64,000 nucleotides of DNA, taken from positions 6,315,107 to 6,379,106 of the forward strand of contig OX638329.1 in NCBI GenBank assembly GCA_951812755.1, given 5' to 3'. The notes under the pieces were generated by a model, which saw only the letters and a list, made by a program, of their open reading frames with translations, was not told the origin of the DNA and did no database searches. Positions within the stretch are counted from its first letter, which is position 1, and each line of letters starts with the position of its first letter. Origin of the DNA: an uncultured Latescibacterota bacterium (GTDB taxonomy: Bacteria > Latescibacterota > UBA2968). This document shows positions 1-64,000 of this stretch, piece by piece. Made by a program: the position numbers and the translations under genes.

Positions 1-2
1 CG

Positions 3-3000
3 AAGTCGGGTACGGATTACACAGGGGTATCGGATATTACAGTGACGATTGCTGCTGAGCAGTTGAGTGGGACAGGGATGTTCTCGATCTCGCCGACAGA
101 CGATTCGGTTGCAGAGGGGGATGAGAAGGTTTCCGTGACGGGTTCTGCTACTCTGACAGTGACGGATGCGGAATTGACGATTACAGACAATGACACAGCG
201 CCGACAGCACTGAGGCTGTCTGTGTCACCGGGTTCTGTTGGTGAGGGTGCTTCGGGAACGACTGTGACGGTGACGGCGACGCTGGATGGGAGTGTGACGC
301 TTTCTGGCGCAACGACAGTGACGGTGTCGGTTGGGAAGACGGGTGACAGTGCGGCGTCGGGTACGGACTACACATCAGTGAATAATTTCACGGTGACGAT
401 TGCCGCAGAGCAAGCGAGTGGGACAGGGACATTTACGCTGACGCCTGCAAACGATTCGATAGCGGAAGGGGACGAGAAGATTTCCGTGACGGGTTCTGCT
501 ACTCTGACAGTGACGGATGCGGAATTGACGATTACGGACAACGACACGGCGCCGACAGCACTGAGGCTATCTGTGTCACCGAGTTCTGTTGGTGAGGGTG
601 CTTCGGGAACGACAGTGACGGTGACGGCGACACTGGATGGGAGTGTGACGCTTTCTGGCGCAACGACGGTGACGGTGTCTGTCGGGAAGACGGGTGACAC
701 TGCGACATCGGGTACGGATTACACTGGGGTATCGGATATCACAGTGACGATTGCCGCAGAGCAGGCGAGTGGGACAGGGACATTCACGCTGACGCCGACG
801 GACGATTCGGTTGCAGAAGGGGATGAGAAGATTTCCGTGACGGGTTCTGCTACTCTGACAGTGACGGATGCGGAATTGACGATTACAGACAATGACACAG
901 CGCCGACAGCACTGAGGTTATCTGTGTCACCGAGTTCTGTTGGTGAGGGTGCTTCGGGAACGACAGTGACGGTGACGGCGACGCTGGCTGGGAGTGTGAC
1001 GCTTTCTGGCGCAACGACGGTGACAGTGTCCGTAGGGAAGACGAGTGACAGTGCGACGTCGGGTACGGATTACACTGGGGTATCGGATATCACAGTGACG
1101 ATTGCCGCAGAGCAGGCGAGTGGGACAGGGATGTTTATACTGACGCCGACGGACGATTCGACTGCGGAAGGGGATGAGACGATTTCAGTGACGGGTTCTG
1201 CTGACCTGACAGTGACGGATGCGGAACTGACGATTACGGACAATGACATGGCTTCGACGGGGATTGCGTTGAGTTTGAGTCCGGATAGTGTGACGGAGAA
1301 TGGTGGGGCGACGACCGTGACGGTGACAGCGACGCTGAATGGTGCTACGCGGTCAGTGGCGACGACGGTGACGATATCCGTCGGGAAGACGGGTGACACT
1401 GCGAAGTCGGGTACGGATTACACTGGGGTATCGGATATCACAGTGACGATTGCCGCAGAGCAGGCGAGTGGGACAGGGACGTTCTCGATCTCGCCGACAG
1501 ATGATTCGATTTCAGAGGGGAATGAGAAGATTTCCGTGACGGGTTCTGCTACTCTGACAGTGACGGATGCGGAATTGACGATTACGGACAACGACACGGC
1601 GCCGACAGCACTGAGGCTATCTGTGTCACCGGGTTCTGTTGGTGAGGGTGCTTCGGGGACGACTGTGACAGTGACGGCGACGCTGGATGGGAGTGTGACG
1701 CTTTCTGACGCAACGACGGTGACGATTTCGGTTGGAGATGTCAGTGACAGTGCTACGTCGGGTACGGACTACACATCAGTGAATAATTTCACGGTGACGA
1801 TTGCCGCAGAGCAGGCGAGTGGGACAGGGACGTTCACGCTGACGCCTGCGGACGATTCGGTTGCGGAGGGGGATGAGACGATTTCCGTGACGGGTTCTGT
1901 TACCGGTCTGACAGTGACGGCCACCGAGTTGACGATTACAGATAATGACACGGCACCGACAGCACTGAGGCTGTCTGTGTCGCCGGGTTCTGTTGGTGAG
2001 GGTAATTCAGGGACGACTATAACAGTGACGGCGAGGCTGGATGGGAGTGTGACGCTTTCTGGTGCAACGACGGTGACAGTTTCGGTAGGGGATGCCAGTG
2101 ATAGCGCTACGCCGGGTACGGACTACACAGGGGTATCGAATTTTACAGTGACGATTGCTGCGGAGCAGTTGAGTGGGACAGGGACATTTATACTGACGCC
2201 GACGGATGATTTGATTGTGGAGGGGGATGAGACGGTTTCAGTGACGGGTTCTGCTACTGGTCTGACGGTGACAGATACAGAGTTGACAATCACAGACAAT
2301 GACATAGCCTCGACGGGGATCGCGTTGAGCTTGAGTCCGAATAGTGTGACGGAGAATGGTGGGGTACAGACCGTGACAGTGACGGCGACGCTGAACGGAG
2401 CGACACGGTCGGTGGCGACAACGGCGACAGTGTCTGTCGGGGATGCCAATGACAGCGCGGCGTCGGGTACGGATTACACATCAGTGAGTAATTTCACGGT
2501 GACGATTACTGCGGGTCAAACGAGTGGGACAGGGACGTTCTCGATCTCTCCGACGGACGATTCGATTGTGGAACAGAATGAGAAGATTTCAGTGACGGGA
2601 TCTGCTGCTGGGCTGACAGTGACAGATACAGAACTGACAATTACAGATAATGACGCGGCACCACCACCACCGCCACCACCGCCACCACCGCCACCACCGC
2701 CACCACCACCACCGCCGCCACCACCAGGTACACCACCACCAGTAACGCCGCCAACACCGTCACCACCGCCGCCAACACCTGCCGCGGTCACGGTGACGAG
2801 GGCACTGGCAACCAGTATGGTTGTCAACTGGCAGGTGCCAGAAGGATCGGTCGCCTCGAGCTATGACCTGCGCTATCGACAGGGCAGCACCGGAGACTTT
2901 ATAGATGGTCCGCAGAACATAATCGGGACCAGAACGATCATTCTGAGACTGAGTCCCAATACCGAATACGAGATACAGGTGCGGGCGAGTAATTCTACAG

Positions 3001-3983
3001 GCGATGGCGATTGGTCGGAATGGGTCGCTGCACGGACCAGCACGCCGATTCCAAAAGATCGTTTTTCTCTTTCTCTGGATATAGATGATTCAGAAGGGGA
3101 TCAGGCAGTGTCCGCGTTTGGGGTTTCTCCCAATAGCGTTGTTTCCATTCAGATTTTTGGGAAAGCTATTCCGGATGTCAATGATCTTTCCGTGCGCTTT
3201 GAATACGATGGGACACAGGTGGCCTACGAGGGGTTTAGGCGGGGTCCTGTTTTATCGGGCACGTCCGCGCTTTCTGGCAAGGATTTTGTGAATATTGGGA
3301 TGACGTTATCCGATAGTGATACAAGGGCAGATAGCGGTCTTGTGGGCACGATTCGCTTTCGTATGACGGATGCGATATCAGAGACAGAGATACGCCTGGT
3401 GCGGGTTAAACTCGTGCGAGCGGGGCAGTCCGAGACAGTGCCTATGTTCCTCAGCGTTGCCTTGCAGAGGGCTTCTGTTGGCGTACCGATCAGTGGTCCT
3501 TCTCCAGATTTTGACGGGAATGGGACGGTGGATATCATCGACTTTTTGCTCTTTGTGGAGGTGTTCGGGCTAAAGGTGGGGCAAGAGCGGTATGAGGCAA
3601 AATACGATCTGGATGGGAATGGGGAGATAGGGATCCCCGATTTTCTGCTCTTTGTCGATAGCTTTGGCAAGGAGGTGAGTCAGGTGCCGATCTTTACGTC
3701 AGAGCGTCCTGTCATGCGCTTTGTTGAGGAGAACACGCCACCGGGTCCGATAGGCGAGCCGATCTCAGCGACGAGTGCCAATGGTGAATCTCTCACGTAT
3801 AGCCTGTGGGGTGTTGATGCCGAGTATTTTGCCATAGATGCGAGCACAGGTCAGCTTGAGACGAAAGAGATGCATAATTTTGAGGACCGGAACTGGTATG
3901 CTCCGATTGTGCGGGTGAGCGATGGCCAGGGTGGGCATGTGAGTGTGGTGGTGCGTGTTGCGGTTATCGATATCGCCGAATAG
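3..3983 (+). CDS. Giant Calx-beta repeat surface protein with cohesin-like, dockerin and cadherin modules (5' partial)
   Basis: The frame is open to the left edge, so the N-terminus lies outside the window. Reading in, there are seven complete Calx-beta-like repeats of about 105-110 residues plus one partial repeat, each ending in a variant of ELTITDND. A linker of more than 20 consecutive prolines follows at about 2660-2790, then an FN3 domain (about 2785-3040) and a beta-rich cohesin-like domain (about 3055-3470). A dockerin with two EF-hand-type loops (DFDGNGTVDI and DLDGNGEIGI, about 3500-3670) and a C-terminal cadherin-like domain complete it. The repeats are very similar at DNA level, so copy number can change by recombination. 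It is probably a calcium-stabilised extracellular adhesin or scaffold. The cohesin call is by fold resemblance only; the dockerin and Calx-beta calls are firmer. Confidence 0.85.
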   Translation, partial: KSGTDYTGVSDITVTIAAEQLSGTGMFSISPTDDSVAEGDEKVSVTGSATLTVTDAELTITDNDTAPTALRLSVSPGSVGEGASGTTVTVTATLDGSVTLSGATTVTVSVGKTGDSAASGTDYTSVNNFTVTIAAEQASGTGTFTLTPANDSIAEGDEKISVTGSATLTVTDAELTITDNDTAPTALRLSVSPSSVGEGASGTTVTVTATLDGSVTLSGATTVTVSVGKTGDTATSGTDYTGVSDITVTIAAEQASGTGTFTLTPTDDSVAEGDEKISVTGSATLTVTDAELTITDNDTAPTALRLSVSPSSVGEGASGTTVTVTATLAGSVTLSGATTVTVSVGKTSDSATSGTDYTGVSDITVTIAAEQASGTGMFILTPTDDSTAEGDETISVTGSADLTVTDAELTITDNDMASTGIALSLSPDSVTENGGATTVTVTATLNGATRSVATTVTISVGKTGDTAKSGTDYTGVSDITVTIAAEQASGTGTFSISPTDDSISEGNEKISVTGSATLTVTDAELTITDNDTAPTALRLSVSPGSVGEGASGTTVTVTATLDGSVTLSDATTVTISVGDVSDSATSGTDYTSVNNFTVTIAAEQASGTGTFTLTPADDSVAEGDETISVTGSVTGLTVTATELTITDNDTAPTALRLSVSPGSVGEGNSGTTITVTARLDGSVTLSGATTVTVSVGDASDSATPGTDYTGVSNFTVTIAAEQLSGTGTFILTPTDDLIVEGDETVSVTGSATGLTVTDTELTITDNDIASTGIALSLSPNSVTENGGVQTVTVTATLNGATRSVATTATVSVGDANDSAASGTDYTSVSNFTVTITAGQTSGTGTFSISPTDDSIVEQNEKISVTGSAAGLTVTDTELTITDNDAAPPPPPPPPPPPPPPPPPPPPPPGTPPPVTPPTPSPPPPTPAAVTVTRALATSMVVNWQVPEGSVASSYDLRYRQGSTGDFIDGPQNIIGTRTIILRLSPNTEYEIQVRASNSTGDGDWSEWVAARTSTPIPKDRFSLSLDIDDSEGDQAVSAFGVSPNSVVSIQIFGKAIPDVNDLSVRFEYDGTQVAYEGFRRGPVLSGTSALSGKDFVNIGMTLSDSDTRADSGLVGTIRFRMTDAISETEIRLVRVKLVRAGQSETVPMFLSVALQRASVGVPISGPSPDFDGNGTVDIIDFLLFVEVFGLKVGQERYEAKYDLDGNGEIGIPDFLLFVDSFGKEVSQVPIFTSERPVMRFVEENTPPGPIGEPISATSANGESLTYSLWGVDAEYFAIDASTGQLETKEMHNFEDRNWYAPIVRVSDGQGGHVSVVVRVAVIDIAE

Positions 3984-4054
3984 GTCACATTTGTTCAGCA
4001 GATGCTACAGAAAACGTATTGAAAGTACCTGATTTTTTTATATCTTGTATTATT

Positions 4055-4084
4055 ACAAACGTTTTTGTATTACTACAAACGTTT
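4055..4084. promoter_or_regulatory. Paired ACAAACGTTT motif upstream of the SRCR gene
   Basis: The 10-mer ACAAACGTTT occurs at 4055-4064 and 4075-4084, exactly 20 bp apart and each inside a TAT-rich context. The same 10-mer, extended to TACAAACGTTTGTA, lies at 11201-11210 upstream of the LRR gene that starts at 11290. Its centre, AAACGTTT, is palindromic. The recurrence ahead of two secreted-protein genes suggests an operator for a shared regulator. No regulator is identified here. Confidence 0.35.
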
Positions 4085-4091
4085 AATAATC

Positions 4092-4316
4092 TAAGAAGCT
4101 GTTTTAAAATTAATACCTGATGTTACGCATGTCAGGCGTTTTGTCATGCTGAGCGTAGCCGAAGCATCTTTTCCACCTGAGTTGGTAAGAGATGAACTGG
4201 CCTGAGAGGCGGCCAGTTGTACCCCGCTCCTTCGACTCCGCTGCGCTCCGCTCAGAATGACAGTGCAATAGAGCATAGCCAAGAAGGGGCAAAATGAGTT
4301 TTAAAACAGTCTCTTA
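4092..4316 (+). mobile_element. Miniature TA-flanked repeat, family A copy 1
   Basis: The left end reads TAAGAAGCTGTTTTAAAAT and the right end is the near inverse (AAAACAGTCTCTTA), so the element has about 20-bp terminal inverted repeats bounded by TA. The core carries the motif GTCATGCTGAGCGTAGCCGA and its near inverse. There is no transposase gene, so it is non-autonomous. It fills most of the gap between the first two surface-protein genes. Other copies are at 44932, 49486, 54691, 57732 and 63611. Confidence 0.8.
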
Positions 4317-4378
4317 GATGCTGTAACTGTTTTGTAGCGCGGTCTCTAACCGGTAACCCATTAAATTGGAGGGGAAAA

Positions 4379-7198
4379 ATGTCTTTCAGAGAGAAAAAAA
4401 GTTCGATTTTCTCATTTTTAGCCGTTGCGGTAATTGTCATGTTCTCTGGAGAAGCCGCGGCACAAAACGTGACAAGCTGTCCTTCACCACCCATTAGACT
4501 TCTTCAAGATAATACGACAGTATCTACAGAGAATAACGGAATACTTGAAGGCAGGCTTGAGGTCTGTATAAACAATGCATGGGGAACCGTATGTGACGAT
4601 TACTTTACGAAAGTAGATGCTGTTGTAGCATGTCGTCAGTTGGGCTATACGGACGGAAAAGTGACAACGCGCGACCCGCGTGACGACCCTGCAGCGGTTT
4701 TTGGTGTGGGTCAGGGGAATATTTTGATGGACAATGTCCATTGTTCGGGTGACGAGACAAAACTGGTGGATTGCCAGCATCATAAGACTCCCAATTGTTT
4801 TCGGTTTGAAGAGGTTAATATCTCCTGCAGCAATCCCGTCCCGAATATCACGACGCCCAGCGCGATATCAGTTCCGGGGAATCAATTGCATGTGATACAG
4901 TTCGAAGCGACCATCGCCCACAACCGGGTAGATGATCTGACCTGGACGATTCCAGGTGGTACTGATGGTGGTGCGGACTCTACACATTTCGAGCTGGCGA
5001 AAGACGGCAGCCTCTCGTTTAAGACAATGAAAAATCCCAATTCTCCCGATGATGCCAATATGGACGGCAGCTATAAATTGAACGTAAAGGTGGCAGACGG
5101 CGAGATGGGTATGGGTTCGTCTGATACGGAATCGTTCACGATTGCGCTTTTGTCCGCAGACAGTGATGCGCCAGGTCTGACTTCGAAGGATGTCGAAGGC
5201 TCATCGCTCACGCTTGTGTACGATGAGGAACTGGACGGGGGATCCGTACCTGCGACAAGCGCCTTCACGGTGAAGGTTGACAATGTTTCTCGTGCAGTCA
5301 ATAACGTCGCAGTAGAGGGGCAATCGGTCATTTTGACGCTGGCTTCGCCGGTGGCGGATGGCGAAGAGGTGAAATTGAGCTATGCCAAACCAACCACAAA
5401 CCCCATCCAGGATAGGGCGGGAAATGACGCGCCCGTGTTCTCCGAAATGATGGTACAGGTCTCCGATGCGATTATTTCACGGATCATGTTGGTGGACAGC
5501 ATTTCCGACATCGACCTTTTGGAATTGAGCCAGGATCGAAACAATCCGACGACTGTCGATTTGAGCAACTACTCAATTGACGAGTTCGGACTTCGAGTCG
5601 ATATCGCCGATGGCGTGACGGTTAGTAGTGTATTCATGGAATTGCGTTACACGAGTCCGAATGGCGCCAAGTGGTGGAGAGACCAGAAGGAGAATAGCAA
5701 ACCTTACTCATTGTGGGGCAAAAAAGGCGGAAATATCAGGGGATATCGGCTGCCTGCGGGCGACTATACATTCCTCGCGAGAGCGAAAGAGAACAAACTA
5801 TTCCATGGGCCCAACGTGGTGTGGATTCAAGTTCTGGTTCTCGATGAGGTCAATCTGTCGTTTTCCGTTATGGGTTCAACTCCGAGAGCACGGGCGACAA
5901 CGCCCACCCAGCTAACGGCTGAATTCGACGGCTTTCCAGACTCGCACGACGGGCAGACGCCGTTCAGCTTCCAGATCGATTTCAGCGAGGATATCACAGG
6001 GAACGCAGACGATATGCGCGACCACGCGCTCAGCGTCAGCGGCGGCACGGTGACGAGTGCCTCCCGCGTGGATAACCGGGCCGACTTGTGGAGCTTCACG
6101 ATCACCCCGTCGGGTACCGAGAATATCACGATTAGTCTCCTGGGCAGGCGGGCCTGTTCCGAAGCCGGCGCGATATGCACTTCAGGCGATAAGGAACTCG
6201 CCATCTCGATAGGGACCCTCATCCCGTTTATCAGCACACCTGCGGCGGTGGTTGTCCCCACGCCGCTGACGGCGAGTTTTGAGAATATGCCCGCGTCACA
6301 CGACGGCAGCGCGTTCACTTTTGAGTTGCTCTTCAGCGAGGAGGTCAGCATCGGCTATGCGACCGTGCGCGACGATGTGCTCAGCGTGTCCGAGGGCACG
6401 GTGACGAGGGCGACGCGGAAGAATGCGCCCAGCAACATGGGTTGGGACATCACGGTGGCGCCATCATCGGATGCGGATGTGTCCATCGCACTGTCGCCCA
6501 CGACCGATTGCACGGCAGATGGTGCTGTCTGCACCGGGGATGGCAAAGCGTTGTCGAGCAGTCTGTCGGAGACGGTGACCGGTCCTCTGCCCTCGCTGAC
6601 AGCGAACTTCACGGACGCGCCCGCGTCGCACGATGGCTCGACCATCTTCACCGTCAACCTGTCGTTCAGCGAGCCAGTGGCCGTCAGCTACAAGGTCCTG
6701 CGCGACCAGGCCCTCAGCGCGAGCAATGGCACCATCAGCCGCTGCCACCGCGTGAACGGACGCAACGACCTGTGGAAAGTCCACATAGAACCCACTGCCA
6801 ACGCCGATGTGACGGTGAGCCTGTCAGCTACGACAGACTGCGCCGCCGCAGACGCGGTGTGTACGTCGGATGACAGGCCGCTGTCGAACAGTTCGTCGGA
6901 AACCATCGCCGGTCCCCCGCTGAACTTCGGTCTGGATGTGAACTATCCCAATCCGTTTAACCCCGAGACGCAGATTGCCTATACCCTGTCTGAGGCTGGT
7001 CCTGTGGAATTGGCGATTTACAATATTATGGGTCAGCGGGTGCGAACGTTGATTCGGAGTGTGCAGGCTGCCGGTCGTTACCAGGTTGTGTGGAATGGTC
7101 GCGACGACAGAGGTGTGCAGGTGAGCACAGGGGTGTATCTCTCCCGGCTCTCTACTGCGGAAGGGGTGCAGGTGCGTCGAATGTTGTTGCTGAAATAG
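4379..7198 (+). CDS. Secreted SRCR-domain protein with C-terminal sorting domain
   Basis: The ATG follows a strong RBS (GGAGGGG). A signal peptide (residues 1-28, AAA-type end) precedes an SRCR domain at about residues 39-151, with the hallmark WGTVCDD, ACRQLGY and cysteines near 63, 72, 85, 122, 132 and 150. A cadherin-like region, a SwmB-like Ig domain (about 260-365) and three repeated beta domains beginning LTA-F-(x)n-SHDG follow. The last 90 residues are a FlgD-like Ig sorting module starting NYPNPFNPETQI. SRCR domains are typical of animal scavenger receptors and rare in bacteria. A role in ligand binding outside the cell is inferred. The SRCR and sorting calls are strong; the middle domains are less certain. 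Confidence 0.88.
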   Translation: MSFREKKSSIFSFLAVAVIVMFSGEAAAQNVTSCPSPPIRLLQDNTTVSTENNGILEGRLEVCINNAWGTVCDDYFTKVDAVVACRQLGYTDGKVTTRDPRDDPAAVFGVGQGNILMDNVHCSGDETKLVDCQHHKTPNCFRFEEVNISCSNPVPNITTPSAISVPGNQLHVIQFEATIAHNRVDDLTWTIPGGTDGGADSTHFELAKDGSLSFKTMKNPNSPDDANMDGSYKLNVKVADGEMGMGSSDTESFTIALLSADSDAPGLTSKDVEGSSLTLVYDEELDGGSVPATSAFTVKVDNVSRAVNNVAVEGQSVILTLASPVADGEEVKLSYAKPTTNPIQDRAGNDAPVFSEMMVQVSDAIISRIMLVDSISDIDLLELSQDRNNPTTVDLSNYSIDEFGLRVDIADGVTVSSVFMELRYTSPNGAKWWRDQKENSKPYSLWGKKGGNIRGYRLPAGDYTFLARAKENKLFHGPNVVWIQVLVLDEVNLSFSVMGSTPRARATTPTQLTAEFDGFPDSHDGQTPFSFQIDFSEDITGNADDMRDHALSVSGGTVTSASRVDNRADLWSFTITPSGTENITISLLGRRACSEAGAICTSGDKELAISIGTLIPFISTPAAVVVPTPLTASFENMPASHDGSAFTFELLFSEEVSIGYATVRDDVLSVSEGTVTRATRKNAPSNMGWDITVAPSSDADVSIALSPTTDCTADGAVCTGDGKALSSSLSETVTGPLPSLTANFTDAPASHDGSTIFTVNLSFSEPVAVSYKVLRDQALSASNGTISRCHRVNGRNDLWKVHIEPTANADVTVSLSATTDCAAADAVCTSDDRPLSNSSSETIAGPPLNFGLDVNYPNPFNPETQIAYTLSEAGPVELAIYNIMGQRVRTLIRSVQAAGRYQVVWNGRDDRGVQVSTGVYLSRLSTAEGVQVRRMLLLK

Positions 7199-7261
7199 GA
7201 TATTGTGAAGTGGGACGGTTGATCCGCAGATGACGCAGAAAAAACGCGAGTGAGCGGTGTA

Positions 7262-7285
7262 CAACTGGCCGCCTCTCAGGCCAGT
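7262..7285. repeat. Small inverted repeat between surface-protein genes
   Basis: AACTGGCC and GGCCAGTT flank an 8-base loop. Copies of the same sequence are found inside family A repeats and near 34290, so it is a fragment of a dispersed repeat. It could fold in mRNA between the SRCR and LRR genes, but there is no T-run. Confidence 0.5.
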
Positions 7286-7327
7286 TCATTTGAGCGTTTT
7301 ACGCAGATGACGCACTGGAGATGATTT

Positions 7328-10300
7328 ATGTACAACGCCGGGTCCCACCGCATCTGCTGCACCGCAGGGCTGTTGATGGTACTCGCCTTTCTCCTCGGCT
7401 CGGGAACCTTTGCGTATGCCAACAACGCGCCAGTCATCACAACGACATCGCCGATTAGCGTGAAGGAGAACCTGACAGCGGTGGCGACGCTTACGGCCAC
7501 CGATGCGGACAACGACGCGATTACCTGGTCCAAGAACGGCGGGGACGACGCCGGCAAGTTCGCGCTGACCAATGCAGGCGTGTTGACGTTCATTGACGCA
7601 CCGAATTACGAGATTCCGACGGATTTGGATACCAATAACGACTATGTGGTGATTGTGCGGGCTTCGGACGGGACCGCCACGGCGGACCTGACGCTGACGG
7701 TCAATGTGAGCGACGACCTCGTTTGCGAGCGCACGGCGCAGGTGCGGGACGATATCGCGGTGGTATCGGGGGTGAGCGATTGCGGCGATATCACGGCGGC
7801 GCACCTGTCCGCGATTACCGCGCTCAAATTGTCGGGCACGAAAATCACAGCTCTGCAGTCCGGGGACTTTTCGGGTCTGACCGCGCTACAGACGCTCTGG
7901 CTGGATAATAACGAGGCTTTGAGCACGCTGCCAGAGGACGTGTTTTCGGGTCTGACCGCATTGGAGACGCTTGCCCTGCATAACAACGCTTTTAGCGCGT
8001 TGCCGGAGGGCATCTTTTCGGGTCTGACCGCGCTGAAGACGCTCTACCTGAGTAGCAATGCTTTGAGCACGCTGCCAGAGGACGTGTTTTCGGATCTGAC
8101 CGCATTAGAGACGCTTGCCCTGCATGACAACGCTTTTAGCACGCTGCCGAAGGACGTGTTCTCGGATTTGACCGCTCTGAAGACGCTCTGGCTGGATCGC
8201 AACGCTTTTAGCACGCTGCCGGAGGGTATTTTTTCAGGGCTGACCGCGCTGCGGGAACTCACCCTGGCTCGCAACGCTTTTAGCGCGTTGCCGGAGGGTA
8301 TTTTTTCGGGTCTGACCGCGTTGCAGGAACTCCATCTGCAGAACAACACCGATTTGGGCACGCTTCCGGAGGGCATCTTTTCCGGACTGACTGCACTGGA
8401 GAGGCTCTCTCTGTATTACACCGGTTTGAGTACGCTTCCGGAGGGTATTTTTTCGGGTCTGACCGCGCTGAAGACGCTCTATCTGAATGACAATGATCTG
8501 AGTAACAATGCTTTGGGCACGCTTCCGGAGGGTATTTTTTCAGGGCTGACCGCGCTGGAGACCCTCAGTCTGTATTACAACGATTTTAGCACGTTGCCGG
8601 AGGGCATCTTTTCGGGTCTGACTGCGCTGAAGAGGCTCTGGATGAATCACAATGCTTTTAGCACGCTTCCGGAGAGTATCTTTTCGGGTCTGACCGCGCT
8701 GCAGGAGCTATGGCTGCACGACAACGCGGTCAATCCGCTACCGCTTACGGTGTCGCTGGAGAAGGTAGGAGAGAGCCAGTTCAAGGCTGTGATGCCCACG
8801 GGCGCGCCGTTCGCGCTGGTCCTTCCGGTGAGCATCAGCGGTGCTGGTGCCATTGACGCCAGCACCATCGCGATTCCGAAAGGCGCGGTGGAGAGCGAGC
8901 CACTGGCCGTCGCGAGCGTGACCGGCACGGCCGTCACGGTGACCGTCGATATCGGCACGCTGCCCGATCTGCCTGGTCAAGATCAGAGTCCCAAAGACCA
9001 TCAGGGCTACATCCTGCAGAAAGACGCCAGCTTGCCGCTAACGATTCTGGCCCCGGTGAACGAGACGCCGGTGCTCAGCACAGGTGATACCAGTGCAGAT
9101 GAGGACGATGGGACGATGACGTTCACGGTGACGCTGAGCCTGGCGAGTAGCCAGGCTGTGACGGTGATGTGGGTGACTTCGGACGGGACGGCGACAGCGG
9201 GCGATGATTATACGGCGGTGACAAATGGGAGTGTGACGTTCAGTGCTGGGGGTGCATTGAGCCAGACGATCAGTGTATCGATAGTGGATGATAATATAGA
9301 TGAGGCGGACGAGACCTTCACGGTGACGCTGAGCGATGCGGTGAATGCGACGCTGAGCGGCGGACAATCGACGCTGTCGGTGACCGGGACGATCCTCGAC
9401 GACGATGGTGCGGGAGTGCAATCATCACCGCCGCCACCACCGCCACCGCCACCAGATACACCACCAGTAACGCCGCCAGTAACACCACCAGTAACACCGC
9501 CAGTAACACCACCAGATACACCACCAGTAACGCCGCCAGTAACACCGCCAGTAACACCACCGCCACCACCGCCACCACCACCACCGCCACCACCGCCACC
9601 ACCACCGCCACCACCACCTGCCGCGGTCACGGTGACGAAGGTATTGGCAACCAGTATGGTTGTGAACTGGCAGGTGCCAGAAGGATCGGTTGTCTCGAGC
9701 TATGATCTGCGCTATAGAGAAGGTAGCACTGGAGACTTTATAGATGGTCCGCAAGATATAATCGGGACGAGAACGATCATCCCGGGACTGAATCCCGATA
9801 CCGAATACGAGATACAGGTGCGGGCGAGTAATTCTACAGGCGATGGCGAGTGGTCAGAATTGGGCATGGTGCGTACCAGCATACCGATTCCGAAAGACCG
9901 TTTTTCCCTTTCTCTGGATCTGGATGATTCAGAAGGGGATCAGTTCACATCCTTTCGCGGTGTTCCATCTGATGGCGGCAGTGCATCTGTCCAGATTTTT
10001 GGGAAGCGTCTTAGGGCTATTCCAGTAAACGATCTTTCCGTTCGCTTTGAATACGATGGGACACAGGTGGCCTACGAGGGGTTTAAGCGGGGTGATGTTT
10101 TATCGGGCACGTCTGCACTTTCTGGCAAAGATTTTGTGAATATTGGGATGACGTTATTCGATAGTGAAAGGAGGGCAGATAGCGGTCTTGTGGGCACGAT
10201 TCGCTTTCGCGCGATGGATGCGCTTTCAGAGACAGAGATACGCCTGGTGCGGGTTAAACTCGTGCGAGCAGGGCAGTCTGAGACAGTGCCTATGTTCCTC

Positions 10301-10834
10301 AGCGTTGCCTTACAGGGGTCTTCTGTTGGCTTACCGATCAGTGGTCTTTCTCCAGATTTTGACGGGAATGGGACGGTGGATATCCCGGACTTTTTGCTCT
10401 TTGTGGAGGTGTTTGGCCTAAAGGTGGGGCAAGAGCGGTATGAGAAGAAATACGATCTGGACGGGAATGGTGAGATAGGGATCCCCGATTTTCTGCTCTT
10501 TGTTGAAAACTTTGGCAAGGAGGTGAGTCAGGTGCCGGTCTTTACGTCAGCACCTCCTGTCATGCGCTTTGTTGAGGAGAACACGCCACCGGGACAGCCG
10601 ATAGGCGATCCGATTTCAGCGACGAGTGCCAATGGTGAATCTCTCGCGTATAGTCTGTGGGGTGTGGATGCCGAGTATTTTGCGATAGATGTGAAGACAG
10701 GTCAGCTTGAGACGAAAGAGATGCATAATTATGAGGCGCGGAACTGGTATTCCCCCATTGTGCGGGTGAGCGATGGCCAGGGTGGGCATGTGAGTGTGGT
10801 GGTGCGTGTTGCGGTTATCGATGTCGCCGAATAG
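7328..10834 (+). CDS. Secreted LRR / Calx-beta / cohesin-like / dockerin / cadherin protein
   Basis: The ATG has a GGAG RBS about 10 bp upstream. A signal peptide ends near residue 31. A cadherin-like domain comes next, then a cysteine-containing cap and 12 leucine-rich repeats of about 24 residues (consensus LSTLPEGIFSGLTALETLxL) over about 7850-8740. A capping beta domain, one Calx-beta domain (about 9060-9420) and a Pro-rich linker with repeated VTPPVTPP follow. The linker leads to FN3, cohesin-like, dockerin and cadherin modules nearly identical to those ending at 3983. LRR and dockerin on one chain suggest a recognition module mounted on a surface scaffold. The function is inferred. Confidence 0.88.
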   Translation: MYNAGSHRICCTAGLLMVLAFLLGSGTFAYANNAPVITTTSPISVKENLTAVATLTATDADNDAITWSKNGGDDAGKFALTNAGVLTFIDAPNYEIPTDLDTNNDYVVIVRASDGTATADLTLTVNVSDDLVCERTAQVRDDIAVVSGVSDCGDITAAHLSAITALKLSGTKITALQSGDFSGLTALQTLWLDNNEALSTLPEDVFSGLTALETLALHNNAFSALPEGIFSGLTALKTLYLSSNALSTLPEDVFSDLTALETLALHDNAFSTLPKDVFSDLTALKTLWLDRNAFSTLPEGIFSGLTALRELTLARNAFSALPEGIFSGLTALQELHLQNNTDLGTLPEGIFSGLTALERLSLYYTGLSTLPEGIFSGLTALKTLYLNDNDLSNNALGTLPEGIFSGLTALETLSLYYNDFSTLPEGIFSGLTALKRLWMNHNAFSTLPESIFSGLTALQELWLHDNAVNPLPLTVSLEKVGESQFKAVMPTGAPFALVLPVSISGAGAIDASTIAIPKGAVESEPLAVASVTGTAVTVTVDIGTLPDLPGQDQSPKDHQGYILQKDASLPLTILAPVNETPVLSTGDTSADEDDGTMTFTVTLSLASSQAVTVMWVTSDGTATAGDDYTAVTNGSVTFSAGGALSQTISVSIVDDNIDEADETFTVTLSDAVNATLSGGQSTLSVTGTILDDDGAGVQSSPPPPPPPPPDTPPVTPPVTPPVTPPVTPPDTPPVTPPVTPPVTPPPPPPPPPPPPPPPPPPPPPAAVTVTKVLATSMVVNWQVPEGSVVSSYDLRYREGSTGDFIDGPQDIIGTRTIIPGLNPDTEYEIQVRASNSTGDGEWSELGMVRTSIPIPKDRFSLSLDLDDSEGDQFTSFRGVPSDGGSASVQIFGKRLRAIPVNDLSVRFEYDGTQVAYEGFKRGDVLSGTSALSGKDFVNIGMTLFDSERRADSGLVGTIRFRAMDALSETEIRLVRVKLVRAGQSETVPMFLSVALQGSSVGLPISGLSPDFDGNGTVDIPDFLLFVEVFGLKVGQERYEKKYDLDGNGEIGIPDFLLFVENFGKEVSQVPVFTSAPPVMRFVEENTPPGQPIGDPISATSANGESLAYSLWGVDAEYFAIDVKTGQLETKEMHNYEARNWYSPIVRVSDGQGGHVSVVVRVAVIDVAE
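9421..9620 (+). repeat. Polyproline-coding microsatellite (CCA/CCG, with ACACCACCAGTAACGCC units)
   Basis: Two runs of CCA/CCG codons flank tandem 9-18 bp units encoding VTPP or DTPP. Similar runs occur at about 2660-2790 and 11818-11918. Such tracts are prone to length change, and translating them normally needs elongation factor P. Confidence 0.8.
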
Positions 10835-11289
10835 GGTGAGAAGAGGTAGAGAGAAGCAACCACAGATGAAAAGGCACTACAGCATAGCCCAACGCCAGTA
10901 ATTCAGTCAGGTAGGAGGGAAATCCTTTGAACTGCTGGCGCAGTCATGCTCGATTTACTCGCCTTCATACCCCGCTCGTGGCTAATTATTCAAATGACCT
11001 AAATAGTTACTTTTTAAATATATTTCGCAAAAATAATATTTTCTGTTGCAAACGGTTGTTGAATGTTGTATTATATGGCCTTCATTCCGTAAAGGTCGCG
11101 CTCAATCTGGGCTATGGTAATGAGTCAGACGGCCTGTGGCATTAAACAATGAATTAACCGAGTGCCATACGATGATGGTCTCCGGTTTTTCTGTAATAAT
11201 ACAAACGTTTGTAAATCAAAAAGATAGCCGCAGGCCTGTTCTGCAAAGTGCCCGATGGCTCGCTTTTCACTTTCAAAGGAGGATAAGTT
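10835..11289. other. Non-coding gap with one operator-like site
   Basis: About 455 bp without a convincing gene. It is AT-rich from about 10990 onward. It contains the palindrome TACAAACGTTTGTA around 11200-11213 and a strong RBS (AAAGGAGG) at 11275-11283 for the next gene. Open frames here lack coding features, and no promoter boxes stand out clearly. Confidence 0.5.
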
Positions 11290-14200
11290 TTGAAAAGATT
11301 TTTTGCGATTTTACTTGCGCTTAGCTGTTGGATACCTCACGGCGCACAAGCACAGGATGTCTCAACCTGGATGCCTGATGAGAATCTGCGCACCGCTGTG
11401 CGCGCTTCGCTTGGACTCGCAGATGGCGAAGCTCTCACACAGGCGAAAATGTCAGATCTCACCGAACTGCGCGCTGCTGCCAAAGGCATAAGCAACATCA
11501 AGGGCATCCAGCACGCCACCAACATGACCATTGCGAGGCTGGCGCACAATCAGATCTCGAACCTCAGTCCGCTCTCCGGGTTGACATCGCTGACAAAGCT
11601 GCGGCTCCAGGACAACGATATTACGAGCCTCAGCACTCTTTCTGGCTTGACGAATCTGACCGAGTTATTCCTGAACGACAATCAGATTACCGATGTCTCG
11701 CCGCTGACAACGCTGGTCAATCTTGTGACGTTGCGTCTTGCGGGGAATACGCTTGCGAATGCGCATCTGCTTTCGAGTCTTTCGAATCTGACCAATATCG
11801 ATATTACCATACCGGATCCACCACCACCGCCACCACCGCCACCACCACCGCCACCACCGCCTCCACCACCACCGCCTCCACCGCCACCACCACCGCCGCC
11901 TCCACCACCACCGCCTCCGGATGTCTCAACCTGGATGCCTGATGAGAATCTGCGCACCGCTGTGCGCGCTTCGCTTGGACTCGCGGATGGCGAAGCTCTC
12001 ACACAGGCGAAAATGTCAGATCTCACCGAACTGCGCGCTGCTGCCAAAGGCATAAGCAACCTCACGGGCATCCAGTACGCCACCAACATGACCATTGCGA
12101 GGCTGGCGTACAATCAGATCTCGAACCTCAGTCCGCTCTCCGGGTTGACATCGCTGACAAAGCTGCGGCTCCAGGATAACGATATTACGAGCCTCAGCGC
12201 TCTTTCAGGATTGACGAATCTGACCGAGTTATTCCTGAACGACAATCAGATTACGGATGTCTCGCCGCTGACAACGCTGGTCAATCTTGTGACGTTGCGT
12301 CTTGCGGGGAATACGCTTGCGAATGCGCATCTGCTTTCGAGTCTTTCGAATCTGACCAATATCGATATTACCATACCGGATCCGCCACCACCTGCGGACA
12401 CGGACCCGCCGGGTGTGAGCATTTCCGGACCATCGGACGATCAGACGAGTGCGTTTTCTGTGACCATCACCTTCACCGAAGCCGTGTCCGATTTTGTACA
12501 GGGTGATGTCTCAATCTCCGGCAGTGCCAATGCCACAATCACATCGTGGAATACCACAGACAACACCACCTACACCGCCACGATTACGCCTGCTAACACG
12601 GGTCAGGTCTCCCTCAGTGTGCCTGCGGGCGTTGCGACCGATGCGGCAAACAATCCCAATACAGCTTCATCAACCTACACCGTCACAGCGTTTGTCACAC
12701 AGCCACAGATAGTGGAAACGATAACCCCGGTCTGCAATCGCACATCGCAGGTGCGCGATGCAATTGTGGCGGCGGTGTCGGGTATAGATGCTTGCGCGAA
12801 TGTGACCGAGACGCACCTCGCGGCGATTACTGAACTCAGTCTGATTTCCGCGGAACTCAAAGCACTGCGAGCAGGTGATTTAGGTGCTGTAATAGCGCTC
12901 AGAAGGTCCAAATACATGAGCATCGCCGAACTGCAAGAAGGTGATTTTGATGGCTTGTCATCGCTGAAGACGCTCCACATCGAGGGCCACACACTGACCA
13001 GTCTGCCAGCGGATCCCTTTGATGGGCTATCATCGCTGGAGGTGCTTCATCTGAATGACAACGACCTGAGCAGTCTGGATGAGGACATCTTTGATGGGCT
13101 GTCATCCCTGGAGGTGCTTCGTCTGGATAGAAACGAGCTGACCAGTCTGGATGAGGACATCTTTGACGGCCTGTCATCCCTGGAGAGGCTCAACCTCTCT
13201 GACAACGAGCTGACCAGTCTGGATGAGGACATCTTTGACGGCCTGTCATCTTTGAAGAGGCTCCACATCGTGCACCACCCACTGACCAGTCTGGATGAGG
13301 ACATCTTTGATGGCTTGTCATCCCTGGAGTGGCTCGACCTGAATAACACCGAGATGAGCAGTCTGGATGAGGACATCTTTGACGGCCTGTCATCCCTGAA
13401 GACGCTTCGCCTGTTCAACAACAAGTTGAGCAGTCTGGATGCGGACGTCTTTGACGGCCTGTCATCCCTGGAGGATCTCTTGCTGTCTGACAACAAGCTG
13501 ACGAGTCTGCCGGACAGCATCTTTTCCGACCTGTCATCCCTGAAGGGTCTCTTTCTGTTCAGCAACGAGCTGAGCAGTCTGGATGCGGACGTCTTTGACG
13601 GCCTGTCATCCCTGGAGATTCTATTTCTGACTGAGAACGAGCTGACCAGTCTGGATGAGGACATCTTTGAAGACCTGTCATCCCTGGAGTGGCTTCGCCT
13701 GGCAGGCAACAAGCTGAGCAGTCTGGATGAGGACGTCTTTGATGGCCTGTCATCCCTGGAGACGCTCAACCTCGCTGTAAACCAATTGAGCAGCCTGCCG
13801 GACGGGATCTTTTCCGGGTTGTCATCGATGAGGCAACTCACTTTGAATAATAACTCAGTTGACCCCCTGTCCGTTACGGTGTCACTGGAGAAGGTTGGAA
13901 CAAATCAGGTCAAGGCGGTGGCACCCACCGGCGCGCCGCTTGAGATTGTACTGCCGCTCAACGTCACCAATGGGAGCATCAGTGGTGGCGCGAGCAGCAT
14001 TACAATTTCCACTGGTAGTCTGGAAAGCGATCCTCTCACAGTAACCCGCACCCCCGGCACAACCGGTGCTGTTACTGTGGATATCGGGGGATTGCCCAAT
14101 GACTTTCCCCGAACACATAGGGGCTATATCCTCGTCAAATCCGCGGATTTACCCCTCGAATTCACCGGTGCGTTGAGTAAGCCTGCCCTCGCCGTAACAG

Positions 14201-14502
14201 AGGGTCCGGATGAGACGGTTCTTTTGCCGAATTATCCGAATCCGTTCAATCCAGAGACATGGATCCCGTATCAACTGGCAAATACCAGCGATGTCCAGAT
14301 TACCATCTATGATATACGCGGTGCTGTTGTGCGTCGTCTATATCTGGGCCATCAACAGGCAGGCTATTACACGGGTCGGGGCCGTGCCGCGTATTGGGAT
14401 GGTCGGAATAGTGGCGGCAAACGCGTCGCCAGTGGTGTCTATTTCTATCAGCTTCAGGCGGATCGTGTGTCTCTCCTCGGCAGGATGCTGATTTTAAAAT
14501 AA
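11290..14502 (+). CDS. Secreted LRR protein with duplicated N-terminal LRR block and sorting domain
   Basis: TTG is the likely start, because a strong AAAGGAGG RBS sits 7-8 bp upstream and the signal peptide (residues 1-22, ending AQA) begins there. An internalin-like LRR block of about 155 residues (DVSTWMPDENLR...) is present twice, separated by a run of more than 25 prolines. A bacterial Ig-like domain (about 12400-12690) follows. Next comes a second LRR series of 13 repeats with consensus LTSLDEDIFDGLSSLExLxL (about 12950-13850). The protein ends in a FlgD-like sorting module starting NYPNPFNPETWI. It is probably exported and attached at the surface. The sorting and LRR calls are firm; the ligand is unknown. 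Confidence 0.9.
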   Translation: MKRFFAILLALSCWIPHGAQAQDVSTWMPDENLRTAVRASLGLADGEALTQAKMSDLTELRAAAKGISNIKGIQHATNMTIARLAHNQISNLSPLSGLTSLTKLRLQDNDITSLSTLSGLTNLTELFLNDNQITDVSPLTTLVNLVTLRLAGNTLANAHLLSSLSNLTNIDITIPDPPPPPPPPPPPPPPPPPPPPPPPPPPPPPPPPPPDVSTWMPDENLRTAVRASLGLADGEALTQAKMSDLTELRAAAKGISNLTGIQYATNMTIARLAYNQISNLSPLSGLTSLTKLRLQDNDITSLSALSGLTNLTELFLNDNQITDVSPLTTLVNLVTLRLAGNTLANAHLLSSLSNLTNIDITIPDPPPPADTDPPGVSISGPSDDQTSAFSVTITFTEAVSDFVQGDVSISGSANATITSWNTTDNTTYTATITPANTGQVSLSVPAGVATDAANNPNTASSTYTVTAFVTQPQIVETITPVCNRTSQVRDAIVAAVSGIDACANVTETHLAAITELSLISAELKALRAGDLGAVIALRRSKYMSIAELQEGDFDGLSSLKTLHIEGHTLTSLPADPFDGLSSLEVLHLNDNDLSSLDEDIFDGLSSLEVLRLDRNELTSLDEDIFDGLSSLERLNLSDNELTSLDEDIFDGLSSLKRLHIVHHPLTSLDEDIFDGLSSLEWLDLNNTEMSSLDEDIFDGLSSLKTLRLFNNKLSSLDADVFDGLSSLEDLLLSDNKLTSLPDSIFSDLSSLKGLFLFSNELSSLDADVFDGLSSLEILFLTENELTSLDEDIFEDLSSLEWLRLAGNKLSSLDEDVFDGLSSLETLNLAVNQLSSLPDGIFSGLSSMRQLTLNNNSVDPLSVTVSLEKVGTNQVKAVAPTGAPLEIVLPLNVTNGSISGGASSITISTGSLESDPLTVTRTPGTTGAVTVDIGGLPNDFPRTHRGYILVKSADLPLEFTGALSKPALAVTEGPDETVLLPNYPNPFNPETWIPYQLANTSDVQITIYDIRGAVVRRLYLGHQQAGYYTGRGRAAYWDGRNSGGKRVASGVYFYQLQADRVSLLGRMLILK
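11356..12386 (+). repeat. In-gene tandem duplication of about 564 bp
   Basis: The segment starting GATGTCTCAACC at 11356 repeats at 11920 with only a few substitutions. The first unit includes the polyproline linker; the second ends at the shorter Pro tract near 12390. The near identity indicates a recent duplication within the LRR gene. Confidence 0.9.
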
Positions 14503-14535
14503 GGGATAGAGCACTGCCTGCTGCAATCGCGCAAA

Positions 14536-14574
14536 AACGCCCCGGCATAACGATGCTGGGGCGTTCTCTTTTCT
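14536..14574 (+). terminator. Rho-independent terminator after the LRR gene
   Basis: A 13-bp stem (AACGCCCCGGCAT pairing with 14553-14565, one G-T pair) closes a four-base AACG loop and is followed by CTCTTTTCT. It lies 34 bp after the stop codon at 14502. Confidence 0.85.
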
Positions 14575-14629
14575 GCTGTTGCACTTAATACTCTGTCAAA
14601 AAAATTTGCTGATATGTTTTTCTGAAAGA

Positions 14630-17040
<2,411 letters not shown>

Positions 17041-17225
17041 TCAAGGAGATATTTGCAGGAAATTGGGAACGCGGGAGAAGTGAGGAACGTTGTATGAAGG
17101 CGAGTAAACCGAGCATGACTGGTCGCGTCATCCCGTGATAGTTCTACACGGGATCAGACCAGTTCACGTTGAAGTGAGAAGTGGAAAATGTGAAGTGGGA
17201 AACAAGCGAGACATAAAAGGCAACT

Positions 17226-17486
17226 GTCATCGCGGCATGCTTAAAGCCGCGATCCAGTCTGGACCCCGTATAGAATCACTACGGGGAGACGTTCTCTCTC
17301 AAGGCCGAGCCGCTGTCATCGCGGCAATGTTTAAGCCGCGATCCAGAGGTTTTTGTTTTTGTTGTTGCCTTTTGCCTTTATGTCGTCATCGCGGCAATGT
17401 TTAAGCCGCGATCCAGAGGTTTTGGTTTTGTTGTTGCCTTTTGCCTTTATGTCGTCATCGCGGCAATGTTTAAGCCGCGATCCAGG
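17226..17486 (+). repeat. Four copies of a palindromic repeat, three in 70-bp tandem array
   Basis: GTCATCGCGGCAATGTTTAAGCCGCGATCCAG and variants begin at 17226, 17315, 17385 and 17454. The last three are spaced 69-70 bp apart and share a linker rich in TTTTG and GTTGCCTTTTGCC. Each copy can fold through CGCGGC/GCCGCG. Since the linkers are identical, this is a tandem REP-type array and not a CRISPR. It lies in the gap upstream of the YceI-like gene. Confidence 0.8.
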
Positions 17487-17549
17487 AAGTTTTTAGCTGA
17501 CTGCTGATTGCTATATCATTTGGGTGTTATCACAAGAAGGAGACAAAGT

Positions 17550-18209
17550 ATGAATATGCGGTGGCTTATTGGTTTATTTTTTGTCGGGTGTATTGCAGTG
17601 CAAGAGGTCTGTGCGGAGACATCATTGGGGTTGCCGGTTGAGGGGGTTCAGACGATTGTGTTGCGCAATGAGGTGGGGAAGAATCAGATTCGGTTTGTGA
17701 GTTCGGCACCGCTGGAAGAGATCCACGGTACAGCGTCGGGGATTTCGGGCGAGTTGAAACTGGATCCGGCAAATTTGGAGGGTATGACCGGGAAGATTGA
17801 GGTGCAGGTTGCGAGTATGGAAACGGGTATTGAGAAGCGCGACGCGCATTTGCACAGCGAGGATTGGTTGGATGAGGAACAGTTTCCGGTGATTGGGTTT
17901 GATATTGTGGGGCTGAAGGATGTGTCTGTGGAGGCAGGGGAAGATAAGGCGGTTATTAAAGGTTCGGCTATGGGTGCGTTTTCACTGCACGGCGTGGATA
18001 AGGAGATAGAGATTCCCTTTGAGGCGACGTATTTGCTGGCGTCAGAGCAGACAAAGAAGCGCGCGTTAGGGGATTTTTTTGTGGTGAAGGGCGAGTTTCA
18101 GATTGCGTTGAAGGATTTTGATATTGCAGGTGCGCGCGGGCTGGTGGGCAATCGGGTTGGGAAGAAGATCGATTTGAAAACGAATTTTTTTGGTTCGACA
18201 AAGCGGTGA
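17550..18209 (+). CDS. YceI-family periplasmic protein
   Basis: The ATG at 17550 is chosen because AAGGAGA sits 7 bp upstream and a signal peptide (residues 1-22, ending CAE) begins there. The remaining ~195 residues match the YceI-like beta-barrel pattern: FVSSAPLEEIHGTASG near the start, RDAHLHSEDWLDEEQFP in the middle and a FSLHGVDKEIEIPF strand. YceI proteins bind isoprenoid or other amphiphilic lipids in the periplasm. The ligand cannot be read from the sequence here. It stands alone. Confidence 0.82.
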   Translation: MNMRWLIGLFFVGCIAVQEVCAETSLGLPVEGVQTIVLRNEVGKNQIRFVSSAPLEEIHGTASGISGELKLDPANLEGMTGKIEVQVASMETGIEKRDAHLHSEDWLDEEQFPVIGFDIVGLKDVSVEAGEDKAVIKGSAMGAFSLHGVDKEIEIPFEATYLLASEQTKKRALGDFFVVKGEFQIALKDFDIAGARGLVGNRVGKKIDLKTNFFGSTKR

Positions 18210-18229
18210 AATTGGAGAAGCAACCGTAG

Positions 18230-18249
18230 GGGCGAGGCATGCCTCGCCC
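18230..18249. repeat. Perfect palindrome after the YceI-like gene
   Basis: GGGCGAGGC, AT, GCCTCGCCC forms a perfect hairpin about 20 bp after the stop codon. It is a dispersed repeat and may slow transcription, but it lacks a T-run. Confidence 0.6.
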
Positions 18250-18449
18250 GTCATTGTGGCATGGTATAAACCGCGATCCAGTGTTTGCGAACTGTGGATG
18301 GAAAATTTGATAACCCATTCACAGTTTTTTTTATAAAAATGCACCAATCCTGAAAAAAATGAAAAAATAAGAGATATACGAAAGGAATCAGATATATGAG
18401 CAATCTTTTTCAATTGCAGTCACAGGCGCGATGGTAGTATTATAAAAAA

Positions 18450-18487
18450 GCCGCTGACAAGACCAGGACAAGTCAACTGTCAGCGGC
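18450..18487. terminator. Long hairpin of unknown role (possible terminator)
   Basis: GCCGCTGACA (18450-18459) and TGTCAGCGGC (18478-18487) pair perfectly around an 18-base loop. A run of A lies before it, so on the minus strand the hairpin is followed by TTTTTTA. It would therefore work best for minus-strand transcripts. It could equally be an insulating structure ahead of the regulatory region at 18545. Confidence 0.45.
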
Positions 18488-18544
18488 GACAAATATCTCA
18501 AGCTGATAACTTGAGAAGGTTAAACGAAGATAGCGACCTGAAAC

Positions 18545-18740
18545 GCGATTGTCAATTCGAAGTAAAAGAACATAATGTTCAATCAAAAAGTGAAAAGTGA
18601 ACAATATGTTCACCTCTTAATTTGGTATTCAGTCTGACTTTTATTCAATAATAACTTCTATATGAAATAAAAATAATGCTTTACAAAAATTATCATTTAA
18701 AAAATTCATATTGGCACACATGTTGCATATATCTGTTTAA
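18545..18740 (+). promoter_or_regulatory. Sigma-54 promoter with upstream palindromic activator site (copy 1)
   Basis: TGGCAC at 18712-18717 and TTGCA at 18723-18727 are separated by five bases, which is the full -24/-12 consensus with the GG and GC elements 12 bp apart. A perfect palindrome GTGAAC-AATAT-GTTCAC at 18597-18613 lies about 115 bp upstream, where an enhancer-binding activator would sit. About 190 bp of this region recurs at 25620-25812, with base-level conservation of the promoter. Transcription would start near 18738, 60 bp before the gene at 18800. Confidence 0.85.
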
Positions 18741-18799
18741 GCAGTAAAAAATCTGTATTGCCATAAATCAATTATTTTTTTATCTAAGGATACATACGT

Positions 18800-19474
18800 T
18801 TGCGAAAATATATGACAGTTCCTCCTCGTGCCGATCATTCGCGTCCTGATCTGAACACGCAGAAAATTCTGATTATAGATCACGACCCCCGCGTTCTCTC
18901 GACCCTTGTGGGATTCTTGAATGATGAACCTTATGACGTGTTCACGGCGGAAAATGGAAAAGAAGGGCTTGAAATTTTGAGACGAGAGAAGATTGCTGTG
19001 GCTGTCGCTGAAATGTATATGGCAGGTCTCGATGGGGTCGTACTTTTGGAGCGCATTGCCGCAGATAACATTCAGACAAACGTCCTGATCATGGGAAACG
19101 TCTTGTTCATGGAAGAAACAAAAGAAATAATCACAGCAGGTGCTGTGGACGTACTGGACAAACCGATTGTGAAGGACAAATTTTTGGCAAAGATCAAAAA
19201 CTGTATCCTGCTGAATGAAGTGGGATACAGCGGGTCTCGGGTCCGTGAAGCATCTCGTTCACAGCCCAAATCCTTTCAACGACCATTGAACACTGGTCAA
19301 GAGAAAGTTTCACCAGAGGCGTTGGAATCATTTTTGGAGGAGCGTTACAGAGATCCAGACCTGAATTTTGAAGACCTCACGCTCTATTTTGATATCTCTT
19401 TACTGGTTTTGCCTGATCTGAACAGCCGTGAACAGTTTTCTCAGCCCCCGAAGGCTCTTGTTGATACATTTTAA
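18800..19474 (+). CDS. Atypical response-regulator receiver protein with truncated AraC-like tail
   Basis: The TTG start is favoured by AAGGA 9 bp upstream; ATG at 18812 is the alternative. Residues 20-140 form a receiver domain (KILIIDHDP, then KPIVKDKF). The acidic pair D27/D29 and Lys121 are present, but the phospho-acceptor position is Glu71 (VAEMYMAGLDG) and the switch Thr/Ser is lost. Glu mimics phospho-Asp, so signalling may be locked or phosphate-independent. Residues 173-199 (FLEERYRDPDLNFEDLTLYF) resemble the start of an AraC-type helix-turn-helix, but the domain stops early. It is first in line after the sigma-54 promoter. Its partner is unknown. Confidence 0.75.
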   Translation: MRKYMTVPPRADHSRPDLNTQKILIIDHDPRVLSTLVGFLNDEPYDVFTAENGKEGLEILRREKIAVAVAEMYMAGLDGVVLLERIAADNIQTNVLIMGNVLFMEETKEIITAGAVDVLDKPIVKDKFLAKIKNCILLNEVGYSGSRVREASRSQPKSFQRPLNTGQEKVSPEALESFLEERYRDPDLNFEDLTLYFDISLLVLPDLNSREQFSQPPKALVDTF

Positions 19475-19564
19475 CATTCTCAGTGCGTTGACGTGAATTA
19501 CTGAATAAAGTATTTTATCCCAGATGTCCCTTATCCCTGTCCAGATAGACGAGAGAATGCTGTA

Positions 19565-20257
19565 ATGAAAAAGTTTCTGCTGCTGTGCCTTCCCCTTGTA
19601 CATGCCGTTGCCTTCTATTATTTTGCGAGTTTTATTTTAGAACCTTATAAATCTCGTGGACAAGCTCAAATTTTGTCAAAAAAAGGAAATAAGTTTTTGA
19701 GGATTGGTGCCGTTGAAGAAGCTTTGAAGGCCTATCACCAGACAGTTGAGTTAAATCCCGAAAATAAGTTTGCCTGGAATATCCTGGGCTTGATTTATAG
19801 AGACCAAGAAAAAAATCAAGACGCGCTTGAAGTTTATGACCAGGCACTTCAAATACTACCTCAAGCATCTATCTTATGGAATAATCGAGGTACTGTTTTG
19901 GTAAAAATGGACGAATTGGAAAAAGCACTTCTTTCATTTGACCGCGCATTAGAACTTGACCCCAAATATTCTGATGCCTGGAACAATAGAGGGGTTATAT
20001 TTCTGGAGTTAGGCAGATTACCCGAAGCAATCATAGCATTAGATCGGTCAATTGAACTGAATCCCCAAAATGGTAATACCTGGTATAACCTGGCCCGGGT
20101 ATATGGAGCAATGAAAAATAAAGAACAGACTCTTTCAAGCTTAAAAAGAGCACTCCAGTGGGATCCTGCCCGAAAAAAAAGAATTCACAAAGAGCCAGCT
20201 TTCAAATTTTTATTGACAGACGGAAGTTTTAAAATGTTGAGCAACAAATCGGATTAA
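19565..20257 (+). CDS. Membrane-anchored TPR protein
   Basis: An N-terminal hydrophobic segment (residues 1-25) is followed by five tetratricopeptide repeats. Each ends in the typical A-x-x-L-(D/N)-P pattern (YHQTVELNPEN, YDQALQILPQA, FDRALELDPKY, LDRSIELNPQN, LKRALQWDPAR). TPR arrays hold protein partners together. The gene lies 90 bp after the receiver gene and 18 bp before the CPBP protease gene, suggesting one operon. The TPRs may face either side of the membrane, depending on whether the N-terminus is a signal anchor. Confidence 0.82.
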   Translation: MKKFLLLCLPLVHAVAFYYFASFILEPYKSRGQAQILSKKGNKFLRIGAVEEALKAYHQTVELNPENKFAWNILGLIYRDQEKNQDALEVYDQALQILPQASILWNNRGTVLVKMDELEKALLSFDRALELDPKYSDAWNNRGVIFLELGRLPEAIIALDRSIELNPQNGNTWYNLARVYGAMKNKEQTLSSLKRALQWDPARKKRIHKEPAFKFLLTDGSFKMLSNKSD

Positions 20258-20275
20258 ACTGAATTGGAATTATCT

Positions 20276-21013
20276 ATGGCTCCAGAATCATCAATTGAAG
20301 AAGCCCCTAAAACGGAATCTATACAAGAGAACTGGCCGCCAACACTCCAGGTGCCTTTGGCAAAGGGTGTGATCTGGTCCTGTTTAATTATCCTGGAAGG
20401 TGTGATTGTGTGGAGACTTGTATCGCCAAAGGGTTTAGTGAATGTTCTTATGCAAGGAATGCATCTTCTCTTAGTTCTTTTTGTTTTGGTTCAATTCGGA
20501 CGGTTTGAGTTAAAAAAAATGGTGTATTATGTCATTCCCTCTAAAAGAGAGTTTTTCTTCTGGATATATGCAGGTATAGGTCTAACAGCGTATTATTTAC
20601 CCCTTAATTTCTGGGAAGGCTTCGGACCCCAACCGCCAGACTTTGTTTTTCAGTATCTATGCCTTTTTATTGGAGGGGTTATATTAGCACCAATTGAAGA
20701 AGAGCTTCTTTACAGAGGTCTGCTTTACGGAACGATCAGGACAAAATATGGAAAATTTAAGGCTTATGTCATTAGTATTTCAATCTTTGTTTTTAGACAT
20801 AAGCGTTTATGGCCTTATATCATAGAGGGTTATTGGGATTTATTTTTTGTGTACTTGATTGCATTGACAGTGCTTGCTTGTTTTTTAACCTATCTCTACG
20901 AATCTAAACGCAGCCTTCTATTATGTATGGCTTTTCATAGCTCTGCAAATATTAATGTCACTATCACACCTCTTCTTGGATTTCTGTATGGCGGCTATAT
21001 CGTCGGCAAGTGA
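20276..21013 (+). CDS. CPBP-family intramembrane metalloprotease
   Basis: ATG at 20276 has GGAA about 7 bp upstream; a TTG at 20264 is the alternative. The protein has about six hydrophobic segments. It carries all three CPBP motifs: EEELLYRG (EExxxR), a His in FVFRH, and HSSANIN near the C-terminus. CPBP proteins include CAAX prenyl proteases and the Abi proteases linked to bacteriocin self-immunity or processing. In this neighbourhood, processing of or immunity to an exported peptide is a reasonable inference. The catalytic residues appear intact. Confidence 0.82.
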   Translation: MAPESSIEEAPKTESIQENWPPTLQVPLAKGVIWSCLIILEGVIVWRLVSPKGLVNVLMQGMHLLLVLFVLVQFGRFELKKMVYYVIPSKREFFFWIYAGIGLTAYYLPLNFWEGFGPQPPDFVFQYLCLFIGGVILAPIEEELLYRGLLYGTIRTKYGKFKAYVISISIFVFRHKRLWPYIIEGYWDLFFVYLIALTVLACFLTYLYESKRSLLLCMAFHSSANINVTITPLLGFLYGGYIVGK

Positions 21014-21034
21014 TTTTTAACAAAAAGAATAAAA

Positions 21035-21760
21035 ATGTATCAAATCCAGCCCTTGAGCAAAAATGATTTACATCACTATGCTACCTTTCTGAGAGATATT
21101 CAGACACAACATTGGTCCTTGTCTTCAAATGCTTTTCAAAGACAGCCAAACTCTGAATGCCTACCCAGTTATGAAGAAATCATTGAGAACTTGAGCAACT
21201 TAGAGCACTCGGTCATCTATTTACTCAAGCGAAATCACCGCATCATTTCATCCATGAAAGTAACCCAAAAGAAGTCTGAGCCAGGCATAGTCATTTTTTC
21301 CCATGTAGAAACCCATCCCGATTTTCAGAAACGCGGGATTTTCGGCCTTACACTGGCAGATACGTGTTTGAGAACCGCCTGTGAATCTGAGTGTAAACGT
21401 ATCGAAATTACGACCTGGTCGTTCAATCGAAAAGGGATTCCACTTTATAAACGCTATGGATTTCGTGCGATACCAGGCACCAATCTTTTGATGGAAAACT
21501 ACCTGCCAGCTATTGTGAAGCATATAGATGCACACCCCTATTTTGCTCGCCATGATTATATTCGCACACTCCAGAACAAACGCAGCTATGGGTATGATGC
21601 TGTTGAAATGAATGGCATAAGTGTCTTTGAGTATCGCTGGAGGCCAAGAAAGTCTGAGGACACATTGCGTGTATTGGTCGATTGGAAAAAGAAAGAAATC
21701 ATTGATGTGGAATGCAAGATCATGGATTCACCATCATTAGTTAGAGAATGTCATGCGTAG
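21035..21760 (+). CDS. GNAT-family N-acetyltransferase
   Basis: The middle of the 241-residue protein has the acetyl-CoA-binding motif A of GNAT enzymes (VETHPDFQKRGIFGLTL, with Q-K-R-G-x-F-G). It is followed by ITTWSFNRKGIPLYKRYGF, the usual motif B pattern in which YKRYGF closes the fold. The extra N- and C-terminal segments (about 75 and 80 residues) are not recognised. The gene starts 21 bp after the CPBP gene and overlaps the next start by 8 bp, implying translational coupling. It may acetylate a peptide or protein made by the cluster; the substrate is unknown. Confidence 0.8.
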   Translation: MYQIQPLSKNDLHHYATFLRDIQTQHWSLSSNAFQRQPNSECLPSYEEIIENLSNLEHSVIYLLKRNHRIISSMKVTQKKSEPGIVIFSHVETHPDFQKRGIFGLTLADTCLRTACESECKRIEITTWSFNRKGIPLYKRYGFRAIPGTNLLMENYLPAIVKHIDAHPYFARHDYIRTLQNKRSYGYDAVEMNGISVFEYRWRPRKSEDTLRVLVDWKKKEIIDVECKIMDSPSLVRECHA

Positions 21761-23960
21761 AGAAAATCCCTCTCAAATCCGGATTGCCATTGTCGATAGC
21801 GGCACAGATGTATCTCATATAGATGTGGGTGATGTTGCGGGTGGTGTTCATATTCAGATTGGTAAAGATGGTGAGACTGTGTTGTGGGATGATCACACCG
21901 ACTGTGCAGGACATGGCACAGCGTGTGCCGGGATTATCAGGAAGAAGGCTCCTGATGCGATGTTATATAGCGTGAGGATTTTTGATGCCTCATTGATGGC
22001 AGATGGGCGGGCGTTGATTGCGGCGATTCAGTGGTGCATTGACAATGAGATGGATGTGGTGAATTTAAGTCTGGGCACAACGGATGTGACGTTTAAGAAA
22101 GCTCTTCAGAAAGTGTGTCGCAAAGCGGTTGATGCTGGCGTGATTCTCGTGGCTGCTGAGAGCAATGACGGACGTGAGAGTTATCCTGCGGTATTTTCCG
22201 AAGTGATTGGTGTCACAGGTGGTGCGATCCATGAAGCAGATGGGTTTTACTACCGCAAAGATCAGCGCATCGAATGTGTAGCGCGAGGTGATGAACAGCG
22301 CGTGTGCTGGTTAAACGGAAAACATATTATGACGGGAGGAAATAGCTTTGCCGCACCCCATATCACGGGCATTATCGCACACCTGTTGGAACAAAATCCA
22401 AAATGTCCTGTTCAAGATATTCGGTTATTATTACAAGAAAAAGCATTAAGTGAAATTCCTCAAGAGCAAAATAGGTCCAAATTCGATCGTCCGGCGCACC
22501 GAAAAGATTTTCAAGACGATTATTCCTGGATTAAAAAAGCCGTGTTGTATCCGTATAACAAAGAGATGCACAGCATGGTGCGCTATCGCGAGTTACTCGC
22601 GTTTGAGATTGTTGGCGTCGCCGATCCCATTGGCAAAGGGATGGTGGGCAAAGATGCAGGCAAGGTGATTGGGGAACCTCATGCAAATCTGCGGATCAGT
22701 CCGAATATTCGCCAGGCTCTGATCAGCCTCACGGTCTTGTCCTTCGACACCCTGTTGGTTTTGATTTCGAGACGGTTTATCCACAAATATACAAGGGAAG
22801 TTGCAGAACGCTCAGCAGAGTTATCGGCAAAAAATTACGAGTCCATTTCTTCGATTAGAACAGTACAGTCTTTGGGGTTGGAGGCTTCATTTTTTCAGAA
22901 GCTACAGGGATTGTTCATCAATGTGGCAAATCTGAGAATGAAAGTATCGCTTTTTTCGGGCACAACGGGGTATGCCAGCACCATTATCAAGACTGGTGGA
23001 ACTCTTGCCTACGGTTTCTACGGATGGCACGAGGTGCTATCTGATAATTTGACATTGGGGAGTTATATGGCTTTTACGGGCTATGTGGGGTATTTGTATG
23101 GACCCATTAAAAGTCTCATTGGCCTGTTGCGGCGCATCGAATCTACACTGGTTCATACGGACCGCTTTTTTGAAGTCTATAATATCACGCCTGATATACG
23201 CGATGAACCGCAGTTGGCTGAGCTCAACGGGGTTCGTGAAGGGATAGAGTTTAGAGATGTCAGTTTTGCATATCAACCCGAAAGAGTGGTGTTAAATGAG
23301 ATCAATCTCGAGATCGGTGTCGATCAAACAGTTGCCATTGTTGGAAGAAGCGGGTCGGGCAAATCTACTCTGGCGAAGCTCATCCCGAGATTCTACGATC
23401 CAGTGGATGGACAGGTCTTGATCGATGGGGTCGATATCAGGCAATACCGTCTCAATTCTTTGCGCCAAAATATCGGCTTTGTGATGCAAGGAAGTGCCCT
23501 GTTTCAAGGAAGTATTTTGGAGAATTTGACGTTTAACAAACCGATTTCTATGATCGATGTCGAAGCCGCGACCCGGGCAGCCTATATCCACGATTTTGTC
23601 ACGAAGCTACCTAACGGCTATCACACGATCATCGGTGAGCAGGGGGCGCAACTTTCAGAGGGACAGAAGCAAAGGGTTGCACTTGCAAGGGTGTTATTGC
23701 AGAACACACCCATCTTAATTTTGGATGAACCCACTGCTGCATTGGATAACGAATCTGAGTTTTATATCCAGGAAGCGATGAAGGAAATTTGCAAACAAAG
23801 GACAGTGATCGTCATTGCCCATCGCCTATCAACGATCCGGCGTGCAGACAAAATCGTGGTCATTGATCAGGGAAGAATTGCCGAGGAAGGTAGCCACGAA
23901 GTTTTGATGCTGCAAGATGGCGTTTATGCCATGCTCCAGGAGCGAGCCGCGAGGATTTGA
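21753..23960 (+). CDS. Subtilisin-like protease fused in frame to a truncated ABC exporter
   Basis: Residues 1-240 are an S8 subtilase with an intact triad: Asp15 (IVDSGTD), His54 (GHGTACAG) and Ser198 (GNSFAAPH), plus oxyanion Asn138. Residues 258-308 begin an unrecognised Rossmann-like domain (FEIVGVADPIGKGMVGKDAG) that ends abruptly. From about residue 315 the chain is an ABC exporter: only the last ~3 transmembrane segments remain. They are followed by a complete ATPase with Walker A GRSGSGKS (531-538), signature LSEGQ (634), Walker B ILILDEP (654) and His690. Exporters need about six segments, so this looks like two genes joined by an in-frame deletion near 22680, or an assembly join. 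There is no signal peptide. Confidence 0.8.
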   Translation: MRRENPSQIRIAIVDSGTDVSHIDVGDVAGGVHIQIGKDGETVLWDDHTDCAGHGTACAGIIRKKAPDAMLYSVRIFDASLMADGRALIAAIQWCIDNEMDVVNLSLGTTDVTFKKALQKVCRKAVDAGVILVAAESNDGRESYPAVFSEVIGVTGGAIHEADGFYYRKDQRIECVARGDEQRVCWLNGKHIMTGGNSFAAPHITGIIAHLLEQNPKCPVQDIRLLLQEKALSEIPQEQNRSKFDRPAHRKDFQDDYSWIKKAVLYPYNKEMHSMVRYRELLAFEIVGVADPIGKGMVGKDAGKVIGEPHANLRISPNIRQALISLTVLSFDTLLVLISRRFIHKYTREVAERSAELSAKNYESISSIRTVQSLGLEASFFQKLQGLFINVANLRMKVSLFSGTTGYASTIIKTGGTLAYGFYGWHEVLSDNLTLGSYMAFTGYVGYLYGPIKSLIGLLRRIESTLVHTDRFFEVYNITPDIRDEPQLAELNGVREGIEFRDVSFAYQPERVVLNEINLEIGVDQTVAIVGRSGSGKSTLAKLIPRFYDPVDGQVLIDGVDIRQYRLNSLRQNIGFVMQGSALFQGSILENLTFNKPISMIDVEAATRAAYIHDFVTKLPNGYHTIIGEQGAQLSEGQKQRVALARVLLQNTPILILDEPTAALDNESEFYIQEAMKEICKQRTVIVIAHRLSTIRRADKIVVIDQGRIAEEGSHEVLMLQDGVYAMLQERAARI

Positions 23961-23961
23961 T

Positions 23962-24279
23962 ATGTTCAAAGCAAAGTACCCAAATTGTGGATGTAAAAAC
24001 GATTGGGGAGGATCATTTAAATGGTTTAATCCTCCTCGCACCTGGCCCTGTAAGCAATGTGGCTTCATGCTTGAAATGGATCGTAAAAGGGGGTTCGTAG
24101 TGCTACTCATATATGCGGCATTCTGGTTATTTTTTGAGTTCTGGGTCAAGGATTGGAGCTTTCTTGTCTATTATCTTCTGCCAGTTGGCATTTTTATCAT
24201 TCTTTCATTGAAGCGCGTTAAAATTGTGCAATCTTCAGACCAAAATTCTGATGCTGGTAGTCGAAAAAGCACCTCTTGA
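23962..24279 (+). CDS. Small zinc-ribbon membrane protein, copy 1
   Basis: The ATG is 1 bp after the exporter's stop codon, with GAGG upstream. The 105-residue protein has an N-terminal cysteine cluster (CGC at 9-11, CKQC at 30-33) and WPCKQCG. Two hydrophobic segments (about 45-62 and 67-82) and a charged tail follow. It is a diverged paralogue of the proteins at 24839 and 25170: the first Cys of the CPxCG knuckle is Tyr here, with Cys11 possibly compensating. I do not recognise the family. Tight linkage to the subtilase/ABC gene suggests a role in the same system. Confidence 0.7.
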   Translation: MFKAKYPNCGCKNDWGGSFKWFNPPRTWPCKQCGFMLEMDRKRGFVVLLIYAAFWLFFEFWVKDWSFLVYYLLPVGIFIILSLKRVKIVQSSDQNSDAGSRKSTS

Positions 24280-24379
24280 CAAGGAAAGGGGGTAAATGAG
24301 AGATCACTGCACGGTGCTTTGTTCATGGTGAATGGAAAACATTCACTGATTTCTAATTTTTATATCATTGGAGGATCAC

Positions 24380-24559
24380 ATGCAAAAGCTGGTGAAAAGA
24401 AGGATGCATTACGAGCTCATTATGCCTGTTGAGGCTTATGAGGAAGAGAATAATAATGATGATTTGGTGCAGGATCTGATTAGTATTGGTATCACTGTTG
24501 CGGGGGTAGTCACTGGATTCGTAACTAGTGCATCGTGGCGTAAGTCTTGCGACATATAG
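24380..24559 (+). pseudogene. Small acidic peptide gene interrupted by a miniature element
   Basis: The ATG at 24380 has TTGGAGG about 6 bp upstream. The present frame gives 59 residues: a basic start (MQKLVKRR), an acidic stretch EEENNNDD, then LISIGITVAGVVTG and VTS. The last nine residues (ASWRKSCDI) come from an inserted repeat that begins near 24526. Removing the 154-bp insert continues the frame to 24734 as VTSDIDIDYDDPLVQAYGE and gives a 66-residue peptide. The size, charged leader-like half and Gly/Val-rich middle resemble a precursor peptide next to an exporter gene, but I recognise no known class. Confidence 0.65.
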
Positions 24560-24681
24560 AAGTGAACATCAAAACCTTCTGGATTACTGGCGTTGTGCTT
24601 GCGCGTGGCGGCTTAAACCATGCCGCAATGACAACCGCAAGTCAAATTGATATGACCAGTTTCTTTTGCCGAGATGCACTA
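24526..24681 (+). mobile_element. Miniature TA-flanked repeat, family B copy 1
   Basis: The element lies between two TA dinucleotides. Its ends are GTGCATC...GATGCAC, and the identity extends imperfectly inward (GTGGCGTAA against CGGCAAAAG). The flanking ACTAGT is present on both sides, so target duplication and inverted repeat overlap. Copies of the same element lie at 52899-53203 (two, nested) and 57958-58078. It carries no gene. It interrupts the small peptide gene at 24380. Confidence 0.8.
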
Positions 24682-24838
24682 GTGACATTGACATTGACTA
24701 CGACGACCCACTCGTACAAGCATATGGCGAATAAGGAACGCCAAAGTTGGGTATCTTGATGGTTGCAGGTATTGTACTCTTGTATATCTGAGTGCAATAC
24801 CTGCTAAATTCTTTCATCCAGGATGGAGGACCTAAGAT

Positions 24839-25150
24839 ATGCTAAGAAATATAAAAAACATTTGTACCTGTCCAAAATGCGGACATTCCGTTGGATGGCG
24901 TCGCAAATTATTTACCGGTATATTGGCTCAATGGCCCTGTAAGAATTGCGGTACGGCCCTGGAATTTGGCCTCAATAGATACCCAATATTGCTCCCTGTG
25001 GTTATCATACCAATCAATTTATGGGTTACGCCTCATGTAGATTTTTGGGTCTCTGCGGTAATAAACGGTTTAGGGATATTTTTTGTAAGTTTTATAAGTT
25101 TAGTAGTTGTAGAGAAGTATGAACCACCCCATCGGCATGATGCAAAGTGA
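24839..25150 (+). CDS. Small zinc-ribbon membrane protein, copy 2
   Basis: GGAGGACC precedes the ATG. The 103-residue protein has the pattern CPKCGHSVGWRRKL followed after about 10 residues by WPCKNCG, giving two Cys-x2-Cys knuckles that would bind one zinc ion. Two hydrophobic segments cover about residues 52-85, and a short charged tail follows. It shares most of its zinc-ribbon residues with the protein at 25170, so the pair arose by tandem duplication. No enzymatic motif is seen. Confidence 0.75.
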   Translation: MLRNIKNICTCPKCGHSVGWRRKLFTGILAQWPCKNCGTALEFGLNRYPILLPVVIIPINLWVTPHVDFWVSAVINGLGIFFVSFISLVVVEKYEPPHRHDAK

Positions 25151-25169
25151 GAGATTGGAGTCCCAATAT

Positions 25170-25475
25170 ATGCCAATAAACATAAAAAGCATTTACACCT
25201 GTCCAAAATGCGGACATTCCGTTGGATGGCGACGCAAGTTGAGTGCTAACATCTTCAGTATATGGCCCTGCAAGAATTGCGGTACGCCTTTGGGTTTTGG
25301 TTCTGTGAGACGCCTGATTTTAGTTTCTATATTTACCTTTTCAACCGCGTTATGGCTTAAACCTCATGTGAATTTTTGGGTCTTTTGGGTAATCTTTGCT
25401 TCAGGAATGATCGTTGCAGGATATGTTGATCCAGTTGTTGAGAAGCAGGAACCACAGCGGCCTGATGCAGAGTAA
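25170..25475 (+). CDS. Small zinc-ribbon membrane protein, copy 3
   Basis: ATG at 25170 is preferred because TTGGAG lies 9 bp upstream and the N-terminus then aligns with copy 2. The 101-residue protein repeats CPKCGHSVGWRRKL and WPCKNCGTPL, followed by two hydrophobic segments and a charged tail ending PDAE. The gene starts 19 bp after copy 2. The zinc-ribbon DNA is almost identical between the two copies, while the membrane halves have diverged. The conserved part is therefore under constraint or was recently converted. Confidence 0.75.
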   Translation: MPINIKSIYTCPKCGHSVGWRRKLSANIFSIWPCKNCGTPLGFGSVRRLILVSIFTFSTALWLKPHVNFWVFWVIFASGMIVAGYVDPVVEKQEPQRPDAE

Positions 25476-25617
25476 GTGTGTTTGGTGCGAAAATATATGC
25501 CAATTGAGGGTCAAGAGAACGTGGGATGTGGATCGTATTCTGAAGATTATTACCTTGTTAGATGATATTTCTCAAAGGGAAGAGTGCGTTCTGAAGAATG
25601 TTTTGAAGGCGCTTTGA
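25465..25617 (+). CDS. Possible 50-residue protein overlapping copy 3 (doubtful)
   Basis: An ATG at 25465 overlaps the preceding stop codon and opens 50 codons containing MQSKCVWCENICQLRV and a leucine-rich C-terminal half. The overlap and the two Cys residues hint at a real small gene, but there is no clear RBS and no family match. It is listed because it ends just where the second sigma-54 control region begins. Confidence 0.25.
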   Translation: MQSKCVWCENICQLRVKRTWDVDRILKIITLLDDISQREECVLKNVLKAL

Positions 25618-25619
25618 GG

Positions 25620-25812
25620 CGCGATTGTCAATGTGAATTTAATGTTCAATTGGAAAGAGAAAAGTGAATGATGTTTTCACTTCTTAATTCGATGGTCAGC
25701 CTGAATTTTATCCTAAAAAAATCTCTATATATATAAAAAATAATACTTTACAGAAATTGTCATTTGAAAAATCCATATTGGCACACATGTTGCGTATATT
25801 TGTTTAAGTGGG
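25620..25812 (+). promoter_or_regulatory. Sigma-54 promoter with upstream palindromic activator site (copy 2)
   Basis: TGGCAC at 25779-25784 and TTGCG at 25790-25794 again have the 5-base spacer of a sigma-54 promoter. GTGAATGATGTTTTCAC at 25664-25680 has the same 17-bp length and ends as the palindrome at 18597. The region aligns with 18545-18740 almost throughout. It stands about 175 bp ahead of the coiled-coil gene at 25970. Confidence 0.8.
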
Positions 25813-25969
25813 GACTATATACAAGAAACTCCTAACTCTCCGTAACTTACTGTCTTACAGTGCGTTACGAGATAGGGATTTTTGAGGCTTTTTGGAGTTG
25901 ACAATTGTCCTGTCAATCTCTATTTTTTTTTTGACCGAACACTAAAAACAGCAAAGAGGGGTGTGTTCT

Positions 25970-26302
25970 ATGGATTGGACACCGATAATTGTCATGACTG
26001 CGGCTTTTATTTCTTCTTTTGGGATAATAGCTGGCGTAATGACATGGTACAATATCTCGCATTTCAACGGAATAAAACAGGATATCAATCGGGCAGAAGA
26101 CAACCTGAAGAAACATATCAATCGGTCGGAAGATAGCCTGAAGGAGCGCATTGACCGGCTGGAAGGCGATTTGGGCAAAATATCGAGCGATCATTCCGAA
26201 TTGAGAGACCGAACTGCACGAATTGAAGGGGAAGGGGATATAAGAGGTGAACTGAGGAAGGTGTTGGATAGGCATAGTTCCTCCAATAAACCTCCGGCTT
26301 GA
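25970..26302 (+). CDS. Small membrane-anchored coiled-coil protein
   Basis: The ATG at 25970 is chosen because AAAGAGGGG lies 8 bp upstream. The 110-residue protein has one N-terminal transmembrane segment (about residues 4-26). A long charged helix with three repeats of the type NLKKHINRSEDSLKERIDRLEG follows, consistent with a coiled coil. It is the first gene after the second sigma-54 promoter. The shape resembles phage XhlA-like or tethering proteins, but no family is certain. Confidence 0.65.
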   Translation: MDWTPIIVMTAAFISSFGIIAGVMTWYNISHFNGIKQDINRAEDNLKKHINRSEDSLKERIDRLEGDLGKISSDHSELRDRTARIEGEGDIRGELRKVLDRHSSSNKPPA

Positions 26303-26309
26303 GGGAAAA

Positions 26310-26573
26310 ATGAACGACAATAGACAGCTAAACCCGCACAAAGAAATAAAAAGACTGGAAGATAAAATAAAAACATTGGAAGATGAGTTTTCCGAGATAG
26401 TACTTGAATTAAAAGCCCTTCTCGAAACTGATGAAGGGAAAGAAAAAGCAGCATACACTCCGGAGAACACCGTGTTGTTCTTGGTGCGGTTCGTGTTTAA
26501 CCTCGACGATCGTTTACAAACACTCTCAAGTTTGGCAAAGCAGAATAAAGGTCTAAAATCTGAGCAGAAATAG
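26310..26573 (+). CDS. Small soluble coiled-coil protein
   Basis: A GAGGG RBS lies 5 bp before the ATG and 7 bp separate it from the previous stop codon, so the two genes are probably co-transcribed. The first half of this 87-residue protein (EIKRLEDKIKTLEDEFSEIV) is a strong heptad coiled coil. It may pair with the tail of the protein at 25970. A hairpin at 26577 closes the unit. No family is recognised. Confidence 0.6.
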   Translation: MNDNRQLNPHKEIKRLEDKIKTLEDEFSEIVLELKALLETDEGKEKAAYTPENTVLFLVRFVFNLDDRLQTLSSLAKQNKGLKSEQK

Positions 26574-26576
26574 CAG

Positions 26577-26607
26577 AAGGCCGTGTCTTTTGTCGAGACA
26601 CGGCCTT
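26577..26607 (+). terminator. Perfect 11-bp hairpin closing the coiled-coil pair
   Basis: AAGGCCGTGTC (26577-26587) pairs exactly with GACACGGCCTT (26597-26607). The stem starts 4 bp after the stop codon. The sequence after it is CATAAAC, not a T-run, so it may be a weak or Rho-assisted terminator. Confidence 0.65.
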
Positions 26608-26644
26608 CATAAACAATACACAACCCAGCGAAAGGAAGTGTAAA

Positions 26645-26767
26645 ATGAATTTACCACAGCCAGAGAGAAATGTCAACCCAAACAACAAGGAGTTTAAGAT
26701 TATCACCCATACCATCTTCGGCGATTCGCCCGTCACATCAATTTTTTGCGTTTTGCGAGGTAGTTGA
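26645..26767 (+). pseudogene. Truncated 40-codon gene start abutting the DUF58 gene
   Basis: AAGGAAG lies 6 bp before an ATG that opens 40 codons (MNLPQPERNVNPNNKEFKII...). The frame runs into the 3' end of the converging DUF58 gene and stops there, so the last ten residues read from the DUF58 gene's antisense strand. The good RBS and abrupt end suggest the front of a gene cut off by a rearrangement near 26733. The product is not recognised. Confidence 0.35.
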
Positions 26768-27623
26768 AGAGGGCGGTGTCAAAGGGTTCTGAGGTTTCGA
26801 GGAGGACGTAGTCGATCATGGCTTCGCGGCATTCGCGGCGGTAGCGATCGATGAGGGTTTCCATGTGGTCGCGGTACTCGGGTGCGAGATGCCAGGGTTC
26901 TGTGGCGATTTGCGTGCCGGATTCGAGATCGACAAAGCGCATTTCGCGGTTGAAGTCGAGGTCGCGTTCTCGGGGATCCAGGATGTGGAAGACGATGACT
27001 TCGTGGTTGCGATGGCAAAAGTGTTTGAGACCGTTGAGCAGGCGGTCCGGGTCGTCGAAGAGGTCGGAGATGACGATGACGAGGCCGCGGCGCACAATGC
27101 GTTCGGCCAGTTCGTGAAAGGTAGCGGCCAGATCGGTATCGGTGCCTTCGGGGCTGGTATTTTGGAGCGTGGTCAGGAGGGTGTGCAAATGACTGGTGAC
27201 TGAGCGGGGCGGCAAATACGTGCGTATGCGGTCGTCAAAGGCGATTAATCCGACGGCGTCGCGCTGGCGCAACATGAGGTGGGATAGGGCGGCTGCGGTA
27301 TAAGATGCGTATTGGAATTTGGTGATGGAATCCGAGCCATAAGCCATTGAGGCACTGGCGTCTATGAGGAGATGGGCTTTGAGGTTGGTTTCTTCTTCGT
27401 ATTGTTTGACGTAGAGACGGTCGGTTTTGCCAAATACTTTCCAGTCCAGGTCGCGCAGTGAGTCCCCCGGCATGTATTGTCGGTATTCGGAGAATTCGAC
27501 GGAGAAGCCGTGATAGGGACTTTGATGCAAGCCAGTAATAAATCCTTCAACTACCAGGCGCGCGATCAGGTCCAGGCGCGCGAGTCGGGAGACGACTTCG
27601 GGTTTGAGATATTCTTGATTCAT
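26733..27623 (-). CDS. DUF58 domain protein (VWA-like)
   Basis: The start at 27623 (MNQEYLKPEVVSRL) is chosen because the family begins about 30 residues before the conserved Y-x2-G-D-S-x-R-D-x-D-W motif, seen here as YMPGDSLRDLDWKVFGKTD. The 296-residue protein continues with a VWA-like fold (LLIDASASMAYG, DxSxS) and IVISDLFDD. Such proteins usually accompany MoxR ATPases. None is seen next to it; instead the start lies 2 bp after the chromate transporter stop, so the two are translationally coupled. The pairing with ChrA is unusual. Confidence 0.8.
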   Translation of the reverse strand: MNQEYLKPEVVSRLARLDLIARLVVEGFITGLHQSPYHGFSVEFSEYRQYMPGDSLRDLDWKVFGKTDRLYVKQYEEETNLKAHLLIDASASMAYGSDSITKFQYASYTAAALSHLMLRQRDAVGLIAFDDRIRTYLPPRSVTSHLHTLLTTLQNTSPEGTDTDLAATFHELAERIVRRGLVIVISDLFDDPDRLLNGLKHFCHRNHEVIVFHILDPRERDLDFNREMRFVDLESGTQIATEPWHLAPEYRDHMETLIDRYRRECREAMIDYVLLETSEPFDTALFNYLAKRKKLM

Positions 27624-27625
27624 CC

Positions 27626-28795
27626 CTAAAAGCCCGCAGCGAGGAGTATCCAACCCACAACGGCTCCGCCAACGACCAGCCATACCGCGCCGACACCGCG
27701 CCACAATATCAGAATGGATGCGATGCCTGCGATTGCCATTTTGGGCACAGAATCCAGGGTCAGATAGCCCAGTTCTATTGTTACAGCGGCCATCAATCCC
27801 ACGGCACAGACGTTCACGGCGTCGAGAAAAGACGCCACCCATTGGGATTCTCGCAGCCTGGGCAAGATGGGGTTCAGCGCAGCGACAAAGATAAAGGAGG
27901 GCAAGAAGATCGCGCCCGCAGCGACGAGGGCGCCGGATAATTTGCCGCCGGTGACGAGATAACCGATGAAGGCCGCGGTCGATAATACGGGTCCGGGCGT
28001 GAACTGCCCGATGGCAATGGCTTCCAGCAATTGTTCCTGGGTCAGCCAGGCATATCTGAGCACGAGTTCTTCTTCGAGAAATGCAATGAGCAAGTATCCG
28101 CTGCCGTAGAGGATCGCGCCAATTTTTAGAAAGAATAGGCCCAGTGCCCACAGCGTTGGGCCTGCTGCGGATACGGCACCCTGGCTTGCGAGCATTGTCA
28201 ATCCCGTGCCTGCTATAGGCGCGATTGCAGCTACATGTCCGCGGTCTCTCGGTCGCGTCATTTTCAGCCAGAACATCCCGATGATTCCGCCGCCAATCAG
28301 TGCGAGCACGCCGCTAAATGTCGTGAGGGACACGAGCATGACAGCCAGGCCCAGAAAGCTCAATCGCCAGCCTTTTACGGCTTTTTGCCCCAATCGCCAC
28401 AGCGCGCCCAGGATGACGGCGAGTACCGCTGGTTTGATGCCATAGAGCAAGTCGGCAACCTCTGGGATAGCGCCATAAGTCATGTAGGCCCAGGCGAGGA
28501 TTGTTGTCAATGTAACGGCGGGGAATATAAAACATCCGCCAGCCAGCAATAGTCCGATCCAACCGCCGCGCAAAAATCCCAGGTGAATTGCCATTTCCGT
28601 CGAGTTTGGTCCGGGGATAATACTCGTTACACCGACGAGATCTAAAAATCGCTCGCGCGATAACCAGGCGCGTTTTTCAACGACTTCGTCTTCCATCAGG
28701 GCGATATGCGCTGCGGGTCCACCAAAGCCTATGACGCCGAGTTTAAAGAATAATGCCGCTACTTCGCGGAGTCGTCCGCGTTTTTCGTTTGACAT
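27626..28795 (-). CDS. chrA: ChrA-family chromate transporter
   Basis: The 389-residue protein has two homologous halves of about six segments each. It carries the family signatures GFGGPAAHIALM and PGPNSTEMAIHLGF in the first half and FTPGPVLSTAAFIGY in the second. This is the long two-domain CHR type. Known members export chromate in exchange for sulfate or other anions, but most are untested and some move other oxyanions. The stop codon lies 2 bp before the DUF58 start. No chromate regulator or reductase is nearby, so the substrate stays open. Confidence 0.9.
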   Translation of the reverse strand: MSNEKRGRLREVAALFFKLGVIGFGGPAAHIALMEDEVVEKRAWLSRERFLDLVGVTSIIPGPNSTEMAIHLGFLRGGWIGLLLAGGCFIFPAVTLTTILAWAYMTYGAIPEVADLLYGIKPAVLAVILGALWRLGQKAVKGWRLSFLGLAVMLVSLTTFSGVLALIGGGIIGMFWLKMTRPRDRGHVAAIAPIAGTGLTMLASQGAVSAAGPTLWALGLFFLKIGAILYGSGYLLIAFLEEELVLRYAWLTQEQLLEAIAIGQFTPGPVLSTAAFIGYLVTGGKLSGALVAAGAIFLPSFIFVAALNPILPRLRESQWVASFLDAVNVCAVGLMAAVTIELGYLTLDSVPKMAIAGIASILILWRGVGAVWLVVGGAVVGWILLAAGF

Positions 28796-28913
28796 ATTAA
28801 ATCCTCAAAAATGCAACCACAGATGAACACGGATAAACACAGGTGAAAGCTATCCCGCCGAAGGGCTGGGAACTGGGAGTTAATTGAAGCTTCCCTACTT
28901 CACACTTCCTACT

Positions 28914-30275
28914 TCACACTTCATCTACAACTTCCGCAAGCACTTGTAAGCCATCTTCGAGCGCGTCTTGTTCAATGGTCAATGGCGGAGAAATTTTTAC
29001 GGTTTGTCCCCACGCGCCCACGGGGGCAAAGAATAGCAGTCCCTTGTGAAAACAGCGCAGTACAATTTCGTGCGCCAGGTCCGGGTCGGGTTCTTTTTGA
29101 CCGGCTTTTACCATCTGCACACCGCCTACGAGTCCCTTGCAGGTTACGTGCCCGACCACATCGGGATGTGCGGCTTGAATTTTTTTGATTCCGTTCATCA
29201 ATACTGGTTCGAGTCGCGCTGCATTGCCGGTTAAATCGTCATCTACTATTTTTTTTAAGCTGGCGAGTGCGGCTGCACAACAGACCGGGTTGCCCGTGTG
29301 GGTGCTTGTCATCGATCCGGGGGGATATAAGTCCATGACCTCGGTTTTGCCGATTACGCCGGATAGAGGAAGTGAACTGCTCACACCTTTGCCAAAGCAT
29401 ATCAGGTCGGGGATTACGCCGTAGTGCTCAAATCCCCACATTTTGCCGGTGCGACCAAATCCCGCCTGTACTTCATCAAAAATTAAGAGGGCACCGTGTG
29501 CTTTGCACCATTCAGATAGTGCCTGTACGTACGCCACGGGCGCGAAATCAGGTCCCACGCCCTGATATGTTTCGAGCATGACACCGCATACATCGTCTGC
29601 ATCTAATCCTTTGTCTTTGATTGTAGAGCAGAAAAAGTCGAAATCTACATTTTCTGTCCAATACCCATCGGGAAAGGGCACTTGCACAATGGCGGGGTCT
29701 TCGTTTCCGATCCAGTCTTTTTGCCCGGGCATGCCGCCGACTTGCTGCGCGCCCATTGTGCGCCCGTGAAATCCGCGTTCAAATCCCACAAAGCCGATTT
29801 TCTTTTTTCCCCCGGTTGTAATGCCGTGTGTTCGCGCGAGTTTCAGAGCGTTTTCTGTGCTTTCAGATCCGGTCGTCAGCAGAAATGCTTTGTCCAATCC
29901 TTCTGGCGCCAGATCTACGAGAAACTCGACGAGTTGCGCTCGCTCTTCGCTGGGGAATACGTAGTTGTGCAATAGTCCGGTATTTACCTGATCTATGATT
30001 GCACGCCGCACTTCGGGCATGCCGTGCCCGGCATTGGTGACGAGTACGCCCGAGCTCCAGTCGAGCCACATATTGCCGTATTTGTCATAGACCTGACAAT
30101 CTTCTGCGCGATCCCATACAATGGGCGGTTGTCCGCGCATGGAGATGGGTTCCACTCTGTGTAGCGTTTCCAGAGTTGCCACCGAGTCCGGATGGGGCAC
30201 AGGTGTTATAATGCGGCGATATTTGGTATCGACTTTTGGCACATTAACAGGGGTGATGTCAAATTCTTTTCCCAT
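28914..30275 (-). CDS. Class III PLP-dependent aminotransferase
   Basis: The 453-residue protein has the class III fold pattern: TTGSESTENALKLAR for phosphate binding, Asp267 in IFDEVQAGFGRTG, and the Schiff-base lysine Lys296 (CFGKGVSS). Family members include 4-aminobutyrate, acetylornithine and taurine or alanine transaminases. The residues seen do not choose between these. It stands apart from its neighbours, with a duplicated 159-bp spacer upstream. The start is the first ATG, followed by a plausible N-terminus; the length fits the family. Confidence 0.88.
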   Translation of the reverse strand: MGKEFDITPVNVPKVDTKYRRIITPVPHPDSVATLETLHRVEPISMRGQPPIVWDRAEDCQVYDKYGNMWLDWSSGVLVTNAGHGMPEVRRAIIDQVNTGLLHNYVFPSEERAQLVEFLVDLAPEGLDKAFLLTTGSESTENALKLARTHGITTGGKKKIGFVGFERGFHGRTMGAQQVGGMPGQKDWIGNEDPAIVQVPFPDGYWTENVDFDFFCSTIKDKGLDADDVCGVMLETYQGVGPDFAPVAYVQALSEWCKAHGALLIFDEVQAGFGRTGKMWGFEHYGVIPDLICFGKGVSSSLPLSGVIGKTEVMDLYPPGSMTSTHTGNPVCCAAALASLKKIVDDDLTGNAARLEPVLMNGIKKIQAAHPDVVGHVTCKGLVGGVQMVKAGQKEPDPDLAHEIVLRCFHKGLLFFAPVGAWGQTVKISPPLTIEQDALEDGLQVLAEVVDEV

Positions 30276-30276
30276 A

Positions 30277-30590
30277 GGATCAGGATATCCCGGATTAAAG
30301 GATTTACAGGATACCGCCCTTCATCCGCCCACTTCACAGTACGGGCGAAAAATCTTTCGCCCCTACAATCATCTGCGTTCATCTGCGTAAAACGCTCAAA
30401 TTACTCGCGTTTTTTCTGCGTCATCTGCGTTCATTGGATCAGGATATCCCGGATTAAAGGATTTACAGGATGCCGCCCTTCATCCGCCCACTTCACAGTA
30501 CGGGCGAAAAATCTTTCGCCCCTACAATCATCTGCGTTCATCTGCGTTCATGCTCGAATTACTCGCCTTCATTCTGCGGATCACACTTCC
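30277..30590. repeat. Two tandem copies of a 159-bp spacer sequence
   Basis: GGATCAGGATATCCCGG begins at 30277 and again at 30436. The two units share the hairpin-forming segment GGGCGAAAAATCTTTCGCCC and the TCATCTGCGT motif. They fill the gap between the aminotransferase and the oxidoreductase. A relative of TCATCTGCGT with its inverse lies at about 7235-7310. No gene or promoter is evident. Confidence 0.7.
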
Positions 30591-31864
30591 TTATCGTATA
30601 TTTTTTCAAATACAGCATCGGGCCCGTCAGATACGCGGTTGGGATCGACGATGGTGATGCCATCTGCGCCGAATTGCGCTGTGACTGTGGCGCCTTTGCC
30701 TTCGCGCATGTATTCAAAATTGCGATCGCGGACGATGCGCGCGGCATCTACGATTGCCGTTGTGATCCGTCCGTCTTCAGCGGTGGGATAAATTTCTTTT
30801 ACATCTGATAGGGTTTCGCCCAAAAATTCGATGCGACATATTGCGACCAGTGCCACGATGATGCTATCTGTGCCATATCCCACATAGACTTCTGAACCGT
30901 CGGGGCGTTTGACGTTGCGCGTAAAGTGGTTGTTTGAACTCTGGCTGCCGCCGCCCGCGTACCAGAATCGAAATCCGCGATATTGCTGGTCGGATTCCAC
31001 TTTGCCGTCGGTGCCGACTATTTCGTGTCCCTGATTGACGGGGCCTTCAAAATCGTCGGGCGTGATCCAGTTGTTGTGAAAATAAATGCTCATGCCATTG
31101 TCAAAATCTACGCGTACCTGGACGGCATCGTAGGCGTCAATACCATCGCGTATCAGGCGTTTTTTTTGCCCTACGGCTGTGAGGGATACGGGTTTGCTGC
31201 GGTAGTAATTGTAAAATAGATCGACCCAGTGGGGTCCCACATAAGAAAAGGGGTCGCTTTCTTCTGCCCACTTAAATATGCTGGTGGATACTTCGAGGGG
31301 TTCTTCCAACATGGCGAGTCCATAGATTGGATCGCCGATGCGATTGGCTATGTCGTGCTCAATGCGCATGTGATCCGGGTCGTAGCGCTTGTGCATATCG
31401 ACCGCACATACCAGTCCTTTTTCATTGGCGAGTTCGATCATTTCATCGGCTTCATGTATTGATAAGCACATCGGTTTTTCGGTGATCACATGGGTGCCGT
31501 TGTTCAATGCTGCGAGTACCACGGGCGTGTGCAGGTTGTCGGGTGTGGCAACGGCCATGACATCGAGGTCTGGAAAGTCGCGCAAGACATCTTCCCAGGG
31601 TGTTTCGCCCCAGTAGGGTGCGGGGGCGTGTTCGGTCCATTGTTCAAAATTGGCTTTTGCGCGTTGTGCAGATGCTTCGCTGCGCGTGGCTACTGCAACG
31701 AGATCAAATTCGATGTCTGCAAGGTCGCGCGCCCAGGCGTCGAGGCCCACTCGTCCCATCAGGCCACTGATACCGTAGCGTTGCAGATCTGCAAACGCCC
31801 GGACGTGAATATCGCCGCCAAACATCCCGGCGCCAATCAGTGCTATTGTTACTTTTTTAGCCAT
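30581..31864 (-). CDS. Gfo/Idh/MocA-family oxidoreductase
   Basis: The start at 31864 (MAKKVTIALIGAGMFG) is favoured by GGAG 7 bp upstream and places the Rossmann GxGxxG motif at residue 11. The EKP motif (ITEKPMCLSIHEAD) is the usual catalytic-site lysine of this family. The 427-residue length is on the long side. These enzymes oxidise or reduce sugars, inositols or related compounds with NAD(P). The substrate cannot be read. A similar, shorter enzyme lies at 60918. Confidence 0.88.
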   Translation of the reverse strand: MAKKVTIALIGAGMFGGDIHVRAFADLQRYGISGLMGRVGLDAWARDLADIEFDLVAVATRSEASAQRAKANFEQWTEHAPAPYWGETPWEDVLRDFPDLDVMAVATPDNLHTPVVLAALNNGTHVITEKPMCLSIHEADEMIELANEKGLVCAVDMHKRYDPDHMRIEHDIANRIGDPIYGLAMLEEPLEVSTSIFKWAEESDPFSYVGPHWVDLFYNYYRSKPVSLTAVGQKKRLIRDGIDAYDAVQVRVDFDNGMSIYFHNNWITPDDFEGPVNQGHEIVGTDGKVESDQQYRGFRFWYAGGGSQSSNNHFTRNVKRPDGSEVYVGYGTDSIIVALVAICRIEFLGETLSDVKEIYPTAEDGRITTAIVDAARIVRDRNFEYMREGKGATVTAQFGADGITIVDPNRVSDGPDAVFEKIYDKEV

Positions 31865-32102
31865 TAAATACTCCATTCGGGATCAGGTGTACACCATTCT
31901 ACGGGATTTACGGATGGCTAATTTACAAAGAGATGGATAAAATTCAATAGGAAAGATGTACAGTGGCAATAGCAGTTTACAAAAATGCAAGGTTGTGATA
32001 CGGGTTTGAGATTTATGTAATATTGAGTATCTTTAAAAATTACCAAGAAGAGCATTCTGGTTAAATTTATTGAATGACCATAATGAAACCAAAGGAACAA
32101 AA

Positions 32103-32354
32103 ATGCAGATGATTCAGATTGAAGTACCAGAAGAGATCTTTCTGTCCTTAAAAGAGACACCTGAAGAATTTACCCAGGAGGTCCGCATGGCCGCCGCAGC
32201 TAAGCTCTATGAAATGGGTAAGATGTCTTCCGGGCATGCTGCTGAATTCGCTGGCCTGTCGCGTATCCAGTTTCTTCAAAATATGGGTCACTACGGCGTG
32301 TCCGTATTTGATATGACAGATGAAGAATTAGAACAGGACCTCCAAGATGCCTGA
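32103..32354 (+). CDS. UPF0175-family antitoxin-like protein
   Basis: ATG at 32103 has AAAGGAAC upstream. The 83-residue protein has the UPF0175 shape: a short N-terminal strand (MIQIEVPEEI), then AAAAKLYEMGKMSSGHAAEFAGLSRIQF, a helix-turn-helix-like segment that ends at a conserved Phe. The acidic tail is typical. Proteins of this family pair with DUF3368 PIN-like toxins. Here its stop overlaps the start of a DUF3368 stub (32347), so the partner has been lost. Confidence 0.8.
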   Translation: MQMIQIEVPEEIFLSLKETPEEFTQEVRMAAAAKLYEMGKMSSGHAAEFAGLSRIQFLQNMGHYGVSVFDMTDEELEQDLQDA

Positions 32355-32409
32355 GGTCGTGATCAGCAATACATCGCCGATCTTTTACCTGCATCAACTA
32401 CGAAAGTAA
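32347..32409 (+). pseudogene. DUF3368 toxin remnant (20 codons)
   Basis: The frame begins inside the end of the UPF0175 gene, as in intact pairs, and encodes MPEVVISNTSPIFYLHQLRK followed by TAA. The ISNTSPIFYL segment is the conserved N-terminus of DUF3368 PIN-like proteins, which usually run to about 150 residues. A terminator follows after 8 bp, so the remaining ~130 codons are gone. Confidence 0.7.
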
Positions 32410-32417
32410 AAGTCAAA

Positions 32418-32449
32418 AAGGGAGTGGATTAAATCCACTCCCTTCTTTT
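32418..32449. terminator. Bidirectional terminator (family GGGAGTGGAT)
   Basis: A 12-bp stem (AAGGGAGTGGAT pairing with ATCCACTCCCTT, TAA loop) is followed by CTTTTA on the plus strand and TTTTTGACTTTT on the minus strand. It would end the UPF0175 unit and the converging gene at 32518. Nearly the same hairpin recurs at 33137. Confidence 0.8.
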
Positions 32450-32517
32450 AAGAATTATATATGAAAGCAACCATTGCATAATTCTCTGAGGGTGAGAGGG
32501 GGATGACCTGCGAGTGC

Positions 32518-32961
32518 TCATTTATTGTTTGACGCACTTCCATTTTGTTCTTCTATTGCAGCACGGATGGCTCTTATATCAACATCTGGATACATTTTTT
32601 GAACTGCTGCTATAGTTTCTTCATATCCCCTTCTTTGCCCTTCCTTAAAGCGTGTTGCGAGATATTCTTCCGTTCTGGTACGGATTTTTTCGCGGATTTT
32701 TTCAACTGGAATGATCATAAGATTGACCCCCTCTATAATGAAGAATGCTAAAGTGACAGCAAAAAGACCCGCCGATCCGATAGTGCTTATTGCATGAATA
32801 ATTGTTCCATACTCAAATTCGACAATTTTGTGCCAATTGTGCCAGAGGACCAGTATCAGTGAAGGATAAAAAAATACCGAGGCTAAGAGTATCAACCATG
32901 TTCTTTCTGTGTCTCCAGTACTCCAAATAGACACTCTTTCTTCGTCTGTTTTATCTGCCAT
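32518..32961 (-). CDS. Small membrane protein with two transmembrane segments
   Basis: The ATG at 32961 (MADKTDEERV) is preferred; a GTG at 33030 would add 23 residues. The 147-residue product has two hydrophobic segments (about 22-42 and 55-78) and a charged C-terminal helix (EKIREKIRTRTEEYLATRFKEG). It ends VQKMYPDVDIRAIRAAIEEQ. The EGQRRGYEE-like segment is common in Rpn-type or PD-(D/E)XK-associated proteins, but I see no nuclease motif. The function is unknown. Confidence 0.55.
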   Translation of the reverse strand: MADKTDEERVSIWSTGDTERTWLILLASVFFYPSLILVLWHNWHKIVEFEYGTIIHAISTIGSAGLFAVTLAFFIIEGVNLMIIPVEKIREKIRTRTEEYLATRFKEGQRRGYEETIAAVQKMYPDVDIRAIRAAIEEQNGSASNNK

Positions 32962-33136
32962 CCCTATCACAGCCTCTTTTCTTGGATATACTCCCTCTCC
33001 ATGAAGATAGGAAAAATACTTTTCTAACACAATTAAGAACTTGATCTATTCCAAAAGCTGTTGTGTCATGCGGCCATCAACATTCGGGTAGGAAACCCGT
33101 ATGTCGGGTGGCCTGATTAGAAATTGGAGAAAAATG

Positions 33137-33161
33137 AGGGAGTGGATCTAATCCACTCCCT
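33137..33161 (-). terminator. Terminator for the isomerase-like gene at 33222
   Basis: AGGGAGTGGAT/ATCCACTCCCT pair around a three-base loop. On the minus strand the stem is followed by CATTTTTC, which suits termination of the gene ending at 33222. The stem is almost the same as that at 32418. Confidence 0.7.
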
Positions 33162-33221
33162 ATTTGATTATTATTTTCAGGGGATGAAGTATATAATGTC
33201 TCTATTATTTTCTATACTCTC

Positions 33222-34001
33222 TCAGACATGTGCGCGCAAGAATGATAGGTCAGCCTTTGCTGCTGTCCAGAGGTCGTTCATATTTTCGCCGGGTTCGCGC
33301 GTTCCTTTGGAAAATTCGACGGTGATGGAGCCGGTGAATTTGTATTCAGCCATGAGGTCCAGTGCCGTTTGAGCGCGTTCGGGATGGTCATTAAGCAAAT
33401 GGACATTGCTGTTTTCATCGCGCAATTGCGTGTGGGCGTGCGTGACTTTGGGTCCAAAGAGGTCAAACCATCGCTTTAAGATGTCCATCTCGGGGATGAA
33501 GCAGTGTACGATGATTTCCCAGCCTTCAACGCTTAGATCGTCGAAGAATGCCCTGGCGTCATCGGGGTCTTCAACTATTGTGCCCGGGTGGCATTCGCAG
33601 AGCAATGTACAGGTTTGCGGAACTTGTTCGCGCCAGGCGCGCAGGTTGTTCAAATAGGTGTCGCGCAGAGCAGGGTCTTTGCCCACGTTGAATTTCACAC
33701 CGACTGAGCCGAATAGGTCAATCATTTCTGCCGCGTGTTGGCGCGCATCGGCAGAGGGATCATCAAAATCGCAATACGTGTTGTAGATTGTTGCGGGGAA
33801 ATTAGAGGATAACAATTTTTCGCGCTCGATGTCTGAACACAATGTGGCGTGATATTCCCAGAGTTCCATTCCATCAAATCCGGCTTCCCGAAATCGGTCG
33901 GTCCAATCGCTTACTTCGTAAGACGGTGTTTTGGGATTGCCCCAGCGATTGAGGTCCAGGAGTATGGAGCCGATTAAAATTTGGCTATTGCGATTTGACA
34001 T
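33222..34001 (-). CDS. Sugar phosphate isomerase/epimerase-like TIM-barrel protein
   Basis: The 259-residue protein has the xylose-isomerase-like barrel pattern: FDGMELWEYH early (substrate entry), then ECHPGTIVED at the fourth strand. Later it has THAHTQLRDENSNVH and a final GSITVEFSKGT with the usual terminal metal ligand Glu. Family members isomerise or epimerise sugars or inositols with a divalent metal. There is no close operon partner. The substrate is undetermined, and similar proteins are at 34354 and 60121. Confidence 0.78.
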   Translation of the reverse strand: MSNRNSQILIGSILLDLNRWGNPKTPSYEVSDWTDRFREAGFDGMELWEYHATLCSDIEREKLLSSNFPATIYNTYCDFDDPSADARQHAAEMIDLFGSVGVKFNVGKDPALRDTYLNNLRAWREQVPQTCTLLCECHPGTIVEDPDDARAFFDDLSVEGWEIIVHCFIPEMDILKRWFDLFGPKVTHAHTQLRDENSNVHLLNDHPERAQTALDLMAEYKFTGSITVEFSKGTREPGENMNDLWTAAKADLSFLRAHV

Positions 34002-34078
34002 GTTGTGTCTCCATTACGATACAAAGCGCGAATCAACGAATCAACGAACCCCGCCCATCCCCCCAAAGCATGTGCTGA

Positions 34079-34252
34079 CATGATGTAACTGACGTTACGC
34101 AGATCTGTGTTTGTGTCATGCTGAGCGGAGTGGAACGGAGCCGAAGCATCTGTTCCACCTGCGTTGGTAGTAGATTTTTCGACTCCGCTGCGCTCCGCTC
34201 AAAATGACAGGCCCATGGTATTATGCGGTTGCGTAACATCAGTGATGTAAGT
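34079..34252. repeat. Partial or diverged family A-like repeat
   Basis: TGATGTAACTGACGTTACGCA and GCGTAACATCAGTGATG form imperfect inverted ends. Between them are the family A core motifs GTCATGCTGAGCGGAG and TTCGACTCCGCTGCGCTCCG. The outer TAAGAAGCTG ends are missing, so this is a shortened derivative. It lies in the 350-bp gap between the two isomerase-like genes; nothing else there is recognisable. Confidence 0.6.
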
Positions 34253-34353
34253 CAGTATCAGTATGTATTGCCATTCGTCTATGAACTGGCCTGAGAGGCG
34301 GCCAGTTGTACACCGCTCCGTCTATTCGTCTATTCGTAGATTTCCCTACCTAT

Positions 34354-35220
34354 TTACGGACTCCAATTTCTCATCAACCGACGCCAGACTTTTATGATCT
34401 CGTTCTTTTCCCGAATAGCATCCTGCCAGATGTCGGGGAAACAGGCAAGCGCGTATCCAGAGCCTTGTGGACCCAGTTCGGGTACGATATAGAGGGTTTT
34501 GCCAGGTTTCGCGCCCTGTAACCACGCTTCGAGAGCGGGTTCGAGATAATTCGTCAACCAGACCTTAAAATCGCGATCCAATCGCCCTTTGCCATTTGTC
34601 ACCGGGGTCTGACAATGGCTGCCCGTGAAGGGACGAAAATGGATGAGTTCGTGCTTATGCAAGAGGTCGGTGCGCTCCGATAGCCGTTCCCAGTATTCGT
34701 GCGGACGGAGTTGTTTGATGATTGCCGGGTGCGAGTGGTCGAAGTTCATCCGCAGTTTCTTTTTGTGTTTTTTTTGGTACGCATCGGCGAGTGCAAATGC
34801 CTTTTCTGGCGTTTCTGTGCATGTGTCGCGATGGATCTCGATTGCGGGTTTGACTTTGTGCTTTTTGCCGGCTTTGACGACTGCTCGCGCGACTTTTACC
34901 GCGTCTTTTGTTTTTGTGTCGTGATCGCACAGTTGGACGTTGATGTGAACCACGCCTATGTCGGCAAATGCTTTCATTTTTTTATCGGCTTCTTTCTTGC
35001 TGCCCACATCTACCCCGCCTACCATTTCCATTTTGTTGTTTTGCAATTCGGCGGCCAGTTCTGCATCGGCTCCAGACGACATGCCGTGAAATCCCGCTTC
35101 TTTTACTCTCCGCACTTTGGTCCGAATGGACCAGGGATTTCTCGCAGAAGGGTAGTCTCTCAATGACCAGTCTGCTGCCATGATTTTAATTCTTGGTTTT
35201 TGAACGGGTTTTTTTGCCAT
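34354..35220 (-). CDS. Sugar phosphate isomerase/epimerase-like TIM-barrel protein (Lys-rich)
   Basis: This 288-residue protein begins with a basic MAKKPVQKPRIKIMAADWSL and continues with a TIM-barrel epimerase pattern: VNVQLCDHD, PAIEIHRDTCTETPEKAF with the metal-ligand Glu, MNFDHSHPAII, and HFRPFTGSHCQTP. The conserved ligand spacing fits the xylose-isomerase-like superfamily. The lysine-rich N-terminus and linker are unusual. It lies 37 bp before the sulfatase stop codon and on the same strand, so it may be transcribed with the sulfatase and nitrilase. Confidence 0.75.
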   Translation of the reverse strand: MAKKPVQKPRIKIMAADWSLRDYPSARNPWSIRTKVRRVKEAGFHGMSSGADAELAAELQNNKMEMVGGVDVGSKKEADKKMKAFADIGVVHINVQLCDHDTKTKDAVKVARAVVKAGKKHKVKPAIEIHRDTCTETPEKAFALADAYQKKHKKKLRMNFDHSHPAIIKQLRPHEYWERLSERTDLLHKHELIHFRPFTGSHCQTPVTNGKGRLDRDFKVWLTNYLEPALEAWLQGAKPGKTLYIVPELGPQGSGYALACFPDIWQDAIREKNEIIKVWRRLMRNWSP

Positions 35221-35256
35221 GTAATACCTCCGCGACGATGAATATAAGTTCAGGTT

Positions 35257-36714
35257 TTACATCGGTCCAATGCGTTCTGGTCCTCTGTCCATTGCGAGCA
35301 TTGATGCATCAAAACTGCGCTGCATTAAGTCGAGTTTTATGTCTGCATGATCGGGACTGTCCCAAAGATTGTCAAATTCCTCTGCATCCTCCTGTAAGTC
35401 GTAAAGTTCGCCCAGGCCGTGTCCGTGATAGACCACGAGTTTGTAGCGTCGGTTGCGATACATTGTGGCAAAAGTTCCGTCGGCTTGATCGAGTGCATCG
35501 TAATATTCACAGCGCACAAAATCGCGGTGTTCGTCGAGGGGTTGATTCCCACTGAGTATGGGGGATAGAGGATGCGATTGCATTCGTTCGGGCACTTCTA
35601 TGCCAGCCAGTTCCAATAAGAGGGGCGCTATGTCGCGCAATTCGACGAGTGCGTCGCTTTTTTGTTCCGATTTTACGTGACCAGGCCAGGAAAAAATGAG
35701 TGGTACGCGCACCAGACCTTCGTAAAAACGGCATCCTTTTTGAATTAACCCATGGTCTCCCAGGGTTTCGCCGTGGTCGCTGGTGAAGATAATCAATGTG
35801 TTGTCGCGCTGTCCAGTTTCTTCCAATGCGGCAATTATGCGCCCGAGTTGATCGTCAATTAGTTTGATCATGGCATAATAGGCGGCGATCAGGGTTTTTG
35901 CATCGCGTTTTCCGGCTGTCTCTGACTCGTGCAGTCCGCGCGTCGGTGTTTTGGGGATCACGGGGCTTCCGATATCCAATTCACTGGGATGCCGTCCTTT
36001 GGACTGGAAGTCTATGGCTTGCAGCTTTTCTTGTTGCGCGAGATCGCTTTCTCGAAATAGGGGACCGTTTACCTGTTCGGGATCGAACATATCGCGGTAC
36101 GTTTTAGGCGGATTAAATGGCGGGTGCGGGTCGTAGATGTTCACAGAGGCCAACCAGGGACCATCGCGCTGTTCGCTCAAAAATTCGATGGTTTTTTCCG
36201 CGCACCACGTCGTCTGGTGCAGTTCTGCGGGTACGCCATCGGGACTTTTGATGAGTTCGCCCAATATCTCGCCTTTTGATCGCACCCAGTCGGCATAATC
36301 GTGTCCGGTTTCCCAATCGTCCCGGGGCCCGTGGCTGTATTGCCAGTATCGATATCCGTCATCTGTTCTTTTTTCAATGCGTCCATGCGCGCTCGACAAG
36401 TGCAATTTACCGATTAGTCCGCAGTCGTATCCATTGTCTGCGAGTATTTTGGTGACCAGGGGTGGTGTGTCTGGAAAATGCGAGTTGCCATTGCCGTTTA
36501 CGTGTACGGCGCTGGCGTATTGTCCGGTCAAAAAACTCGTCCGACTGGGTGTGCAGATCGGACTCTGGCAATACGCATGGGTAAATGCAAATCCTTCGGC
36601 GATCAGGCGGTCGATATTGGGAGTATCTACATGGGGATTGCCCAGTGCGCCAATGGTGTCATATCGCTGTTGGTCTGTACAGATCCACAAGATGTTTGGT
36701 CTCGTTCCTTTCAT
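35257..36714 (-). CDS. Sulfatase (formylglycine-dependent, Cys type)
   Basis: The start at 36714 is chosen because AAAGGAGC precedes it and the ATG overlaps the nitrilase stop codon (ATGA). Metal-ligand residues Asp14 and Gln15 (CTDQQ) lead to the sulfatase signature C-T-P-S-R (Cys54), which must be converted to formylglycine. The late motifs FTSDHGETLGDHGL and GKLHLSS supply the other ligands. At 485 residues there is no signal peptide, so action is cytoplasmic or the export signal is missed. It hydrolyses a sulfate ester; substrate unknown. Confidence 0.9.
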   Translation of the reverse strand: MKGTRPNILWICTDQQRYDTIGALGNPHVDTPNIDRLIAEGFAFTHAYCQSPICTPSRTSFLTGQYASAVHVNGNGNSHFPDTPPLVTKILADNGYDCGLIGKLHLSSAHGRIEKRTDDGYRYWQYSHGPRDDWETGHDYADWVRSKGEILGELIKSPDGVPAELHQTTWCAEKTIEFLSEQRDGPWLASVNIYDPHPPFNPPKTYRDMFDPEQVNGPLFRESDLAQQEKLQAIDFQSKGRHPSELDIGSPVIPKTPTRGLHESETAGKRDAKTLIAAYYAMIKLIDDQLGRIIAALEETGQRDNTLIIFTSDHGETLGDHGLIQKGCRFYEGLVRVPLIFSWPGHVKSEQKSDALVELRDIAPLLLELAGIEVPERMQSHPLSPILSGNQPLDEHRDFVRCEYYDALDQADGTFATMYRNRRYKLVVYHGHGLGELYDLQEDAEEFDNLWDSPDHADIKLDLMQRSFDASMLAMDRGPERIGPM

Positions 36715-37562
36715 GAATGCTCCTTTTCGCAATCTACTAATTTTACGCCGTCTTTCATCCATTCGCGCAGGCGCGTTATGTCATTTACGGCTCGCAATGC
36801 GATGTTGCGCGATGCCTGATGGAGGTCTAATTTTCGGATTATAATTTCGTTGGTGAATATGCCAGCCTCTGCTATGACATTGCCATTTGGGTGGATGATT
36901 TTTGATTCGCCGTGCGAGGATCCCGCGCGGTTGATATCCAGGGGGTCGGCGGGGGCGTTTGCCATGATTACGTAAATATCATTTTCGGTTGCGCGGCTGA
37001 TGGGCATGGCGCGATAGGCCGACAATTTGTGCTCTGAGGTGACAGAGCTTTCACAACTGGCGAAGAAGCAGATTTTTGCACCGGCTGCGGCGGGCAATCT
37101 CACGAGTTCGGGATATCGTATATCGTGACAGATTAAAAAACAACATGGTACGCCGCACAAGTGATAAATGGGCAGGTGTTGCGCGGGTTCACACCATTTT
37201 TCTCCCGCCAGATGTATTTTGCCATAGCGTCCCTGTATTGTGCCATCCCGATCTATGACGAGCAGGCTGTTGTAGCGGTGTTCATCTTCGAGATGGGTTG
37301 AGCCGATGATTGCGGCAATGCCTTTTTCACGGCATACGTGAGTAATCTGTCGTTCGGCTTTTTCAATGCGCGTTTGATCCAGGGTTGACCAGAAGTCGGG
37401 GCAGTTGGAATAGCCGTATAAAATCCCTTCGTGAAATGCGGCTATATCCACTTTTTTACGCGCACAGGTGTTCAGGCGGTCGATAATCTCGTATGTGTTT
37501 TTTTCGATGTTCTCATCGGCATGCATTTGACATGCGGCAACGCGCAACGATTTTTTGGGCAT
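36711..37562 (-). CDS. Carbon-nitrogen hydrolase (nitrilase superfamily)
   Basis: The start at 37562 has GGAGGAAG 6 bp upstream; its first residues are MPKKSLRVAACQ. The catalytic triad is visible: Glu45 (FHEG), Lys115 (GKIHL) and Cys145 (CHDIRYPEL). Family members hydrolyse nitriles or amides such as N-carbamoyl amino acids or omega-amides. The gene's stop overlaps the sulfatase start by 4 bp, so they are translated together. The substrate is not deducible. It is divergent from pckA, with about 155 bp between them for promoters. Confidence 0.88.
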   Translation of the reverse strand: MPKKSLRVAACQMHADENIEKNTYEIIDRLNTCARKKVDIAAFHEGILYGYSNCPDFWSTLDQTRIEKAERQITHVCREKGIAAIIGSTHLEDEHRYNSLLVIDRDGTIQGRYGKIHLAGEKWCEPAQHLPIYHLCGVPCCFLICHDIRYPELVRLPAAAGAKICFFASCESSVTSEHKLSAYRAMPISRATENDIYVIMANAPADPLDINRAGSSHGESKIIHPNGNVIAEAGIFTNEIIIRKLDLHQASRNIALRAVNDITRLREWMKDGVKLVDCEKEHS

Positions 37563-37717
37563 GTCTTCCTCCAGATCAATAGTCGGTCGCAGAATATAAT
37601 CACTATTTGTGAGAAATGAAGGAATTTTTAGTTGCGGGGTAATATTTGGTTTGAAGTGTTTTGTGTGATATATTGTGGCGTTGGAATTGAGAACTGACAA
37701 TTGAGAGGAGTTAATTT

Positions 37718-39298
37718 ATGACCAGAATAAATCTGGAACGCTATAATATCACCAGGCCGTTTATTTTGCGGAATGCTTCGCCAGCGGTACTTTACGAAGA
37801 GGCACTGACCCACGAGACCGGATCGACTATTACGAGTACTGGGGCACTTATTGTGCGTTCGGGAGAAAAGACCGGGCGCAGTCCAGAGGACAAGCGCATT
37901 GTGAATCATCCCGATAGTGCGGACGATATCTGGTGGGGTGAGGTCAATATCAAACTCGATGAGCGCACGTTTCTCGTCAATAGAGAGCGAGCTATCGATT
38001 ATCTCAATGTTTGCGATCGCATCTATGTGGTTGACGGTTATGCGGGTTGGGATCCCAAATATCGCATTAAGGTACGCGTTATTTGCGCCCGCGCCTACCA
38101 TGCTCTGTTTATGCACAATATGCTTATGCGTCCCTCGCGCACAGAACTCGAAAATTTTGGCGAGCCGGATTATGTCATTTTTAATGCGGGCAGGTTTCCG
38201 GCGAACCGATATACGGCTGAAATGACCTCGACGACGAGTGTGGATGTGAGTTTTGAAATGCGAGAGATGGTTATTTTGGGGACGGAATATGCGGGGGAGA
38301 TGAAAAAGGGTGTTTTCACGGTTCTCAATTATATTTTGCCCAGGCAGGATATTTTTTCGATGCATTGCTCGGCCAATGTGGGTGCAGCGGGTGATACGGC
38401 GCTCTTTTTTGGTCTGTCGGGCACGGGAAAGACCACGCTCTCAGCCGAACCACGGCGCCGTCTTATTGGCGATGACGAACACGGGTGGAGCGATCGCGGT
38501 ATTTTCAATTTTGAGGGCGGTTGTTACGCCAAGTGCATTGGCCTTTCGCAAGCGCGCGAGCCTGAAATTTACAATGCGATCCGTTTTGGGACGGTGCTCG
38601 AAAATGTCGTTTTTGACGAGAATACGCGCGTGGTTAGTTACGATGATGATTCTATTACAGAAAATACGCGCGCGGCTTATCCCATCGAATATATTCCCAA
38701 TGCACAAATTCCATGTGTGGGTGGTCATCCCAAAAATGTCATCTTTTTGACCTGCGATGCGTTTGGTGTTTTGCCTCCGGTGAGCAAGCTCACGCCCGCA
38801 CAGGCGATGTACCATTTTATCAGCGGTTATACGGCCAAGGTCGCGGGTACAGAAATGGGTGTCACCGAGCCGCAGGCTTCTTTTTCGGCTTGTTTTGGCG
38901 CGCCTTTTCTCGTGTGGCATCCGGGGAAGTACGCCGAGCAACTGGCAGAAAAAATCCAGCAACACAATTCGGATGTGTGGCTGGTCAATACGGGCTGGTC
39001 GGGCGGTGGCTACGGCGTTGGCAAGCGCATTACACTGACGAATACCCGCTCAATTATTCGGGCGATACACAATGGTGCTTTGACAGATGTGGCGTGCGAA
39101 ACAGATCCGCGCTTTGGTTTTGAGGTTCCCAAAACCTGTCCAGATGTTACGGGCAGTATTTTGTCGCCGCGTAAGACGTGGTCCAATCCGTCTGAATACG
39201 ATGCGAGAGCCACGCATCTGGCGCGGTTGTTTAAGGAGAATTTTGTGCAGTTTGAAGATGGGGTTAGCGATGAGATTTTAAAGGCGGGTCCTGTTTGA
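37718..39298 (+). CDS. pckA: ATP-dependent phosphoenolpyruvate carboxykinase
   Basis: The 526-residue protein has the ATP-type PEPCK signatures: [13 protein letters not shown] (P-loop), [22 protein letters not shown] (kinase-2, metal ligands) and [11 protein letters not shown] near the substrate site. It converts oxaloacetate and ATP to PEP, ADP and CO2 for gluconeogenesis. It stands alone on the plus strand, with a LacI-family pseudogene directly after it. The start is the ATG after GAGAGGAG. No residues appear lost. Confidence 0.96.
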
Positions 39299-39377
39299 GA
39301 AGTGATTACAAAATGAAAAAAAGACAAGTTACTAAGTAGTCATTCATGAGTTTTTTGGTATAATGAGAGTCTGAGAA

Positions 39378-39968
39378 ATGGCTATATTCAAGAGCCATTC
39401 CTCCCTGTCTATGCCAGTCAGGGGTCAAGACCTATCCGCTCTTATTGATGAGGTGGTTATGAAAGTTGCCACGAAATTTGTCTCAGCCTTGACGCCTGAG
39501 GAGATGACGCACTTGCAGCATCTTCTCGACACGGCGGCCGCCAAACGGGTTCGCAGACGTGCCCACAGTATTTTGTTAAGTTCACAAGGTCAAAGCATAG
39601 ATGAGATTGCCCGCATTTACCGCGTGCATCGAGACACCGTATCTGCTTGGATCGATAGATGGACCACCACCGGGCTATCAGGCTTGTATGATCAGCCTCG
39701 CAGTGGCGGTCCTCCCAAGCTGAATGAGCAAGAACAAGCCGTTGCCCAAGCCCTCATTCAGGCGCATCCGCAAGCTCCCAAGACAGTCTTAGGACTCTTA
39801 GCGGAAAAGACTGGGAAAACCATCAGCAGTTCCAGCCTGCGACGGATTGCCAAACGAAGCGGTTTACGTTGGAAACGCGTGCGAAAATCTGTGAAATCCA
39901 AGCGAGATGAACAGGCGTTTCGCACCGCGCAGCAAGAGCTTGAAACATTAAAAAAAACATCGCGTTAA
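39378..39968 (+). CDS. IS630-type transposase, N-terminal frame
   Basis: The 196-residue frame holds a helix-turn-helix region (ARIYRVHRDTVSAWIDRW) and a second DNA-binding part (SSSSLRRIAKRSGLRWKR). It has no catalytic residues, and it ends after the run of eight A at 39950-39957, in which losing one A would continue the protein into the next frame. The transposase is complete only as a fusion of both frames. Confidence 0.85.
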   Translation: MAIFKSHSSLSMPVRGQDLSALIDEVVMKVATKFVSALTPEEMTHLQHLLDTAAAKRVRRRAHSILLSSQGQSIDEIARIYRVHRDTVSAWIDRWTTTGLSGLYDQPRSGGPPKLNEQEQAVAQALIQAHPQAPKTVLGLLAEKTGKTISSSSLRRIAKRSGLRWKRVRKSVKSKRDEQAFRTAQQELETLKKTSR

Positions 39969-40467
39969 AGCCCTTGACCTCTTCTACTTTGATGAGGCTG
40001 GCTTTTCGCTTGATCCGGCCATTGCTTATGCCTGGCAACCTGTGGGGCAAACGCTGGAAATTCCAGCCGCAAAAGGCAAGCGTCAAAACGTCTTAGGATT
40101 TTTCAATCTCGACAATGATCTGATCTCCTTTTGTGTGGCAGGCTGTGTCAATACCGACCTTGTGATTGGATGCTTTGATGCCTTTAGCCAAACGCTGAAG
40201 CGAAAAACCGTCGTTGTGCTTGATAATGCGTCCATCCATCGGTCAGCGGCCTTTCAGACACAGGTGCCGATTTGGGAGCAGAAAGGACTCTTTCTTTATT
40301 TTTTACCCGCGTATTCTCCAGAATTGAATCTCATCGAAATCCTGTGGCGTTTGATCAAGTATTCTTGGCTCCCCTTTTCGGCTTATGTGAGTTTCGATGC
40401 CCTCAGCAAGGCCGTTGAAGATATTCTCATGCAGGTGGGGACGAAATATCAAATCGCTTTTCAATAA
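39958..40467 (+). CDS. IS630-type transposase, DDE catalytic frame
   Basis: The frame continues the transposase immediately after the A-run: FYFDEAGFSLDP (first Asp), VVVLDNASIHRS (second Asp) and FLPAYSPELNLIEILWRLIK (Glu) form the DDE site. There is no good start codon before a GTG at 40042, so expression depends on slippage across the A8 run. Poly-A slippage is known in IS630 and other IS families. The alternative is that this copy is inactivated by a one-base insertion. Confidence 0.8.
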   Translation, partial: HRVKALDLFYFDEAGFSLDPAIAYAWQPVGQTLEIPAAKGKRQNVLGFFNLDNDLISFCVAGCVNTDLVIGCFDAFSQTLKRKTVVVLDNASIHRSAAFQTQVPIWEQKGLFLYFLPAYSPELNLIEILWRLIKYSWLPFSAYVSFDALSKAVEDILMQVGTKYQIAFQ

Positions 40468-41002
40468 CGGTTGCATTATACCACAAATATCATGGATAGA
40501 TACTTATCAAAGATATTGCAAGAAAGCTGGGGATTTCGCATTCAACAGTTTCTCGGATCGCATTGGGATGATGACACCCCGCTTTCAGACCGGGGCAAGG
40601 GATATGGCCTGGCGATGCGAGATTACGGTCTGACGCCCAATTACACACCTGTCCCTACCATCCGTGCAGAATCGGGATACCATCTGGGCAAAGAACTCGG
40701 TGATCGGTTTACGGCTCTTGTGTGTCGGGACGATTATACGGCTATGGGCGTTTGTAGAGGGCTACAGGAATTGGGTATTCGCATACCCGACGATGTGGCT
40801 GTGGTTGGGTATGGAGATATTGATGCAGCGGCTCATATGACGCCAGCACTGACTACACAGGCAATCCCTTATGGGGCGATTGCCGAAGGTGCGATGGATC
40901 TAATGCTGGAACAACTTCAGGGGCAGGATGAGCCTCGTCAAGTGACCTTGAAATCTAAGCTAATGGTGCGGGAATCCTGCGGGGCGAATATTTGAGGAGA
41001 GG

Positions 41003-42259
41003 TCACAGGTAGGGAATGACCAGTGGGCCATCGGGTAACACGGCTACGTGCGTATCCCGGGATTTCAGGTGTTCGTGTATCGCTTTGTTCAGGTCGGGAA
41101 TGACCTGTAGTTTGCAGGCGCGGACTTCATCCTTATCCATTTCGGTATAGACTTTTACGTTTACGCGGTCTAAAATGCCCGATAGAATTTGCGCCTGCCA
41201 CTGGTCGAGGATCGGTTCGCGTGCATAAACCGATTCTATCACGTCTGCAGGTGTCTGGCCTTCGCGCATCAATGCCGCAAAATTGCCGTGATCGGGCACG
41301 CCATCGCTGCACGCACTCGCGACCAGTATTGTGCCGCCGTCTGTTACAATACGCGCTGCGGCTGAGATGCCTTTTACGGTTTGATACAAGTTTTGATCCA
41401 GAGGAAAGCCGCTATTGGATGTTACGACCAGCGGGAAGGGTGTTTCGACAGGGACCATTGCCGAGGTTTTTACATCGGCACATCCCTTTGCATGGGCTGT
41501 GGAGAGGTCGCCCGCGTAATATCCCGAGATTTTCTTTTCTGCATTGAGTGTCACGTTGAGCAAAAAATCTGGCGGACATAGCGCGACACATTCGCGGATT
41601 TCCCTGTGTAGTGGGTTTTCCTGGAGTACGCCATAGGTGCTGTTTGGGTCGGCGATCAGTTCGGCGCGATGCAGTCGGAAAATGGTTTCAATACTCGCCA
41701 CACCGGGCGCGACGGCTTTTGGTCCGCCTGAGAAGCCCGCAAAGAAGTGCGGTTCGATAAATCCGAGGGCAATGCGTATGTCTGCATTGAGGTATTCCCG
41801 GTTCAAAAGTACGGTTGTTCCATTCGCAGTTTTGCCCACCTGTTCGTTTTGCGTTTCGTCAAAGGCATCGTGATTGACGATGCGTACGTGGCGAACCAGA
41901 TCTTCGCCAAACATTTCGACAATTTCGCGCTTTGTGTTTGGTCTGTGCGTGCCCGTGCCGATCAATACGGTTACCTGGTCGGGGGATACGGGCAGTTCTT
42001 CGAGTAGCCATGGGATCAGTTGTTTGTTGGGGACGGGACGAGTGCCGTCGGATGTTGCGATTACCACGCGATCTGAAGGCTTGACCATTTCTCTCAGCGG
42101 TTTTGTGCCGAGAGGGTGGCGCACGGCTTCGCGAAAGAGCCGTTTGGGGTCTTCAAGCGCGGGTTCATAAGAGGGACGAATTACATCCCAGTGCGCGAGT
42201 GCAGGATCTGTTTGAACAGATACGGCTCCCCGGCCATAAGGTATATCGATTTCTTTCAT
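41003..42259 (-). CDS. larA: LarA-like nickel-pincer racemase family protein
   Basis: The start at 42259 (MKEIDIPYGRG) lies 2 bp after the ceramidase-like gene's stop. The 418-residue protein has LarA features: TGTHRPNT near the N-terminal domain, GFIEPHFFAGFSGGPKAVAPG with the lysine that carries the nickel-pincer cofactor, and ENPLHREI with a nickel-binding His. LarA racemises lactate and other 2-hydroxy acids. The cofactor needs LarB, LarC and LarE, which are not in this window. The true substrate may differ from lactate, since the family is diverse. Confidence 0.85.
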   Translation of the reverse strand: MKEIDIPYGRGAVSVQTDPALAHWDVIRPSYEPALEDPKRLFREAVRHPLGTKPLREMVKPSDRVVIATSDGTRPVPNKQLIPWLLEELPVSPDQVTVLIGTGTHRPNTKREIVEMFGEDLVRHVRIVNHDAFDETQNEQVGKTANGTTVLLNREYLNADIRIALGFIEPHFFAGFSGGPKAVAPGVASIETIFRLHRAELIADPNSTYGVLQENPLHREIRECVALCPPDFLLNVTLNAEKKISGYYAGDLSTAHAKGCADVKTSAMVPVETPFPLVVTSNSGFPLDQNLYQTVKGISAAARIVTDGGTILVASACSDGVPDHGNFAALMREGQTPADVIESVYAREPILDQWQAQILSGILDRVNVKVYTEMDKDEVRACKLQVIPDLNKAIHEHLKSRDTHVAVLPDGPLVIPYL

Positions 42260-42261
42260 TT

Positions 42262-43527
42262 TTAATCCCGTGCTAAAGCGTCTGCTGTTTGCAAGATGAT
42301 ATCTTCTTCGCCCCGATATGGCGCAGGTTCTCCGTAATACGGATAGGCATTGGGTTCGTAACCGCCTTCTTCGTATTGTCGTTCTGTACACAAATATCCC
42401 ACCTCGTCATTGGCATAGCCCACGGGCCACAGGTCCGCGCTGATATCCCGCAGCCTTTTTTCCATTGCATGTCCAATTTCCTGTACTGGCTCGCCCGGTA
42501 TGGTGACCAGTGATAGTGGTCCTACCTGCATCAGCTGCATTTCGGTGGGTTTTTCAGATGGGACGGTGTCTGATGCCGCCATTTCCAGTACCTTCCTCGC
42601 CCAGGGTCCTGTCAATAGTTGTCTGCGTTCGCTTTCGTCTGTTGCCATCTTTTGCAGTTCGTCTTCGGGCATGAGGTCGCCATAAGGTATTGCGATGTCG
42701 GTGCGACGGGCAGATATGCCTTCTGCGCTTCGGGTGTTCAGTCCCGTAGCTACGCGGCAGACTTCATCGCCGAGTTCGTGACCACAGGCGTCCAATTGTT
42801 CTCTGGTGGCGGATGCGAATCCCCCAGTCTCGCTCAGGATGGCGGGGCGGATGTTGCCAAAGCATCCGGGTAAGAAGAGTGCTTTGCTACCGAGGGTTTG
42901 TTCAATGCGGTTGCGGGCTATGCCGGGGTAATCGGGCGAGATGATGCCGTTGGCGCCGCTCAATGTGGTCGGGTGACAGGCGTAGTGGAATAATGTGGCG
43001 AGGGGTGTGCCGTTTTCTCCTGTTACGTGTAAGACCCGCACGCGGCGATCTACAATGCCGCCGTAGTTCAAGGTCATGCTCGAGGCTCCGGGAAGCGGAC
43101 GGCGGTTGATGTTAAAATGCGCGGATCCACATCCCAGACCGAGGGTTACGGGCTGGAGATTTGCGGCTGCTTCGGCTATGCACGCGGCGGTGGTTTCGAC
43201 AATGCGATCCATAAATTTGGGGTCGGGGGCCATGCCCAAACACGGCAGTGTGGCGGGGGCGCAGTGCGTGTGGCTGCACGCTATCATTACGCTGTCTCCC
43301 GGAATGGTATTTGCCACCTGCGCCCGAATGCGGTCGGTGGTGGCTTTGGTTATGCCGATGACGTCGAGTGTGGCGATGGCTATTTGCATGTCTCCGTCGG
43401 CAAATACAACCGCCCGCACTTCCAATGGATAGAGCACGGAATGCGATGGGTTGGTGTTCCAATGTCCCTGAAGCACTGGGCCAGGTTCTGGCGTGATGTC
43501 GCCACTTGCAACGCCGCTCTGGATCAT
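42262..43527 (-). CDS. Neutral ceramidase-like hydrolase (N-terminal-domain family)
   Basis: The start at 43527 is backed by an AGGAGA RBS and opens MIQSGVASGDITPEPG. The 421-residue protein has the neutral/alkaline ceramidase N-terminal-domain pattern: ACSHTHCAPA (zinc-ligand HTH), CHPTTLSG and GCFGNIRP. Such proteins cleave amides, and several relatives in uncultured bacteria lack the C-terminal domain of true ceramidases. There is no signal peptide. It is likely co-transcribed with the LarA-like gene, so it may supply or consume the same substrate pathway. The specific reaction is unknown. Confidence 0.8.
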   Translation of the reverse strand: MIQSGVASGDITPEPGPVLQGHWNTNPSHSVLYPLEVRAVVFADGDMQIAIATLDVIGITKATTDRIRAQVANTIPGDSVMIACSHTHCAPATLPCLGMAPDPKFMDRIVETTAACIAEAAANLQPVTLGLGCGSAHFNINRRPLPGASSMTLNYGGIVDRRVRVLHVTGENGTPLATLFHYACHPTTLSGANGIISPDYPGIARNRIEQTLGSKALFLPGCFGNIRPAILSETGGFASATREQLDACGHELGDEVCRVATGLNTRSAEGISARRTDIAIPYGDLMPEDELQKMATDESERRQLLTGPWARKVLEMAASDTVPSEKPTEMQLMQVGPLSLVTIPGEPVQEIGHAMEKRLRDISADLWPVGYANDEVGYLCTERQYEEGGYEPNAYPYYGEPAPYRGEEDIILQTADALARD

Positions 43528-43934
43528 GGTATGTCTCCTGAAAATGCAGTAAAAATAAAGAGAATAGGGGCTGATAATACAGGACCTTTTTTTGTAACCA
43601 CCAAAAAAATAATAGGTTACGAACATTGTTAAGATAACAACATAAACCCTTAATTACAAGCGTTTTTTTAAGTACCATACTTCAACGATTCACACACAAA
43701 AAGGTTGAGATACGGTAAAAAAATAAAAATACGATTTCCGCTTGTTTAGGGTGTCGCCATTGTATATATTTTTTTATATAAACAAGCAAAGGTCGCATTC
43801 TTGAACGAAAATGTGACCTCATAATCGGCCATTGCATATGCGCCATAGTCATTTTAAATATAGATGTATAGAAAATATAAATTTCTTGGCAAGCGAAAAT
43901 TATTCGTATATTAAACCACTGAAATGGGGTAGAT
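43528..43934. other. AT-rich gap between divergent genes
   Basis: About 400 bp between the ceramidase-like gene (- strand) and the toxin-like gene (+ strand). It is AT-rich and probably carries the promoters for both. No element, RNA gene or clear -35/-10 pair could be assigned with confidence. Confidence 0.4.
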
Positions 43935-44300
43935 GTGTGGCATTTTCTGCAATATCAAAGCAAAAGAGGTCGACTTCCTGTATCTGACTGGTATGATAAC
44001 TTATCTCAAAAAAACAAATCGCGTCTTGATCGGTTCTTGGGTAATGTAAAACAACTTACCCGACCCCAGGGACCTTACTTTCACAAATTTGAATCATTAT
44101 ATGAAGCACGTTGGCGCGGCGAACACAATGTACCGCATCGAATCTTCTGTTATTTTCCATCTTTAAGGCGGGTAACATTTTTATGTGGTTTCACCCACAA
44201 AGACAACATATATAAACCACCAAACGCATATAAGACAGCGGCAACCCGATATTCCGAAATACAAAGGGGAGAAGCTCATGAACTTGAATTCAATGTCTGA
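43935..44300 (+). CDS. HigB/Gp49-like toxin of a toxin-antitoxin pair
   Basis: GTG at 43935 follows GGGG by about 6 bp. The 121-residue protein has the RelE/HigB-type (phage Gp49-like) pattern: MWHFLQYQSKRGRLPVSDWY, then PYFHKFESLYEARWRGEHNVPHRIFCYF and FLCGFTHKDN. Such toxins cut mRNA on ribosomes. It overlaps the next gene by 23 bp, a typical reversed-order TA operon. The antitoxin follows and is unusually long. Confidence 0.82.
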   Translation: MWHFLQYQSKRGRLPVSDWYDNLSQKNKSRLDRFLGNVKQLTRPQGPYFHKFESLYEARWRGEHNVPHRIFCYFPSLRRVTFLCGFTHKDNIYKPPNAYKTAATRYSEIQRGEAHELEFNV

Positions 44301-44934
44301 ACTTTGGGCAAAACTGCAAGATAAAGAATATCGAGATGGTTACGTCGAAGGGCAATTTGACATTGAGGTGCCTTTCCAAATCCGGGCACTTCGTCAAGCA
44401 AGAGGATGGACACAAGAAGATCTTGCTAAGTATAGTGGTCTTCCTGAGAGCCAAATAGCTGAAATGGAGGATCCTAATTGTGATCCTCCATCGGTACAAA
44501 TGCTACATAAACTTTGTGCTGCATTTGACGTGGGACTACTGATACAATTTGTTCCATTTAGTGAGATGGTTGAACGAGAGTCGAATTTTCATCCAGAAAC
44601 CTTTAATGTTGCCAGTTTTTCAGAGGACCAATTTTCAGTTGCTAATATCTTGCGTGACTCTTTGCGTAGTATGAGGCAAGATTTGGAAGTAATATCTGAA
44701 AAAGAAACTAAAATTATAAAAGACGCTTGGAACGAAATAGACCTTGAGTCTTTGTGTAAAGAGATTCCTTTGAAACCAAATACCAAACATATAATACAAG
44801 GGCACTCCACGACCAAAGATGTAAAAATTTATCAGGTTCATCAATTTATGCACGAGCACGAAACTCAAGAAATAGAGACCAATATCGTAAATACGGATTT
44901 AGATTATCATCAACTGAAGGGACTAAATGTCTAA
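44278..44934 (+). CDS. HigA-like antitoxin with long C-terminal extension
   Basis: The start at 44278 is chosen because GGGGAG lies upstream and the HTH begins near residue 35. Residues 30-85 form a Cro/CI-type helix-turn-helix (IRALRQARGWTQEDLAKYSG). The remaining ~130 residues are an unrecognised extension, longer than in usual HigA. It ends exactly at the TA of a family A repeat, whose TA belongs to the TAA stop codon. Excision leaves the same stop codon, so the protein is not truncated by it. Confidence 0.8.
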   Translation: MNLNSMSELWAKLQDKEYRDGYVEGQFDIEVPFQIRALRQARGWTQEDLAKYSGLPESQIAEMEDPNCDPPSVQMLHKLCAAFDVGLLIQFVPFSEMVERESNFHPETFNVASFSEDQFSVANILRDSLRSMRQDLEVISEKETKIIKDAWNEIDLESLCKEIPLKPNTKHIIQGHSTTKDVKIYQVHQFMHEHETQEIETNIVNTDLDYHQLKGLNV

Positions 44935-45213
44935 GAAGCTGTTTTAAAATTAATACCTGATGTTACGCATGTCCGGCGTTTTGTCATGCTGAGCGTAGCC
45001 GAAGCATCTTTTCCACCTGAGTTGGTAAGAGATGAACTGGCCTGAGGATGGTGTACAACGAGCCGCTTTTCAGGCTCGTTCACCGGCCAGTTGTACCCCG
45101 CTCCTTCGACTCCGCTGCGCGGAGTTTATCTTGAGCGAAGCCGAAAGGCTCAGAATGACAGGGCAATAGCGCATCGCCGAGAAGGGGCAAAATGAGTTTT
45201 AAAACAGTCTCTA
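44932..45213 (+). mobile_element. Miniature TA-flanked repeat, family A copy 2
   Basis: Left end TAAGAAGCTGTTTTAAAATTAATACC at the antitoxin stop, right end ...GTTTTAAAACAGTCTCTA. The insertion target TA belongs to the TAA stop codon of the antitoxin. Without the element, the GvpU-like gene would start about 23 bp after that stop codon. Confidence 0.8.
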
Positions 45214-45237
45214 AGACATACAAGGGAAATATATTCC

Positions 45238-45708
45238 ATGAGTGAAAAAAATAATGACGCAACCCCAGTGATGGACGCAACCCCAGTGATGAGAGTTGAT
45301 AATAAAGATTGGTTTCTTCAACACCTTATTAGGATAGTAAATTTAGGAACGGGGACTTTTCCTATTACTCTTAATGTCGGTGGCTTTTTAGCTTCGGGTA
45401 TTTTAATTGGAGGAAAGGAATACTTTGAAAATTTTGGAACTGACTTTGCTGGCATGTTTCCTCCTGGTGAATCTGCGAATAACATAAAAGAGTCTATCGC
45501 ACAGTATGGCGACATCTATACTTTAGATAAGTATAAACAAGAGTCAAAAATTGGTTATATACATCTAAAAAATGCGAGATTTTTTAATACCAGTGGCAAC
45601 CCAATACCAGCTTCTAATAAAGGCGTTTTGTGGAGAGGCCGCATAGAAGAAGTGAGTGGTTTTTGTCTCGGTTTATTAAGTAATGAAAATCCCGATAGTG
45701 ACGAATAG
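45238..45708 (+). CDS. GvpU-like gas vesicle accessory protein
   Basis: GGGAAATATATTCC precedes the ATG. The 156-residue protein resembles Bacillus GvpU over most of its length: a segment ITLNVGGFLASGILIGGKEYFENF, then YIHLKNARFF and GVLWRGRIEEVSGFCLGLLS. GvpU is an accessory protein of gas vesicle clusters. No gvpA, gvpN or gvpF/L gene is in this window, so it is an orphan here. An in-frame duplication DATPVMDATPVM is present near the N-terminus. The match is by motif recall and should be confirmed. Confidence 0.55.
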   Translation: MSEKNNDATPVMDATPVMRVDNKDWFLQHLIRIVNLGTGTFPITLNVGGFLASGILIGGKEYFENFGTDFAGMFPPGESANNIKESIAQYGDIYTLDKYKQESKIGYIHLKNARFFNTSGNPIPASNKGVLWRGRIEEVSGFCLGLLSNENPDSDE

Positions 45709-45728
45709 TGAACAAGAGATTTAATACA

Positions 45729-45760
45729 AGAAAAGGGGAGACAATTGTCTCCCCTTTTCT
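45729..45760. terminator. Perfect 32-bp palindrome, terminator after the GvpU-like gene
   Basis: AGAAAAGGGGAGACAA and TTGTCTCCCCTTTTCT are exact inverses with no loop bases between them. It folds into a strong stem, with TTTTCT at its 3' side, and lies 20 bp after the stop codon. Confidence 0.8.
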
Positions 45761-45854
45761 CATGGCCTATTCCGGCACTTTGCTACATACTTTCTTAATC
45801 AAGATATTAAAACAGCACCGAGTTTGGCGCGCAATTTATGAGGAGGAGATAATC

Positions 45855-46142
45855 ATGGGAAAAACGAAAACACATCCCTGGAATGCTGCGACCCATCTGA
45901 GGACCAAAGAAGATATTGCCGCGTATCTCGAAGCCGTGCTTGAGGATGGCGACCCCAATTTAATCACTGCTGCTTTAGGTGACATTGCCTGTGCCAAAGG
46001 TATGACACAAATTGCCCGTGAAACAGGTCTTGGACGCACAAGTCTCTATAAAGCATTATCACCTGAAGGCAATCCGGGTTTTGCCACCGTGCTCAAGGTG
46101 ATACACGCATTGGGCTTTCGGTTGCACGCGACACCTATTTGA
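45855..46142 (+). CDS. Addiction-module antidote protein (HigA-like), orphan
   Basis: ATG at 45855 has GAGGAGGAG upstream, chosen over longer frames. The 95-residue protein matches the addiction-module antidote family: HLRTKEDIAAYLEAVLEDGDP, IACAKGMTQIARETGLGRTSLYKALS (HTH) and FATVLKVIHALGFRLH. Partners are normally an adjacent RelE/HigB-type toxin, either upstream or downstream. None is found on either side. It may be a stranded antitoxin; the upstream ~100 bp shows no clear toxin remnant. Confidence 0.85.
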   Translation: MGKTKTHPWNAATHLRTKEDIAAYLEAVLEDGDPNLITAALGDIACAKGMTQIARETGLGRTSLYKALSPEGNPGFATVLKVIHALGFRLHATPI

Positions 46143-46171
46143 GATCACTTATGTTTTAAAATTATTGGAAG

Positions 46172-46897
46172 TTAAAGCGTTGAAAGAGCTTCTTGATGCG
46201 CCTTCACGAGATCTGCCATGCTATTGAATTGAAAATTGTAGTTTGGCATTTCGCCCGGGTCTATTGTCGCGCCGAAGCCTTCTTCATTGGCGCGTCTGTA
46301 GATCCAGCAGGTGGCAAGGCCGTTTTTGTTTGCCGGAATATGATCGTGGAATAGGCTTTCTGCGGTGTGTAGAATTTCGGATTTTTCAATGCCGAGCGAC
46401 TTCAGGTGTTCCAGCATGTATTTGAAGTTTCGATCCGCAGGTTTGTACGATCCTATGTCTTCAGCCGTGTATATTGCGTCAAATTCAACACCGAGACGGT
46501 CGTTGCTGTATTTAAAGCTGTCGTTATCGACATTGGACAGGATCGCGAGCTTATAGTGCTTTTTGAGATATTGCAGCGCATCGGCAGAATCGGAAAACGC
46601 CGGCCATTGCTTTATTGATTGACCATAAGCGGCGCACTCATCAGGTGTGACGGCGATGCCCCATTCTTCAGCGAGGCGTTTAAATACGATGGCGAGGAGT
46701 TTGGAATAGCGCATGCCCGGGGTCCAGGCTTGTTGCGTTGATTCGTGTCGCGCGTGCGCTTGAAGAATTTCATTGCGCGACAATTCTCGTTTGGCCTTTG
46801 ATAGAAGCGGCTCCAGCCCTTTGATCATCCCGGTTTCCCAATCGATAAGCGTACCATAGCAATCGAATGTCAGGACTTTGAAATCGGTGAGTTTCAT
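46172..46897 (-). CDS. HAD-family hydrolase, haloacid dehalogenase-type (copy 2)
   Basis: The start at 46897 (MKLTDFKVLTFDCYGTL) puts the catalytic Asp near residue 12. The 241-residue protein has the type II haloacid dehalogenase pattern: FDCYGTLIDWE, LAILSNVDN (motif 2) and GSYKPADRNF with the motif 3 Lys. A cap of about 80 residues lies between. It could be a dehalogenase or a phosphatase. It lies 5 bp after the next gene's stop codon on the same strand, so the two HAD genes are co-transcribed paralogues. Confidence 0.82.
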   Translation of the reverse strand: MKLTDFKVLTFDCYGTLIDWETGMIKGLEPLLSKAKRELSRNEILQAHARHESTQQAWTPGMRYSKLLAIVFKRLAEEWGIAVTPDECAAYGQSIKQWPAFSDSADALQYLKKHYKLAILSNVDNDSFKYSNDRLGVEFDAIYTAEDIGSYKPADRNFKYMLEHLKSLGIEKSEILHTAESLFHDHIPANKNGLATCWIYRRANEEGFGATIDPGEMPNYNFQFNSMADLVKAHQEALSTL

Positions 46898-46902
46898 GTT
46901 CG

Positions 46903-47610
46903 TTAATGACACCCCAGTTGATCGGCGAGGTCGTGAAAATCATGGGCTATGATGTCAAAGTCCAAATCGGGAGGCAGGTCTTTTTTTGCGTTGGGACCCC
47001 GCTCGAAGGGTCGGAATACATAAGCCGTTTTCATGCCCACGCCTGCCGCGTGGTGCAGGTCGCCCTGATGGGCGGCGACCATCATGACTTCCCGGGGTTC
47101 ACAACTGAGCAATTCGATGGCTTTCAAATAGGTCTCGGCATCGGGTTTGTAATGCCCGGCCAATTCGGCGGATAAGATGCAATCCCAGGGCAGTCCGCCG
47201 TATTTTGCCATGTTGGCGAGTAGCGATACATTGCCGTTGGATAGCGTGGCGATCAGGTACCGCGATTTTAACCGCCATAAGCCACCTGCGGCATCGGGCC
47301 AGGGGGCGAGCCTGTGCCAAACGCGATTGAAGTCCGCGATTTCTTCTTTGGATAATCCCGATATGCCGAACTTTTTCAGGAGTTCGTCCAGGATCATGCG
47401 GTGCAAGTCATCGATTTTTGTCCAGGGCAATTCGCCCGTGCGCACGCGGTTCATCGACGGACCATAGCCCCCGCGCCACGCATCGGCAAATGCAGCCCAA
47501 TCTATGTCCAATCCCACGCGCTCGCCCAGACGCTCGCCGTCGCGGATGACCGAACTGCGCCAATCGACCACTGTGCCGAATACGTCAAATGTCAATGCTT
47601 TAATTGTCAT
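46903..47610 (-). CDS. HAD-family hydrolase, (S)-2-haloacid dehalogenase-type (copy 1)
   Basis: The 235-residue protein starts MTIKALTFDVFGTVVDWRSS, with the catalytic Asp in FDVFGT and the Arg of the dehalogenase motif (DWRSS) in place. LIATLSNGNV and GHYKPDAETY supply motifs 2 and 3; VAAHQGDLHHAA is motif 4. These marks favour a 2-haloacid dehalogenase, but phosphatases share them. It is 10 bp after the luciferase-like gene's stop, so a three-gene operon is likely. Confidence 0.85.
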   Translation of the reverse strand: MTIKALTFDVFGTVVDWRSSVIRDGERLGERVGLDIDWAAFADAWRGGYGPSMNRVRTGELPWTKIDDLHRMILDELLKKFGISGLSKEEIADFNRVWHRLAPWPDAAGGLWRLKSRYLIATLSNGNVSLLANMAKYGGLPWDCILSAELAGHYKPDAETYLKAIELLSCEPREVMMVAAHQGDLHHAAGVGMKTAYVFRPFERGPNAKKDLPPDLDFDIIAHDFHDLADQLGCH

Positions 47611-47619
47611 TTTTGGCCT

Positions 47620-48717
47620 CTACGGTACCGCGCCCACTGACTTGTTCAAAGCTGGCATTAGTTCACGGGCGAATAATTCCATGCTGTAAATCCAACTATC
47701 TTTGTCGTCCCAGTCGTAGCCCATCAGCACCAGAGTGCCAAAGGGACCAGTTTCCTCGATCAAGTTCAGTAAGCGACGCAGTGCTTCATCGACATCGCCA
47801 GCGATAATCTGTTCGGTCATCAAATAGTCCAAATTGCACTCGGAGTCGGGCATGTCCAGATCGCGCTTGTACACGCGGCGTCCCAGGCCCTTGTCGAATA
47901 GACGTCCGATGTACTCGTAATTCTTTGCCAGAGAATTTTTCCGCGCCTTTTTTACGGCCTCGGCCGTGGTGTCGGCCAGAAAGATTGAACGGGCGATTTT
48001 CCAGTCGGCCCGTTGCGGTTGCCGTCCCGCTTGCAGGGCACTCTGCTCATAGATCTGCCAGTTGTCGGCCACCACATTGCCCGCTATCAGGCAGGCAGAA
48101 AAGGGCTGAAAGCCGCGCTCGCCCGCTATTTGCATGCTGTGTGAATTGCGGCTCATTCCCGGCATAGAAATGGGCGGGTGGGGCTGTTGCAGGGGTTTGT
48201 GGATGAAGCCGATCAGGGTTTCTTCGTCAATATTGTCTTTGAGCTGGAACTGCCAGTATTTTCCCCGGTGCTCGTAGGGTGGATCCGATGTCCATAAATT
48301 GAGGATGGCGTCAATGGCTTCCTCGGTCATTGCGCCGCCCGATCTGGGATCCAACCCGTATAGTTCCTGGTCTGAAGTGACACTGCCCGGGCCAAAGCAC
48401 AGATTGAGTCGGCCTTTGGCCAAATGATCCAAAAAAGACAGGCGGCTGGCCACATAGGCGGGGTGGTGCAGGTTCAAACAGACCGGCGCCGGTCCCAGGC
48501 GGATGCACTGGGTCTCACCCAGGGCGCGACCGATGAAAATTTCGGGCGTGACAATGGTCTCGTATTTCATGGTGTGGTGCTCGCCGATCCAAAATTCATC
48601 AAAGCCCAGTTCCTCGGCTTTGACAACGAGCTCCAAATCCTCGTCAAATCCCTGACCCAATGGCTTGTCCGGGGCGTGGAAGGGCATGATGAACATACCG
48701 TATTTGATTGGTTCCAT
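47620..48717 (-). CDS. LLM-class flavin-dependent oxidoreductase
   Basis: The 365-residue protein has the luciferase-like TIM-barrel pattern: ELGFDEFWIGEHH at the first metal-free active site, LGPAPVCLNLHHPAYVAS and RLNLCFGPG. It uses reduced FMN and oxygen on an unknown substrate. It lies upstream of two HAD genes; together they could handle a halogenated or phosphorylated organic acid, but this is inference. The RBS GGAGC precedes the ATG. Confidence 0.85.
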   Translation of the reverse strand: MEPIKYGMFIMPFHAPDKPLGQGFDEDLELVVKAEELGFDEFWIGEHHTMKYETIVTPEIFIGRALGETQCIRLGPAPVCLNLHHPAYVASRLSFLDHLAKGRLNLCFGPGSVTSDQELYGLDPRSGGAMTEEAIDAILNLWTSDPPYEHRGKYWQFQLKDNIDEETLIGFIHKPLQQPHPPISMPGMSRNSHSMQIAGERGFQPFSACLIAGNVVADNWQIYEQSALQAGRQPQRADWKIARSIFLADTTAEAVKKARKNSLAKNYEYIGRLFDKGLGRRVYKRDLDMPDSECNLDYLMTEQIIAGDVDEALRRLLNLIEETGPFGTLVLMGYDWDDKDSWIYSMELFARELMPALNKSVGAVP

Positions 48718-48758
48718 AGAGGTGCTCCTTCCTGCGGGTTTTTAATCCTGCAAATCCT

Positions 48759-49463
48759 TTAATCCTTTAATCCTGATCCGTGTTTGTTCACGATTATTAG
48801 GTCAGAGGTCTCGGGATGGATGAATTTTACGAGTAGTGAAACGCGATTGTCTTCGTCTAACAGGTTCCAGAATATATCGGCAGTTTGCTGTATGTCGTCG
48901 AATAATTCGACGGCATAAGGCTCTCCCCGGAATGAGGGCAGGGGATTGCCGTCGTCTGTATATGTTGTGATGCAGTGGCCCGTGCCGGGGATCGCGGTTT
49001 CATAGTTGAAGAATTGGCGCGAGCAATAGCGCGCATCACCGCCAACGGTTTTTAAGACTGAGAGTCGATAGGCTTGCGCGTCGTTCAAGTCGGTAAGGCC
49101 AGAGATGCGCGGTGTAAAATTGGGCGCATCGGGTTCATAAGTGCGCGTTTTCAGGGCGGATTCGAACGAGCCGCCGTTTTGCAGGGTATGGACGATGGTG
49201 TCGGTCTGGTCGCCATTTGTGACGATATGTGCGTTGCCCAGTACGCGGATGGGATAGTACAGGGTTAGTGGATCGATGTTATGGGATTTATCCACGGTGT
49301 CGGTTTTAACTGCATCGCCTTCCCGCACAAATACGCGGTTGCGACTGCTGGGACTGCGGCCCATGATCCAGTAGATTTGAACCATGCATGTGCCATCAGG
49401 CGTTTGTCCTATTGCGATACCACGACCGGGATAGGTGGCGTTTTTTAGTCTATTATCATCCAT
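48759..49463 (-). CDS. purO: PurO-like IMP cyclohydrolase
   Basis: The start at 49463 (MDDNRLKNATYPGRG) is chosen over a TTG two codons earlier. The 234-residue protein has the PurO-like pattern: YPGRGIAIGQTPDG, YWIMGRSPSSRNRVFV, and GDARYCSRQFF. Archaeal PurO converts FAICAR to IMP in purine synthesis, and bacterial members of the family are widespread. The start overlaps the original stop of the nucleotidyltransferase gene upstream, which an inserted repeat has now displaced. No other purine genes are adjacent. Confidence 0.8.
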   Translation of the reverse strand: MDDNRLKNATYPGRGIAIGQTPDGTCMVQIYWIMGRSPSSRNRVFVREGDAVKTDTVDKSHNIDPLTLYYPIRVLGNAHIVTNGDQTDTIVHTLQNGGSFESALKTRTYEPDAPNFTPRISGLTDLNDAQAYRLSVLKTVGGDARYCSRQFFNYETAIPGTGHCITTYTDDGNPLPSFRGEPYAVELFDDIQQTADIFWNLLDEDNRVSLLVKFIHPETSDLIIVNKHGSGLKD

Positions 49464-49485
49464 GGACAAGTAACCCGTGTTTTTC

Positions 49486-49743
49486 TAAGAGACTGTTTTA
49501 AAACTCATTTTGCCCCTTCTCGGCGATGCGCTATTGCCCTGTCATTCTGAGCGGAGCGCAGCGGAGTCGAAGGAGCGGGGTACAACTGGCCGGTGAACGA
49601 GCCTGAAAAGCGGCTCGTTGTACACCATCCTCAGGCCAGTTCATCTCTTACCAACTCAGGTGGAAAAGATGCTTCGGCTACGCTCAGCATGACAAAACGC
49701 CGGACATGCGTAACATCAGGTATTAATTTTAAAACAGCTTCTA
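49486..49743 (-). mobile_element. Miniature TA-flanked repeat, family A copy 3, inserted in a nucleotidyltransferase gene
   Basis: The element runs reversed, from TAAGAGACTG to TTAATTTTAAAACAGCTTCTA, with the usual core. It is bounded by TA (49486-49487 and 49742-49743). On the minus strand it begins inside the gene ending at 49631 and supplies its new stop codon. Excision restores the original end at 49456. Confidence 0.85.
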
Positions 49744-50020
49744 AGAAACTGGAGAGATGTGTTTCATTATCCAGATTGATGAGGTCAACGGGGTGATTCA
49801 ATTGCATTAGAAGCTTTCCGAATAATGAAAAGAAATGTTGTGGTGGACAGCCTCGAACCCCGATATCAATATCTGAACCTTTGCGTGACCGACCTTCTGC
49901 CAAAGATCCGAAGAGATGTATCTCTCGACAGCCGCCCGCCTTCAGTATTTCTATGGCCTGTCTGATATCTTCCTGATATTCGGCAGGAAATAGGCTCAAT
50001 TCTGATACATGCGGTTTCAT
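49631..50020 (-). CDS. MNT-type nucleotidyltransferase with repeat-derived C-terminus
   Basis: The ATG overlaps the M16 protease stop codon. The 129-residue frame has the nucleotidyltransferase motif FGSLAEGRSRKGSDIDIGV, with Gly-Ser and Asp-x-Asp. Up to THLSSFL it is native. From then on, EAVLKLIPDVTHV... is encoded by a family A repeat that begins at the TA of TTA. Taking the repeat out, the frame continues SSFLEKHGLLVHG and stops at 49456, overlapping the next start. That end fits the family pattern. MNT proteins are antitoxins of HEPN systems or modify RNA or proteins. No HEPN gene is adjacent here. Confidence 0.82.
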   Translation of the reverse strand: MKPHVSELSLFPAEYQEDIRQAIEILKAGGCREIHLFGSLAEGRSRKGSDIDIGVRGCPPQHFFSLFGKLLMQLNHPVDLINLDNETHLSSFLEAVLKLIPDVTHVRRFVMLSVAEASFPPELVRDELA

Positions 50021-52872
50021 TTTTTCGTCGTCCCTTCTTCTGGTAACAGGACAAATCGCGCGTAGTTTTCCATATTGAAATATTGCTGTGTTGCTTTTTG
50101 TACATGTTCTGCTGTGAGTTTTTTGATGACTTCGTCTTTGTAAATCAGCAGAACCATCAGATCCTGTTTCTGTTCGTAATACCAGCGGAGGGTGTTGAGC
50201 CAGTACCTATTTTCTTTTTCATCTGTTTCCCAACGCCGCAAATCCATCTCAGTCACTTTGTCGATGTAGGATTGATCGACGGGTTTTTGTTTCATACTGT
50301 CGATTTGGACAAAGACGAGTTGCGTCAATTCTTCCAATCGTTCGGGATCGCATCCAAAGCTGATTGATAGGCTGTACCTGCCTTCGGGCCAACGCGAACG
50401 AGATGTGCGCACACCAACGCCGTACGTGCCGCCCTCGTCTTCTCGGAGTACTTCCCGAAGTTTTATCTGCAAAACCTCGCCCATGGAATCATAAACATAC
50501 CGCTCAAATCGATCGTTGTAATCAATAGGTCCGGTGAAGATCAGCCGTGTGCTACTTTTGGGTTCCTGTCCCCGTTTCACTGTTTTTTCAATGACGCCTT
50601 TTGGTGCTTTGACGCCCGTGTCGCGCCAGGTTTCTCCGCGGTTGAGTGCGGGCAATCCGCCCAGATAGGTTTCTATTAGCGGTTTGATTTTTTCTGGCTC
50701 AAAATTGCCGACAAATACGAATGTGAAGTCACTGGCATCGGCAAATCGGTCTTTGTAAAATGCCAGCGATTTTTGCAGGTCCATTTCTCCCAGTATTTCG
50801 TTTGATAGCGGGCGGGATCTGACGTGGTATTGCGACATGGTAACTTGAATCGTATCGGAATAAGCAGTCGTTGGCCTCATATCCCGATTTTGCAACATGC
50901 CTCGATAGCGGTCCAGTAGTGCTTGAAATGCCAGAGAGTCTGCACGCGGTTCCGTGAAGATGAGATGGATGAGTTGAAACATGGTTTCTATGTCTTCGGG
51001 AGACGCACTGCCCGATACGCCCTCGCTGAGACTGCTGATGCGAGGCGACACGCGCACGACTTTGCCGGCGAGTTTTTTATTGAGTTCAATTTGATTGAAT
51101 TTGCCCAGACCACTTTCCATGATGGCTGATGTCGCCGTGGATGCCGCCATGTAATTTTCATCGCTTGATAGAGAATGACCGCCCGGGCTGAAGGATGTGA
51201 ACAGGATTTCATCGTTTTTGAAGTCCGTGGGCTTCATGACGACTTTTACCCCATTGCTCAATGCCCACTCGGTGACGCCAAAGGTGTCAATTGTCGTTTC
51301 GCGTATGACCTTTCCCGGCGTCGGCATATTCGCAATGAGGGGATCGTCAGATACATCTTCCCGATATGGTTCCACGTCTTTTTGTTGTACCGCGTTGATT
51401 ATGGTCAGCAGGTCAGCTTCGGAAGGTACAGATAGGCCATCCTTCTCGGGTGCGCTGACGACAATGACGCGGTTTTTGTCGGTAATCCATTCGCCGACGA
51501 GGCGGTTGATTTCTTCGACTTGAATGCCGGGGAGTAATTTTTGAAATAAATCGCGTTCGATTTCAATGCCCGGAATGGGTTCGTCTGTCAAAATATGACG
51601 GATGTATTCCGAAGCAAAACCGCGCGAACGGCGTCTGTCGCGTTCGCGATAAGATTGTTCGATGCTGCGCAACATGTTGGTTTTTAAGCGATCTACTTCG
51701 GGTTGCGTAAATCCGTGGCGTTGGACGCGAGTGGCTTCTATTAAGACGGCTTCCAGGCCGCGTTCAATTCCCCCTTCTTTGACGCCTGCGCCCAGGATGT
51801 ACGCCGCTTTGGTTCTGACGAAGTTTCCGCGACTGGATCCCGCGCCCAAAAATGGCGGATCGGGTTTTTTGGTCAGTTCGCTAAATCGCTGATTGAGCAT
51901 GCTGTTAAACATGTTGCGAATCAGCATGCTGCGATAATCTTCCACTGTTCCTTCGGGCGAGACATCTTGCATGAAATAAATAGCGATGGAAGACCGGGAA
52001 TTTTCCGGATCGGTTGTAATTGCAAAGAGGGTCTCTTCGTGATCGGGAACCGTATAGGCGGTTCGAGCACGCGGGTTCTCTGCTTTTGGAATTGGTTCAA
52101 AGGTTTTTTTGATCAGGGTTTCAATCGCGTCTGTTTGAAAGTCTCCCACTGCAATGACAGCCATGAGATCGGGGCGATACCAGTCGCGATAAAAGCGCGT
52201 GAGGGATTCGTGCTTAAATGTGTCGAGCAATGCTTTTTGACCGATGGGCAAACGCTCGGCATAACGCGAGTCTTTGAGCAAGACCGGCAATTGTTTGTCG
52301 CGCATGCGCGCTCCGGCTCCGCGTCCCGAACGCCATTCTTCAATGACCACACCTCTTTCTTTTTCGATTTCTTCGGGATCAAATTTTACCCGATGCGCCC
52401 AGTCGCCCAGGATGCGAAATGCTTTTTCCATGACTTCGGTGCTGTCGGTGGGCACGCGAAGCATATAGACGGTCTCGTCAAAGCTCGTATAGGCGTTTAA
52501 GTGCGCGCCAAAGCGCATGCCAATATTTTCGAGGAAATTGATTATTTCCTGTTTGGGAAAGTTGGCCGTGCCATTAAATGCCATGTGTTCGGCAAAGTGC
52601 GCCAGTCCCTGCTGGTCTCGATCTTCCAGAATGGATCCCGCATTGACTACGAGGCGCAATTCGGCGCGGTTCTCCGGTCGTTTATTTTCCCGGATGACGT
52701 AGCGAAGCCCATTTGCCAATTTGCCCGTTCGCACAGCAGGATCAATGGGCAGGGAGGGTGATGGTGGCGGTTGGGAAACTGGTGGTTGAGGTGTTTCAAC
52801 TTCTGTCTGTGTCGTTGCACACGAGGTTATGATACCCGCACAGCAAAGTAGAATAAAGTAGTTCCGCATCAT
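50017..52872 (-). CDS. M16-family zinc metalloprotease lipoprotein
   Basis: A lipobox (GIITSC, Cys18) shows lipid anchoring, probably in the outer membrane or on the periplasmic side. The 951-residue length matches the double-domain pitrilysin type. The zinc motif HFAEH (92-96) and the downstream Glu in RGVVIEEW are intact. The second half is the inactive-like M16 domain. A Pro-rich linker (residues 28-42) follows the lipobox. Such proteases degrade peptides up to about 60 residues. Its stop overlaps the MNT gene's start. Confidence 0.9.
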   Translation of the reverse strand: MMRNYFILLCCAGIITSCATTQTEVETPQPPVSQPPPSPSLPIDPAVRTGKLANGLRYVIRENKRPENRAELRLVVNAGSILEDRDQQGLAHFAEHMAFNGTANFPKQEIINFLENIGMRFGAHLNAYTSFDETVYMLRVPTDSTEVMEKAFRILGDWAHRVKFDPEEIEKERGVVIEEWRSGRGAGARMRDKQLPVLLKDSRYAERLPIGQKALLDTFKHESLTRFYRDWYRPDLMAVIAVGDFQTDAIETLIKKTFEPIPKAENPRARTAYTVPDHEETLFAITTDPENSRSSIAIYFMQDVSPEGTVEDYRSMLIRNMFNSMLNQRFSELTKKPDPPFLGAGSSRGNFVRTKAAYILGAGVKEGGIERGLEAVLIEATRVQRHGFTQPEVDRLKTNMLRSIEQSYRERDRRRSRGFASEYIRHILTDEPIPGIEIERDLFQKLLPGIQVEEINRLVGEWITDKNRVIVVSAPEKDGLSVPSEADLLTIINAVQQKDVEPYREDVSDDPLIANMPTPGKVIRETTIDTFGVTEWALSNGVKVVMKPTDFKNDEILFTSFSPGGHSLSSDENYMAASTATSAIMESGLGKFNQIELNKKLAGKVVRVSPRISSLSEGVSGSASPEDIETMFQLIHLIFTEPRADSLAFQALLDRYRGMLQNRDMRPTTAYSDTIQVTMSQYHVRSRPLSNEILGEMDLQKSLAFYKDRFADASDFTFVFVGNFEPEKIKPLIETYLGGLPALNRGETWRDTGVKAPKGVIEKTVKRGQEPKSSTRLIFTGPIDYNDRFERYVYDSMGEVLQIKLREVLREDEGGTYGVGVRTSRSRWPEGRYSLSISFGCDPERLEELTQLVFVQIDSMKQKPVDQSYIDKVTEMDLRRWETDEKENRYWLNTLRWYYEQKQDLMVLLIYKDEVIKKLTAEHVQKATQQYFNMENYARFVLLPEEGTTKK

Positions 52873-52898
52873 GATATCTCCATAGAAGTAGTCAGTGG

Positions 52899-53203
52899 TG
52901 CATCGTGGCGTAAATCATGCCCCATATAGACATGAACAGCAAAACCTTCTGGATTACTGGCGTTGTGCCTACGGCGTGGCGGCTAAAACCATGCCGCAAT
53001 GACAATCGCAAGTAAGATTGATATGGGTAGTGCATCGTGGCGTAAGTCTTGCGACATATAGAAGTGAACATCAAAACCTTCTGGATTACTGGCGTTGTGC
53101 CTACGGCGTGGCGGCTTAAACCATGCCGCAATGACAACCGCAAGTCAAATTGATATGACCAGTTTCTTTTGCCGAGATGCAGTAGTCTCTTTTGCCGCGA
53201 TGA
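52899..53203 (+). mobile_element. Two family B repeats, one nested in the other
   Basis: An outer copy starts near 52899 with TGCATCGTGGCGTAAA and ends at about 53203 with TTTTGCCGCGATGAA. An inner copy at 53028-53184 sits at a TA (TATGGGTA|GTGCATC) and ends GATGCAG|TA. The outer sequence continues with GTCTCTTTTGCCG, exactly as in the uninterrupted copy at 57958. So one element jumped into another with a TA duplication. The two copies fill most of the 440-bp gap upstream of the M16 gene. Confidence 0.85.
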
Positions 53204-53314
53204 AGTAGTCAGTAGTCAGTGGTCAGTTACCCGGACCTGGGTACAAGCTGATAGCTGCCCGTTAGCCTTTACTCTGTGTTCATCGGTGTTCATCGGTGGT
53301 TGCTTTTTCCGCAT

Positions 53315-54658
53315 TTATCCGCGCCATCCGTCTAATCCGCGATCAAGTTTGCGATGTGTAAATGTTTTTCCATTTTCGCCGATGTAATCGTCCGCAATAT
53401 GCCCGTCACCCGTTACCACATATTTGTAGATGACGAGACCTTCCAGACCGACGGGACCGCGGCTGTGCAGGCGGTTGGTGCTGATGCCCACTTCGGCGCC
53501 GAGGCCATAGCGAAATCCGTCGGCAAATCGGGTTGACGCATTGTGCATGACCGATGCCGAATCCACGGCTTGCAAAAATCTCTTCGCGGCTTGCTGGTCT
53601 TCGGTTACAATCGAATCGGTGTGGTGGCTGCTGTATTCGTTGATGTGGGCGATTGCTTCTTCGACCGAATCCACGATCTTGACCGATAGGACATAGTCGA
53701 GGTATTCGGTTGACCAGTCGGTGTCACTGGCCGGGGTCAGGGCATCTGCGCTGGCGGCGAGGTGCAGGGTGCGGGCGTCGCCGCGGATCAAGACGCCTTC
53801 GTCGGTGAGTTGTTGAATTGCCGTGGCGAAAAAGTGTCTGGCGATTTCGGCGTGTACCAGCAGGGTTTCGGCGGCGTTGCAAGCGGCTGCGTACTGTGTC
53901 TTGGAATCGATGGCGATACGCACTGCCTTTTTTAGATCGGCGTCCTTATCTACGTACACATGGCAGATGCCGTCGGCATGTCCCATGACGGGGATTTTGG
54001 TATTGTTCATGATGTGTTGCACGAGTTCATTGCCGCCGCGCGGAATGATCAGGTCGATGAGGTCGTGTAATTCGAGAATGCCCGCGACTTCTTCCCGCGC
54101 TTCCAGAAGATGTATCCATCCTTCGGGGATGCTGTCCAGTTTAGCCGTTGCAGCGACCATAATTTCGGCCATTGCGCGATTGGTGTGAAATGCTTCGCTG
54201 CCGCCTTTGAGCATGACGGCATTGCCCGATTTTAGACACAGGGTCGCAATTTGCACCAGTGCGTCGGGTCGCGATTCAAAGACCACGCCGATTACGCCGA
54301 TTGGGACGGTTACGCGATAGAGGTTCAGGCCTTCGTCCAATTCGGTCGCGGCTTGCGTTTTGCCAATGGGGTCTTCCTGGGCGGCGACACTGCGCACGCC
54401 AACTATTATTTCACTGTCCAGTTTTTCAGCATCTACTTTCAAGCGCTTGATCAGCGGGAGGGTGATTTCTCCCTGCGCCAGCATTTTTTCTGCTGCTGCC
54501 TGATCGCGTTTGTTGGCGTCTAAAATGCGGTCGCGATTCTCACTCAATGCCTGTGCTATGGCTTCAAGCCCGGCATTGCGCTGTTTTTCCGTGGTCTGAC
54601 TCAATACCAGAGCAGCCTGCCGCGCAGTTCTCGCCGCAGCTTTTATATCATCTGCCAT
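53315..54658 (-). CDS. proA: Glutamate-5-semialdehyde dehydrogenase (gamma-glutamyl phosphate reductase)
   Basis: The start at 54658 (MADDIKAAARTARQ) has AGGAGGAAAC upstream. A longer frame exists only because the adjacent family A repeat is open. The 447-residue protein has the ProA pattern: LMLKGGSEAFHTNRAMAE-like segment, then NAAETLLVH with the catalytic Cys just before it (AACNAAETL), and HNASTRFADGFRYGLGAEVGIS near the end. It reduces glutamyl phosphate to the semialdehyde in proline synthesis. No proB is adjacent. Confidence 0.94.
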   Translation of the reverse strand: MADDIKAAARTARQAALVLSQTTEKQRNAGLEAIAQALSENRDRILDANKRDQAAAEKMLAQGEITLPLIKRLKVDAEKLDSEIIVGVRSVAAQEDPIGKTQAATELDEGLNLYRVTVPIGVIGVVFESRPDALVQIATLCLKSGNAVMLKGGSEAFHTNRAMAEIMVAATAKLDSIPEGWIHLLEAREEVAGILELHDLIDLIIPRGGNELVQHIMNNTKIPVMGHADGICHVYVDKDADLKKAVRIAIDSKTQYAAACNAAETLLVHAEIARHFFATAIQQLTDEGVLIRGDARTLHLAASADALTPASDTDWSTEYLDYVLSVKIVDSVEEAIAHINEYSSHHTDSIVTEDQQAAKRFLQAVDSASVMHNASTRFADGFRYGLGAEVGISTNRLHSRGPVGLEGLVIYKYVVTGDGHIADDYIGENGKTFTHRKLDRGLDGWRG

Positions 54659-54690
54659 GTTTCCTCCTGATTGGTTCTCGCTTTGGACTT

Positions 54691-54879
54691 TAGAAGCTGT
54701 TTTAAAATTAATACCTGATGTTACGCATGTCAGGCGTTTTGTCATGCTGAGCGTAGCCGAAGCATCTTTTCCACCTAAGTTGGTAAGAGATTCTTCGACT
54801 CCGCTACGCTCCGCTCAGAATGACAGCGCAATAGCGCATAGCTAAGAAGGGGCAAAATGAGTTTTAAAACAGTCTCTTA
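54691..54879 (+). mobile_element. Miniature TA-flanked repeat, family A copy 4
   Basis: The left end is TAGAAGCTGTTTTAAAATT and the right end GTTTTAAAACAGTCTCTTA. It lies just upstream of proA on the minus strand, so it is in the proA promoter region. The shorter length (189 bp) comes from a deletion in the core. Confidence 0.8.
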
Positions 54880-54909
54880 AAAAAGTTTTATCGCATGACG
54901 AATAGGTTT

Positions 54910-55278
54910 TCAAACCAGATCCATTCCTTCTTTTAGTGCTTGAAGAACAAAAGTGTTTTTAGATATTCGCATCGCTTCCAGTTCGGAACGCGTGTACGCA
55001 AAAATATCTACACCGATCCCGACATCTTTGGGAACATAATAGACACTGCGTTCTCGAAAAGACAGCGCACTTTCCCGAAGCACCAGCAACACATCGGCAT
55101 CACTTCCGGGCACAGCATCACCGCGGGACAAAGAGCCGAATAGGACCACGCGCTCAATCTCGGGATGCCGGGTCTTCAGTATTTTCATCGCCTTCCGAAT
55201 CCGTTGGATCGTCTTTGGGCGGTTCAAATAGAAAACCCGAACAGAAGGTGATGATTTTTTTGGCGTTTGATACAGCAC
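54910..55278 (-). CDS. MNT-type nucleotidyltransferase of a HEPN-MNT pair
   Basis: The GTG at 55278 is preferred because GGAGAGG lies about 6 bp upstream; later starts have no RBS. The 122-residue protein carries the motif FGSLSRGDAVPGSDADVLLVL (split here: GSLSRG, SDAD), and RRVVLFGS-type context, IRKAMKILKTRHPEIERVVL. It overlaps the HEPN gene by 125 bp. In such pairs the MNT protein neutralises the HEPN RNase, in some cases by adding AMP. The large overlap is unusual. Confidence 0.82.
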   Translation of the reverse strand: MLYQTPKKSSPSVRVFYLNRPKTIQRIRKAMKILKTRHPEIERVVLFGSLSRGDAVPGSDADVLLVLRESALSFRERSVYYVPKDVGIGVDIFAYTRSELEAMRISKNTFVLQALKEGMDLV

Positions 55279-55612
55279 GATCCGCCTCTCCTTGTGTATA
55301 GTATTCAAATGGCGCGCCCTGAGGGTGCGAATTGGGATACCGCGCCGGGATATAATGCTTGTCCAACTCTTTTGCCGCATCTAATAGGGCGGAGTCAGGC
55401 AGCGAAATATCGGGCAAAGCCTCTAATAGTGCCGCAACAGAATGCCCCCAGGCGACGGCACCGACTTTTTGAAAGACCGCCTTAACGGCTTTTTCAGCAC
55501 CTTGCTGAGCGGCAAAGCAGGCCCATTCATAATCGCCATGCTCTGTTGCCCTGCGAGCGTGGTCCAGGTCGCGTTCCCCCTGTCTAAACCAATCTGCGTG
55601 CCGACTTGCCAT
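55154..55612 (-). CDS. HEPN-domain toxin-like protein
   Basis: The 152-residue protein is alpha-helical, starting DWFRQGERDLDHARRATEHGDYEWACFAAQQGAEKAVKA in split blocks. It carries an R-x4-H motif (RYPNSH) typical of HEPN RNases near the C-terminus. The acidic tail (DDPTDSEGDENTEDP) is encoded in the stretch that overlaps the MNT gene. HEPN toxins cut RNA. The gene lies 9 bp after a further nucleotidyltransferase, so three genes form a cluster. Confidence 0.85.
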   Translation of the reverse strand: MASRHADWFRQGERDLDHARRATEHGDYEWACFAAQQGAEKAVKAVFQKVGAVAWGHSVAALLEALPDISLPDSALLDAAKELDKHYIPARYPNSHPQGAPFEYYTQGEADRAVSNAKKIITFCSGFLFEPPKDDPTDSEGDENTEDPASRD

Positions 55613-55621
55613 ACTTTTTCC

Positions 55622-56143
55622 CTATACCAGTTTTGAAAGGATTTCTGATGGAATGTGCGATTGTAGAAAAGGATACGTTTCAATGAGGCGAGCAATGTCG
55701 GCCAGATCTTTTTGCCGTTTGCTGCTGCGTCGGTCCGTATCCATCGCAGCCCATATTTTGCCCTGTAATGTATCTTCAAGGTGAGCAACTGGCAGTTCAA
55801 GACCGAGTATTTCGCGTGGTGCAGCGCGCTCTGGAAAATCAAAATACCGCGCATCTGTTTGTATCTGCACGCGCAAGTCAGACCCCTTCTGATACACGTT
55901 GAGGCTATGTGGAAATTGCTTTACCTGAAAGTTCGCTTCCAACAAGGCTACGACCTGTTGGAATTGTGCAATAGCGACGACCAGATCGAGGTCCAGACTG
56001 ACCACCGGCTCTACATAGGCATTGACAGCTTGACCACCAATTACGCAATACGCAATATCATGCTCTGCCAATAAGGCGATCAGGTTCTCTAAAAAATGGC
56101 TGTGATCCATTGTCACTGTTTTCCAAAAATCGAGTGCGTGCAT
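55622..56143 (-). CDS. Nucleotidyltransferase-fold protein
   Basis: ATG at 56143 is used; another at 56110 (MDHSHFLENL) is possible. The 173-residue protein has CVIGGQAVNAYVEPVVSLDLDLVV in split form: GGQAV and D-x-D (DLDLVV). This is the AbiEii/nucleotidyltransferase pattern. It ends DTLQGKIWAAMDTDRRSSKRQKDLADIARL, typical for that family. It lies next to the HEPN-MNT pair on the same strand. It may be a second antitoxin or an independent enzyme. Confidence 0.78.
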   Translation of the reverse strand: MHALDFWKTVTMDHSHFLENLIALLAEHDIAYCVIGGQAVNAYVEPVVSLDLDLVVAIAQFQQVVALLEANFQVKQFPHSLNVYQKGSDLRVQIQTDARYFDFPERAAPREILGLELPVAHLEDTLQGKIWAAMDTDRRSSKRQKDLADIARLIETYPFLQSHIPSEILSKLV

Positions 56144-56200
56144 AGCATTTGCCTGTGAGAATAGCGGTTAGCCCCTATAATGACGGGCACGCTCCATAGA

Positions 56201-57676
56201 CTAAAAGAATTGCCGTTTTGTGTCAATCCACCGGCTGATTGTTACTTTTTGTCGGGTGAAAAACGAAATGCCTTCGGCGCCCTGTACGTGTAGATCACCG
56301 AAGAAAGAATTGTTCCACCCGGAAAATGGGAAGAATGCCATGGGCGCGGGGACGCCGATATTGATACCGACCATGCCGGCATTTACTTCGTGGCGAAATT
56401 TGCGCGCGGCTCCGCCACTGGATGTGAACAATACGGCTGCGTTGCCATATCCGCTGGCATTGCACCGGGCAATAGCCTCGCTCAGGTCGTCTGTGTGCAT
56501 GGTCGATAATACCGGTCCAAAAATTTCTTCCCGCGCAATGGACATCTGGGGTTTTACCCGATCGAAAATTGTCGCGCCCAGGTAGAAGCCATGCGGTGTT
56601 TCTTCGACCTGTACATCGCGACCATCTACGATCAGTTCTGCGCCTTCTTGCAGTCCGTTTTCGATATGTTGATGGATGCGGTGCAGATGCGTTTTGGTCA
56701 CTACCGGTCCCATATCTACACCGGGGTCGCGGTCGGTTGGTCCCACTCGAAATTCGCGTGCGATTTCACTGAGTGGTTCCAGAAAACGGTCGCCTGCACC
56801 TTCGGCACAGACGAGGACACTGCCGGCCATGCAGCGTTCGCCCGCGCAACCATAAGCGGAGCCCATGACGGCAGCTACAGTTGAATCCAGGTCGGCGTCG
56901 GGCAATACGATTAAGTAATTTTTTGCGCCACCGGCTGATTGCACGCGCTTGCCATTGCGCGTGGCAGTTTCATAGACATAGCGCGCTACAGGTGTTGAAC
57001 CGACAAATGAAATGGTTTTCACTTCGGGGTGGGCGAGCAGGGCATCTACCGCGTCTTTTCCGCCGTGTGCGATGTTGAATACGCCGGGCGGTAGGCCGGC
57101 TTCGGCCAATAATTCGCCAATTCGAATCGCACTCAAGGGCACGCGCTCCGATGGCTTTAATACGTAGGTGTTGCCACATACCAGAGCAATGGGCAATGTC
57201 CACATCGGTACCATAGATGGAAAGTTGAATGGCGTGATGCCTACCGATACACCCAAAGGTTGTCGAATGGTGTCGCAATCAATCCCCTGTGCAATATTTT
57301 CCAGCGAGTCGCCCATCAAGAGCGCGGGCGCACCACAGGCAAATTCTGCGACTTCGATTCCGCGTCGAATTTCACCCCGGGCATCTTCTATGGTTTTGCC
57401 ATTTTCGCGGGTTACAATTTGGGCCAATTCTTCGAAATGGGTTTCCATGAGTGCCACCAGTCGGAACATCACGCGCGCGCGGTCAACGGCTGGTGTATTC
57501 GCCCATTCGGGAAATGCGTCTGCGGCTGATTGCACTACGCGATCTATTTCTGACGCGCCACATAAGGGTGTTGCGGCAATTTCCGTTCCATCCGATGGGT
57601 TGTAAACAGGTACTGTTTCCGTTGCCTCAGATGTTACCCATTCGCCATTGAGCAATAATTTGACTGTCTCGGCCAT
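56201..57676 (-). CDS. mmsA: Methylmalonate-semialdehyde dehydrogenase (CoA-acylating)
   Basis: The 491-residue protein is a CoA-acylating aldehyde dehydrogenase: ITPFNFPSMVPMWTLPIAL, NTYVLKPSERVPLSA and YGCAGERCMAGS with the catalytic Cys are typical of MmsA. It converts methylmalonate semialdehyde to propionyl-CoA in valine breakdown, or malonate semialdehyde to acetyl-CoA in inositol breakdown. With nearby oxidoreductase and isomerase genes, inositol use is plausible but not shown. The length is normal. Confidence 0.93.
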   Translation of the reverse strand: MAETVKLLLNGEWVTSEATETVPVYNPSDGTEIAATPLCGASEIDRVVQSAADAFPEWANTPAVDRARVMFRLVALMETHFEELAQIVTRENGKTIEDARGEIRRGIEVAEFACGAPALLMGDSLENIAQGIDCDTIRQPLGVSVGITPFNFPSMVPMWTLPIALVCGNTYVLKPSERVPLSAIRIGELLAEAGLPPGVFNIAHGGKDAVDALLAHPEVKTISFVGSTPVARYVYETATRNGKRVQSAGGAKNYLIVLPDADLDSTVAAVMGSAYGCAGERCMAGSVLVCAEGAGDRFLEPLSEIAREFRVGPTDRDPGVDMGPVVTKTHLHRIHQHIENGLQEGAELIVDGRDVQVEETPHGFYLGATIFDRVKPQMSIAREEIFGPVLSTMHTDDLSEAIARCNASGYGNAAVLFTSSGGAARKFRHEVNAGMVGINIGVPAPMAFFPFSGWNNSFFGDLHVQGAEGISFFTRQKVTISRWIDTKRQFF

Positions 57677-57731
57677 GATGATCTCCGGTCTATAAGGTGA
57701 GAGGTGAGACGACCACCCAGCCCCCAGTCCC

Positions 57732-57875
57732 TAAGAGACTGTTTTAAAACTCATTTTGCCCCTTCTCAGCTATGCGCTATTGCCCTGTCATGTGGAAAAG
57801 ATGCTTCGGCTACGCTCAGCATGACAAAACGCCTGACATGCGTAACATCAGGTATTAATTTTAAAACAGCTTCTA
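57732..57875 (-). mobile_element. Miniature TA-flanked repeat, family A copy 5
   Basis: Reversed orientation: TAAGAGACTGTTTTAAAACTC to AATTTTAAAACAGCTTCTA. At 144 bp it is the shortest copy, with the central GC-rich palindrome deleted. It lies just upstream of mmsA. Confidence 0.8.
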
Positions 57876-57957
57876 AGCGATCAGCAGGCAGCCTAACCAA
57901 CCTCCAAGCGTGCGCCTTACTCCCAATTCCTAATTTTTAATTCCTAATTCATCGCGG

Positions 57958-58078
57958 CAAAAGAGACTACCCATATCAATCTTACTTGCGATTGTCATTG
58001 CGGCATGGTTTTAGCCGCAATCCAGAAGGTTTTGCTGTTCATGTCTATATGGGGCATGATTTACGCCACGATGCACTA
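57958..58078 (-). mobile_element. Miniature repeat, family B copy (intact, reversed)
   Basis: The copy reads, reversed, from TTAGTGCATCGTGGCGTAAA to TTTTGCCGCGATGAATT. It shows the uninterrupted form of the outer element at 52899: TATGGGTAGTCTCTTTTGCC is continuous here. It also lacks the 22-bp ACTGGCGTTGTGCC segment found in the others. It lies in the gap before the sulfatase. Confidence 0.75.
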
Positions 58079-58089
58079 ATTCCTAATTC

Positions 58090-59541
58090 TCATCCGTGTT
58101 GCCGAAATTTTGGTGTTTCGCCGGGTACGGGCGAGTTGTCAAATGCACCCCGATGAATGACTGCCTCTTGGCCCCCCAGGGAATCGATCATTTCTCGTTG
58201 CGAGGCTTTGGCCTGGGTATCGACAGCTTCGGGATCGATGAGGTCGCGCAATTCGCGTTCGAAATTTTCCAGCACATCCTGGTGATCGGGTGACTGCGCG
58301 AGATCGCGGCACTCTTCTGGGTCATCCGTGGTATCGAATAGTTGCGGCGGATTATTGACGTAATATATGTATTTGTATTGTCGATTTCGCAACATATACG
58401 CCCCGTGCTGTGCGCCTACCGCATGATATTCGCTAAATACCGTGCGGTCGCGGTCTTCTTCCTGTGCGATTGTCCACAGTGACTCGCCCGGCAAATCCTC
58501 GTCTGCTTCGGTTTGTTGCGCGCCCACGGCTTCCAAAATTGTCGGAAAGCTATCGACGAGCGAGACAGGTGTTTCCACGACTTTGCCCGCGGGGACATCG
58601 GGACCTGCCATCAAAAATGGCACGGCGGCCGATTCTTCATACATGGTAAATTTGCCGTAAATACCGCGTCCACCCAGGTGTTCACCGTGGTCTGTCGTAT
58701 AGATTATGCGCGTTGTATCGGTCAATTCCAATTCGTCCAGTGTATTTAGCACCCGACCAATTTGCTGGTCCAGGTACGTACATACGCCGTAATACGCCGC
58801 ATTTAGCTGTCGCACGATGGCCTCGGGGAATTGGGGATCAAATGTGAAAAGTCGCCTGAAATAGTCCATTGCGGGATGATCGGGCCAATCCTCTGTGCGC
58901 CATTGCGGCGGCATGGGCAATTCGTCCGGGTCGTAGATGTCGTATGTATCTGGCGGCGAAATATACGGCGGGTGTGGGCACACAAATGACAAAAACAGAC
59001 ACCAGGGTTTTTCTTCGTGCTGATGTTCTTGTAACCACTTTATGGCGTGGTCTGCATTGCGCTGGTCGTATTGCAAATAGGTCGAGTCGCCAGGTCCCGC
59101 TTCTCGAATTCCCGGTCGTTTGTTGCGAAAGGGCGGCTGTTCCCGGATGCAGCCCAGTACATCGCCTGTGCCATCGACGACGTTTAATGGCTCGATTTCT
59201 TCGGTGAATCCGTGATCTGTGCCCTGGCCCTTAAAGTGCAATTTGCCAATTGATGTGGCGTTAAAACCCTGCTCGCGCAAGCGGTGGTGCCAGCTTGGCG
59301 TGTTTCCGGTGTATGGATGTCCGTTGTCCCAGTTGCCAATTTGATGCACGTAGCGTCCCGTGGCCAGAGATGCGCGCGCTGGCACGCAAATTGGAAAGTT
59401 GGTGTAGGCATTGGTAAACCGCGTGCCCTGTTCGGATAGCCGATCCAGGTTGGGCGTTTGTACCATCGGATGCCCATAACATCCGAGCAGGTTGCGATTG
59501 TGTTGATCGGAGATGATGTACAGCATGTTTGTCTGTTGCAT
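58090..59541 (-). CDS. Sulfatase (formylglycine-dependent, CxPAR type)
   Basis: The 483-residue protein begins MQQTNMLYIISDQHNRN with Asp12 and Gln13 as metal ligands and C-V-P-A-R (Cys52) as the formylglycine site. IGKLHFKGQGTDHG and YTTDHGEHLGGRGIYGK complete the ligand set. There is no signal peptide. It is only distantly similar to the sulfatase at 35257. It shares the strand with a cupin 27 bp upstream, so the two may be co-transcribed. Confidence 0.9.
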   Translation of the reverse strand: MQQTNMLYIISDQHNRNLLGCYGHPMVQTPNLDRLSEQGTRFTNAYTNFPICVPARASLATGRYVHQIGNWDNGHPYTGNTPSWHHRLREQGFNATSIGKLHFKGQGTDHGFTEEIEPLNVVDGTGDVLGCIREQPPFRNKRPGIREAGPGDSTYLQYDQRNADHAIKWLQEHQHEEKPWCLFLSFVCPHPPYISPPDTYDIYDPDELPMPPQWRTEDWPDHPAMDYFRRLFTFDPQFPEAIVRQLNAAYYGVCTYLDQQIGRVLNTLDELELTDTTRIIYTTDHGEHLGGRGIYGKFTMYEESAAVPFLMAGPDVPAGKVVETPVSLVDSFPTILEAVGAQQTEADEDLPGESLWTIAQEEDRDRTVFSEYHAVGAQHGAYMLRNRQYKYIYYVNNPPQLFDTTDDPEECRDLAQSPDHQDVLENFERELRDLIDPEAVDTQAKASQREMIDSLGGQEAVIHRGAFDNSPVPGETPKFRQHG

Positions 59542-59568
59542 AAAAACCTCATAGAAGGGTGGTCAGCA

Positions 59569-60093
59569 TTATTTTTTCCATAAATTCATTACAGCACCAT
59601 TTATTCCAAAGACCGGATCGGAAGCGGGCATTGGTACTTTGGGTATATTTTCCAGCGCGTGTCTGTGTTCACGGGCACTTTCTCGACATAAGTCCGGGTG
59701 CTGTCCATCGGGATACGCGCCTACGACCAATAGATCTGAACTCGCGCCCAAATTTTTGTGTCCCACGCCTGCGGGAACAACCATGACATCGCCCGGTCCG
59801 ATTGTCAAACGCACACCCTGTTCACCACCCATGCACACTCTGGCACTTCCCTGCGCGATGCCCAGCACTTCGTGCGCTGTGGCGTGGTAGTGGTGAAAGG
59901 AATAAATACCGTTGCGCCATGAACGCGACCAGCGATTGGCCGCAAATACCTGCTCAAATGCCCGCGCGGGGTCGTCTTCGGGCAATGATAGGGCAGCTTG
60001 ATAGACTATGAGAGGGAAAGCGCTGTTTGGAACCACACCGTCGTCTTGAAAATAATGCGGTGTTATCTGTGCGTCTTTTTGGATGAACTGCAT
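59569..60093 (-). CDS. Cupin-domain protein
   Basis: The 174-residue protein has both cupin motifs: G-(x)n-HxH-like YSFHHYHATAHEVLGIAQG, and later PGDVMVVPAGVGHKNLG. The metal ligands His-His and a Glu are visible in the first, and a His in the second. Cupins of this type are isomerases, epimerases or sensors. It lies 27 bp before the sulfatase start and 27 bp after the isomerase stop; the three probably form an operon for sugar or polyol breakdown. Confidence 0.82.
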   Translation of the reverse strand: MQFIQKDAQITPHYFQDDGVVPNSAFPLIVYQAALSLPEDDPARAFEQVFAANRWSRSWRNGIYSFHHYHATAHEVLGIAQGSARVCMGGEQGVRLTIGPGDVMVVPAGVGHKNLGASSDLLVVGAYPDGQHPDLCRESAREHRHALENIPKVPMPASDPVFGINGAVMNLWKK

Positions 60094-60120
60094 AAACTTT
60101 TCCTTTGGATACAGGGGATT

Positions 60121-60903
60121 TTAAGTTATTGTCCTCATTACCTCAATACATTCAGCCACCTGTGCCTCTGGGGATGGAGCGTTATTTTCTTCTTCTAAAA
60201 CAAGCCAGCCAGTAAATCCCTGTAGCGCGTTTTGCAAAGCTGATAGGTCTAATACGCCCGTGCCCAATTGTGGTCGGACTGCATGGCCTGTAGCGTCTTC
60301 TGAATGGTCTGCGAGGTGGATGATGTGTAGCCTGTCTGAGAGTTCGTTCACCAATGCAATTGCGTCTTTGCCCGCCCGTATGTGGTGCCCGGTGTCAAAG
60401 GCAAATCCCACGTATGACGGATCGGTATATGCCGCCAGTTTGACCAGTCCCTCTTCCTCAGATTCCCACCAGTGGTTGTGATAGGCGAGTTGGACGCCTT
60501 TGGGCGCGCATTGTTCGCCCAGGAGGTTCAGGCCTTCTGCGGTTTTTTCCCACATTTCATCTGATACGGACCCCTTTGTTGGACGCCGCCCGCTGCAAAC
60601 GATGTACTGTCCGCCAACAGCGGATACAAAGTCGGCAATTTGACTTCCCTCAGTTCTGATTTGCTCGCGCGAGGATTCATCCCAGTGTGCGGCGCCGTAA
60701 TGCGCGCCAATCAGTTCGAGATTGGTTTCAGATAGGATGCGTTTGAATGCTTCGGGAGCTTGAAAATATCGCTCCAGATTTTTCCAATTTGCTTCCAGTC
60801 CCTTGAAACCGAGGTTTCCAATCTGGCGAACCACTGCGAGGAAGTCCGCTTCGTTGGGGTATATGCCTTTGCCATAAGATCTCGCCTGACATCCGAGGTT
60901 CAT
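60121..60903 (-). CDS. Sugar phosphate isomerase/epimerase-like TIM-barrel protein
   Basis: The start at 60903 (MNLGCQARSYG) is preferred; a 65-residue longer frame has no RBS and reads through the end of the next gene. The 260-residue protein has a Xyl-isomerase-like barrel: GFKGLEANWK, LAYHNHWWESEEEG (His and Glu ligands), FAFDTGHHIRAG and IIHLADHSEDATG. It ends with GWLVLEEENN. It starts 15 bp after the Gfo/Idh stop and so is likely its partner. The substrate is unknown. Confidence 0.82.
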   Translation of the reverse strand: MNLGCQARSYGKGIYPNEADFLAVVRQIGNLGFKGLEANWKNLERYFQAPEAFKRILSETNLELIGAHYGAAHWDESSREQIRTEGSQIADFVSAVGGQYIVCSGRRPTKGSVSDEMWEKTAEGLNLLGEQCAPKGVQLAYHNHWWESEEEGLVKLAAYTDPSYVGFAFDTGHHIRAGKDAIALVNELSDRLHIIHLADHSEDATGHAVRPQLGTGVLDLSALQNALQGFTGWLVLEEENNAPSPEAQVAECIEVMRTIT

Positions 60904-60917
60904 TTTGTTTTCCTTCG

Positions 60918-61919
60918 TTAAAGCTCGACTGTGATGGCTTTTCCTTCGCGGGAAGAGAAATACGCGCCTTCGCTCACCGCCACTTGTGCGAGTCCGTCTC
61001 GCAGGCTCGCTCCGGGTGACACATCTGTTCGCCCTTCTTTCACGCATTGCGCGAAATGTGTCCACATGTCTGTCGGCGGCTGTCCCGACCCCGTCCATTC
61101 TCCTTTTTTCAGGTCAATCGGTGTTTTGTCTTCTTCAAATCCGCGATGTGTCACGTATCGGATCCGATTGCGTTCTGTTGCCGAAATATTTCCCCTCAAG
61201 CCCGCCATCTGATAGATGTTCTGCATCTGGATTCCCGCCATGCTGCCGGTCATACACACGATTTGTCCGTTTTCACATCGGGTTGTGATGTTGACAAATT
61301 CTACGGCGTCTTTGTCGGGTTTAAACAAGCCACAACGCTCGTGTCCCATCACTTCCACGGGCAAAGAGCCTGTCCACCATAAGGCGAGGTCCATGGTGTG
61401 TGACAGTGCGTCGAGGATGCCGCTGTAGTGTTCGGGGAAGAAATACTGCGGGTTAAAAAATCCGCGCTGAAGCGATACATTGGTTTGTATCAGGTCGATC
61501 TGTTCCGCCAGGGCTTTCATTTCCTGAGCAAAAGCCGTAAAGCGAGATTGATATCCCACCATCGCTACGACGTTATTTTTTTCTGCCATTTCACAAATTT
61601 CTACGCCCGATTCAATGCTGTCGCAGTATGGCTTTTCGACCAGAAATGGCTTGCCTGCCGCGGCGGCATCGCGCATAACGCCTGCATGGTGTCGCGTGTG
61701 CGTTGCAATTGCCAGGGCGTCGATATCATCCCGCGCGATGACTTCCCGATGGTCGAGTTCGTATTTTACGTTGAAATTTTCCGCCGCATTTTTGGCGCGT
61801 TCTTCATCCAGGTCGCACACGAGTGCGAGTTCGGCTTCATCGCATCCCAATAGTTCGCGTGCATGCGACGGTCCGCGTTGTCCTGTGCCAATTACTGCTA
61901 CGCGAATTTTGTTTGACAT
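60918..61919 (-). CDS. Gfo/Idh/MocA-family oxidoreductase
   Basis: The 333-residue protein begins MSNKIRVAVIGTGQRGPSHA, with the Rossmann GxGxxG at residues 11-16, and has the EKPYCDSIE motif with the catalytic Lys. A C-terminal ~180 residues make the substrate-binding beta domain. It starts a four-gene block on the minus strand with the isomerase, cupin and sulfatase. These fit degradation of a sulfated or modified sugar, which is an inference. The RBS GGAGCG precedes the start. Confidence 0.9.
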   Translation of the reverse strand: MSNKIRVAVIGTGQRGPSHARELLGCDEAELALVCDLDEERAKNAAENFNVKYELDHREVIARDDIDALAIATHTRHHAGVMRDAAAAGKPFLVEKPYCDSIESGVEICEMAEKNNVVAMVGYQSRFTAFAQEMKALAEQIDLIQTNVSLQRGFFNPQYFFPEHYSGILDALSHTMDLALWWTGSLPVEVMGHERCGLFKPDKDAVEFVNITTRCENGQIVCMTGSMAGIQMQNIYQMAGLRGNISATERNRIRYVTHRGFEEDKTPIDLKKGEWTGSGQPPTDMWTHFAQCVKEGRTDVSPGASLRDGLAQVAVSEGAYFSSREGKAITVEL

Positions 61920-62089
61920 AATACGCTCCTTTTATCTGTGAACATGATTTTGGGGTAAGAAATAACGACCAATCTCTCAATCCGTCAACAAAAATAGCCC
62001 GTTCTGTCTTGACAAGTGCTCAGATGTGTCAGTACTTTTAGTTTTAACAGGTATTAAAACGCCTATTTAAAGTAGATATGGAGGATTAA

Positions 62090-63235
62090 ATGAGCGATAT
62101 AGGTGGAAAAATAGGTGCTGCACCCATTACGGCACCGGGCTGGCCCGCGAAGTCCAGGGAAGGTGTTGCGATTGTCGATTGCGATGTACACCAAAATTTT
62201 CGCCGTCCGGAAGATTTGTTACCGCATCTTTCCAAATTCTATCAGGAACATCTCTACGATCAGGGTTTGCATCTGCCCGGCGGTGGATATCCCAATATGC
62301 CCTTCCGCGCCAACCGACCAGATTTGAAAGATCCGGATCTCAAAGAGCGGGATTTCAATTTTTCCGTTGAGTTTTTGCAGAAAGAGCACCTCGACCGCTG
62401 GCATATTGATTACGCACTGTTGACGGGGCCACCGCCTTTTTACGGGTATTCGGGTTTGCCGGATCCGGATTGGGCGGCTGCGCTGTGTCGCGCGTTCAAC
62501 GATTGGACGATTGAGCACTGGCTCAGTCGCGATGGCCGTCTCGTCAATGCCATTCTGGTTTCGCCTACCGATCCCTCTCAGGCTGTCGATGAAATCAACA
62601 GGCTGGCGCATCGCAAAGATACGGTTGCGGTGATGGTGCCTATGGGCACGATGATGCCTTTTGGCAATCGCTTTTACCATCCGATATGGGAGGCGTGCGA
62701 GAATCACGGGTTGCCGGTGGTTTCTCATGTGGGTGGCGGTGGTGGGGCAACGCGGACTGTTCCGACTCCGGTGGGTTTTCCCACGTATTATATGGAGTCC
62801 AGGATGAGCCGTCCGTATATGGCGAGTACCCATGCGGCGTCGTTGATCTGTGAGGGTGTTTTTGAGAAGTTTCCAAATTTGAAGTTTGCGCTCATTGAAG
62901 CACAACAGTTTTGGGCTGTTCCGCTGATGTGGCACATGGATTCGGATTGGAAGGCTTTGCGCGACCAGACGCCGTGGCTCAAGCGGTTGCCGAGTGAGTA
63001 TTTTCGCGACCATATTCGGGTTGGCTCACAGCCTTTGCACGAGCCTGAGCGACCCGAGCAAATACACCAGATGCTGGATATGTTACACGCCGATGAGACC
63101 CTTATCTATTGTTCGGACTTTCCCCATTTTGACTGGAACGATCCCGTGACGACATTTCCCAGGCTGGCAGAGGATTTGCACCAGCGCATTTTTGTCGGTA
63201 ATGCTCTGGAGATGCTGCGTATGGAGGATGTGTAA
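62090..63235 (+). CDS. Amidohydrolase-family metal-dependent hydrolase
   Basis: AUG at 62090 follows GGAGG. The 381-residue protein has the amidohydrolase-2 pattern: VDCDVHQNF (metal ligands at strand 1), GLPVVSHVGG, FPNLKFALIEAQQFW and YCSDFPHFDW near the end with the last metal Asp. It lies directly ahead of a Rieske ferredoxin gene. Such pairs occur in breakdown of aromatic or heterocyclic compounds, where the hydrolase acts on a ring-cleavage product; the substrate here is unknown. Confidence 0.88.
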   Translation: MSDIGGKIGAAPITAPGWPAKSREGVAIVDCDVHQNFRRPEDLLPHLSKFYQEHLYDQGLHLPGGGYPNMPFRANRPDLKDPDLKERDFNFSVEFLQKEHLDRWHIDYALLTGPPPFYGYSGLPDPDWAAALCRAFNDWTIEHWLSRDGRLVNAILVSPTDPSQAVDEINRLAHRKDTVAVMVPMGTMMPFGNRFYHPIWEACENHGLPVVSHVGGGGGATRTVPTPVGFPTYYMESRMSRPYMASTHAASLICEGVFEKFPNLKFALIEAQQFWAVPLMWHMDSDWKALRDQTPWLKRLPSEYFRDHIRVGSQPLHEPERPEQIHQMLDMLHADETLIYCSDFPHFDWNDPVTTFPRLAEDLHQRIFVGNALEMLRMEDV

Positions 63236-63613
63236 ATGGCGCGCATCACAGTTGCCAGGGTCTCGGAGATACCGCCCGGGCAGCGCAAAATTGTGGTGCC
63301 ATTTCGCGGGCGCGCCGGGATTGGCATTTTTAATGTCGGGGGGTCGTTTTACGCGGTTCGCAATATCTGTCCGCACAAGAATGGTCCGCTTTGTACCGGG
63401 ACACTCGGCGGTCGGGTGACGACTCAGGTGCCGCCTTCCACGCGGGGAGGCGAAATTTCTATTGATGGCGATGGCGAGATTTTGCACTGCCCATGGCATC
63501 AGTGGTCTTTTGAAATTTCAACAGGACGCTGTCTGGTGGATCCCGAGGTGTATGTCAAGACTTACGCGGTAGAAATTGACGGCGATGATGTTGTCGTCAC
63601 TTATGAGGACTAA
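63236..63613 (+). CDS. Rieske-type [2Fe-2S] protein
   Basis: The ATG follows the preceding stop codon directly. The 125-residue protein has the Rieske ligands Cys45-x-His47 (NICPHKNG) and Cys85-x2-His88 (HCPWHQW), with about 37 residues between the pairs, which is long. It would pass electrons to an oxygenase component, which is not in the window unless it is the next gene. The stop codon TAA at 63611 is the target of a family A repeat. Confidence 0.88.
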   Translation: MARITVARVSEIPPGQRKIVVPFRGRAGIGIFNVGGSFYAVRNICPHKNGPLCTGTLGGRVTTQVPPSTRGGEISIDGDGEILHCPWHQWSFEISTGRCLVDPEVYVKTYAVEIDGDDVVVTYED

Positions 63614-63984
63614 GAGACTGTTTTAAAACTCATTTTGCCCCTTCTCGGCGACGCGCTATTGCCCTGTCATTCTGAGCGGAGCGCAGCGGAGTCGAAGGAG
63701 TGGGGTATAACTGCGTAGCAGTTCATCTCTTACCAACTCAGGTGGAAAAGATGCTTCGGCTACGCTCAGCATGACAAAACGCCGGACATGCGTAACATCA
63801 GGTATTAAGTGACGTTACGCATAGGCACAATATAATGCGATAATGCGCCTGTCATTCTGAGCGTAGCGCAGCGGAGTCGAAGAATCTTCTACCAACTCAG
63901 GTGGAAAAGATGCTTCGGCTACGCTCAGCATGACAAAAACGCAGACATGCGTAACATCAGGTATTAATTTTAAAACAGCTTCTA
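63611..63984 (+). mobile_element. Miniature TA-flanked repeat, family A copy 6 (long form)
   Basis: Starting at the TAA of the Rieske stop, TAAGAGACTGTTTTAAAACTC runs to AATTTTAAAACAGCTTCTA. At 374 bp it is the longest copy and contains two partial cores in tandem. Excision would leave GAC-TAAGGAGAAATAAAATGG, so the RBS of the next gene would directly follow the stop codon. Confidence 0.8.
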
Positions 63985-64000
63985 AGGAGAAATAAAATGG
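63985..64000 (+). promoter_or_regulatory. RBS and start codon of the next gene (ATG at 63997)
   Basis: AAGGAG at 63984-63989 lies about 7 bp before ATG at 63997-63999, and only the first codon is inside the window. It probably belongs to the amidohydrolase-Rieske operon. The product is unknown. Confidence 0.6.

What the first reader, a model, noticed from the sequence alone, without database searches (positions are those of the whole stretch)
24380..24734. Excising a miniature element restores a 66-residue peptide gene
A family B element (24526-24681) sits between repeated ACTAGT/TA flanks. Its removal by 154 bp joins GTA-ACT-AGT to GAC-ATT-GAC in frame. The restored end is VTSDIDIDYDDPLVQAYGE followed by TAA, with no stops in between. 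This shows a recent insertion into a real gene, and it recovers the natural precursor-like peptide.
Basis: seen in the sequence. Interest (0 to 1): 0.75.

Follow-up and report, generated by a model that had tools for sequence, protein, structure and literature searches.

The report
Miniature transposon splits decayed peptide gene
A 150-base mobile element sits inside a small exported-peptide gene of a Latescibacterota bacterium; removing it on paper joins the gene in frame, but intact relatives encode a peptide twice as long, and the part missing here falls exactly where the element sits, in a gene cluster that is already breaking down.

Summary
The sequence observation is correct. A 150-bp miniature element (24529-24678), flanked by a 4-bp CTAG duplication, interrupts an ORF that starts at 24380. 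Dropping the element plus one CTAG gives 66 codons in frame. It belongs to a family of about 50-60 copies in this 6.53-Mb genome; 31 of 36 measured copies have identical 4-bp NTAN-type duplications. Three species of the genus carry the gene uninterrupted, so it is real: leader and ribosome-binding site are conserved, two of the three share the C-terminal tail, and leader changes among them are all synonymous. But those genes encode 126-141 aa, not 66. About 60 core codons are absent here, and the break falls at the element boundary: left-path identity drops from 54% to 24% and right-path identity rises from 29% to 67% there. So the 66-residue product is either an already shortened gene that was then hit, or an artefact of element-associated deletion; the data cannot decide. 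The locus is a degraded relative of TIGR04066-type peptide-maturation clusters: the exporter has lost 160 residues and is fused to a truncated subtilase, no HlyD gene was seen, and only a scrap of a BtrH_N-like protein remains. An ordinary insertion in a decaying locus; the peptide family itself is undescribed.

The parts
24370..24374 (+). GGAGG ribosome-binding site of the peptide gene
   Evidence: The GGAGGATCAC block before the ATG is identical in G006, G001 and G004
24380..24524 (+). 5' part of the peptide gene (leader MQKLVKRRMHYELIMPVEAY plus N-terminal core, ending ...GFV + first base of the next codon)
   Evidence: 67% identity to G006 over residues 1-49; leader changes among the three relatives all synonymous
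24525..24528 (+). left CTAG target-site duplication
24529..24678 (+). 150-bp miniature inverted-repeat element (ends TGCATC...GATGCA); supplies an in-frame stop at 24557-24559
   Evidence: about 60 matches in the genome; family present in all 11 genomes of the genus
24679..24682 (+). right CTAG target-site duplication
24683..24734 (+). 3' part of the peptide gene (tail DIDIDYDDPLVQAYGE, stop TAA)
   Evidence: homologous in frame to DIDQDDPMVQLYGE (G006) and SIDHDDPIVQLYGE (G001); downstream DNA strongly conserved
24380..24559 (+). present-day interrupted ORF, 59 aa, last residues read from the element
21753..23960 (+). chimeric ORF: subtilase and start of a TIGR04066-like domain (residues 1 to about 317) fused in frame to residues 161-578 of the dedicated ABC exporter
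23917..24279 (+). zinc-ribbon membrane-protein gene upstream of the peptide gene, conserved in relatives
   Evidence: 88 / 74 / 61% identity to G006 / G001 / G004
24839..25475 (+). two tandem zinc-ribbon membrane-protein genes (24839-25150, 25119-25475)
25414..25617 (+). ORF holding the last ~35 residues of a BtrH_N-like protein, a deletion remnant
   Evidence: 88.6% identity to the C-terminus of the G006 344-aa protein

Best explanation
A non-autonomous transposable element (MITE), which duplicates 4 bp of NTAN target sequence on insertion, sits in the gene for a leader-core-tail peptide that is exported and probably matured by a dedicated ABC exporter / subtilase / acyl-carrier locus. It stops translation about ten residues past the break, so the gene is now inactive (shown: conserved gene, element, duplication, stop; inferred: function as an exported precursor). 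The gene had lost, or lost in the same series of events, about 60 core codons, and the locus around it is degraded. The 66-residue joined reading frame is therefore not the form seen in any relative.
For: Sequence and frame. Element family and 4-bp duplication. Independent control of the excision rule: copy L010 lies in a gene of ~40-residue tandem repeats, and removing the element plus one CTAG restores the repeat period (GACACCTAGGGGGATCACC against the intact neighbouring repeat GACACCTACAGGGATCACC). Uninterrupted orthologues of 127, 126 and 141 aa in G006, G001 and G004, with related neighbours. Missing core and its position. Purifying selection on the leader. Decay of the locus: exporter lacks residues 1-160, next-best exporter in this genome only 36% identical; subtilase chimera and BtrH_N remnant; only a 68-position stub of the TIGR04066 domain here. 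Peptide-maturation context.
Against: No empty-site strain is available, so the order of events is not shown. The core is variable even between relatives, so a natural short form cannot be excluded. The chimeric ABC/subtilase ORF is open and could still have a role. No transcript or product is known.
Confidence: 0.88

Rival explanations
1. Simple history: a genuine, functional 66-codon gene existed and one element inserted into its CTAG; the short core is this species' natural form or an earlier in-frame deletion. (A sub-history of the best explanation.)
For: Perfect CTAG duplication and in-frame join; most copies in this genome are simple insertions (31 of 36); cores differ strongly between species.
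Against: All three relatives are 126-141 aa. The position of the missing core coincides with the element when the left flank is compared with G006 and with G004; by chance the best split would fall in that zone roughly one time in ten (my estimate). G001's left core is too divergent to place the break.
Confidence: 0.48
2. Element-associated deletion: either two copies inserted at separate CTAG sites in a full-length gene and recombined, or one copy caused an adjacent deletion. About 60 codons were lost and one element remains, flanked by CTAG from two different places; the 66-codon gene never existed. (A sub-history of the best explanation.)
For: Break maps to the element boundary: left-path identity to G006 54% before and 24% after it; right-path 29% before and 67% after it. 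CTAG is the commonest site (16 of 31), so two independent sites would match about one time in three (sum of squared frequencies 0.34). The locus shows other large deletions.
Against: Only 5 of 36 copies have unmatched duplications, so recombinants look uncommon. It also needs a one-in-three chance of an in-frame join and more events.
Confidence: 0.42
3. The small ORF is not a gene and the in-frame join is chance.
For: One join in three is in frame by chance; none of the peptides matches a known family.
Against: Conserved leader, ribosome-binding site, tail and neighbours in relatives, with only synonymous leader changes among them.
Confidence: 0.02
4. The element is a regulatory or domesticated insertion that gives the peptide gene a new useful 59-aa product.
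For: The truncated ORF keeps the leader; the element carries inverted ends.
Against: The tail is lost, the exporter is truncated, folding of the element is unremarkable (z = -1.9), and the family is dispersed as ordinary copies.
Confidence: 0.03

Closest known systems
Bacterial MITEs with a 4-bp NTAN (CTAG-type) target duplication
   Same: Short, non-coding, inverted ends, many copies, precise 4-bp duplication, insertion into genes
   Different: No autonomous partner was looked for beyond end-pattern scans; the IS family that moves it is not assigned. The 4-bp YTAR/CTAN preference recalls the IS5 group, from my own knowledge, not tested.
TIGR04066 / TIGR04069 peptide-maturation systems, e.g. 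the SacP23 (CLI_3235 family) cluster of Paenibacillus polymyxa (PMC10731318)
   Same: ABC exporter, subtilase, TIGR04066-like domain, acyl-carrier-type protein, small precursor-like gene with a leader of about 20 residues
   Different: Here the TIGR04066-like part is fused behind the subtilase and scores below the family cut-off; no radical-SAM gene was seen among the neighbours examined; a BtrH_N-like protein and HlyD are present in relatives; peptides are 126 aa or more and not Cys-rich
QhpE-type subtilisin-like proteases
   Same: Subtilase domain matches NF049966 over its length
   Different: Below the curated cut-off (156 against 165 bits); fused to other domains

Membership tests
MITE (miniature inverted-repeat transposable element) | Short, multi-copy, without a transposase gene | tested here: met
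   150 / 128 bp forms, about 60 matches in G000
MITE (miniature inverted-repeat transposable element) | Terminal inverted repeats | tested here: met
   TGCATC...GATGCA in most copies
MITE (miniature inverted-repeat transposable element) | Target-site duplication of fixed length | tested here: met
   31 of 36 copies identical 4 bp
MITE (miniature inverted-repeat transposable element) | Mobilised by a named transposase that recognises the ends | not tested
   End-pattern scans were run, but no transposase was sought between matching ends
TIGR04066-type peptide-maturation system | TIGR04066 protein above cut-off | tested here: not met
   Relatives reach 148-150 of 200 bits over the whole model; the window keeps only positions 1-68
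TIGR04066-type peptide-maturation system | Acyl-carrier-related protein TIGR04069 | tested here: inconclusive
   ACP present in G006 and at the contig end of G001; TIGR04069 only E = 0.0045, below cut-off
TIGR04066-type peptide-maturation system | Precursor of the CLI_3235 family | tested here: not met
   No match in NCBIfam at E up to 10
RiPP precursor (general) | Leader cleaved and core modified | not testable with these tools
   Conserved leader and exporter linkage only

The most novel reading that the evidence does not exclude
Latescibacterota use a new kind of ribosomal peptide system: small leader-bearing peptides with rapidly diverging cores, each next to a dedicated ABC/HlyD exporter, a subtilase-TIGR04066 fusion, an acyl-carrier protein and a BtrH_N-like protein, hence possibly acylated, without a radical-SAM enzyme. 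The window shows one such locus dying by deletion and MITE insertion.
Probability: 0.35. Interest if true: 0.6.

Novelty: new member of a known kind. Interest (0 to 1): 0.33.

Why it matters
It shows that an in-silico 'restored' gene can mislead: only comparison with intact relatives revealed that half of the peptide is missing at the insertion point. It also points to an undescribed family of exporter-linked peptides in Latescibacterota, with intact examples in named records (JAJEHL010000015.1, JAJEDY010000022.1) that would be better targets for study than this broken copy.

Tried and rejected
Duplication as ACTAGT (6 bp) or TA (2 bp): rejected, other copies show exactly 4 bp. Tail alignment in which the left-flank 'GFV' equals the relatives' 'DFVG' just before the tail: considered, but the best-scoring split lies at the element. 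Reading the 735-aa ORF as a natural subtilase-ABC exporter fusion: rejected as ancestral, since G001 carries a separate full-length 578-aa exporter and separate subtilases; the window ORF lacks exporter residues 1-160. Search of viral contigs for the peptide family and for the exact 21-nt empty site: nothing. Peptide against Pfam and NCBIfam: nothing meaningful. Element as a structured RNA: z = -1.9, unremarkable.

Full report
Observation. The window is G000:C1:6315107-6379106 of a single-contig 6.53-Mb genome; two relatives are named as Candidatus Latescibacterota MAGs. The ORF starting at 24380 ends at a stop inside the element at 24557-24559 (59 aa). The repeated ACTAGT at 24524 and 24678 was confirmed; removing 154 bp joins GTA-ACT-AGT to GAC-ATT-GAC and gives 66 codons plus TAA.

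The element. It has about 60 matches in this genome and relatives in all 11 genomes of the genus, with the closest copies 97-98% identical. Aligning the ends of many copies shows a core of 150 or 128 bp with ends TGCATC...GATGCA, flanked by 4 bp that are identical in 31 of 36 copies: CTAG 16, GTAG 6, CTAC 6, others 3. Here the duplication is CTAG, and the element is 24529-24678. A control for the excision rule comes from copy L010, which interrupts a gene of ~40-residue tandem repeats: dropping element plus one CTAG restores the repeat period exactly.

The gene is real. Three congeners, G006, G001 and G004, have it uninterrupted. All share the ribosome-binding site and the 20-residue leader. 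The leader differs among them only by synonymous changes; the window copy has two amino-acid changes (R for K at 8, L for T at 13) relative to them. G006 and G001 share the tail ID.DDP.VQLYGE, which the window has behind the element in the right frame; G004 has a different C-terminus.

But the natural peptide is not 66 residues. The relatives encode 127, 126 and 141 aa. I compared the joined window sequence with the relatives base by base. Left of the element it follows the N-terminal core of G006 (54% in the last 24 bases, against a background near 25%), and the match falls to 24% past the element. The path anchored at the C-terminus rises from 29% to 67% at the same point. The best split lies at joined position 147-157 with G006 as left reference and 146-160 with G004; the element boundary is 149. 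G001's core is too divergent on the left to place the break. About 60 core codons are thus missing at the element.

Two histories fit. Either the gene was already short and took one insertion (perfect duplication, in frame), or the loss was caused by the element, through recombination between two copies or an adjacent deletion. In the second case the flanking CTAGs would still agree about one time in three (0.34 from the observed frequencies), and the join would be in frame one time in three. In the first case the coincidence of position has to be chance, roughly one in ten. These are rough estimates of mine; I leave the two about level, with the simple history slightly ahead because unmatched duplications are uncommon (5 of 36).

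Surroundings. In G001 the order is response regulator, HlyD-type protein, full ABC exporter (578 aa), zinc-ribbon protein, peptide, three zinc-ribbon proteins, subtilase-TIGR04066 fusion, acyl-carrier protein (domain names taken in part from the G006 counterparts). In the window the exporter keeps only residues 161-578 (96% identity) and is fused in frame to a subtilase cut in its TIGR04066-like domain. A scrap of a BtrH_N-like protein remains at 25414-25617, and no HlyD gene was seen between the response regulator and the chimera. G004's exporter carries an in-frame TAG. So the window locus is decayed, and the insertion is one lesion among several. Elsewhere in this genome another TIGR04066-like protein and a BtrH_N-like protein lie within about 4 kb of each other (2192962 and 2195952).

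Comparison with the known. The nearest described system is the TIGR04066/TIGR04069 peptide-maturation cluster, such as SacP23 of Paenibacillus polymyxa with exporter, TIGR04066, ACP-related protein, subtilase and radical SAM (PMC10731318). The relatives here score below the family cut-off and have non-Cys-rich, longer peptides, so I do not file this locus as a member; it may work similarly. Paralogous exporter loci in G002, G006, G007, G009 and G010 are each followed by a different small ORF of about 130-185 aa whose N-terminus looks leader-like, often ending in an aromatic-...-(A/L/D)Y pattern; this last point is by eye.

Verdict. Observation confirmed; interpretation partly supported. An ordinary MITE insertion in a real but decaying peptide gene, whose 66-residue 'restored' form has no counterpart in relatives.

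Noticed in passing
window 21753-23960: In-frame chimera of a subtilase / TIGR04066-like fragment with the C-terminal 418 residues of an ABC exporter; catalytic motifs DSG, GHGT and GNSFA are kept.
   Followed up: partly
G000:C1:6291938-6292621: Head-to-tail array of five elements of this family sharing duplication sites; similar arrays at 6236302-6236656 and 6439294-6439692.
   Followed up: no
L010 (G000:C1:4756675-4756810): Another copy interrupts a gene of ~40-residue tandem repeats (GITYANDRFYVV...) and removal restores the repeat register.
   Followed up: yes
L063-L069 (G009, G007, G006, G002, G010): Paralogous exporter loci, each followed by an unrelated small ORF of about 130-185 aa with leader-like N-terminus, often with a CAAX-type protease and TPR protein next to it.
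   Followed up: partly
window 24571-24638 (inside the element): The middle of the element, GGCGGCTTAAACCATGCCGC..., occurs alone in genomes across the genus, like an independent REP-type repeat captured inside the element.
   Followed up: no
window 23917-25475: Zinc-ribbon membrane-protein genes in variable numbers around the peptide gene in different species; possible immunity genes.
   Followed up: no
window 4090-4318, 44930-45226, 49474-49746, 54690-54884, 63610-63986: A second dispersed repeat family with direct and inverted copies at up to 99% identity.
   Followed up: no
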